Of a stretch of DNA of 36,043 bases, positions 1 through 36,043 are shown piece by piece. Position 1 is the first letter of the stretch, and each line of letters begins with the position of its first letter. The stretch covers positions 1-36,043 of the IMG/VR virus record IMGVR_UViG_3300009149_006374; one strand, given 5' to 3'. Under the pieces are notes generated by a model, which ran no database searches, had not been told where the DNA came from, and saw only the letters and a program-made list of their open reading frames with translations. The position numbers were made by a program, and so were the translations under genes. This DNA comes from a virus.

Positions 1-2
1 GT

Positions 3-185
3 GTTAATATAATATTATTCCATATGGTTATAGAAATCTGTGAGAAAAATGGATTCCTTCTTTTATCTTTTGATATAGCTGGGGAAGGTAATAATATGAT
101 TCAACCAATTGAAGAAAATACAATTAAAAATTGGGTAATCAATACACAACTAAAAAAATTCGAATTTGAGGTAACGAATGAATAA
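3..185 (+). CDS. C-terminal end of an unknown protein (partial)
   Basis: An open frame enters from the left edge and ends at the TAA at 183-185, giving about 60 residues of C-terminus with no stop codons. It overlaps the ATG of the next gene (178) by 8 nt, the same kind of overlap seen between genes throughout the window, which supports it as real coding sequence. The fragment is mixed hydrophobic and acidic and carries no motif I recognise. The true start lies outside the window. Function unknown. Confidence 0.6.
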   Translation, partial: VNIILFHMVIEICEKNGFLLLSFDIAGEGNNMIQPIEENTIKNWVINTQLKKFEFEVTNE

Positions 186-1224
186 AATTAGAATTGTAAA
201 CTGGTTACTAACCAGACGCTGTAACTTGCGCTGTGACTATTGTGCAATCGTTAAAGACTATAAGGGGATGCCTGGAGCGTATCCCCTTATGTCTCATTAT
301 AAAAATGATGAAATGACAACCAGTGATGTAATTAATGGTCTTAAAAAATTTAAACTACACAATCCTGACTGTTTCCATATACTGTATGGTGGAGAGCCAT
401 TGTTACGAAAAGATTTAGCAACTATAATAAAATTCTGTAATGAAGAAAATATTCATTATACAATTATTTCAAATAATACAAAAGAAATCGATTCGTTGAT
501 AAAAAAATTAGTAACAGATGTTAAAGGTAAAATAAAAGGATTTACTGCATCTATTGATCCTGTATTCTTTGACTTTGAGAAAGATGAAAATACTATTGAG
601 GATAGAGTAGTTAAAAGTCTTTATGGTTTTGCAAATTTAAAATTAATGAAAAATTTTGTCAAAGATGTAGTTGCAGAAATTACTGTAATGAAACATAACC
701 AAAAAGATTTATATAGATTGGTAAACCTTCTTACAGAAGAAGGAATAAACAGCGACATAACATTTATTGACATTGCAAAAAATCCATACTATGATTTTTC
801 AAATATTTCAGACCCAAATTTACTCGTCGAGACATCACCTGAATTGGCAAATCAGTTTCAAATGATATCAGATAGTGATGCTGATGTTCATATGAAAAAA
901 GTTTTATTACCTGAAATATGGAATATATTACCATCAAATATGGATTGTAAAATTGATGAAAATCTTCATAATGTTTCAGTCGATGCAGATGGAACTATTA
1001 GATTATGTTTACGAATAAGAGGCACAACAACACCAACATTAATAAATCTCAAAAATATATTTGATGATAATAATGAAGTAACAGAATTAGCTCATTCTTG
1101 TATTAGAATAGATAAAAAAGAATATTGTGAGCTATGTAATCATACTTGTCATATAATGAGCAAATATATAAATGACAATGATACAGGACCAGAAGATTTG
1201 GTTCATCTAAACAGGAGGAGTTAA
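178..1224 (+). CDS. Radical SAM enzyme with SPASM-like C-terminal cysteines
   Basis: The protein has 348 residues. Residues 15-22 hold the radical SAM CxxxCxxC motif (C15, C19, C22), which binds the 4Fe-4S cluster that cleaves S-adenosylmethionine; GGEP at 71-74 is the usual SAM-contacting motif. A C-terminal cysteine set (C257, C277, C308, C317, C320, C324) looks like a SPASM/twitch domain binding auxiliary iron-sulfur clusters. Members of that group usually modify peptides or proteins (RiPP maturases, anaerobic sulfatase maturases), so a polypeptide substrate is likely but not shown. The gene starts inside the end of the upstream frame, and an AGGAGG near its own 3' end serves the next gene. 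It lies just upstream of the ubiquitin-like cassette; whether the two are linked is inference. The family call is firm, the substrate unknown. Confidence 0.88.
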   Translation: MNKIRIVNWLLTRRCNLRCDYCAIVKDYKGMPGAYPLMSHYKNDEMTTSDVINGLKKFKLHNPDCFHILYGGEPLLRKDLATIIKFCNEENIHYTIISNNTKEIDSLIKKLVTDVKGKIKGFTASIDPVFFDFEKDENTIEDRVVKSLYGFANLKLMKNFVKDVVAEITVMKHNQKDLYRLVNLLTEEGINSDITFIDIAKNPYYDFSNISDPNLLVETSPELANQFQMISDSDADVHMKKVLLPEIWNILPSNMDCKIDENLHNVSVDADGTIRLCLRIRGTTTPTLINLKNIFDDNNEVTELAHSCIRIDKKEYCELCNHTCHIMSKYINDNDTGPEDLVHLNRRS

Positions 1225-1227
1225 GGT

Positions 1228-1572
1228 ATGGAATTCGATCCCGAAGTAATTCAAAATGCTATTCAGTTTTGGCAGAAATTAAATTCAGAAAAAGAAGTTA
1301 TGATTAAATTTACAAAGAAAGATAAAACAATAAGGTTTATGAAATGCACATTGGATTTTCAAAAGATTCCACAAATTGATCATCCGAAAAAAGTAGACAT
1401 AGCAAAAATTTTAAAATTGATGCAAAACAGTGGAATATTACATGTATATGATCTTGATAAAAAAGGATGGCGTTCAGTTCCCTTTAATACAATTGAATAT
1501 ATAGAAGCTGGGAATAAAAGGTATAAAGTTGTACCGATTAAACGTCTTGGTGCAAAGAAAAATGAAAGTTGA
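1228..1572 (+). CDS. Small phage protein, SH3-like/DUF2693-type
   Basis: The protein has 114 residues. The middle has a basic beta-strand pattern (VMIKFTKKDKTIRFMKCTL) and the C-terminal half carries GWRSVPFNTIEYIE. This 'K-D-x-x-R-x-M-x-C-T ... W-R-S' arrangement resembles small proteins of T4-like phages annotated as DUF2693 or WYL-like small beta-barrels, but I recall this from pattern only. The gene follows the radical SAM gene by 3 nt with a strong AGGAGG ribosome site (about 1213-1218), so it is translated in the same operon. Function unknown; nucleic-acid binding would be a reasonable guess for a basic SH3-like barrel. Confidence 0.6.
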   Translation: MEFDPEVIQNAIQFWQKLNSEKEVMIKFTKKDKTIRFMKCTLDFQKIPQIDHPKKVDIAKILKLMQNSGILHVYDLDKKGWRSVPFNTIEYIEAGNKRYKVVPIKRLGAKKNES

Positions 1573-1945
1573 AAAAATACAAACCACAACATTAGATAGA
1601 ATTATAAGAGAAATTCCTTCATCTAATATGACTCAAGAAATAAGAGAGTTATGTGATTTAATTATGAAAGAAGAAGTTCCAAAAATGAAATATCCACAGC
1701 TTGCACCAAAAGGTCCAAATAAATTTGCTATAATTGAGATAGATGGACCTAATAAAAAACAAAAAGGTTTTCTAAGTCTTGAAAGAGAAACAGAAGAAGA
1801 TTACATCGGCGTATTATGGACATTAAGATTGGATAAAAAAGAGAATCCTTTAAGAAAAAAGGTAGTCCATAAAATTGAAGGAAACAGTGCAAAGAAGATC
1901 ATTTATCAATTTGCGAAACTTGTAAAATTTTATAGAGGAGAATAA
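1562..1945 (+). CDS. Hypothetical protein, 127 aa
   Basis: I place the start at ATG 1562, which overlaps the end of the previous gene by 11 nt. A TTG at 1529, preceded by AAAAGG, would add 11 residues and cannot be excluded. The protein has a helical N-terminus (residues 10-40), a Pro/Lys linker (MKYPQLAPKGPNK), and a strand-rich basic C-terminus. No recognised domain. Its stop is followed one base later by the next ATG, so it is tightly coupled to the E2-like gene and belongs to the same operon. It may be an accessory part of the cassette, but nothing in the sequence shows a role. Confidence 0.7.
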   Translation: MKVEKIQTTTLDRIIREIPSSNMTQEIRELCDLIMKEEVPKMKYPQLAPKGPNKFAIIEIDGPNKKQKGFLSLERETEEDYIGVLWTLRLDKKENPLRKKVVHKIEGNSAKKIIYQFAKLVKFYRGE

Positions 1946-1946
1946 A

Positions 1947-4589
1947 ATGTTTTCACAGTTAGACGAAATTAGAATCAACAATACATATGCTAGTTCAATG
2001 ATTGCTGATTACGAAAATGGTGATCCTAAAAAAGAATCAAAACCAATTATAAATAAAAGAACAATGCGAACAGAAGAATTGTTAGATAAGTTAAATAAGT
2101 TAACTGATTTAAAACCCAAGGAATTTGTAATAAATCATTTGTTTCCCCCTAACTGTAGATATTTTGAACAATACAGTGAGGGATTTTTAGTTGTAATTGA
2201 AGAACCTCCAGCATATAGAACAATTTCATCTGATTCTGATTATGTAAATGAACTACAAAGTCTTAAATCTTCTGGCAAATTAGAGGAATATGGTTATAAA
2301 AATTGGTTGAAAGAGAATACAAAACCTTATAAATTTAATCTTGCATTGCCATATGTTGTATTCTTTCTATCATTTAATAGTAGTTTTGAGTTGCTTGGTG
2401 GAAAAATGTTTTTTAGAACACAACCAATATCAGGATTCAGTGATATACTATGTAAAGCTCCATTTTTAAATATAAACGATAGTCAAACTATTTGTTTTGG
2501 GGATAAGATTCATAGAGGGCCGCATAGAAGCATATTCGCAGATGTTAATTACGTAGTATCAACATTTTGGTCCACTATTTTTAATAATGATTATATGTAT
2601 AATTATATTGCATATCAAGATACTCCAATATTAGGTAACTATTTTTCATGGGAATATCATTCTCATACAGATCCAATGTTTATATATAAAGCAGATTGGA
2701 TTAAAGCAAAGGATATGACTGTACAGTCAACTGTCAATGAATTAAGAAATTGGATATTACATCGTCATAGGAGTGAGAGTTCTAGCAAAATTGGCTACAG
2801 TTCATTAAAGTCAATATTTAATTCACATAGTAAAAAAGATATGGAAAAAATTCCAAGAATAGATGCTAGTGATATGTTGATATATGATGTAGCTCAATAT
2901 ATATATTTAGATGATGTTGTGTATTTGAGAGTTGGTGATTCATTTAAAGATAAAAACGGAAAGAAATTATTTGTTGATTCGTTTTTAGGATTTAGAAACA
3001 TGTCAGATCCTGTATATGTGAATATTCAACACGAAAACGGTAAAATATTTAGAATGATGTTGAATTCAAATACCAAGAAATTTCTATTAGATAAAATAAA
3101 AGAAGAACGATATGTTACACAAACCACTTTACCAAATGGTACAGTTATAAAATACGGCGATATTATATCAATGAAGGATACATATGATCGTCTTGTATAT
3201 AGTAAGATTCATTATTTAAGACATGCTACAAATGGTCATTTAGAAGCTAGAATTGGAAGCGAATACTATTTTATAGATAGTCTACCTACAGACACTGCTG
3301 TTCTTGATATGTCAAACCCAGATTATTTTGGTAATAAATTAGAAATGGGAAAAGAATATTTTGTATTAAGACGAGATCGTAACCATCAAAATCCGAACTT
3401 ACCAATTTCTACAGCAATATTTAATGAAATAACTACAAATCAATATAAAGGTCTTATATTACTACTTACAGATACAGATAAATATAATAAAGGTAATACA
3501 TATAAAGTAGACCTCAATAACTCAGGAAACATGAAAAGAATTTTTCAAAAAGAAGAATTAAAAGAACTGCCTCCTGTATTTAGATTGGGTAAAAAATTGG
3601 TATATCTTCAAGATCAAAATAAAAGAAATGGAGAAGGAGATCTAGAAACAGCTTATTCTTCATATGAATTTGGAGTTGGCTTTATGCCTCAAATGGCAAT
3701 AAGAAAAGCTTCAAAGAATATTACTAATGGTCTATTAATTAAAGATGATACATTTACATTGAAAAGCTGGGATTATGATATTGAATTTTCAATAGGTGAT
3801 AAAGTTGTTGTTGCCAATTGGGAAAATCCCGTTGATATGTTGACTATAAAACAGATTAATGGTTTTGTAGAAAATAAAGATTCAGGTGATATCACATTTG
3901 TAATGGCCGATAAAAACGGCAAGATGTATGAGCATGTTTATATTGACGGTAAGAACAGTTCTGTAAAAATAGGTTCAGTCAGAAAAATAACAAATAAATA
4001 TGGTGATTTAAGTGCTGGTATGAAGATTGTGGCTAAGGAATCAGGTATTTCAATGTTTCCGAAAAAAGATAACAACATCATCATTGGCTTTATAATTGAT
4101 ACTGGAGTAGAAGAGCCATTTATTCTTTGTTCAAATGCTTGTACATTATGGTATAGCGATGTTATAAATAAATTTGATAAAATAAAAATGGGAACTAAAG
4201 CATGGAAAGCAAAAGATCATGCTCCGATTAATCCATCAAAAATTAGAATACAAGCGGGTGATAGTTTTAATGGCCAATCAACTTATAAAAATAATTATGG
4301 TTTTGTGGCCCATATACCCATAGATTCAAGAAGTATAAGAGCACAACATCTTGACTATTATGATTCATATTTAGAAGCATATGTATTTGACAAACGCTTT
4401 GTAAGTGATATAAAATTTGATTCTATTTTGAATCCAAGATTAACTACAAAACAGGAAAATGATTTAGGATTTGTTCATGCGTTTCCAACATTTCATGGAT
4501 CGTATATTGAAACAAAAAATACCTTTTCAAGTGCCCTGTATCCAAACGACCGAAGGAGTATTATCAATGTTCCCAATAGTGGTGAATGA
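1947..4589 (+). CDS. E2 family D-like (PRTRC-B-like) domain fused to a long C-terminal region
   Basis: The protein has 880 residues with a strong ribosome site (GAGGAG, 1935-1940). Residues about 100-235 follow the pattern of the prokaryotic E2 family D (Prok-E2_D, found in PRTRC cassettes): strands LALPYVVFFLSFN, then APFLNINDSQTICFGDK with candidate catalytic Cys183, then an aromatic helix-rich tail (FADVNYVVSTFWSTIF). E2 proteins carry an activated ubiquitin-like protein as a thioester on this Cys. Residues about 300-880 are beta-rich and show recurring short segments such as YLRVGDSF, IKYGDIISM, FSIGDKVVVANW and IRIQAGDSF, suggesting several SH3/KOW-like barrels. Such a fusion is unusual for an E2. 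The 3' end overlaps the JAB gene by 23 nt. The E2 call rests on motif pattern only; the C-terminal region is not identified. Confidence 0.62.
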   Translation: MFSQLDEIRINNTYASSMIADYENGDPKKESKPIINKRTMRTEELLDKLNKLTDLKPKEFVINHLFPPNCRYFEQYSEGFLVVIEEPPAYRTISSDSDYVNELQSLKSSGKLEEYGYKNWLKENTKPYKFNLALPYVVFFLSFNSSFELLGGKMFFRTQPISGFSDILCKAPFLNINDSQTICFGDKIHRGPHRSIFADVNYVVSTFWSTIFNNDYMYNYIAYQDTPILGNYFSWEYHSHTDPMFIYKADWIKAKDMTVQSTVNELRNWILHRHRSESSSKIGYSSLKSIFNSHSKKDMEKIPRIDASDMLIYDVAQYIYLDDVVYLRVGDSFKDKNGKKLFVDSFLGFRNMSDPVYVNIQHENGKIFRMMLNSNTKKFLLDKIKEERYVTQTTLPNGTVIKYGDIISMKDTYDRLVYSKIHYLRHATNGHLEARIGSEYYFIDSLPTDTAVLDMSNPDYFGNKLEMGKEYFVLRRDRNHQNPNLPISTAIFNEITTNQYKGLILLLTDTDKYNKGNTYKVDLNNSGNMKRIFQKEELKELPPVFRLGKKLVYLQDQNKRNGEGDLETAYSSYEFGVGFMPQMAIRKASKNITNGLLIKDDTFTLKSWDYDIEFSIGDKVVVANWENPVDMLTIKQINGFVENKDSGDITFVMADKNGKMYEHVYIDGKNSSVKIGSVRKITNKYGDLSAGMKIVAKESGISMFPKKDNNIIIGFIIDTGVEEPFILCSNACTLWYSDVINKFDKIKMGTKAWKAKDHAPINPSKIRIQAGDSFNGQSTYKNNYGFVAHIPIDSRSIRAQHLDYYDSYLEAYVFDKRFVSDIKFDSILNPRLTTKQENDLGFVHAFPTFHGSYIETKNTFSSALYPNDRRSIINVPNSGE

Positions 4590-6177
4590 TGGTCAAACAG
4601 CATTTCCAGATGATGATATATATTATATTATATGTAAAGAAGGAGTCTATTTGAAAAAGAGACTTGGGGTGATGGAAAGCATTGCCCCAGTCAAAAACAT
4701 TTCTATTTTGCAAAGTGTCAATACAATGGCAAAAATGCATATTAGAAAGATTCCTGCAAAAACTGCTCAAGAAATTATAAACTTTTTTAAAGCAGTATAT
4801 AAAGAACATTTTTCAGAAGCAATAGTATTGTTGTTTTATAATCAAGAAACAAAAAAACATAAAATTATATGTCCAGTTCAAGAAGTAAGTGGTGCCGCAG
4901 CAGATTATAATAAAGGGATAGTTATTGAAGGTTATGATATGATCGGCACTATTCATAGTCATGCTTCAATGTCAGCTTTTCATTCGGGTATAGATGATAA
5001 AGACGAAGAATCATTCGATGGACTTCATATCACATTTGGTAATATACGGGATGATGATATAAGCGTATCAGCATCAATTGTAGCAAATGGTTATCGTGTT
5101 ATGGTTGATCCAAGAGATTATATAAATCAGTTGGAATTGACCGTTGATATTGATGAAAATATTCAAGTTCCATATTCAAGAACATGGAAATGGGATAAAA
5201 CCCAAAATAAAATGGTTGAAGTTTCCAATAATCGTTTCTATACAAAACGAAATTATGATCAAAGATATAAAATAAAAATAGCGAAAGATCCTAAATTCAA
5301 TCCAATATGGATGGAGCGTGTTACTAAGAAGGTATATACAACCAATTGGCATAAGGGATGGTATGGCCACAATGCACATAATCCATTCTATGGCGATTTT
5401 GATCCAGATTTATGGGAAGGTTGGCACGGACATAATGTTAATAGAGCTGTACCTTTAATAACATCAAAACCAAGTATTGTTCCAAAACCAACAATTAAAG
5501 ATACCATTCCTGCTGAAGATAAAAAAATAACAGCGTGTGATGACTGCGCATTTAAACATCATAAAATGAATTTTATATTAGATAAATTGAATGATGAATC
5601 TAAAAAAGCAGTGTTGGAATGGGCTCTCGATGAACTAGATAGTAATGCAGATTATATAATGCGCGAAACAATAAAAGATAGTGATGTTGAATTGACTCAT
5701 TATCATTGTGTTGCCTGCAATGGTAGATTTTCAGTAGATGAACTTGAAGATGATGCATGTTGCCCTACATGTGGAGTCGATGATTATCTGGACGAAATTA
5801 CAGCATCCGAAATGATGTTAAGTGATGTAGAATTTGTACATAGTGGGCATATTAGCGATGAAGTAGAAACATTTATGATTTATTGTAACCATTGTGGAAG
5901 TTCATTTTCAAAAGATTTTCTAAGTGGTGGAAACACATGTCCAGCTTGTAATGGAATTATAAATCCTGATCAAGAAATTTCAAGTGAAGGTTATAAAATA
6001 AAACAGGCTGGCGCAGATTCTGGAACATTTTTAGATCCAGATAGAGAAGCCATTGAACAGGCAATTGAGGCTGATAAAGACTTGGAAAAAATACCAATTC
6101 CAGGTCAAGAATCTATTCCAATAAAAGTAAAGAGATTTGGAATATTTGATAAATTGTTAAAAAGAGGAAAGAAATAA
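4567..6177 (+). CDS. JAMM/JAB metallopeptidase (deubiquitinase-like) with zinc ribbons
   Basis: I start the gene at ATG 4567 because GAAGGAG (4551-4557) precedes it; longer frames from 4471 would run deep inside the E2-like gene. The protein has 536 residues. The N-terminal domain (about 50-190) is a Prok-JAB: Glu84 upstream, then an exact H-x-H-x7-S-x2-D zinc motif at His130, His132, Ser140, Asp143. Such enzymes cleave isopeptide bonds or trim ubiquitin-like precursors. The C-terminal half has CDDC at 324-327 and two zinc ribbons (C381/C384 with C399/C402, and C440/C443 with C458/C461), which could bind substrate or nucleic acid. A His/Trp/Gly-rich linker (about 258-300) joins the halves. 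The gene sits between the E2-like and E1-like genes, as expected for a PRTRC-type cassette. All JAMM residues are present, so it should be active. Confidence 0.88.
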   Translation: MFPIVVNDGQTAFPDDDIYYIICKEGVYLKKRLGVMESIAPVKNISILQSVNTMAKMHIRKIPAKTAQEIINFFKAVYKEHFSEAIVLLFYNQETKKHKIICPVQEVSGAAADYNKGIVIEGYDMIGTIHSHASMSAFHSGIDDKDEESFDGLHITFGNIRDDDISVSASIVANGYRVMVDPRDYINQLELTVDIDENIQVPYSRTWKWDKTQNKMVEVSNNRFYTKRNYDQRYKIKIAKDPKFNPIWMERVTKKVYTTNWHKGWYGHNAHNPFYGDFDPDLWEGWHGHNVNRAVPLITSKPSIVPKPTIKDTIPAEDKKITACDDCAFKHHKMNFILDKLNDESKKAVLEWALDELDSNADYIMRETIKDSDVELTHYHCVACNGRFSVDELEDDACCPTCGVDDYLDEITASEMMLSDVEFVHSGHISDEVETFMIYCNHCGSSFSKDFLSGGNTCPACNGIINPDQEISSEGYKIKQAGADSGTFLDPDREAIEQAIEADKDLEKIPIPGQESIPIKVKRFGIFDKLLKRGKK

Positions 6178-6178
6178 T

Positions 6179-6859
6179 ATGAATATTGTTATTATTGGAT
6201 TAGGTGGCATCGGCTCTATACTATGTGAACGAATCGCAAGATATATAAAATATTCAGGCGATCCTGGCGCAAAAATATTACTCGTTGACGGTGATTCATA
6301 TGAACCTAAAAATTACGAACGTCAAGATTTTACTAGAATGGGTAATAAAGCAGAAGTGAAAGCTGCCGATATGAAAATGCAGTTTTCAAGTTTAGATGTA
6401 GGTTCTTTCCCTTCCTTCGTGAACGAAACAAATACCGGTCACATTATAAAAGAAGGATCTATCGTATTTATGTGTGTTGATAACCATCCAACCAGAAGAC
6501 TTGTATCGTATTACTGTAAACAATTAAATGATATTATATTAATTTCTGGTGGGAATGAACTAACAGATGGCAACGTACAAATCTATGTTAGAAAATCTGG
6601 TGTAGATATAACACCAGATCTCTGTTCTTATCATCCTGAAATTGAAACACCAGATGATAAGCATCCAGAAGAAATGACATGTGAAGAATTGGCAATATCA
6701 GAGCCACAGTTGTACTTTACAAATCTTACAGTAGCAACCTTTATGTGTCAAGCATTTTACAATGTTGTTATTAAACAACAGTGCGAGAAGTCAGAAATAT
6801 ATTTCGATATGCTTCAAATGGCTGCTCGCGCCCAAACAAGAATCGTGAAAAGTAAGTGA
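6179..6859 (+). CDS. E1/ThiF-family ubiquitin-like activating enzyme
   Basis: The protein has 226 residues. A Rossmann nucleotide-binding motif GLGGIG occupies 7-12; the acidic strand end D37/D39 and the N45-x-x-R48-Q49 motif match the ATP-binding and arginine positions of MoeB/ThiF/E1 enzymes; D101 and R106 match the later D-x-x-x-x-R motif. C168 in MTCEEL and C149 in DLCSYHPE lie in the region where PRTRC-type ThiF proteins carry conserved cysteines, and one may take the thioester. The family adenylates the C-terminal glycine of a ubiquitin-like protein; here the likely substrate is the product of the next gene. The start follows the JAB stop by one base. Fold and adenylation residues are clear; pairing with the ubiquitin-like protein is inference from adjacency. 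Confidence 0.88.
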   Translation: MNIVIIGLGGIGSILCERIARYIKYSGDPGAKILLVDGDSYEPKNYERQDFTRMGNKAEVKAADMKMQFSSLDVGSFPSFVNETNTGHIIKEGSIVFMCVDNHPTRRLVSYYCKQLNDIILISGGNELTDGNVQIYVRKSGVDITPDLCSYHPEIETPDDKHPEEMTCEELAISEPQLYFTNLTVATFMCQAFYNVVIKQQCEKSEIYFDMLQMAARAQTRIVKSK

Positions 6860-6869
6860 TTTGCAAATC
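6858..6869. promoter_or_regulatory. Perfect 12-bp palindrome upstream of the ubiquitin-like gene
   Basis: GATTTGCAAATC is its own reverse complement. It overlaps the stop of the E1 gene and lies 31 nt before the ATG of the ubiquitin-like gene, where an operator would sit. About nine such palindromes are expected by chance in a window of this size, so the evidence is position only. Confidence 0.2.
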
Positions 6870-6900
6870 AACCAAAAAAAAGTGAAAAGGAATTATTATC

Positions 6901-7365
6901 ATGGCACAATACAAAAGAGAAACTCTAGAGGGTAAAACAGTTCGTGATCTTCGTCAACTCGTTGTAAAACTGGGTATTGTTGGGTATACCAAGAAACCCA
7001 AAGATGTTATCATCGATGCTATTATGGCCAAACATGGCGTAGCAGGTTCAATCTCCACTGCTGCAATGGTATCTGACTCTGGTCTGTCCGGAGTAGAAGC
7101 AACATTTCAAAGCTCCATCACCAAACCTGATCTGGCAAAACGTGATCGCTTGAGCACCACAATTCAAGTATCATGTGGAGCATCAACAGGTCGTTTTCCT
7201 GTAACCGGGCGTTCCGTTGCCGAGGTTGGTGAATTCCTTCGGGAAGTATTGAACGTTGATAAATTGTCCTCAGGACTTATCAATGGTAAAGAAGTACCGG
7301 CAGATTATATTCTTAAAGCCGGTGACAATCTTGAGTTCCTGAAACCCGCAGGTAAAAAGGGATAG
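6901..7365 (+). CDS. Ubiquitin-like beta-grasp protein with N-terminal Rho-N/SAP-like domain
   Basis: The protein has 154 residues. Residues about 8-45 (LEGKTVRDLRQLVVKLGI, then GYTKKPKDVIIDAI) match the helical Rho-N/SAP/LEM-type nucleic-acid-binding module. After a Ser/Thr-rich linker, residues about 83-154 form a beta-grasp pattern: TTIQVSCG, GRFPVTGRSVAEVGEFL as strand and helix, a short NGKEVPADYILKAGD loop, and LEFLKPAGKKG ending in an exposed glycine. PRTRC protein C (Prok_Ub) likewise ends in a short tail closing with KG. The gene lies between two E1-like genes and has its own terminator (7383-7416). It is visibly richer in G+C (28 of 60 bases in each of two lines I counted, 7081-7140 and 7141-7200) and uses CGT for most Arg where neighbours use AGA, suggesting high expression or a different origin. 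The AAAAGGA ribosome site is good. Confidence 0.72.
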   Translation: MAQYKRETLEGKTVRDLRQLVVKLGIVGYTKKPKDVIIDAIMAKHGVAGSISTAAMVSDSGLSGVEATFQSSITKPDLAKRDRLSTTIQVSCGASTGRFPVTGRSVAEVGEFLREVLNVDKLSSGLINGKEVPADYILKAGDNLEFLKPAGKKG

Positions 7366-7382
7366 TAGTAGTCTCCAAAATG

Positions 7383-7416
7383 AAATGGGGGATCATAATG
7401 GTCCCCCATTTTATAT
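7383..7416 (+). terminator. Rho-independent terminator after the ubiquitin-like gene
   Basis: A perfect 10-bp stem AAATGGGGGA (7383-7392) and TCCCCCATTT (7402-7411) with a 9-nt loop is followed by TTATAT. It stands in the 81-nt gap between the ubiquitin-like gene and the second E1-like gene. Termination here would raise the amount of ubiquitin-like mRNA relative to the downstream enzymes. The T tract is short and overlaps the stem, so read-through is likely. Confidence 0.75.
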
Positions 7417-7424
7417 AAAATAAA
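7413..7424 (+). promoter_or_regulatory. ATATAAAATAAA motif, possible promoter element (copy 1)
   Basis: This 12-nt string directly follows the terminator and precedes the AAAGGAG of the second E1-like gene. The same string occurs at 17384-17395, again just before a ribosome site, and a close relative (AATATAAAAAAAGGA) lies after the terminator at 20883. It could be a core element for the phage polymerase, but AT-rich strings recur by chance in this genome. Confidence 0.2.
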
Positions 7425-7446
7425 AATCGAAAGGAGACTGGTATGT

Positions 7447-8373
7447 ATGAAAAGAATTGCTGTTATAGGACTAGGTAGTCTCGGTGGTACCTTATGTAAA
7501 CACATATCAGAAATGGAATCTATAGATGAACTTGTTTTAATTGATTACGATATAATTGAAAGTAGAAATATTCATAATTCAGTTTATAGTGCAATGCATA
7601 TTGGTGAAAGAAAAGTTGATGCACTAGGAGAAATAATTAAAGAAAATATTAATGTGATTCCAATACATACAAAATATATTGAAGGAAAAACCAAACTACC
7701 TGAAAATGATCTATTAATAGACTGTAGAGATGTAGTTTGCAGTAGAGGTAATGAAATTGATGTTCGATTATATATAACTGGAAAAATACTTATAATCGAT
7801 TGTAGGAAGAACGTTAGAACGCACTACAATTACGAAGGTTCGTATCGTAGATCATTATCAAAAAGCGAATTAAACAAAGCAGGTTTTTTCGCAGCACAAA
7901 TAGTTTGTAGCGATCAAATAAATAATTTGAGAAAAGGCAAAACAGTTCAAAGAATTAATTTGGATTTAATATCGTCAATATTAAATAAAGCAATGAAAGA
8001 AAGCATTGAAAATAGAATTGATATAATTTATGATTCTGTAGCTGGTTTAGAAAGAATTCATTGTCTTGAAGAAAACATTGAACCGATATTAAACTTAAGT
8101 AGAACAAAAGATGTGGATGTATTTATTGGAGAAAAACATTCATCAAATACAACTTTTTATGAATTGCCAAAACAGTTTGACAATTTTCCAAAAGTTGCAA
8201 AAACAAAATATGCTGTTATTCCGCGCAATTCGTTAAAAAATTCAAGTGATCTTATAAGAACTTTATCAAATATTGTAAAAGAGCAAAATAATATAGTGAA
8301 TTTTATAGTTACAGTTAAGAAAGAAAATGGAGAAACATTTGTTGAACTCCTTGAAGAAACAGGAGCTGCATAA
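7447..8373 (+). CDS. Second E1/ThiF-like protein, divergent
   Basis: The protein has 308 residues. GLGSLG at 8-13, D33/D35 and E38/N41 show the Rossmann and nucleotide-binding part of the E1/ThiF fold. Where active enzymes have N-x-x-R-Q, this one reads N41-I-H-N44-S45, so the arginine is missing. A later DCRDVVCSR segment corresponds loosely to the D-x-x-x-x-R motif. The last 110 residues are a separate alpha/beta segment ending FIVTVKKENGETFVELL, of unknown fold. The start is ATG 7447 with AAAGGAG upstream; an out-of-frame ATG at 7443 only opens 11 codons. It may be a non-catalytic partner of the first E1, as in heterodimeric eukaryotic E1s, or may act on another substrate. The fold is well supported, the role is inference. 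Confidence 0.8.
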   Translation: MKRIAVIGLGSLGGTLCKHISEMESIDELVLIDYDIIESRNIHNSVYSAMHIGERKVDALGEIIKENINVIPIHTKYIEGKTKLPENDLLIDCRDVVCSRGNEIDVRLYITGKILIIDCRKNVRTHYNYEGSYRRSLSKSELNKAGFFAAQIVCSDQINNLRKGKTVQRINLDLISSILNKAMKESIENRIDIIYDSVAGLERIHCLEENIEPILNLSRTKDVDVFIGEKHSSNTTFYELPKQFDNFPKVAKTKYAVIPRNSLKNSSDLIRTLSNIVKEQNNIVNFIVTVKKENGETFVELLEETGAA

Positions 8374-8771
8374 TGATATTAACTGTTGGAGAAAAGAGTG
8401 ATAAATCATTATATAAAAAAACATATATCTATATAGAAAAATTAATACCAAATAGAGTAGTTATGAATAAAAATGCTTATGAAATAACATATATAGATAA
8501 AATGTATCACCTTGATGGTTTCGAAGTATCCACAGAAAATGATAAAGTTATAAATATAAGATTGTTTGGTTTTCATGTAAATTGTGATCCAAATACAGAC
8601 ATTTATTGTTTGCCAGAATTCAAAAAAGGAGTTAACCTTACTCCAGAATATTTAAATTTGATAATAACGAACATTCAAACATATTACCTAGATAATTGCT
8701 TTTTCAATCCGACAGGAAAATTACTTCGGTATGAAAAAATGAAATCAATGTATGTCCAATTAAATCAATAA
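8373..8771 (+). CDS. Small protein with an E2-like His/Cys signature
   Basis: The protein has 132 residues; its ATG overlaps the previous stop (TAATG). Residues 64-113 read like the E2/UBC core: F-H68-x-N70, then C79-L80-P81, a short insertion, L-T-P, a helix LNLIITNIQTYYL, and FNP. In Ubc9-type E2s the H-P-N triad is followed by the catalytic Cys 8 residues after Asn; here the distance is 9, with the same following CL and helix. The preceding part (18-65) is strand-rich, as in the E2 sheet. If correct, C79 is the catalytic cysteine and this is a stand-alone E2 in addition to the domain in the 880-residue protein. Overall similarity is weak, so another fold is possible. Confidence 0.42.
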   Translation: MILTVGEKSDKSLYKKTYIYIEKLIPNRVVMNKNAYEITYIDKMYHLDGFEVSTENDKVINIRLFGFHVNCDPNTDIYCLPEFKKGVNLTPEYLNLIITNIQTYYLDNCFFNPTGKLLRYEKMKSMYVQLNQ

Positions 8772-8780
8772 GGAGTATAT

Positions 8781-8996
8781 ATGCCAAGATATCAATCAGA
8801 GATAAGTCCATTAGAAGATTATATTGAAAAAGTAACAAGAAACATTATTGATGAAAGAGAAACAAAATTAAAAGAGGAAGATGCTAAAAGTATAATTGAT
8901 GCAATGATTCCAGAGATTGAAAAAATTGTCGCCAAGGTTGTTATAAAACACTTAAAAGCGATATCAGTATTTGTACAAAATAATTTAAAGGAGTAA
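8781..8996 (+). CDS. Small helical hypothetical protein, 71 aa
   Basis: A strong AAGGAG precedes the ATG. The 71 residues are predicted helical throughout with heptad-like hydrophobic spacing (about 10-70), as in a short coiled coil. It lies 9 nt after the small E2-like gene and 6 nt before the RNA polymerase beta-prime gene, so it bridges the two modules in one operon. No family recognised. It could be a small polymerase subunit or cassette adaptor, but nothing in the sequence proves either. Confidence 0.65.
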   Translation: MPRYQSEISPLEDYIEKVTRNIIDERETKLKEEDAKSIIDAMIPEIEKIVAKVVIKHLKAISVFVQNNLKE

Positions 8997-9002
8997 TAAT
9001 GT

Positions 9003-11663
9003 ATGCCAAAAATTCTCAACTATCAAAAATTCTGTGAAGAATTACCAGAAGTTACATCGCTTAAAACTATTGGAAAAAGAAAATTTCATCCCAACGGTTT
9101 ATTTTCTGAGCAAATATTCGGACCTGTTAAGAATTATACTTGTCAATGTGGCACTTATTATGGAATTTCAAAATCCGGAGGAAAATGTGATTTATGTAAA
9201 GTTGATATTACAAACAGTGATGAGAGAAGACAGAGATTCGCAAAAATAATACTTCCAATGAAAGTTATAAATCCATTGATGTATGATTTGATAGTTGACA
9301 TTGGAGGCAAGTCTATTAAATCAGCTATTGATGATTTAATGAAGCACGAAAAAAGTATAATGTATATGGATGCAGATGAATTTGTTGTAACAACATCAGA
9401 TGATCAAATACCATCAGGTGCAACTACATGGGAAAAAACAGCTGCAATATATAAATTAGTTGAGGATGTTGCCACTACTTTAGCAGAAGAAGGAATTGAA
9501 GAGTGGCAACTAATCCTTGATAATTTAGATTCATTATTGATAGATCAAATTATTGTGCTTCCTCCAGATTTAAGACCAGTATCAAAAGGTGGTGGTGGTA
9601 AACAATTGATGGACAAAATAAACAGATATTATGTCCAGATATTAACAAAGAAAGAAATTATGCGCGATACAACTATCAATATTCATGCAGATAAAAATGT
9701 TTACTATACATATTTCACTCAGTTACAAAGTGTGGTCAATGAATTATATACACGAATACTTGAAAAAATGGCAAAGAAGGAAGGATTAATTCGTGGAAAT
9801 ATTTTAGGAAAAAGAATTGATTTTTCTGGTAGAGCTGTTATTACACCAGAGCCAACATTGAATTTAAATGAATGTGTTTTGCCATATTTGATGATTCTAG
9901 AATTATTTAAACTTCCAACAGCAAAACGAATTATTGAATTGGGTCATTTTAAATTATTAAATAAAGCTATAAATTTTGTTGATCAATGTATTGAAACAAA
10001 TGATCCTGTTCTATTTAAAATTGTTGAAAAAATTATTGAAGGTGAAGTTTGCATTTTGAACAGACAACCATCATTACATAAATTAGGAATGCTTGGATTT
10101 TATATCAAGATGTCTCTTGATAAAGTAATTAAAATACATCCGTTAGTTTGTACACCATTCAATGCAGATTTCGATGGAGATCAAATGGCTGTATATATTC
10201 CAGTGAGTCCTGAAGCAAAAGCAGAAGTAATAGAAAGAATGTTTGTTACTAAAAATTTAAGCAGTCCATCAAATGAATCTTTAACAACAATACCAAATCA
10301 AGACATTGTATTAGGAATTTTCTTTTTAACATCATCAATTAAAGATGGAGAGCAGATTTTCAACGATTGCTTGCCGCTTGATTATAAAACAATCAAAGGT
10401 CCTGTAGATAAAAAAGTTTTAATGTTTGTATTGAACGACATTAAAGATAATTATCCTGAAGATGTTACTGCAAATGTTTTGGACGAAGTTAAGAAAATAG
10501 GATTTAAATATGCAACATTAGTTGGTTGTACAATGTCATTAGAAGATTGTTATTTTGAAGGTTCTGGTGAAATGCGAGATAGACTTTATTCAAGCAAAGA
10601 TCCCAGAGAACAATTGACGGCATTATCACATCATGATGTTGTAACTGAATTAAGAGAAAAGTTTATGTATTCATATTTAATTGATTCGGGTGCAAGAGGT
10701 AGTTGGGATCAGGTTAAACAGTTAATATTAACACGCGGTTTTATATCAAACTTCGATGGAGAGATTTTACCTCAACCAATTAAACATAGTCTGATTGAAG
10801 GTTTGACTGAAGAAGAATTTTTCTTTTCAACATATGGCTGTAGAAAAGGACTTCTTGATGTTGCATTAAACACAGGAACATCTGGTTATCTTTCAAGAAA
10901 ATTAATATTTACATGTGCCAACTTACAACTGGATTTAGATTTAGATGATTGTGGAACTGAAGATTGTTTATCAGTTGATGTATCAACAAAAAGAAAAGCT
11001 CTTATGTTGGTCAATCGTTATATGAAAACTGATGCTGGATTAGTAAAGATTACTGTAGAATCATGTATTGAGTTGATTGGCAAAACAATCGAAATACGAA
11101 GTCCAATTTTATGTAAAAGTCCAAAATTATGTAAAACATGTTATGGAGATTTATATAAAAAGATAAGTAGTAGATTTGTTGGAATCATTGCAGCACAAAC
11201 TCTTGGTGAGCGAGCAACACAGTTGGTATTGAGAACATTCCATACATCAGGATCAGCTATAATGAATAAAGATCAAAGCAATACAAAAGGAGCCATTGAA
11301 CAGAAAGATATCATTGGCGATTTATCTGCAGTTGCATCATTACTTCATAAATTCAAAGGTAAGACATATGAAGATATAGTTTCTTCATTATTCGATGTAT
11401 ATGATAAAGATATTTATCACGTCCATTACGAATGTGTAGTTGCACAATTAATGTGGAGTAATTATAAAAAGTGGAGATTGCTTGAAAACAGAGATGAAGT
11501 AAAACCTCAATATTTCAGTATTCAGAGCGTGCCCAATCAAGAAAGCTGGATATTAGCAATGGCATTCTCTAATCCAAAACGATCTATTCTTCAAGGTATT
11601 TTATATGAAGGAAGATATACAGGTGTAATGGATAAAATATTAAAAGGAGTTCGTATTCGATGA
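9003..11663 (+). CDS. rpoC-like: DNA-directed RNA polymerase beta-prime homologue, single chain
   Basis: The protein has 886 residues, against about 1400 in E. coli. It keeps the N-terminal zinc site (C47, C49, C62, C65), the double-psi barrel segment with GKRIDFSGRAVITPEP, the catalytic NADFDGD at 387-393 (Asp389, Asp391, Asp393 bind Mg), the bridge-helix region (SGARGSWDQVKQL), the segment RKGLLDVALNTGTSGYL, the second zinc site (C650, C704, C710, C713), and the trigger-helix segment ending TQLVLRTFHTSG. All core parts are on one polypeptide, unlike phiKZ-type phages where beta-prime is split. Lineage insertions and the jaw are reduced. The start is ATG 9003 after AAGGAG; ATG 8999 is out of frame and stops quickly. 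It should form the active centre with the beta homologue at 12092. No alpha, omega or sigma gene is seen here. Confidence 0.97.
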   Translation: MPKILNYQKFCEELPEVTSLKTIGKRKFHPNGLFSEQIFGPVKNYTCQCGTYYGISKSGGKCDLCKVDITNSDERRQRFAKIILPMKVINPLMYDLIVDIGGKSIKSAIDDLMKHEKSIMYMDADEFVVTTSDDQIPSGATTWEKTAAIYKLVEDVATTLAEEGIEEWQLILDNLDSLLIDQIIVLPPDLRPVSKGGGGKQLMDKINRYYVQILTKKEIMRDTTINIHADKNVYYTYFTQLQSVVNELYTRILEKMAKKEGLIRGNILGKRIDFSGRAVITPEPTLNLNECVLPYLMILELFKLPTAKRIIELGHFKLLNKAINFVDQCIETNDPVLFKIVEKIIEGEVCILNRQPSLHKLGMLGFYIKMSLDKVIKIHPLVCTPFNADFDGDQMAVYIPVSPEAKAEVIERMFVTKNLSSPSNESLTTIPNQDIVLGIFFLTSSIKDGEQIFNDCLPLDYKTIKGPVDKKVLMFVLNDIKDNYPEDVTANVLDEVKKIGFKYATLVGCTMSLEDCYFEGSGEMRDRLYSSKDPREQLTALSHHDVVTELREKFMYSYLIDSGARGSWDQVKQLILTRGFISNFDGEILPQPIKHSLIEGLTEEEFFFSTYGCRKGLLDVALNTGTSGYLSRKLIFTCANLQLDLDLDDCGTEDCLSVDVSTKRKALMLVNRYMKTDAGLVKITVESCIELIGKTIEIRSPILCKSPKLCKTCYGDLYKKISSRFVGIIAAQTLGERATQLVLRTFHTSGSAIMNKDQSNTKGAIEQKDIIGDLSAVASLLHKFKGKTYEDIVSSLFDVYDKDIYHVHYECVVAQLMWSNYKKWRLLENRDEVKPQYFSIQSVPNQESWILAMAFSNPKRSILQGILYEGRYTGVMDKILKGVRIR

Positions 11664-11899
11664 AAGCAATGAATCTTAATGATAATACTAATATGTTCGA
11701 TGACCTTTATGATATTTGGGCAGGCTCAGAAAATAATATATGGAAAAAAGATAGTCGTGAAGAAGACTTATCACAAAGTGCTGGCGTGGAAATACATATA
11801 GAACCAGATGATGCAACATGTATAGAAGATATAACATCATTTATTGTAATTGAAGATGTTATGGGATCTATTAAAACTAAATACTCTAGACAAATATGA
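11660..11899 (+). CDS. Small acidic hypothetical protein, 79 aa
   Basis: It starts within the stop of the beta-prime gene (ATGA overlap) and ends within the start of the next gene (another ATGA overlap), so it is translationally coupled on both sides. The product is acidic (many Asp and Glu) with a beta-prone C-terminus. No recognised family. Placed between the two polymerase genes, it could be a small polymerase-associated protein; that is inference from position only. Confidence 0.65.
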   Translation: MKAMNLNDNTNMFDDLYDIWAGSENNIWKKDSREEDLSQSAGVEIHIEPDDATCIEDITSFIVIEDVMGSIKTKYSRQI

Positions 11900-12126
11900 T
11901 GAGAGATCCAAATAGAATCGAACCAATACTTGGGTTAATAAGGGAGATCTGGCATCGATATCCAGATCTCCGCTTAACCCAACTTATTATGAATGCTTTA
12001 AAAATGGCTAAAGATCCCTATTATGTAGAGGATGAAACTTTAAAAAAAGCATTAGAAGAATATAAAAAAGAAATGATGGAGGAAAAACAATTTGATAATA
12101 AATCCAATTTTCAAAATTCAAAATGA
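11896..12126 (+). CDS. DUF1040-like small protein (MRDPxRI family)
   Basis: The protein has 76 residues and begins MMRDPNRIEPILGLIREIW, then PDLRLTQLIMNAL, DPYYVEDETL. This N-terminal pattern recurs in a family of small bacterial and phage proteins that I recall as DUF1040; the function is unknown. It overlaps the upstream gene by ATGA and the downstream beta gene by 35 nt. Codons 12-29 encode a long inverted repeat (see 11930-11982) and use CTC, CGC and ACC, which are rare in this AT-rich genome. Confidence 0.7.
   Translation: MMRDPNRIEPILGLIREIWHRYPDLRLTQLIMNALKMAKDPYYVEDETLKKALEEYKKEMMEEKQFDNKSNFQNSK
11930..11982 (+). other. Long inverted repeat (RNA hairpin) inside a coding region
   Basis: Outer arms TTGGGTTAA (11930-11938) and TTAACCCAA (11974-11982), inner arms GGAGATCTGG (11943-11952) and CCAGATCTCC (11962-11971), small internal loop, 9-nt apical loop. 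All pairs are Watson-Crick. It lies between the beta-prime and beta genes, inside the DUF1040-like frame. There is no T tract, so it is not a normal terminator; RNA processing or translational control is possible. Confidence 0.7.
12078..12082 (+). promoter_or_regulatory. GGAGG ribosome site that sets a TTG start for the beta gene
   Basis: GGAGG lies 9 nt before TTG 12092. No ATG or GTG occurs in the beta frame near this point and the frame is conserved soon after, so TTG 12092 is the best start. Confidence 0.65.
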
Positions 12127-15094
12127 AGAGAATAATATCTTCACAATTAGAAAAACAGAATATGAAAAAATTCTACCTCTTGTTGAACAAATAGTAAAAC
12201 CAGTTGAAAATATAGGATTTCAAATAACTGAAGTAGGATTGAAAGACTCCAGGTTTTCATCGGGTGAATTATCAAGAACCATTAAACAGACGTTGGCAAT
12301 TAAATTACAAAAGGGAAATTCAAATATAGATTTGAGCATTTTCTTACCAAAGATTGTTGATAAAAATTATATTGTTATAAATGGTAGAAGAAAAATACCT
12401 CTATTTCAGTTGTTTGATGTTCCGATAGTTACTAGAGGTGAAACAATAAAATTAAGAACCAACGTTGCAACATTAATGGTTTATAAAGATAAAAAAGATA
12501 TACCCAGTATTAAAGTTAGTTTTTTGGGAAAGAAAGTTGCTTTTTCTTTATTAATGTTTGCTTATTATGGACCTGAAGCATTAGATGAAAGATTTGATTT
12601 TGCACATATAAAATATGATTCAGGTAGTGATGTGATGTATGAAAATTTGATTGAAGATCTTGTTCTAACATTTAATGAATCAAAAGGATATACTCAGGAT
12701 GATTATATTCAAGAATTGGGTCGTCAATATTCAAGATATAATTCTAAATCGAAAGGTGAGGATGTTATATATGCTCTTGAAGTTATTCCCCAAATTGATA
12801 TAATGACATCAATGTTTTTAAAAACAGGATCGTTGATTGAAGAATTAATTGAGATTATTAAAGATCAATATGTAGATGATATGTTATTTACAAATAAGCG
12901 TGTAAGATGTTTTGAATATATGATTTTAGCCAAGATTTCTAAAATTATATTTGATCTATGTTATTCAAATAGAACAACGCGCCAACCAAAATTTAATATC
13001 AATTCAAATCAGATATTAAGTGAAAGTAATGTATCAGATATTATTCAATTTGATTTTTCAATTAATCCAATTGAAGAAATTACAAAATTATCAAGGATTA
13101 GTCTTTTAGGACCTGGAGGTTTTAAAAGAGAAAATATTCCAAAACATTTAAGAGATATTTGTCCTACAATGTTTGGTAGAATATGCCCAGTAGATACACC
13201 TGACCGTGACAACTGCGGGGTTCTACAAAACTTAATACCAAATGTTTCATTAGATGATAACTTACAATTTACAAAAGAAGTATGTAAACATCAACCAATT
13301 TCAATACCAGTTTCAATGGTTCCATTTTGTGAACATGATGACCAGACAAGACTTCAGATGGCATCATCACAAATGAGACAATCAATCATGTTAAAAGAAT
13401 TTGATAGACCAATGATTCAATCAGGGTGTGAATGGTTATATACAGATCAAACTCAATTCATTAAACGAGCGAAAAAAGATGGAGAAGTTATTCATATAGA
13501 CGATAAGTTTATTATTGTTGTTTATAATGATAATGAAATTGAAATGTTTAATATTGAATGTAGAAAAATATATGTTGAACATTTAGATTTTATGAATGTA
13601 TATGTTAAACCTGGAGATAAATTCAAATCCGGAGAAATTCTTGCAGAAAGTAATTATTGTAAGAATGGCGAAATCGTATTCGGTAAAAATTTATTAACAG
13701 CTGTAATGATTTACTATGGAAATAATTACGAGGATGGTATTGTTATTTCAGATAGACTTGTTAAAGAAAATACACTTACATCAATTCATTATCAAGATTT
13801 ATCATTTACATTACCACCACATAAGGTATTGTTATCATTAACAGAAGATAAATACAAACCTCTTCCATTTCAATATGAAAGTATTGCAAAAGGGTCGCCT
13901 TATGCAAGAATACAAAGTTTGTCTGAAGATGATTTATATTCACAGTTTGGTGAAGAAACATATCTACAAGCAGAAAGAAAATATATAATTTCTGAAGTAA
14001 AATTATATGCAAATAATTGGAATACAGATATACCTGAGTTCAATGACTGGATTGAAAAGACATTGGAATCTCAAAAAGATAAAGAAGATGATATCAAGAA
14101 AATTATAATAGATAAATTTCCAAAGGATGAAGCAAAACAAATCATAAAGGAAAATAACTTAGACCTGTTCTCATTTGTTGGTAAGTATAAAAACAAACGA
14201 GAAAAAATAAATGGAATTAATATTCAAATTACTGGAATACATCAAAGACAAATTCAGGTCGGAGATAAAGTTGCAAATCGACATGGAAATAAAGGAATTA
14301 TTTCAAAAATTGTTCCACAAAATAAAATGCCAACATTAGCTGATGGAAGAACTGTTGATATTTGTATTAATCCATTAGGTATAATTTCTCGAATGAATAT
14401 TGGTCAGTTATATGAACTTCACTTGTCAAAATCATTTTATGATTTGAAGAAAAATTTGTTTGCAATGTTTGAAAACAACAGCCAAGAGGAAATTAAAAAA
14501 TATCTTTTGGGATTTATATATATCATTGACAAAACAAAAGATGGATGGTATTCGAAACAATTTATACTTGATATGCCTGAAATAATTACTCCAGAATATA
14601 TAGAAAATTTAACAATGATACAACCTCCATTTGAATCATGTAAAATGGAAGATCTGAAAAAAGCATTAAATTATACAGATACAAAATTCAAAGAAAAAAT
14701 ATATGATCCAGTATCTAAACAATTCATAGAGAATGAAATATCAGTTGGTTATGTATATTTTCTACGAATGGTTCATATTGCAGAAGAGAAATTAGCTGCA
14801 CGTGGTATTGGTAGTTATGCAAAAAGAACTCTACAACCTTTGGGTGGAAGAAAAAATAAAGGTGGACAGAGATGTGGTGAGATGGAAACAGCTTGTATTA
14901 TTGGTCACGATGCTCCAATAAATTTGTTTGAATTCTTAACTACTAAATCTGATTGTATTGACCTCAAAAATAGATACATTAGAAATTTCATTGATACGAA
15001 TTTAGTTGATGAAACCAAAAAAGCAGATACAGTACCAGAGTCAGTTAAATTGTTGAATTCATATTTAACAGTAATAGGAGTTGAGCACAAATGA
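12092..15094 (+). CDS. rpoB-like: DNA-directed RNA polymerase beta homologue, single chain
   Basis: The protein has 1000 residues, against about 1340 in E. coli, and starts with TTG. Recognisable beta blocks in order: GPGGFKRENIPKHLRD then GRICPVDTP near 340-370, YYGNNYEDGIVISDRLV (about 545-560), the active-site block GDKVANRHGNKGIISKIVP around His731-Lys734, the segment DICINPLGIISRMNIGQLYE, and the C-terminal GGQRCGEMETACIIGHDA that contacts beta-prime. These are the catalytic and hybrid-binding regions of multisubunit polymerases. The lobe and flap regions are shortened. The gene overlaps the DUF1040-like gene by 35 nt and the next gene by ATGA. Order is beta-prime then beta, the reverse of bacterial rpoB-rpoC. 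Confidence 0.97.
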   Translation: MIINPIFKIQNEENNIFTIRKTEYEKILPLVEQIVKPVENIGFQITEVGLKDSRFSSGELSRTIKQTLAIKLQKGNSNIDLSIFLPKIVDKNYIVINGRRKIPLFQLFDVPIVTRGETIKLRTNVATLMVYKDKKDIPSIKVSFLGKKVAFSLLMFAYYGPEALDERFDFAHIKYDSGSDVMYENLIEDLVLTFNESKGYTQDDYIQELGRQYSRYNSKSKGEDVIYALEVIPQIDIMTSMFLKTGSLIEELIEIIKDQYVDDMLFTNKRVRCFEYMILAKISKIIFDLCYSNRTTRQPKFNINSNQILSESNVSDIIQFDFSINPIEEITKLSRISLLGPGGFKRENIPKHLRDICPTMFGRICPVDTPDRDNCGVLQNLIPNVSLDDNLQFTKEVCKHQPISIPVSMVPFCEHDDQTRLQMASSQMRQSIMLKEFDRPMIQSGCEWLYTDQTQFIKRAKKDGEVIHIDDKFIIVVYNDNEIEMFNIECRKIYVEHLDFMNVYVKPGDKFKSGEILAESNYCKNGEIVFGKNLLTAVMIYYGNNYEDGIVISDRLVKENTLTSIHYQDLSFTLPPHKVLLSLTEDKYKPLPFQYESIAKGSPYARIQSLSEDDLYSQFGEETYLQAERKYIISEVKLYANNWNTDIPEFNDWIEKTLESQKDKEDDIKKIIIDKFPKDEAKQIIKENNLDLFSFVGKYKNKREKINGINIQITGIHQRQIQVGDKVANRHGNKGIISKIVPQNKMPTLADGRTVDICINPLGIISRMNIGQLYELHLSKSFYDLKKNLFAMFENNSQEEIKKYLLGFIYIIDKTKDGWYSKQFILDMPEIITPEYIENLTMIQPPFESCKMEDLKKALNYTDTKFKEKIYDPVSKQFIENEISVGYVYFLRMVHIAEEKLAARGIGSYAKRTLQPLGGRKNKGGQRCGEMETACIIGHDAPINLFEFLTTKSDCIDLKNRYIRNFIDTNLVDETKKADTVPESVKLLNSYLTVIGVEHK

Positions 15095-15387
15095 TAAATC
15101 CACGTGGTGATTATATCTCATATACAGACCAAGCAACAACTACACATTCAAATTACAATCTTTATGAAAGAAATAGTAGTTTTGATCATTGGCACCAAAG
15201 TTCTATTCACGAAGCAAACGATACAATACGTCAATCTGCAACTAACAGACCGCCAGAATTCAAATTTGAATTTCCAAAAACATTTGATATTGAAGAAGTA
15301 GTAGCATCAATTAAACTTATGGATGAAGTTGAAGATGTTGTCGAAGAGAAAGAATTCATGTTTGACCCGAAGGAGTTAGATATATGA
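15091..15387 (+). CDS. Hypothetical protein, 98 aa
   Basis: The start ATG overlaps the beta stop (ATGA) and the stop overlaps the next start in the same way. The N-terminal half is polar, rich in Ser, Thr, Asn, Gln and His and probably disordered; the C-terminal half is acidic (EDVVEEKEFMFDPKELD). No recognised domain. Its coupling to the beta gene suggests expression with the polymerase, but a role there is not shown. Confidence 0.65.
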   Translation: MINPRGDYISYTDQATTTHSNYNLYERNSSFDHWHQSSIHEANDTIRQSATNRPPEFKFEFPKTFDIEEVVASIKLMDEVEDVVEEKEFMFDPKELDI

Positions 15388-15626
15388 AATGTCCAGAATG
15401 TGGTGGTGAAATTGGTTTTAGTTATATAACACCAACTAGAAACTATAGAATTGAAAATGATATAATTATAAGAGATGATGCATGGACAGGACCACAACAT
15501 GATGAATCTTATTTAAGCTTCCAATGTACAGAAGATACTGAACACAATATAGATACACCTGAAATAAGCGAGTGGTCAGAAAAAATAGAACATGATTTTT
15601 ATGAGAGTGAAGTAGAAACTTTATAA
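15384..15626 (+). CDS. Small protein with N-terminal CxxC zinc-ribbon half-site
   Basis: The protein has 80 residues and begins MKCPECGGEIGFSY, a typical zinc-ribbon knuckle (C3, C6). Only one further Cys (in FQCTED) with a nearby His could complete a site. The C-terminus is acidic. GAAGGAG precedes the ATG, and the gene overlaps its upstream neighbour by 4 nt. Function unknown. Confidence 0.65.
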   Translation: MKCPECGGEIGFSYITPTRNYRIENDIIIRDDAWTGPQHDESYLSFQCTEDTEHNIDTPEISEWSEKIEHDFYESEVETL

Positions 15627-15636
15627 GGGGAATTAT

Positions 15637-16488
15637 ATGGAAAAAGAATGTTTACCAGATATACAATGCACAAAACCCGATATTCAAATTCCCATAATGG
15701 AAGTCGGAGTTGAGAATGTTGAAGTTCCATTTAGATTAGAATCTAAGTATGGCGGTTTTCATCAACTAAATGCTAATGTATCATTGACCACAAATCTTGA
15801 TGAAAACACCAAAGGTATTTCAATGTCTCGACTCCTTCTAACATTAAAACCGTATTTAGATTTGCCATTAAAAAGAACTTTAATAAAAGAGATACTTGAT
15901 AATCTTATTAAAAATCTCGAAACATCAATGGCATCGATGAAGTTTGAATTTAGAATGCCAATTATTAGAAAATCAATTTTGTCAGATAACGAATTTCCTA
16001 TTTATTATAAATGCAAATTTCAAATGTTAAGACAAAAAGATGATCATGGAGACAGCACTTGGTTTTATCAAGGAGTTAGGGTTCAATATGCGTCCTATTG
16101 TCCTTGCTCTGCTGAACTCTGTGGTGCGTTAGATGAAGTTGGTTATCCTCATAACCAAAGATCATTTGCTACCGTTCTGGTGGAGATTGCTGAGCCTCAT
16201 TACGTCTGGCTAGAGGATATCATTGAAGCAGTTGAGTCTCAAATACATACTCTTCCATATCCAATAATCAAAAGAATTGATGAGCAAGAAATTGCCAGAA
16301 TCGCAGCACGGAATCCAATGTTTGTAGAAGATGCAATTCGAAAAATATCTCATGTACTTAATACAAAAAGAGGCATACAAGATTGGATTGTAAAATGTAT
16401 TCACGAAGAATCAATACATACTTCTGAAGCAATAGCAATAAATTGGAAAGGGGTTCCAGGCGGTTTTGACGGAAGGTTTTTTATATGA
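15637..16488 (+). CDS. folE2: GTP cyclohydrolase FolE2 (type IB)
   Basis: The protein has 283 residues, about the usual FolE2 length. It shows family blocks GISMSRLL, the YCPCS motif with C155 and C157, PHNQRS with H172, and a C-terminal PIIKRIDEQE...RNPMFVEDAIR helix block. FolE2 converts GTP to 7,8-dihydroneopterin triphosphate and formate with a metal less strict than the zinc of FolE1. This product starts folate, biopterin and queuosine/7-deazaguanine synthesis. In phages such an enzyme usually serves 7-deazaguanine DNA modification, but QueD, QueE, QueC and the transglycosylase are not in the window, so that use is inference. It lies in the operon after the polymerase genes and overlaps the next gene by ATGA. 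Confidence 0.93.
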   Translation: MEKECLPDIQCTKPDIQIPIMEVGVENVEVPFRLESKYGGFHQLNANVSLTTNLDENTKGISMSRLLLTLKPYLDLPLKRTLIKEILDNLIKNLETSMASMKFEFRMPIIRKSILSDNEFPIYYKCKFQMLRQKDDHGDSTWFYQGVRVQYASYCPCSAELCGALDEVGYPHNQRSFATVLVEIAEPHYVWLEDIIEAVESQIHTLPYPIIKRIDEQEIARIAARNPMFVEDAIRKISHVLNTKRGIQDWIVKCIHEESIHTSEAIAINWKGVPGGFDGRFFI

Positions 16489-17039
16489 ATAAAGAATTGT
16501 TTTTTCGAAAAACCCAACCATGGGAAGAAGATAGTTATGAAGTTATAAGATCATCATCAAAGTATAGAAATACTACTTTTAAATCAGTTTATTCTACTAT
16601 TGTTAATTCAAATAAAATATATTGGAAGCTTGGAGATCTGATTAAATTCGATAGTGGTTATCATGATTATTTTCTTAGAAATAATTGGAGATATTGGTAT
16701 TATAACGAAGAGGATAGATATAATTATATAAAGAATAATTGTGGAAGAAATATAAAAGTTCCATTATACGCCGCAAATGAAACAGCAATAATTATCGGAA
16801 GATATAAATGGACAAAATATAAATATTCTACATTTTCAGATTATGGTTCTGTTGTAATGATGTTAACAGGAACTTCTATTGGAAAAGTTAGAAGATACTA
16901 TGTCTGTACCCCTTGGGAAAAAATTGATACATATCCATATCATACCAATGAATATCCTGAATTATTTCAAGGAGTAAATCCTCTTAGTGATGTAAATACA
17001 TTTTTACAAAAATTAACAGAGACTATCGGAGCCTTATGA
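16485..17039 (+). CDS. Hypothetical protein, 184 aa, aromatic-rich
   Basis: It is coupled to folE2 by ATGA overlap and to the next gene likewise. The product is unusually rich in Tyr, Trp and basic residues (for example NNWRYWYYNEEDRYNY), with alternating hydrophobic strands (TAIIIGRYKW, VVMMLTG). I do not recognise a family. The composition and strand pattern suggest a small beta-rich protein. No signal peptide or membrane segment is evident. Its position after folE2 does not by itself imply a role in nucleotide metabolism. Confidence 0.7.
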   Translation: MNKELFFRKTQPWEEDSYEVIRSSSKYRNTTFKSVYSTIVNSNKIYWKLGDLIKFDSGYHDYFLRNNWRYWYYNEEDRYNYIKNNCGRNIKVPLYAANETAIIIGRYKWTKYKYSTFSDYGSVVMMLTGTSIGKVRRYYVCTPWEKIDTYPYHTNEYPELFQGVNPLSDVNTFLQKLTETIGAL

Positions 17040-17389
17040 CAAAAGAAGATGTATTAGAACTTTATTCTAAAGAAAGAGAATATGAGAAGTGTGTATTCGG
17101 CGACTATAAAAATGTCGAATCATTAAATTTCGCAAGTTTTCTTATATTTATAAAAGAATACTGCGATAAAGCATTAACTGCTTATTCTGGTAAATGGGAA
17201 AAGGATATACCCCCATGGCTTATAACCTGTAAAGAACTTGAAACAGATGGAACCGCCCCAGTAAAAGCATACGAAGAGCTCATAAAAATTATGGCATTAG
17301 CAGGAGCTGCGCTAGAAACATATACAGATATAAATCCTGCGAGATGGCGTGAAGATTTAGAAGCTCACATGAAAAAATGGAAAATATAA
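17036..17389 (+). CDS. Conserved-looking helical hypothetical protein, 117 aa
   Basis: The protein has 117 residues, mainly helical. Segments such as FGDYKNVESLNFASFL, PPWLITCKELE and APVKAYEELIKIMALAGAAL look strongly conserved in type, and I have the impression of similar small proteins in phages and bacteria, but I cannot attach a function. A MazG-like nucleotide pyrophosphohydrolase relation could be considered because it is all-helical, yet the acidic metal motif of MazG is not visible. It starts in the stop of the previous gene (ATGA). Confidence 0.7.
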   Translation: MTKEDVLELYSKEREYEKCVFGDYKNVESLNFASFLIFIKEYCDKALTAYSGKWEKDIPPWLITCKELETDGTAPVKAYEELIKIMALAGAALETYTDINPARWREDLEAHMKKWKI

Positions 17390-17395
17390 AATAAA
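17384..17395 (+). promoter_or_regulatory. ATATAAAATAAA motif, possible promoter element (copy 2)
   Basis: An exact copy of the string at 7413-7424, overlapping the stop of the 117-residue gene and directly before the GGAG of the next gene. A shared position before ribosome sites suggests a promoter or a spacer element; chance recurrence is possible. Confidence 0.2.
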
Positions 17396-17411
17396 GGAGA
17401 AATGAACAAAC

Positions 17412-18164
17412 ATGGAAACAGCAAATTTATCAGATATGATTAAGGATGACACACCCACAGTATTTGAACCAGAAAATTTAGACCTACCCCTTGAAACTGC
17501 AGCGCCAATTGAAGAATCAGTTGATGCGCCAGCCGAGGCACAACCAGCAGAAGAAGTAATTCCAATTACTCCTCTCAACATCTGGTTTGAATCAAATTCA
17601 GCAGCTTTTGAAAATGTAAGAGAAGTTAAAGTTGCTATTCGTGGAGTTGATCCAAGTCAAACTTTGATCATGGCAGTACTTGATGGCAAAGATGAAATTG
17701 AAGGAAACCCAAGTCGTGATCTTCAAGTATTTAAAAATGCAGACACACAGCCAGTATTGAATATGCCTGCTAGTAATATGCAAATTTATAATAATGGATT
17801 CAAACTGGTTTATCCATATGAAGACAATATTGTTATAAAAGCATATGGCGTACGAACAGGCCTTATCTGTGTATTCTGTAATGTAATTGCAAATCAATAT
17901 GTTCCATATAAAGTAATCAAAGTAAAAAAGAAAGATGAAGTAGTAGTGGTTCCAAGATGTGAGGCATCTGATGTTGTAGCAAAACTCGCTTTAGATGCTG
18001 ATCTAGAAGCATTACAATTGCTATATAAACAAAGCAGTAAATCGGTATCAGAGATGACAACAAATTCGTCGGTGATTTCATGGTTGCTTGCAAGACAAAG
18101 CGAAGTAACCGATATCAACCATCACCTGCAAATTGATAACGTTATTATTGATATCTTATCTTAA
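17412..18164 (+). CDS. Hypothetical protein with acidic Pro/Ala-rich N-terminus, 250 aa
   Basis: Residues 1-52 are acidic and rich in Pro and Ala (for example APIEESVDAPAEAQPAEE), probably disordered. Residues about 55-190 form a beta-rich domain (VREVKVAIRGVDPSQTLIMA, then NIVIKAYGVRTGLICVFCN). Residues about 200-250 are helical. No family is recognised. ATG 17412 lies 12 nt from AAAGGAG; the nearer ATG at 17402 is out of frame and opens only 13 codons. The gene is followed by a large RNA hairpin (18171-18232), so it probably ends a transcription or processing unit. The acidic linker plus beta domain resembles some structural or single-stranded-DNA-binding proteins, without proof. Confidence 0.75.
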   Translation: METANLSDMIKDDTPTVFEPENLDLPLETAAPIEESVDAPAEAQPAEEVIPITPLNIWFESNSAAFENVREVKVAIRGVDPSQTLIMAVLDGKDEIEGNPSRDLQVFKNADTQPVLNMPASNMQIYNNGFKLVYPYEDNIVIKAYGVRTGLICVFCNVIANQYVPYKVIKVKKKDEVVVVPRCEASDVVAKLALDADLEALQLLYKQSSKSVSEMTTNSSVISWLLARQSEVTDINHHLQIDNVIIDILS

Positions 18165-18170
18165 GTAGTT

Positions 18171-18232
18171 TGAGATGGGCGAAGTATTCATAGAGAAATC
18201 TATGAAACACAGGCCCTGCTTCGCCCATCTCA
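18171..18232 (+). ncRNA. Two-stem RNA structure in an intergenic gap
   Basis: A perfect 14-bp outer stem pairs TGAGATGGGCGAAG (18171-18184) with CTTCGCCCATCTCA (18219-18232). Inside is a perfect 8-bp stem TTCATAGA/TCTATGAA (18187-18206) capped by a GAAA (GNRA) tetraloop, plus an unpaired ACACAGGCCCTG. There is no T tract afterwards; the next bases are TTCTTAGGAG, the ribosome site of the next gene. It may stall polymerase, mark RNA processing, or control translation of 18247. Confidence 0.6.
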
Positions 18233-18246
18233 TTCTTAGGAGTTAT

Positions 18247-18978
18247 ATGAAAATAAACCCAAATTTAAATTTAATAATGAAAGATTTATATCTTTATGAT
18301 ATAGAAGCATGTCATTATAATATTATGAAACAATTGGGATTAGATATTTCAGAATTAAATGAAAATGATAAGACTGAAAGAAACATCAAGATTGGACAGA
18401 TGATGCGTAAAAATCCAAGACTAACATCTGTTCTTAGAAACACTACCAGTTCAATCATTGATGAATACATAAGAAGAAATAAAGTTCAAGATGATGAAAT
18501 TGTTATTAGACAATATGATGGATTGATATTAAACCGAGGATTACAAGAAACTAATATTGGAAATATTCCATTAAATAAAAGAAAGTTTTATCAAATTTTC
18601 ATCTGTTCAATTGATCGATCAAAATATATATCACTCGATAATGCATTTAAAACATCTGTGAAAGGAGTTCCATTTAGATATCCTCATATAGATGCAATCT
18701 ATGAAAAAATATGCAAATTAAACTTTGGAAAAAAGGGTGCAATTTTCAGAGGGCTACAAATAATAAAAGATAATTTTTTAAACTCCAATGATTCTAAATT
18801 GTTTGGGGTTCCATTAAAGAATGGAAAGTTCAACATATTTCTTACCCGTTATGGAGAGATGCAAGTATCAGAGCAGACATTGAAAATAATGGACACGGAT
18901 GACATTGATAAACAACGATATTTTGATTTCTATATAATACCATTTACAAAGAGTATTGTATATGAATATGTAAGGTGA
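18247..18978 (+). CDS. Unknown protein, possible DNA polymerase palm remnant
   Basis: I start at ATG 18247 because TTAGGAG precedes it; the longer frame from 18175 would be read through the RNA hairpin. The protein has 243 residues. Residues 13-25 (LYLYDIEACHYNI) resemble motif A of family B polymerases (D-x-x-S-L-Y-P-S type), residues about 42-80 are a basic helix with K-x-x-R-N, and VIRQYDGLIL resembles motif C with only one Asp. This could be a reduced palm domain, or an unrelated conserved phage protein. The C-terminal half is alpha/beta and basic. I am not confident of a function. The next gene follows within 10 nt. Confidence 0.7.
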   Translation: MKINPNLNLIMKDLYLYDIEACHYNIMKQLGLDISELNENDKTERNIKIGQMMRKNPRLTSVLRNTTSSIIDEYIRRNKVQDDEIVIRQYDGLILNRGLQETNIGNIPLNKRKFYQIFICSIDRSKYISLDNAFKTSVKGVPFRYPHIDAIYEKICKLNFGKKGAIFRGLQIIKDNFLNSNDSKLFGVPLKNGKFNIFLTRYGEMQVSEQTLKIMDTDDIDKQRYFDFYIIPFTKSIVYEYVR

Positions 18979-18987
18979 GAGGTGATT

Positions 18988-19587
18988 ATGGGAGAAAGAA
19001 TTTTAAATTTAGCAGCAGGAAAATTAAAACCAATTGATTTACATTTACCAGATACAGATAGCTTTAATTACTTTTTGGTTAATATAGATCCAATGTATTA
19101 TCATTATGATAAAGCAGAAGATATTGAAAAAGAATATGATACTTGGAGTGGTGTGACATGTAAAGAATTTTATTGTGTTGAAAAAGCAAGTTCATTCATG
19201 GAACGGACAAAACTCATATTTGATAGAGTATGCGTTTACAGATATCTTGAACATGTCCCTTTTACAGAAGTAGAGTATTTTATTTATCTTCTATCTACAG
19301 TTACAAAAAGCGGTTCGATTGTTGATGTAATTGTTCCAAATTATGAACTTTTAGCAGGTATGATATCACATGAAAATGTTTATAGTCGTGGGTTTGCAGC
19401 TCATAATATTCTTGTAACAACTGAACTATTGAATGAACCATCATGTCCACATGCATCAATATGGACAAAAGATAGAGCTAAATATTTCTTCGAATTAGAA
19501 AAGAGATTTAAAATTATTAATATACAAGAAAACTATCCATTTGATGGAAGAGATATTTACTTAAGAATCATTGCGGGAAGAGTATGA
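18988..19587 (+). CDS. Class I SAM-dependent methyltransferase-like protein
   Basis: I choose ATG 18988, 5-6 nt after GAGAGG; a GTG at 18982 would add two residues. The protein has 199 residues. The N-terminus ERILNLAAGKLKPIDL resembles the glycine-rich SAM-binding loop of type 11 methyltransferases (here LNLAAGK), FLVNIDP matches the acidic strand 2 end, and the middle shows YRYLEHVPFTEVEYFIYLLS then GSIVDVIVPNYELLA, the usual 'EH-L ... L-x-x-G-G-x-L-x-I-x-V-P-N' pattern. The substrate is not evident. The loop is less glycine-rich than normal, so activity is uncertain. The stop overlaps the next ATG (ATGA). Confidence 0.62.
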   Translation: MGERILNLAAGKLKPIDLHLPDTDSFNYFLVNIDPMYYHYDKAEDIEKEYDTWSGVTCKEFYCVEKASSFMERTKLIFDRVCVYRYLEHVPFTEVEYFIYLLSTVTKSGSIVDVIVPNYELLAGMISHENVYSRGFAAHNILVTTELLNEPSCPHASIWTKDRAKYFFELEKRFKIINIQENYPFDGRDIYLRIIAGRV

Positions 19588-19979
19588 AAAAATTATTATA
19601 TCCACATGCAGCAGGTGATTATAATATTGGTGGTCCCCATAGATCTTCTTATCATTATAATATGACATCTCAACCTACCAGAATGGAAAAAATATATAAA
19701 GCTAAAACTGTAATATATTTATATATGGATGGAACTGTTGAAATTGCTAAAGATAGAAATGGAGATCTGGGTATGGTGGATATAGATAAAGTTTCTAAAT
19801 ATTTTTCACAGATTTTAGCAGAAATGAAATTAAAACGTACACAACTTGATATGTTTAAAGAAGGACTATCCGAACTCCTTTATGAAGCAATACAAAAAAC
19901 TTTGAAGGGAGAATACTATGAGAGAGATATTTGCGACCAGAGCACAAGAAATGGGTCTGAATGTAATAGGAGCGCATAA
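19584..19979 (+). CDS. Hypothetical protein, 131 aa
   Basis: It starts in the stop of the methyltransferase-like gene (ATGA overlap). The N-terminus is Tyr/His/Gly-rich, the middle is a strand pair (KTVIYLYMDGTVEIAKDRNG), and the C-terminus helical. The last 62 nt overlap the start of the DUF932-like gene in another frame, which is the longest overlap in the window. The final 20 residues are Cys/Ser/Arg-rich and look less like ordinary protein sequence. No family recognised. Confidence 0.65.
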   Translation: MKKLLYPHAAGDYNIGGPHRSSYHYNMTSQPTRMEKIYKAKTVIYLYMDGTVEIAKDRNGDLGMVDIDKVSKYFSQILAEMKLKRTQLDMFKEGLSELLYEAIQKTLKGEYYERDICDQSTRNGSECNRSA

Positions 19980-20829
19980 AGGTTTATTTACATATGTTGA
20001 TATCTATTCAGAAGTTGTTTATAGACAATTATATACAGGGTTTATCAATGTAAGTGAGGATGAAAAACATCCAACCGATGCAATTCCAACTCCACTTATT
20101 GCAATATATACAAGACCCACACCAGGTGACGATTATCAATATGTTGGTTTTGTTTCTGATTTATACCAGTTCATTGGGAATGATATATTAAACCAGCAAG
20201 TAAGGAATTCAATTCAGGAAATTGGTATGCCAATTGTAACTGAAAATACAATTATGAGTTCAGATTATACAAGGATGCGAAATGAAATCATTATCAGGAG
20301 TAGTCAAAATCACGCACAAACCGGAGACGTCCTCCCAGTTATGGTTGTCAATAACAGTTATAATGGGACTCGTGCTGCTAGTATTTCTTTTGGGTTGGCT
20401 ATGGATTATCACAGCGAGCGCACTATTTTTGCTTTTTCTCTTGGTGAGATGCGTCAGGTTCATATCCAAAATTCTACCACTGAAATGCGATCAGTTGTAA
20501 ATTCATATATGCAGGTCTTTACAGAAAACATTTCGGATATGATTACCCAAAGTTTTAATAGTAGACTAACAGAAATAGAAATGTTAGGAGTTCTTGATCT
20601 AATTGAAAAATATGGTCGTAAAAGAAGAGATACTATTTCAACTCTATTAGAAGAAATTCAACCTGCAGATGCTGGACTACCTTCAGCATGGCAAGTCTTT
20701 TTAGCTATTGTTCGATATAGCAGTTTTGAACCGAATCTTAATATGAAGAGATTACTTGAGAATGCTGCAGAAAGTGTTCTTGTAATACCGCCCCGAATGT
20801 ATGAAGTTTTAAACAGACTTTATTCATAA
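19918..20829 (+). CDS. DUF932-like phage protein
   Basis: The protein has 303 residues. GGGAGA precedes ATG 19918, which favours this start despite the 62-nt overlap with the previous gene. The segment DVLPVMVVNNSYNGTRAAS resembles the 'NSHDGS' core of DUF932, a family common in phages and plasmids with no settled function. The C-terminal part is helical (TRLTEIEMLGVLDLIEKYG and LNMKRLLENAAESVLVIP). A strong rho-independent terminator follows, so this is the last gene of the plus-strand operon that starts before the window. Alternative: an unrelated conserved phage protein. Confidence 0.55.
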   Translation: MREIFATRAQEMGLNVIGAHKGLFTYVDIYSEVVYRQLYTGFINVSEDEKHPTDAIPTPLIAIYTRPTPGDDYQYVGFVSDLYQFIGNDILNQQVRNSIQEIGMPIVTENTIMSSDYTRMRNEIIIRSSQNHAQTGDVLPVMVVNNSYNGTRAASISFGLAMDYHSERTIFAFSLGEMRQVHIQNSTTEMRSVVNSYMQVFTENISDMITQSFNSRLTEIEMLGVLDLIEKYGRKRRDTISTLLEEIQPADAGLPSAWQVFLAIVRYSSFEPNLNMKRLLENAAESVLVIPPRMYEVLNRLYS

Positions 20830-20844
20830 AGGATCCTCCGAAAA

Positions 20845-20883
20845 GAGAGGGGGTTATATATTATACCCCCTCTCATTTTTTTT
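20845..20883 (+). terminator. Strong rho-independent terminator
   Basis: Arms GAGAGGGGG (20845-20853) and CCCCCTCTC (20866-20874) with an AT loop, then A and eight T. It separates the nucleotide/transcription region from the structural module starting at 20916. Confidence 0.93.
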
Positions 20884-20915
20884 GGAACAAAATATAAAAA
20901 AAGGAATAATTATAA

Positions 20916-22160
20916 ATGGCAAGTTCAACACCTTTAGGAAGTGCATGGCATCCTGGAATTACATATGATTTTATATTAAAAATTGGTGATGAGGATCGTT
21001 CGACTGACTTAACTAAAGTTGAAATAAGATCAACAGTTAGTGCTCCATATCAACATATATTTTTAGATGTTTTAATGGATGCACATGATCTTCTATTATA
21101 TGATATGTTCGGACAACAGCTTATAAAATTAAGTATCATATTAAAAGGGAAGGTACCAGAAGATTTAGAACAGGTTAATTTTGAGTTGATGTATATAGAT
21201 ACAGATACTGAATATAGAACTGGTCAGGCAAGTGATCAAGGAGATCAATTCGAAAGAACTAAAGTACGATTGAAAACTGTTTGTGTTGATGCTTATCGAA
21301 CAATGTCAACAATGATTAATAAAATATATTTTAATAAAACTCCATATGATATTATAACAGATTTAGCAAGTATAGTTGGAGCTGAAATTGAATATGATAC
21401 AGCTGGAAGAAGTAGTTTGGCAATAGATCAATTATTAATACCACCAACTACTTTTTATAATGTAGTTAATTATTTAGATAGAACATATGGAGTATTCAAT
21501 GGACCAATGGCATTTCATACAACATATGATAATAAAATTAAACTTCAAAATTTAAATTCAAAACCAAATATGGCTCAAGCAATAACATTACATTTATTAG
21601 CAACTGATATGAATATGGAACCAATAACAACATCAATGGATCCTAAAGTTTTCTACACTACTAGTCCTGTGGTTAGTTCATATAAAGGAAATGCCGTCTT
21701 CTCAGTTGAAGCTCCAATAATAAAATATATTGTAAAACCAAGAAATGTTTTATCAAATACAATCAATGTAGAACTTGAATCGTTTGCATATACATATGGA
21801 ATCATTGAAAAAAATAATCCAAGAATATATTATAATTCCAGCGCAATAAATTCTAGTAAAAGAATTGGTTATGAAAAAGATCAAACAGGTTATGATAACG
21901 ATAGAACATTTATTGTAGCTAATTTAAGTCAAAATATTGCTGATATGGCAACGACAATTGCAACTGTAAGTGGTAATCTTCCAACTTTAAATCTAATGGT
22001 GGTTGGAGATCATGTGAAAATAATAAGCCATTCAGCTGATCATATAAAATTAGGTGGATCATATATTTTAAAAGGTTCTGATATTCAATTTGTAAAAGCA
22101 ACTACTTGGGAATCAATGGCAAGATTGTATATGACAAGAACTAATGTTGCTTCACAATAA
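20916..22160 (+). CDS. Baseplate hub protein, T4 gp27-like
   Basis: The protein has 414 residues and is strand-rich. The middle NKTPYDIITDLASIVGAEI, then LLIPPTTFYNVVNYLDRTYGVF, resembles the gp27/gpD hub fold, where two barrel-like domains form the central hub that holds the tail spike (gp5) and receives the tail tube. The start is ATG 20916 after AAAAGGA. It is the first gene after the terminator and is followed 27 nt later by the terminase; the gap between terminator and start (32 nt) must hold any local promoter. T4-like identity is by pattern and neighbours, not by alignment. Confidence 0.6.
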   Translation: MASSTPLGSAWHPGITYDFILKIGDEDRSTDLTKVEIRSTVSAPYQHIFLDVLMDAHDLLLYDMFGQQLIKLSIILKGKVPEDLEQVNFELMYIDTDTEYRTGQASDQGDQFERTKVRLKTVCVDAYRTMSTMINKIYFNKTPYDIITDLASIVGAEIEYDTAGRSSLAIDQLLIPPTTFYNVVNYLDRTYGVFNGPMAFHTTYDNKIKLQNLNSKPNMAQAITLHLLATDMNMEPITTSMDPKVFYTTSPVVSSYKGNAVFSVEAPIIKYIVKPRNVLSNTINVELESFAYTYGIIEKNNPRIYYNSSAINSSKRIGYEKDQTGYDNDRTFIVANLSQNIADMATTIATVSGNLPTLNLMVVGDHVKIISHSADHIKLGGSYILKGSDIQFVKATTWESMARLYMTRTNVASQ

Positions 22161-22187
22161 ATAGAACAAACTATAAAGGAGTATGGT

Positions 22188-23852
22188 ATGCAAGAAGCTG
22201 CACAAATAATAAGCAATATAGAGAATACAGGTAATTATGTTGCGGAATATTTGCGTTGCAAAAATGACTTTCATTATTTCTGTAGTCATTATATTATGAT
22301 TGAAATACCTGGAGAAGATATTCTTTTAAATCCGTATAATAAACAATCGGAATTAATAGATACAATAGAAAGAAAGAAATATGTTTTAGTATTGAAAAGT
22401 AGACAGATTGGTATATCAACTATTATTCAGGCATACTCTGCTTGGTTAACAGTATTTTTTAATAACGTTGTTATTGGAATTATTTCTAAAGATGGCGCTG
22501 AAGCTACAGATTTTGCAAGAGTTATTCGTGGAATGGTTGAAAAACTTCCTGATTGGATGAAACCATTGGGTGGCTCACAAGGTCGTGGATTATCAAAAAG
22601 AACTGAACGGTCATTTATCTTAACAAATGGTAGTAAGGTTTATGCTTCACCAGTTAACCCAAATGCTCCTGATAAAACTCTTCGTGGTAAGGCATTGACA
22701 TTTTTGGTAATCGATGAGGCAGCATTTGTTGGTCACGTTGAATCAGCATGGACATCAATGGTTCCTGCTCTATCAACAAACCAGATGCAAGCCCGTAAAG
22801 CAGGAATACCTTACGGAACAGTTGTTCTTTCAACGCCCAATAAAACTATTGGTATTGGTCAATGGTATTTTGAACAATACATGCGCGCCATTTCAAGAGA
22901 TGATATTTTTGAACCATTTGTAATTCATTGGAGAATGATTCCTGAATTAGCAAATGATCCATATTGGTATAAAACACAATGTAGATTATTCAATCATGAT
23001 CATAAGAAAATTGCTCAGGAATTGGAACTAAAATTCTTACCAGCAGAAGGTTCATTCTTTGAAGCAGATACAGTTGAGAAGATGCAAAATGCCTGTATTG
23101 AACCAATTGAAAAACTTAGAGTTTTCAATGGAGAGATATGGAAATTTCAAGATGCATTAGCAACTAAAAATTATATGATCGGAGTTGATACAGCTCCTGA
23201 ACATGGGGCAGATAAATCAGCTATTACGGTCTGGGATTATCAAACACTAGAACAGGTTTGGGAATATCAAGGAAAATGTAAGGTATTAGATTTCTTGAAA
23301 GTAGTTCAGATAGCTGCAACTCAATATAGGAATGGACCAATAGTAGTTGAATCAAATTCATATGGAAACCAGGTTGTAGAACATTTAGGTCGTAGTGATT
23401 TTTCAAGTAGATTATATAGAGAAAAACGAGGACCAAATACAGTAGTTCCAGGACTCTCAAACAATGCAAAAACACGACCATTAATGATCGATGCTTTATA
23501 TTCATATTTAAGTCAGTATCCAGAATCTATTAAATCACAAAGATTAGCTCTTGAATTAACAGGTTTAGTATCTAAATCTAGTGGTAAGGTTGAAGCTGAT
23601 ACAGGATGTCACGATGACTTAGCATTATCAGCAGCATGTTGTATGTATGTAAGAAAATATGATCCACCTCTAATGCTTGAAACAGATGGTGGTGTATATT
23701 CAGGAACACTTGATATGATGAAACAAATTGTTGGATTCAATACTGATCTGCCATTTGAAATTAGCAATAATGCAATTATGAAAGCAGTTAAAAATAATTT
23801 AGATAAAAATCTCGGATTTGTGGATATCATGAGTTTATATAATAAGGAATAA
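22188..23852 (+). CDS. terL: Terminase large subunit (TerL, gp17-like)
   Basis: The protein has 554 residues. The ATPase domain has Walker A KSRQIGIST at 70-78, Walker B FLVIDE with D176/E177, and the coupling motif STPN at 215-218. The RNase H-like nuclease domain shows GVDTAPEH with Asp334 and the late acidic pair Asp476/Asp477 in CHDD. TerL pumps DNA into the prohead with ATP and cuts the concatemer. ATG 22188 follows AAAGGAG; an out-of-frame ATG at 22183 stops after a few codons. It lies between the hub-like gene and a metallopeptidase, in a structural block. All active-site residues seem intact. Confidence 0.96.
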   Translation: MQEAAQIISNIENTGNYVAEYLRCKNDFHYFCSHYIMIEIPGEDILLNPYNKQSELIDTIERKKYVLVLKSRQIGISTIIQAYSAWLTVFFNNVVIGIISKDGAEATDFARVIRGMVEKLPDWMKPLGGSQGRGLSKRTERSFILTNGSKVYASPVNPNAPDKTLRGKALTFLVIDEAAFVGHVESAWTSMVPALSTNQMQARKAGIPYGTVVLSTPNKTIGIGQWYFEQYMRAISRDDIFEPFVIHWRMIPELANDPYWYKTQCRLFNHDHKKIAQELELKFLPAEGSFFEADTVEKMQNACIEPIEKLRVFNGEIWKFQDALATKNYMIGVDTAPEHGADKSAITVWDYQTLEQVWEYQGKCKVLDFLKVVQIAATQYRNGPIVVESNSYGNQVVEHLGRSDFSSRLYREKRGPNTVVPGLSNNAKTRPLMIDALYSYLSQYPESIKSQRLALELTGLVSKSSGKVEADTGCHDDLALSAACCMYVRKYDPPLMLETDGGVYSGTLDMMKQIVGFNTDLPFEISNNAIMKAVKNNLDKNLGFVDIMSLYNKE

Positions 23853-23855
23853 AAA

Positions 23856-24749
23856 ATGGATGATAAATATTTAGAGGAATTATTTGCTCTCCCAATTGGT
23901 TTAGAGCTTGAAGCTATTGTTGATGGAGTAAAATATTATTCATCACAAAAGTTAAAAGAATCTTTTATGAAATCAATTGGAGCTTCAGGTAGAGCAAGTC
24001 ATTTATATAAGCAAATTGAATCATTAGTAATGAAAAAGAAATTACTTGTCCCTTGTTTTTTATCTAAAAATATGTTCAAATATTTAAAACATAAAATGTT
24101 TGGAAAAGTTGAAGACACATCATTTGCTGGTTTTTATTTATTAACACAAAAAAGAGTTTTTATTATAATTGATAATAACACAACTATAGTTGGTACAGCT
24201 AAAAATGATTTGATTGCAAGTACAGTTATGCATGAATGTGTTCATTTATATGCTGATAGAATGAGAACCAATTTTTTAAAAACATTTTTTCCAGAATTAG
24301 AAAGATATTATATTTCATATTTTTCAAGAGTTTTTCAAACAAGTAAAAAACCTGATGTTACTGAAACTATTAAATTTCTTTCCAAGTTTGAATATAACAA
24401 AGATTCACAATCAATAAATAAAGTATTAGTAGAATATTATTATATGTTAGAGAAAGTATTAAAACCGATAAGCGGACTTGATGAAAGGACTTTTATATTA
24501 ACATTACAAGGACTTATAGTATCAATAAAACTTTCATTAATGCAGTTCGATGTATTCGTAAGGATGTATAGACAATATATAAATATATTAGGACCACTCG
24601 ATAGAGCATATCAAGAAGCATTTGGTAAAAGAAATACTTTTACAACTCCATATCAAGAACTATCATCTGTGTCTGAAGTTATATGCGTCCTTTCTGAAAT
24701 GAATCCATCACATCCAAAAATTAAGAAGATGTTCAAAGATATGGCATAG
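23856..24749 (+). CDS. HExxH zinc metallopeptidase-like protein
   Basis: The protein has 297 residues. VMHECVHLYADRM contains the zinc motif HECVH at 126-130, in a helix preceded by a strand pair (RVFIIIDNN) as in zincin-fold proteases. A third ligand is not clear. The rest is helical. It starts 4 nt after terL and is followed 12 nt later by the tape measure gene, so it belongs to the morphogenesis operon. It could process a virion protein, or be a structural protein that keeps a zincin motif. The family is not identified. No signal peptide. Confidence 0.7.
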   Translation: MDDKYLEELFALPIGLELEAIVDGVKYYSSQKLKESFMKSIGASGRASHLYKQIESLVMKKKLLVPCFLSKNMFKYLKHKMFGKVEDTSFAGFYLLTQKRVFIIIDNNTTIVGTAKNDLIASTVMHECVHLYADRMRTNFLKTFFPELERYYISYFSRVFQTSKKPDVTETIKFLSKFEYNKDSQSINKVLVEYYYMLEKVLKPISGLDERTFILTLQGLIVSIKLSLMQFDVFVRMYRQYINILGPLDRAYQEAFGKRNTFTTPYQELSSVSEVICVLSEMNPSHPKIKKMFKDMA

Positions 24750-24760
24750 GAGTATAAAGT

Positions 24761-27700
24761 ATGGCTATACGAAATGACAACGATTCCTCACCAGGAAGTA
24801 TTACAAAAACTGCTGATGCACAAATGGATAGAATTGGCAATATTAGCAATGTATCTAAAACTGTATCTAACATGCAGAAGAATGTAAAACAAAAAATAAC
24901 TGAAACTAGAAATATGGCGGAGAGTTCGAAAGATATAAGTTCGATTCAAAATTCAATGCTTAAAGTTTTAGATAAACTTGGTGATACTGTAGCCGCTCTT
25001 TCAGCTGGAGTTAAGACTGTAACTATTGATACTGCCAGAGCAACAAAAGAGGCAATCAGTGATTATAGTAAAGCAATTAGCCAGGATATTAGTTTTAATA
25101 AACAAAATGTTGTTGCAATGGCATTAGCTAAATCTACTCCTATATATGGATACTTTGTTGCCAAGTTTATGGAAACAGATGTTTTCAAACGTGCAGCAGA
25201 GAGAATGAAACAATCTATTGGTAATGCATTTGGTAGTGTAGCTAAGCTTTTTAGACGAGGCGGAAGACCTGAAAAAGATATAGCAGTTCCAAAAGAGCTT
25301 AGAGGTAAAAATATACCTCATATGGCCAAGGGTGGTGTTGTTGGTAAAGGAGGTTTAGCCAAACTGCATGCCGCCGAAGTAGTAATGCCTATTGATAAAA
25401 TTCTAAAACGAATGGATGAGGGTGCGCAGGTATCTAGAAATTTAAGTAAAATCATGGGCAAAATGATTCTAGAACAAGCAGCCTCAACTAAAAATTATCA
25501 AGGAATGATACTTCATGCAGAAGATAGAGATAAAAAAGAAAAAAGAGGTATAGTTAAAGATTTTTTTAGAATATGGAGACAAGAAAAAGAGAGATCTAAA
25601 GAAGCTATTGATGTCAGACAACTTCGAGAATTAATTAGTATTAGAGAAGTACTTGGTGGTGATTTAAAAATAGCACCTGAGGTTTGGAGTAGATTGTTAT
25701 ATAAACATCCATATTTTAGAAGTAGTGTTGCTGCGGCAAAAGTTACTATAGCAACAGGAAAACTTCTATTTTGGAAACCATTCTATTTTTTACTTAAGAA
25801 CCGTGGTGGTTATAAAAAATTTCTATCTAAAAAAGAAGTTCCACTGGAAGCGTTAAATCAAAATATAGGTGTATTATTTACTGAATCAATGTGGCGTTTT
25901 GATAATATGCTTAATATATTGAAAGCAATTGCAGAAGCTGCAAGAGATACATCTGCTCATTTAACTGGTAAAAAATATCAAAAATTAACAGGTATAGGAA
26001 CTGGAGAATGGTCTATAGCTAATTCTCTTGGTAAAGCATTGGTAAAAGCATATACTCTTCCACTTAGAGCACTTGGCATGATACCTGATTTAGGTGGGCT
26101 GGGAAAAATTGGAAGAGATGCTGAAAAATTTCTTTTAGATAATAAATATACGAAATCTAAAAAAACACATGAATTATTAGGCACCGGAGAAGAAAAGAAA
26201 AAAGGTTTAATGGGAAGTATAACAAGTGCGATCTCATCTTTTGAACAGAAAAGAATAGAAAAAAATTTATTAAATAAACAGTTAAAGAAAGAGAAAAAAA
26301 GGAGTATAAAAGCAGGAAAAAAATGGGATAAATATCTAGATCATTTGGTAAATAGACTTCCAAAAGAGAAAAAAGAAAAAAAATTAATGATTACATATTA
26401 TAAAGAACAATTAAGCTTAGGAAGAAGAATCAAAAAATATTTAACATCTAAAAAATGGATTGAATGGTTAATGTATATATGGGGAATTTTATCACCAATG
26501 CTTCTTGTTTGGAAAACTAAATTATTTAGTTTTTTGGGTATTAAAGCTCTAGGTCAAGGTTTTCTTGGTTCTATTTTTGGAAAAGGTGGCCTTATAGTAA
26601 GAGGAATATCTTCTTTATTTTCATTTGTAAAATTAGGTATATCCGCACTTTGGACTGTAGGGAGTCCAATATTATCATGGATAAGTGGTGGATTTATGAC
26701 TCTAGTTACATCAGCTCCATTTTGGGCAGCATTAGCAGCAGCTGGAGTTGGACTTGCCATTGGTACTATGATCAATGAATATATAATTAAACCAATTTAT
26801 GCTAAAATGGATAAAGAATGGGATAAAAGTAAGAAAAGCAATAAAGATATAGTAGATAAAGCAAGGCAAGAAGGTATGGCCGCATCTAGAGATCTTTCTT
26901 CTACCAGTGATGCAGCAGCATTTAAAAATATAAAACAGACTTCTCTTATGAGTTCTATGACTGGTTCTATAGAAAGAAAGAAAAGTATGTCTGGCTTTTT
27001 TGGCGGAGCAGAATCTGAAATAAGTGCAATAGACTATGCTCAAGGTGCATATCTAAATGAACATATTGGTGAATATCTAAATTATGATATTAATGAAATA
27101 AATGCATTAAGACAAAAATGGAATGAAAATGATGGTATAAGAACTAGAGATTTTAATGAAACTCCTGATAAGTATGGTAGATATAGAGAAAAAAGATTTC
27201 TTGAATACATGAAAAGTAATCTAAAACCATTATCAGCAGATGTTTTATCATCTCAACGATCAGCAAGCGATATGGCAAGAAGAAAAGCTCAAATAGGAGA
27301 AATAGGAAAAAATGTACAAAATGCAGCAGGGAATCTTGCTGAGTCGGCAAAAGCTGGAGCTCAGGCCGTAATAATAGATGCATCTAATTATGCATCTACA
27401 TTAAATCCTAAAGCAAAAGAAGCATTTGAAACAGCTAAAAAATTTTATATTAAAGAGTTTGGTTGGTCTGAAGAATATGCTAATCAAGTTTTGATGGATC
27501 TTGGAACAACTTCTGGAAATTTAATTGATACATTCAAAGATACTAAAAAATTGAAAGAATTTGGAATATCATCATATAACAACTTATCTGCTATGGGTAA
27601 AGAAGCAGCATATAAAGGTCTTGACGCGCTACATAATATATCTAAAAATCCCGAACAGTTCGCAGCGGACGCTTCTAAAAATATGGGCGGTTGGCGTTCA

Positions 27701-28000
27701 ACTATTCAAGATAAAGCTGGAGCTTTTGCTGATAAAACGAAGATTGTAATTAATGAAGCTACTATTGCATTAACTAATGGAGAACTTATGGAAGGTCTTG
27801 GTGATAAAATCGTACAATCATCAAAAGATCTTGCTGAAAAAACAGTGAATGGTACTAAAGCTATAGTAACTACAATTACAAATGTAAATCAAACCACATC
27901 AAATAGTAGTAATGCTAATGTGTCTTCTGGTGGTGGTGGTAATGGTGCAGAAAGTAGAGACTTTTTTGATAGACTTCTTTATACAGGAAACTATCGTTAA
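24761..28000 (+). CDS. Tape measure protein
   Basis: The protein has 1079 residues, mostly helical and Lys/Ala-rich, with coiled-coil stretches (1-110). Residues about 186-212 hold the typical tape-measure segment PHMAKGGVVGKGG then AEVVMPIDKI. Residues about 566-671 are a run of hydrophobic helices, consistent with a membrane-inserting segment used at DNA ejection. The C-terminus ends in a Gly/Ser/Asn-rich tail. Such proteins set tail length and occupy the tube. The gene is the longest in the window and lies between the metallopeptidase and a tube-cap-like gene, as expected in a tail module. Confidence 0.8.
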   Translation: MAIRNDNDSSPGSITKTADAQMDRIGNISNVSKTVSNMQKNVKQKITETRNMAESSKDISSIQNSMLKVLDKLGDTVAALSAGVKTVTIDTARATKEAISDYSKAISQDISFNKQNVVAMALAKSTPIYGYFVAKFMETDVFKRAAERMKQSIGNAFGSVAKLFRRGGRPEKDIAVPKELRGKNIPHMAKGGVVGKGGLAKLHAAEVVMPIDKILKRMDEGAQVSRNLSKIMGKMILEQAASTKNYQGMILHAEDRDKKEKRGIVKDFFRIWRQEKERSKEAIDVRQLRELISIREVLGGDLKIAPEVWSRLLYKHPYFRSSVAAAKVTIATGKLLFWKPFYFLLKNRGGYKKFLSKKEVPLEALNQNIGVLFTESMWRFDNMLNILKAIAEAARDTSAHLTGKKYQKLTGIGTGEWSIANSLGKALVKAYTLPLRALGMIPDLGGLGKIGRDAEKFLLDNKYTKSKKTHELLGTGEEKKKGLMGSITSAISSFEQKRIEKNLLNKQLKKEKKRSIKAGKKWDKYLDHLVNRLPKEKKEKKLMITYYKEQLSLGRRIKKYLTSKKWIEWLMYIWGILSPMLLVWKTKLFSFLGIKALGQGFLGSIFGKGGLIVRGISSLFSFVKLGISALWTVGSPILSWISGGFMTLVTSAPFWAALAAAGVGLAIGTMINEYIIKPIYAKMDKEWDKSKKSNKDIVDKARQEGMAASRDLSSTSDAAAFKNIKQTSLMSSMTGSIERKKSMSGFFGGAESEISAIDYAQGAYLNEHIGEYLNYDINEINALRQKWNENDGIRTRDFNETPDKYGRYREKRFLEYMKSNLKPLSADVLSSQRSASDMARRKAQIGEIGKNVQNAAGNLAESAKAGAQAVIIDASNYASTLNPKAKEAFETAKKFYIKEFGWSEEYANQVLMDLGTTSGNLIDTFKDTKKLKEFGISSYNNLSAMGKEAAYKGLDALHNISKNPEQFAADASKNMGGWRSTIQDKAGAFADKTKIVINEATIALTNGELMEGLGDKIVQSSKDLAEKTVNGTKAIVTTITNVNQTTSNSSNANVSSGGGGNGAESRDFFDRLLYTGNYR

Positions 28001-28015
28001 GGAGAAGATAATAAA

Positions 28016-29341
28016 ATGGGTGTTATAGATAAAGAATATTCAAAACCAGTTTCAGAAATAGGAGAACCCAAACCGATATTAACTCTTGATTCTGTATTTG
28101 GTTATCCTCCGGATAATTTATTACCAATTACAAATAAAATGATACGAAAATGTTTTCCTGTTGCAACTTTTATACCATCAATTCCACATTTTGAAAATGG
28201 ACTTGATCTTTTTACAATAGAGCCAGCATGGGGAGATTATAATACATTACTACGTGAAAATGGTTATTACAGTTCTAATACCAACTGTATTAAAGTTGCA
28301 TTTCTTGCAGATAATTTTCCTACTGATACATTTACAAACGAATACGGAGAAAACTTTTTACAGAAATTTACAGATGTTGCATCAGAAGGAGCATCATCAA
28401 TAGCTCAAATGTTGGGAGCAACTAGTGCAACACAAGTGTTTGGTAGCCTACGTGATAGCGCTTTAAAAACTGATAATCTAGCTATTAAAGGAATTGGAAA
28501 AGGTATGGAGTTTGTTGGGGATGCTGCTAGTGCTGCGTATACAGGCTTACAAAGCGCAGGTAGTGTTGGTAACTTTGCAGCTGGTTCATTGAAAGTAATT
28601 AATGAACTTATGGCAGGTTCAAGAATAGACTTTCCTATGGTTTGGAAATCAAGTTCTTTCCAACCATCATACTCTATGACTGTAAGATTATATAACCCAA
28701 ACCCTCAAAGTGAAGATTATACCAAGAAATACATTATAGGCCCCATCGTTGCTTTAATGTTGTTGGCAACACCCAGAGCTAATGACAGTTCAACATTTAC
28801 ATGGCCATTCTTACATCACATTATATGTCCTGGATTATTTGAATTGAATCCCGGTTTTATAAGTAATATAACTATAGTAAAAGGTGGTGATCAACAACAA
28901 ATCTCATTTCAAAATAGATTGGGAATGGTTGATGTTAGAATAGATGTGGGTAGTTTATATAGCACTATGTTGGCCGGAACAAGTAAGATTAACTCCACTA
29001 GACCTACTGTTAAAAAATATGCTGAAATATTATCAGGTTTTAAAGATACAACAACTCGAGAAGCTGATAATCAAAATTATGAACCACTACCCGGAGATGG
29101 TCCTGAAGGAAACCGAAATGCTGGACTTAATAAATTTGATGCATTAGATCTTGGGAGAAGGTATACTCCTCCAACTCCAACTTTTAATAATGCTTCTACT
29201 CTTGGTCGACAACGTAGACCCCCAAGTCCAAAGATTTCTGCTAATGCTACTGGACAACCAGATATAATAGATAGAGTTACTAGTGAAGCTAAAAGGATTT
29301 ATAATGAGATTTTAGATCAACTTCCAGCGCTACCATTTTAA
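28016..29341 (+). CDS. Tail tube cap / baseplate-tube junction protein (gp48/54-like)
   Basis: The protein has 441 residues and follows the tape measure by 15 nt with AAGGAGA. Residues about 215-320 (SYSMTVRLYNPNPQ, then IIGPIVALMLLATPR, TFTWPFLHHIICPG, ELNPGFISNITIVKGG, and a closing VDVRIDVGSLYSTML) match the pattern of baseplate-to-tube proteins such as T4 gp48 and gp54: sheet edges plus a central strand of the tube fold. The first 200 residues include an Ala/Gly/Ser-rich helix; the C-terminus is Pro/Asn-rich and unstructured. It converges with the minus-strand gene at 29338, overlapping 4 nt. The identity is inferred from pattern and position. Confidence 0.55.
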   Translation: MGVIDKEYSKPVSEIGEPKPILTLDSVFGYPPDNLLPITNKMIRKCFPVATFIPSIPHFENGLDLFTIEPAWGDYNTLLRENGYYSSNTNCIKVAFLADNFPTDTFTNEYGENFLQKFTDVASEGASSIAQMLGATSATQVFGSLRDSALKTDNLAIKGIGKGMEFVGDAASAAYTGLQSAGSVGNFAAGSLKVINELMAGSRIDFPMVWKSSSFQPSYSMTVRLYNPNPQSEDYTKKYIIGPIVALMLLATPRANDSSTFTWPFLHHIICPGLFELNPGFISNITIVKGGDQQQISFQNRLGMVDVRIDVGSLYSTMLAGTSKINSTRPTVKKYAEILSGFKDTTTREADNQNYEPLPGDGPEGNRNAGLNKFDALDLGRRYTPPTPTFNNASTLGRQRRPPSPKISANATGQPDIIDRVTSEAKRIYNEILDQLPALPF

Positions 29342-30453
29342 CATACAGTATTACGCATGGTCATTGTTAGATAAAACGCAAGGTAGGAATGAATTATATA
29401 TTGAGTTTGTGTGGTGTATGAATTGAATGTTTCTATATAACCAATATTTTTTAATACATTTAATAGCAAAATGTTTATTTGTTGTTTGAAATATATTCTT
29501 GATCTAGTTCGCTTTATTGCCATCATACTTTTAACATGATCAAAATATTTTGTTCCGCAAAACATAGATTTTGTATTAATATCTTTTATAAATAACTGCA
29601 AAATCAATCTAATCTCATCTGCATATTTCATATCTTTTAATTCTTTGCTAATCAAATCGGCCAAAACAGGTTTAACTTTAGTTATAAGAATTGAGTCTTT
29701 AAATGCTTTTTCATCTCTACTTTTATAAATAGTTAAATTCTTCACTGTCGTATCAACTACACGTTTTCCTCTTTCTAATGTTTGACTCTGATATTGATTT
29801 CCTTCTTCATCAGAAGCATCAGTATGAGTTTTCAATGCATCACCTGAATTCCAAGCTCGATAATAATGTTCAGCAAAACTCTTAACACTTTGACTAATTC
29901 TATGTCTTGATACTGATATAAATTGAATTATACCATCAACATTAAATGTTTGAATATCTCTAGTATATTTTTTCTGTAACTCTTTTGCTAAATGAAACAG
30001 ACTATTTGCAATTGTTTTTTCTCTTGAAAATAAATGAGTTTTTGTTAAAGTTTCAAGTGCATATGAAAATACTTCATCGCTGCAAAATTGTTTGAAATGT
30101 CTTTTCATAACATGAGCATATTGTCTAACCATATGATATACTAATGTACTATAATATAAATTATTATTTTTTTTATTTAATGCATACCACATTACAAACA
30201 ATAATAAATTCGTGGCTGGTTCATTTGTAATATGAAAAGATTGAGCAATTGTTCCTTGATATGTTCTTTTTGCAAAATTTTTTAAATCCTTATCCGTCAA
30301 ACCCGTCTCATTTAAAATTACATGATATTGATTTTTATGAGATGGAATGAAACAAGGTTGGGACAAATTATTCACATCACTAGAGACAATCTTCAATATA
30401 GTTCGTTGAAGACTGATTGGATTTATTTTTGATTTTTCTAATAGAGTTTTCAT
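29338..30453 (-). CDS. Hypothetical protein, 371 aa, helical
   Basis: It is on the minus strand, the last gene of the minus block. The product is helical and basic with many His, Tyr and Lys, and has a charged Gly/Asp/Ser insertion near the middle (DASDEEGNQYQS). No domain recognised and no membrane segment is clear. It follows the gp6-like gene by 2 nt, so it is co-translated with the baseplate genes, which favours a virion or assembly role. It overlaps its convergent neighbour by 4 nt (shared TTAA) with no visible terminator. Confidence 0.7.
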   Translation of the reverse strand: MKTLLEKSKINPISLQRTILKIVSSDVNNLSQPCFIPSHKNQYHVILNETGLTDKDLKNFAKRTYQGTIAQSFHITNEPATNLLLFVMWYALNKKNNNLYYSTLVYHMVRQYAHVMKRHFKQFCSDEVFSYALETLTKTHLFSREKTIANSLFHLAKELQKKYTRDIQTFNVDGIIQFISVSRHRISQSVKSFAEHYYRAWNSGDALKTHTDASDEEGNQYQSQTLERGKRVVDTTVKNLTIYKSRDEKAFKDSILITKVKPVLADLISKELKDMKYADEIRLILQLFIKDINTKSMFCGTKYFDHVKSMMAIKRTRSRIYFKQQINILLLNVLKNIGYIETFNSYTTQTQYIIHSYLAFYLTMTMRNTVC

Positions 30454-30455
30454 GA

Positions 30456-32960
30456 TTATTTAAATATCTTCACTTCTATATCATCTTCTGTAAAATATAC
30501 ATATTCAGGACCATATTCCAATAACTGTTCTTGAGTTAAATTAATCAAATCAAAATTAAAGAATATGTTAGATTCAGGTTTTATTAATCTGCAGTGTTCT
30601 ACTCCATCAACTTCTTGAACAACATCAATTATTTCAGAGCGATAAAGATCTATTTCAATTCCAAACCTACTACTAAATGCTTCAACTAATGCTGTACGCA
30701 CAGATGCCGCAAGATCTGATATTGAACCTGTATATGTATTGTTTTGAAATACATCTAATTTTAATTGTAGAGGTATTAAATAATTTGGCAGAACCCATCC
30801 GGCTGCACTATAAATATATTTGGCATCTTTATTCTGAACATATACCATATCATCTGTATTCGGTTCAGTAAAATACCAAGCAACTGCTGTTGAATCTCCA
30901 GTAGAATCAGTAATAGTTGCACATTGAGCAATATTCCCTTCATGCCCTTCAAATTCTCCTTGACCATTCAATACAATATATCTATCTCCATTATTACATG
31001 GAGCTACTGGTCCACATGGGTCTCCTGGATTAGATCTAAAATCAATAACAGGTATTATATTTACTTCATTTAATTGCATATTTTGTAAACGACCAACAGT
31101 GTTTCCAAACTTAACATTTACAAAATCAGTTAACATTTTATAATTTTGAAATTGTAAATTAGTTAAAAATGATTGAAATACAAGAGATTCAAAATCACGT
31201 TGATTAACAGCATCGTAATACTCTTTTTCAATAGCTGGTATATCATATACCATATAACCTGTGCTGTCCATAAGCACCACATTTGATCGTGTATAGTTAA
31301 CCATAGATTGTCTAAGAACAAATGTGTTTTGATATCTTCCAATCAAACCTTCAGAAGGATGTTGTAATGTAAAATAATATGTTAAATCGCCCTCATCAAT
31401 TACTGAATAATCGGGGAATTCTAAAATAAATTCATTTGCAGTAGAATCATTAATCATAGTATAAGTAGCGCCAGTCTCTAAAATTTGCATTGTTGCTGTG
31501 ACTGCTTCGGGATCAATTGCAGTACTATTATATTTTAAACGATATGTCGCTTCTGTTGTTCCTGACGTATCAACAAGTAAATTATCTACATATAAACTAT
31601 AATCAGAATTAAAACTTGTAACTAAAGTAGGTACTTGTTGTAATTCAAATAATACATAACTATAATCTGCAACAGTATTAAGAGGATCAATTATCATATC
31701 AAATAAAGTATAAAATTCAACTCCATCAATATTAATAATTGTTTTTCTTGGAACTAATGTAGTATTAAATTCTGTAAATGCATTTCTTGTTGGTACAATA
31801 TCATTTAAATATAATAATGTAATAAATAAACATATTTCATTAACTTTAACATCAGATCGTTTTAATACTGGTAATGAATTAGGACCAAGTGGAGAATTAT
31901 CTATAATAATATTCGAATCAATATAATCTTGTTCGGTAACAGTTCTTTCTAATGCAGCAATATTAGCAATCGCATTTCGTCTAACCTCTTCAACTCCTTC
32001 TTCATCTTCACCGCCAGATGCTGCAACTGGATTTACTATTTCATAACTAACTAATTCTGTAACACCAGCATCTGTTTCATTGTATATTCTTTCTGCTGAT
32101 CTAATAACACCAGAAATAACATTACCATTCGTACCTCCTGTTAATGTTAAAGTTACTCTAACTGTACTTCCAGCAACAGGTTGATAACCAATTATACCAT
32201 TTCCAAATGCAATATTAACACCAGCATCAGTTCTTCTTAAAACATATCCCTTGGTATTTTCATCCATTAAATACAAACTGTTATAATTATTATACACATT
32301 CCAACCTGTTTGATTAGGTCCTCTTACCTCAACTACTATTCCAGCAAGTTTCCCATCAAATGGAACGTCAATATTACTAAACTGATATACTTGTAAATCA
32401 CTTGCAATTTGAAACTCTTGGATATCTGAAGTCAATTGTCTAAAGTTAATTGCAAATGAAAAAAATGAATCATCAATAACAACAGGAATATCAAATACTT
32501 TAGTACCTTCTTGACCTATTATTCTTACAGATGAATTATTTGTTATTGTTATTGTTGTAGTATAATACGTAGTAAAAGTTACATCATCATTAGCATATGA
32601 TTTAAAACCAATAGGAATAACAATTTCAGTAACTGGATCAACAAAACCAAATGGGACCTGAAATAAAATATCAACGGATGAATAACTAGCTAATTGGGGA
32701 TCATATCCAAGAAAAGCTGCTAAGTTATAAATTGAATCGGGTAGTTGTGCTTTGGTAAGAAAGAATTCACGATAAACAGATGTTTGATAGAACATTAAAT
32801 TACTTGTAAGTGTTGCTAATGCTTCTACAATAAAAGATAGGAAAGACGACTTCGTAAGATCTACATTCTCTAGTTCTAAATATTTCTTCAATTCTGCAAT
32901 TATTAAATTTCTATTTTCTTCCCTAGATGAGTATACCTCATATGATACTGTATCAGCCAT
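30456..32960 (-). CDS. Baseplate wedge protein, T4 gp6-like (baseplate J-type)
   Basis: The protein has 834 residues. The N-terminus (ENRNLIIAELKKYLELENVD, then FLSFIVEALATLTSNLMFYQ, SIYNLAAFLGYDP) fits the helical start of gp6/baseplate-J proteins, followed by long strand-rich domains (GNGIIGYQPVAGSTVRVTLT) and the typical C-terminal ISDLAASVRTALVEAF...IEIDLYRSEIIDVVQEV segment. gp6 dimers form the ring that joins the wedges around the hub. Residues about 645-725 (NNGDRYIVLN, AWYFTEPNTDDMVYV, YIYSAAGWV) resemble a DUF2793-type surface module and appear inserted. AAAGGA precedes the start. The gp25-like and gp26-like genes lie upstream in the same block. Confidence 0.8.
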   Translation of the reverse strand: MADTVSYEVYSSREENRNLIIAELKKYLELENVDLTKSSFLSFIVEALATLTSNLMFYQTSVYREFFLTKAQLPDSIYNLAAFLGYDPQLASYSSVDILFQVPFGFVDPVTEIVIPIGFKSYANDDVTFTTYYTTTITITNNSSVRIIGQEGTKVFDIPVVIDDSFFSFAINFRQLTSDIQEFQIASDLQVYQFSNIDVPFDGKLAGIVVEVRGPNQTGWNVYNNYNSLYLMDENTKGYVLRRTDAGVNIAFGNGIIGYQPVAGSTVRVTLTLTGGTNGNVISGVIRSAERIYNETDAGVTELVSYEIVNPVAASGGEDEEGVEEVRRNAIANIAALERTVTEQDYIDSNIIIDNSPLGPNSLPVLKRSDVKVNEICLFITLLYLNDIVPTRNAFTEFNTTLVPRKTIINIDGVEFYTLFDMIIDPLNTVADYSYVLFELQQVPTLVTSFNSDYSLYVDNLLVDTSGTTEATYRLKYNSTAIDPEAVTATMQILETGATYTMINDSTANEFILEFPDYSVIDEGDLTYYFTLQHPSEGLIGRYQNTFVLRQSMVNYTRSNVVLMDSTGYMVYDIPAIEKEYYDAVNQRDFESLVFQSFLTNLQFQNYKMLTDFVNVKFGNTVGRLQNMQLNEVNIIPVIDFRSNPGDPCGPVAPCNNGDRYIVLNGQGEFEGHEGNIAQCATITDSTGDSTAVAWYFTEPNTDDMVYVQNKDAKYIYSAAGWVLPNYLIPLQLKLDVFQNNTYTGSISDLAASVRTALVEAFSSRFGIEIDLYRSEIIDVVQEVDGVEHCRLIKPESNIFFNFDLINLTQEQLLEYGPEYVYFTEDDIEVKIFK

Positions 32961-32971
32961 TTTTTATCCTT

Positions 32972-33625
32972 TTATACTAAATAGAATCCGCTATTTTCAT
33001 CAAATAGACTTTCTTTACATCTATGTCTAAGTACTTCATTTTTTTGTAATACTGTTGTTAAATACTCTGAATCTTCAAGAGTATGAATCTTTTTATCATA
33101 TTCAAAAAATGCATATGTATCTAAGACCTGTGCATCAAGATCTCTTTCTGTTACACTCTGCTCTACTTCAACTTTTAATTTCCAAAATGTTCTGTCAGCA
33201 TTTACAGACTTCTCAACTCCTGATACATTAAAAACTGGATATGTATCATTAACAGATCTTAAATATGCTTGTTCTAATTTAATTTTATCATTTGGTAAAG
33301 GAGTAAAATTATATGTGCTTGGTATAACAAATCGTGTTTCTCCTTCTTTAACATAACCAATTTCTTGTCCATCAAAAACAGTAGATATATCTTCAATATA
33401 ATAAACAGGAAGTAATAATATCTTATTCCATCTTACACCTGAAAGATCTCCAACTCTATCATATGATCCAGCAAATACATTTTCATCTTCCCATATTGTT
33501 TCTTCTGAATCAATATGATAGTAAGTTGTAAGATATGCAACAACATCTTTACTATAAAAATCATATATAAGTCTTTGATACTCATGTATATAATCATATA
33601 TTCTAGTAAATTTTTGAGTTGACAT
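32972..33625 (-). CDS. Baseplate-type virion protein (gp53 position)
   Basis: The protein has 217 residues, strand-rich with aromatic helices at the N-terminus (DYIHEYQRLIYDFYSKDVV) and a mid-part FAGSYDRVGDLSGVRWNKI. It lies between the gp25-like gene (TAATG overlap) and the gp6-like gene (11 nt gap). In T4-type baseplates gp25, gp53 and gp6 form the wedge core, so a gp53-like role fits the position, but the sequence pattern alone does not prove it. Confidence 0.55.
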   Translation of the reverse strand: MSTQKFTRIYDYIHEYQRLIYDFYSKDVVAYLTTYYHIDSEETIWEDENVFAGSYDRVGDLSGVRWNKILLLPVYYIEDISTVFDGQEIGYVKEGETRFVIPSTYNFTPLPNDKIKLEQAYLRSVNDTYPVFNVSGVEKSVNADRTFWKLKVEVEQSVTERDLDAQVLDTYAFFEYDKKIHTLEDSEYLTTVLQKNEVLRHRCKESLFDENSGFYLV

Positions 33626-34065
33626 TAATCTGCAGTCCTTGTTAAGAAATCACTATATGTAGAGTCATCAAACTTAACATCTAATGTTCCCTTTTTTCCC
33701 TGGTAATTTGCATATATTATTACATCAAATCTTCTTCCATTTGGATGTAAAATAACATCTATACTTTCTATAGAAGCTCTATTATCATAAATTTGAATTC
33801 TAGCAGCTACCTCTAATTTAATACCCTCAACTGTTGTATCATCTACAGGTTCAAAAACATATTTATATATGTCACTTCCAAAATTAGGATCATGTAAATA
33901 TGTTCCCCTTGGTGTAAGTAATATATTATTCCATGAATTTAAAATAACATTTATATCTTGTACCCTTTTAAAATCACCACCAGATGAAATTAACGAAAGA
34001 TAATCATACAATCTATCTTCTGATCCGATGACTTGCATTTTAAAACGATCAAGTAAATTAGCCAT
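33625..34065 (-). CDS. Baseplate wedge protein, T4 gp25-like
   Basis: The protein has 146 residues. The core WNNILLTPRGTYLHDPNFG then DIYKYVFEP, followed by IKLEVAARIQIYDNR and SIESIDVILHP, matches the gp25/lysozyme-like baseplate family, in which gp25 sits at the sheath-baseplate junction. GAGAGGAAA precedes ATG. It is coupled to the next gene (overlap by 1 nt) and to the small gene upstream (overlap by 1 nt). Confidence 0.88.
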   Translation of the reverse strand: MANLLDRFKMQVIGSEDRLYDYLSLISSGGDFKRVQDINVILNSWNNILLTPRGTYLHDPNFGSDIYKYVFEPVDDTTVEGIKLEVAARIQIYDNRASIESIDVILHPNGRRFDVIIYANYQGKKGTLDVKFDDSTYSDFLTRTAD

Positions 34066-34253
34066 TATTTTCCTCTCTTGGCAATTTCATCAGTTATCAT
34101 CTTTTTCTTATCATCTTCAAGATCAGTTTTCCATTTTAAATAATTATAAAATCTTTTTATCGGCATCATGTTCACATTTTCATAACCTTGTTTGCTCATT
34201 TCCATACAAGCAAACATGTTAGATTCAAGCATCTCTCGATACTTGTTAATCAT
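34065..34253 (-). CDS. Small protein, 62 aa, between gp25- and gp26-like genes
   Basis: The start lies 1 nt after the stop of the gp26-like gene (TGA-T-ATG) and the end touches the gp25-like start. The product is helical and has MMPIKRFYNYLKWKTDLED then a Lys-rich tail. Its size and place resemble small T4-like tail assembly proteins such as gp51, but similarity is not shown. Translation is probably coupled to the gp26-like gene by reinitiation. Confidence 0.6.
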   Translation of the reverse strand: MINKYREMLESNMFACMEMSKQGYENVNMMPIKRFYNYLKWKTDLEDDKKKMITDEIAKRGK

Positions 34254-34254
34254 A

Positions 34255-35040
34255 TCAGAATGTGAACACCATGCGAAAAAAGTTTGAAACTAAATCAAGA
34301 TCAATAAGGTCTTCAACTCCACAATGAACACAAGTAGTTTTCATTTTTAGAGTAATACCATATTGTCCTAATTCGTCCCTATATCTTTTATGAATGGCTC
34401 TTTTGTCTCTTGAAGGTAATGACATATATGCATCTATAATATCACCACGTTCAGAATAAACAACTGTATCACCTTTTTCAGGATCATGTTGGAATTTATC
34501 AATGATAAGTGTTTCAGTGATAACGTCCATATTAGAATCTTTACCAACGCCCTGTGTTTTGATTGCTATCATTTCATCATATAGAGTTGGTTGTTTTATT
34601 GTACAAACAACACCCTTAGATGCAGGAAGATCAACATGAAATCTCTTTTCTAATATTTTTTCTTCTGGATAAGGCATGTAGTTGAATGTGGCTGATGCCT
34701 GAACTGTAACTGGATATTCTCTTGTACAAGAACTACATGTAACATCGTAATTTCTTATTTCTTCATAAGAAATATGATACAGGCCATATAACAAAGCATC
34801 CCTATCCTTTAATGTCACACTTTTCAAGAAAGTATCATAATCAATTATTTGTTCAGGTTTTTCTACGATGGATTCAAAGATACATTTATTAAGATGTTCA
34901 TGAATCTTTGTGGGGGTCATTAAACTTCCTTTTAATCTTTCTTCCTCTTTCACAGTTAATGACCTAACAGTAAACGACAATTTTGTTTGTGGAGTAATAA
35001 CTTCATACTCTGGAAACTTCACATCAAACCCTTTAAACAT
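34255..35040 (-). CDS. Baseplate assembly protein, T4 gp26-like
   Basis: The protein has 261 residues. MFKGFDVKFPEYEVITPQTKL, then a helix-rich region (EERLKGSLMTP, IIDYDTFLKSVTLKDRDALL), match the T4_baseplate family of hub assembly proteins related to gp26. Two CxxC pairs (C102/C105 and C237/C240) could bind one zinc. AAAGGAGGAG gives a strong ribosome site. The 123-nt gap upstream carries a large inverted repeat and is the likely promoter region of the minus-strand baseplate block. Confidence 0.75.
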   Translation of the reverse strand: MFKGFDVKFPEYEVITPQTKLSFTVRSLTVKEEERLKGSLMTPTKIHEHLNKCIFESIVEKPEQIIDYDTFLKSVTLKDRDALLYGLYHISYEEIRNYDVTCSSCTREYPVTVQASATFNYMPYPEEKILEKRFHVDLPASKGVVCTIKQPTLYDEMIAIKTQGVGKDSNMDVITETLIIDKFQHDPEKGDTVVYSERGDIIDAYMSLPSRDKRAIHKRYRDELGQYGITLKMKTTCVHCGVEDLIDLDLVSNFFRMVFTF

Positions 35041-35082
35041 TTTGTACTCCTCCTTTCAATTCGTGTCTATCGATCTTCAATA

Positions 35083-35100
35083 CTATTAATCTCAATAGTA
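35083..35100. promoter_or_regulatory. Short inverted repeat upstream of the gp26-like gene
   Basis: ACTATTAATCTCAATAGT has arms ACTATT and AATAGT with a 6-nt spacer, about 43 nt before the minus-strand start at 35040. It could be a binding site in the promoter region; a chance repeat is equally possible. Confidence 0.2.
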
Positions 35101-35117
35101 AAATATATTATCCTTTG

Positions 35118-35156
35118 AACCAGGATCAGGATTTATAAATTATCCTGATCCTGGTT
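35118..35156. other. 15-bp perfect inverted repeat, terminator-like hairpin
   Basis: AACCAGGATCAGGAT (35118-35132) pairs with ATCCTGATCCTGGTT (35142-35156) around a 9-nt AT loop. It lies just after the stop of the repeat-protein gene (minus strand). No T tract follows on either strand, so termination is likely but not typical; RNA 3'-end stabilisation is also possible. Confidence 0.65.
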
Positions 35157-35163
35157 TAATTAT

Positions 35164-36043
35164 TTAAGCAGAAATTCTTGCAGCTTTAGCTTTAAGAGAT
35201 GCAACTTTCGTAGCAACTGCTGCTTTACATTTTGCAGGATCTTTTGATTTAGCACAAGTTCCTGATGCTGATTGAATAGCAGATGCTTGTTTCATAATTG
35301 CAGCTTTCTTATATTTATTCATACATAAAGTCTTTGCTGCTCCTTTTTGGCCAGCACATGATTTAGCAGCTTGACTAAACATTCTCTTATAAATTTTATA
35401 ACCGGCATAAATTGCTAGAGCAGCCGCAGCAGCTCCACCTGTAGCATATCCTGCTGGAGTGGCAGCAAATTTACTAACTGCTTTTCCAACGTTACCAAGA
35501 GCACCAGCTTTTTTAGTAGCTAAATCGTAACCAGCTACTTTAGCTCTTGATGTTGCTTGGGCAGTTTGGGAAGCAACTTTACCAGCTGTATTTATAGCAG
35601 CAGCTTTACTTGGAGTAGTCATAGCTGCAACTGACTTACCTTTACCAATCATTGTAGCAGCTTTACCTTTAGAACTACCCGCAGCAGCTCTGACCAATTC
35701 TGCTTTTCTAGCAGCTATAGCAGCAGCTTTTTGTCCAGGAGCAGCAGCATTAGCTATACCAGCTTTCTGAGCAGCTGTATTGCCTGTATATTTACCAACT
35801 ACTCCAGCAACTTTTTGTTTAACTCCAGTTACTGCTTTTCCAACGTTTTCAGCAGAACCGCCTTTTTGTATAGCAGCTGCTGTTTTACCTCCAACAGCTT
35901 TACCTTTGGCAAGCATTTCACCAGCTTTACCTTTAACAGCTTGTACTCCTTTGCCAATAGTCTCAGCAGATCCAGCTTGTTGTACAGCAGCTATCTTTGG
36001 AGCTACAGCAGCTTTACCTTTGGCAATTACTTCTCCAGCTTTA
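35164..36043 (-). CDS. Ala/Lys/Gly-rich repeat protein (partial, runs off window)
   Basis: The frame stays open from the right edge (first full codon at 36042), so the gene is larger than the ATG at 35916 suggests. At least 292 codons are visible. Two tandem 38-residue repeats (36042-35929 and 35928-35815) share 21 of 38 positions, around KAGE..AKGKA and GSAE. The rest is a long low-complexity Ala/Lys/Gly region with a hydrophobic Ala/Gly helix (GGAAAAALAIYAGYKIY) and a C-terminal tail with four Cys (SCAGQKGAAKTLC and CAKSKDPAKC). Its composition resembles histone H1-like or other DNA-binding proteins, but the hydrophobic helix suggests a structural or membrane-linked part. Function unknown. 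Confidence 0.7.
   Translation of the reverse strand, partial: KAGEVIAKGKAAVAPKIAAVQQAGSAETIGKGVQAVKGKAGEMLAKGKAVGGKTAAAIQKGGSAENVGKAVTGVKQKVAGVVGKYTGNTAAQKAGIANAAAPGQKAAAIAARKAELVRAAAGSSKGKAATMIGKGKSVAAMTTPSKAAAINTAGKVASQTAQATSRAKVAGYDLATKKAGALGNVGKAVSKFAATPAGYATGGAAAAALAIYAGYKIYKRMFSQAAKSCAGQKGAAKTLCMNKYKKAAIMKQASAIQSASGTCAKSKDPAKCKAAVATKVASLKAKAARISA

Follow-up and report, generated by a model that had tools for sequence, protein, structure and literature searches.

In prokaryotes, ubiquitin-like (Ubl) conjugation has been found in bacterial defence, on plasmids, and in archaea, and phages figure in it as targets; the question raised by the locus described here is whether a phage may possess such a conjugation system of its own. 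The DNA analyzed (hereafter, the window) is a 36,043 nt fragment of a viral record, IMGVR_UViG_3300009149_006374, and the locus lies at positions 1947–8771. An initial annotation of the window had recognized within about 7 kb six genes on the same strand and interpreted them as one complete Ubl conjugation cassette, carried by a phage next to an RNA polymerase.

Organization of the Locus and Its Carrier

All six ORFs were found at these positions on the + strand, in the order E2 family D (E2-D) protein, JAMM/JAB peptidase, first E1 enzyme (E1a), Ubl modifier, second E1-like protein (E1b), and small E2-like protein. The window also encodes a large terminase, T4-type baseplate genes, and the β and β′ subunits of an RNA polymerase; the co-occurrence of terminase, T4-type baseplate, and both large polymerase subunits points to a tailed phage. 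The β′ gene (9003..11663, +; RNA_pol_Rpb1 domains) lies downstream of the six genes and is syntenic in 52 out of 52 complete loci, so that the placing of such a set beside the RNA polymerase of a phage is upheld.

Upstream, three further + strand genes are constant neighbours: one for a radical SAM protein (178..1224; Radical_SAM 45 bits), which is syntenic; one for a small WYL_2/phrog_1086 protein (1228..1572; WYL_2 32 bits, phrog_1086 54 bits); and, just 5′ of the E2-D gene, one for a 138-aa protein belonging to no family (1529..1945, with ATG 1562 as the probable start), whose residues C42, E85, and R86 are kept in 45/45 sequences.

Conservation and Inheritance of the Gene Set

A single protein query retrieved a 223-kb contig (L001) with an identical gene order, and alignment queries with the two E1 proteins returned 58 and 44 loci. 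Scans of viral contigs yielded 52 distinct viral loci harboring all six genes together with β′, on contigs of up to 312 kb. Thus, the survey of gene order in related phages that the initial annotation had proposed gave the same answer throughout: E2-D, JAB, E1a, Ubl, E1b, small protein, and β′ follow each other on one strand in all 52, usually preceded by the radical SAM, WYL_2, and 138-aa proteins. In this respect, and overall, the earlier observation is confirmed, and it is stronger than could be known from the window. A chance grouping of six genes was considered and rejected, the order being identical in 52/52 loci; adjacency to the RNA polymerase, taken as a proof of function, was also rejected, since it may represent plain synteny.

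The distances between E1a sequences correlate with those between the polymerases (r = 0.79), and the same holds for E1b (r = 0.62); in both cases, 0 out of 999 permutations reached a value as high. Hence, the set has been passed on together with the phage core for a long time, rather than being a recent acquisition. A search anchored on the polymerase retrieved the full set in 61 of 80 loci, most of the others being cut by contig ends. Two polymerase-bearing relatives (L178 and L197) harbor neither module (as defined below) at the place of the cassette, which implies that the cassette is not essential in this phage group.

A different layout of the cassette parts occurs in two distant polymerase relatives, in which genes for a ThiF protein and, separately, for a JAB-like protein lie beside SbcD/SbcC-like genes (L195:2577-3440 and L199:3343-4896); in L195, the ThiF protein is short and a relative of the small protein with the H-P-N...C motif is also present.

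The E2-D Protein and the JAMM Peptidase

The E2-D protein (1947..4589, +; 880 aa) consists of a UBC-like N-terminal part followed by an uncharacterized C-terminal region of about 650 residues. In the window, it matches Prok-E2_D with 24.7 bits (E 2.2e-5), just below the Pfam cut-off of 25, and 17 of 28 relatives match the same family; moreover, N175 and C183 are invariant in 55/55 loci. According to these data, the E2-family-D-like domain read from the sequence is probably correct. Residues 300–880 belong to no family; by eye, they appear as a series of small beta-barrel domains, kept in the canonical relatives. A phage contig encodes two large E2-D proteins in tandem 5′ of the JAB gene (L057:4052-8850), and two contigs from metagenome-assembled genomes labelled Uhrbacteria and "bacterium" (L112 and L113) harbor a consecutive series of JAB, E1, and Ubl genes and two genes for E2-D proteins of 900 aa.

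The following gene codes for a 536-aa JAMM/JAB peptidase of the PRTRC_A type (4567..6177, +). An aaggag resembling a ribosome-binding site precedes its start, ATG 4567, the TTG listed at 4471 being only a mechanical ORF start. The protein matches PRTRC_A with 42.2 bits (E 6e-11), as do 27/27 relatives, and carries C-terminal Cys pairs of the zinc-ribbon type. The metal site E...H-x-H-x7-S-x2-D is represented by E84, H130-S-H132, S140, and D143, present in about 54 of 55 loci; hence, the isopeptidase does possess all the catalytic residues ascribed to it.

E1a and the Ubl Modifier

E1a (6179..6859, +; 226 aa) matches ThiF with 72 bits and PRTRC_ThiF with 42.4 bits. The GxGGxG motif, D37, D39, N45, R48, Q49, K57, and D101 are invariant or nearly so among 54 loci, in agreement with the assignment of an E1/ThiF enzyme with its adenylation residues. 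A catalytic-type cysteine, C168, is present in 54/54; judging by the motif, we take it to be the equivalent of ThiF C184.

The Ubl gene (6901..7365, +) codes for 154 residues arranged as an N-terminal Rho_N/SAP-like domain, a linker, and a C-terminal beta-grasp-like domain. In the window, the matches are weak (ThiS 18.7 bits, below the cut-off; Rho_N 18.6 bits); among 52 members, Rho_N is matched by 39, TGS by 16, and ThiS by 9 (E 0.01). These weak TGS and ThiS matches suggest a beta-grasp fold. No Prok_Ub match was found in ten long relatives, a result that is uninformative since the control was silent too. The tail, PAGKKG in the window, follows a nearly invariant G-x-K-G pattern, most loci ending in G-(K/R)-K-G; a minority of Ubl and E1b tails deviate, and in about a dozen loci, the Ubl bears one extra terminal residue, mostly Cys. 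Of the "beta-grasp protein ending in glycine" initially proposed, the glycine end is therefore well founded and the fold is a candidate assignment. Four loci (L091, L094, L106, and L110) possess an extra, shorter Ubl gene 5′ of E2-D.

The GC content of the Ubl gene exceeds that of its neighbours in 54/54 loci, with a GC3 of 0.34 vs. 0.18–0.26. Behind it, at 7380..7414 (+), lies a terminator-like hairpin with a 16-bp stem; the gap 7366–7446 has a folding energy of −33.7 kcal/mol (z −7.1). Of 53 loci, 91% have a hairpin below −10 kcal/mol 3′ of the Ubl gene (median −20.8 kcal/mol); for β′, the share is 28%, and for the remaining genes of the cassette, 2–8%. The Ubl hairpin escaped a consensus terminator scan of the window, its stem being longer than the form that the scan recognizes. 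Raised GC3 and a 3′ hairpin, combined in the Ubl gene alone, are compatible with production of the modifier above the level of its enzymes.

Two Separable Modules

The hairpin marks a boundary that coincides with reciprocal gene absences. The polymerase-bearing relative L176 harbors E1b and the small protein and no E2-D, JAB, E1a, or Ubl; the polymerase-bearing relative L185 harbors these four genes and neither E1b nor the small protein. Together with the hairpin, these absences imply that a module A (E2-D, JAB, E1a, and Ubl) ends at the Ubl gene and that a module B (E1b and the small E2-like protein) begins behind it. Consequently, the idea of a single complete six-gene cassette has to be abandoned in favour of two modules, each of which stands alone in a relative.

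E1b (7447..8373, +; 308 aa) matches ThiF with 34.6 bits. Its AlphaFold2 model (pLDDT 91.5; the models of the small protein and of E1b used 50 and 55 sequences, respectively) comprises an E1 Rossmann domain (residues 1–178) and a C-terminal region (223–303) with a b-b-a-b-b topology, followed by a tail that reads ETGAA in the window and, for the majority of the 58 sequences compared, TGAA, TGGA, or TGSA. The closest fold to residues 1–178 is the E1 of CBASS Cap2 (Z 18.9), followed by MccB (Z 17.4), with ThiF and MoeB near; the PADLOC E1-E2 profile scores 38 bits. The second E1-like protein of the initial annotation is, thus, an E1 domain by both profile and fold. It keeps the G-rich loop, D33, D35, N41, K56, and D92; in the window, N44-S45 replaces the Arg-Gln pair of E1a, so that E1b may not adenylate. 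A search with its C-terminus gave no profile match to the Ubl and none to PDB sequences; the predicted topology suggests that residues 223–303 may form a beta-grasp.

The small protein (8373..8771, +; 132 aa) starts on the last base of E1b, and an overlap of one or four bases occurs in many loci. H68, N70, and C79 are present in 54/54 loci and P69 in 51/54 (V in the window). Since the median pairwise identity is 26%, it is informative that three residues in the spacing H-P-N...C do not vary. In one hhalign comparison with the E2-D domain (E 0.005), N70 falls on N175 and C79 on C183. Sequence searches (Pfam, NCBIfam, PHROG, and PDB sequences) retrieved no match of worth, and a Foldseek search with the AlphaFold2 model (pLDDT 88.8) had no significant hit in PDB or among viral models; in a second look with VIA, the highest rows were E2 or UEV (Z 2.7–4.3), the E2 rows aligning 81–95 residues. 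Such Z values are low, so an E2 fold is likely only. The initial annotation had called this gene E2-like and had recommended profile searches and structure predictions; the former returned the scores given above for the first five genes and no family for 8373–8771, and the latter gave an E1 domain for E1b and a weakly E2-like small protein. The motif is clear and the fold match weak, and the small protein is likely an E2, this being the least certain part of the assignment.

It is conceivable, though we think it rather unlikely, that module B is a peptide- or self-modifying pair of the MccB type, with the TGAA tail as its substrate, so that no Ubl chemistry would be involved and only module A would conjugate; this would be compatible with the explanation of module A given below. 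The presence of MccB among the best fold matches, an E1b tail that is conserved where the remainder is not, and the occurrence of module B alone in L176 are consistent with it. On the other hand, the partner of E1b has the E2-type H-P-N...C motif, and the b-b-a-b-b topology predicted before the tail fits a beta-grasp.

Possible Role of the Two Modules

We consider it probable that the locus represents the phage's own reversible Ubl conjugation system, organized in two modules and acting during infection. According to this model, E1a would adenylate the C-terminal glycine of the Ubl (end K-G); the Ubl would then be passed from E1a to C183 of the E2-D protein, which would attach it to target proteins, and the JAMM peptidase would detach it again. 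In some relatives, the peptidase may also trim the residue beyond K-G, such as Cys. The Rho_N/SAP-like domain of the Ubl (39/52 members) suggests that targets or conjugates are bound to nucleic acid, and phage or host transcription would be a natural, albeit unproven, site of action. Module B would add another pair, E1b and the small E2-like protein, that is closer to Cap2 in kind; there, the E1b tail may itself be activated.

Degradation might be imagined as an outcome of tagging. AAA proteins are encoded in eight of ten contigs, and one lies directly behind the cassette only in the distant L008; for this reason, a link to degradation is unsupported for the phage group. No ClpP-type protease was found in the ten contigs. 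As a separate observation, the Ubl, E2-like, JAB, and E1 genes of a GC-rich 45-kb viral contig (L008:495-2186 and L009:5904-8327) directly precede a gene for an AAA ATPase that has an OB domain of the proteasomal-ATPase type; the E1 gene continues across the ends of the contig, and the record is, thus, possibly circular.

The set could instead disarm immune systems of the host that rely on Ubl conjugation or on CBASS (Cap2), for instance through JAMM cleavage of host conjugates or through E1/E2 decoys, conjugation to targets of its own being secondary. The initial annotation had already offered shielding from the ubiquitin-like defences of the host, and modification of host proteins, as possible roles. 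Bacteria direct Ubl conjugation at phage assembly, according to work cited in PMC12660748, and E1b is nearest to the Cap2 E1 domain by fold and PADLOC profile. Nevertheless, we regard this counter-defence as improbable: the Cap2 match reflects the common E1 fold, MccB, ThiF, and MoeB being close; a full conjugation arm is present instead of a lone protease; and co-divergence with the polymerase is unlike the behaviour of a readily exchanged anti-defence gene. About equally improbable is that the Ubl is a sulfur carrier of the ThiS/MoaD/Urm1 type, thiocarboxylated by the ThiF-like E1a and acting with the radical SAM enzyme in tRNA or cofactor thiolation, for although Ubl members match ThiS and TGS and the constant neighbours include the radical SAM gene, the Ubl tail is K-G and not G-G, no sulfurtransferase was recognized among the constant neighbours with Pfam, PHROG, and NCBIfam profiles, and two E2-type N...C proteins and a JAMM deconjugase are retained, which favours conjugation since sulfur-carrier pathways need no E2 proteins.

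The phage's own conjugation system, with E1, E2, Ubl, and JAMM kept in order in more than 50 phage loci, would, if confirmed, mean that phages employ protein conjugation themselves, and what they tag during infection would come within reach of mass spectrometry. A bolder version, which we hold to be doubtful, depicts a jumbo-phage lineage with two independent, long-kept Ubl pathways: module B would be an E1 fused to its own TGAA-tailed modifier plus a minimal E2, a new self-contained kind, and module A would mark the phage or host transcription machinery via a nucleic-acid-binding Ubl. What we see looks like very large phages with an apparently full kit for Ubl tagging and untagging, and a second module, beside their own RNA polymerase genes. 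In the literature searched, a limited test, no description of a phage E1-E2-Ubl set was found; neither a review of jumbo phages (PMC7824862) nor a paper on huge phages (PMC7162821) mentions such a set.

Comparison with Known Systems

The first four genes had been likened to the bacterial PRTRC cassettes. These occur on plasmids and in bacterial genomes and comprise a PRTRC_A JAB, a PRTRC_B/E2-D protein, a PRTRC ThiF, a PRTRC_C Ubl, and ParB. The resemblance of the core holds, and module A is related to it: PRTRC models are the best NCBIfam matches of the phage JAB and E1a, and a plasmid relative (L117) shares the order of the phage genes, with an E2 family D protein, a hypothetical protein in the JAB position, and a ThiF. 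However, the scores fall far below the equivalog cut-offs (42.2 vs. 101.8 bits for the JAB, homologous to PRTRC_A nonetheless, and 42.4 vs. 144.75 bits for E1a), and ParB_N (PF02195) is absent from ten long related contigs, which may be incomplete (the control was positive in 10/14 genomes); module A is, thus, not PRTRC in the strict sense. In addition, no NCBIfam match to PRTRC D, E, or F was obtained among the cassette proteins, the only ones so scanned; the phage E2 has 880 residues, the phage Ubl, which gives no Prok_Ub match, carries a Rho_N/SAP-like domain at its N terminus, and the phage set adds module B and adjoins the RNA polymerase.

Module B recalls CBASS Cap2/Cap3 in the fold of E1b and in the coupling of an E1 with an E2-like protein. 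Cap2, however, is an E2-E1 fusion (Cap3 being a JAB), whereas the two phage proteins are encoded by separate, overlapping ORFs and E1b bears a C-terminal domain of its own, with a tail of the TGAA type; furthermore, the phage locus lacks a recognized nucleotide cyclase, no CD-NTase match being retrieved among the genes from 178 to 11663 (Pfam and NCBIfam).

Partial relatives of the set exist in cultured phages, namely Bacillus phage vB_BauM_KLEB27-3, Salmonella phage Arash, and Vibrio phage D69. In KLEB27-3 (gp194–gp199), an E1, a PRTRC_A JAB, an E2-D-like protein, and a Prok_Ub Ubl likewise lie in one region; in contrast, Prok_Ub is repeated four times in tandem in the Ubl (94 bits), neither E1b nor the small E2 was found, and the neighbourhood is another one. 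The gene of this Ubl, gp199 (L004:9700-10446), encodes units ending in AGVKG, resembling a polyubiquitin-like precursor. Arash (L201:1519-4536) harbors a PRTRC_A-type JAB (77 bits) and a ThiF (55 bits) beside an E2-D-like protein, and D69 has PRTRC_A, ThiF, and E2-D-like neighbours. The particle proteome of Arash lists Gp246 to Gp249 as "structural protein" (PMC10585845); assuming that the numbers used there are the locus tags, these would be the E1-, JAB-, and E2-like proteins, unrecognized as such.

The BilABCD/BubABCD systems, described in part in PMC11354881, embed Ubl, E1, E2, and a JAB/deconjugase in one bacterial operon, a union also seen in the phage set; here, however, the carrier is a phage, and the Bub E1 appears among the matches of E1b only as one generic E1 out of many. 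Lastly, the combination of Ubl and JAB has been described in phages for the lambda-type tail assembly proteins TAPI/TAPK, in an account that names no E1 or E2 (Iyer 2006, PMC1779556); the present phages share that pair, and differ in encoding a full set for activation and transfer as well.
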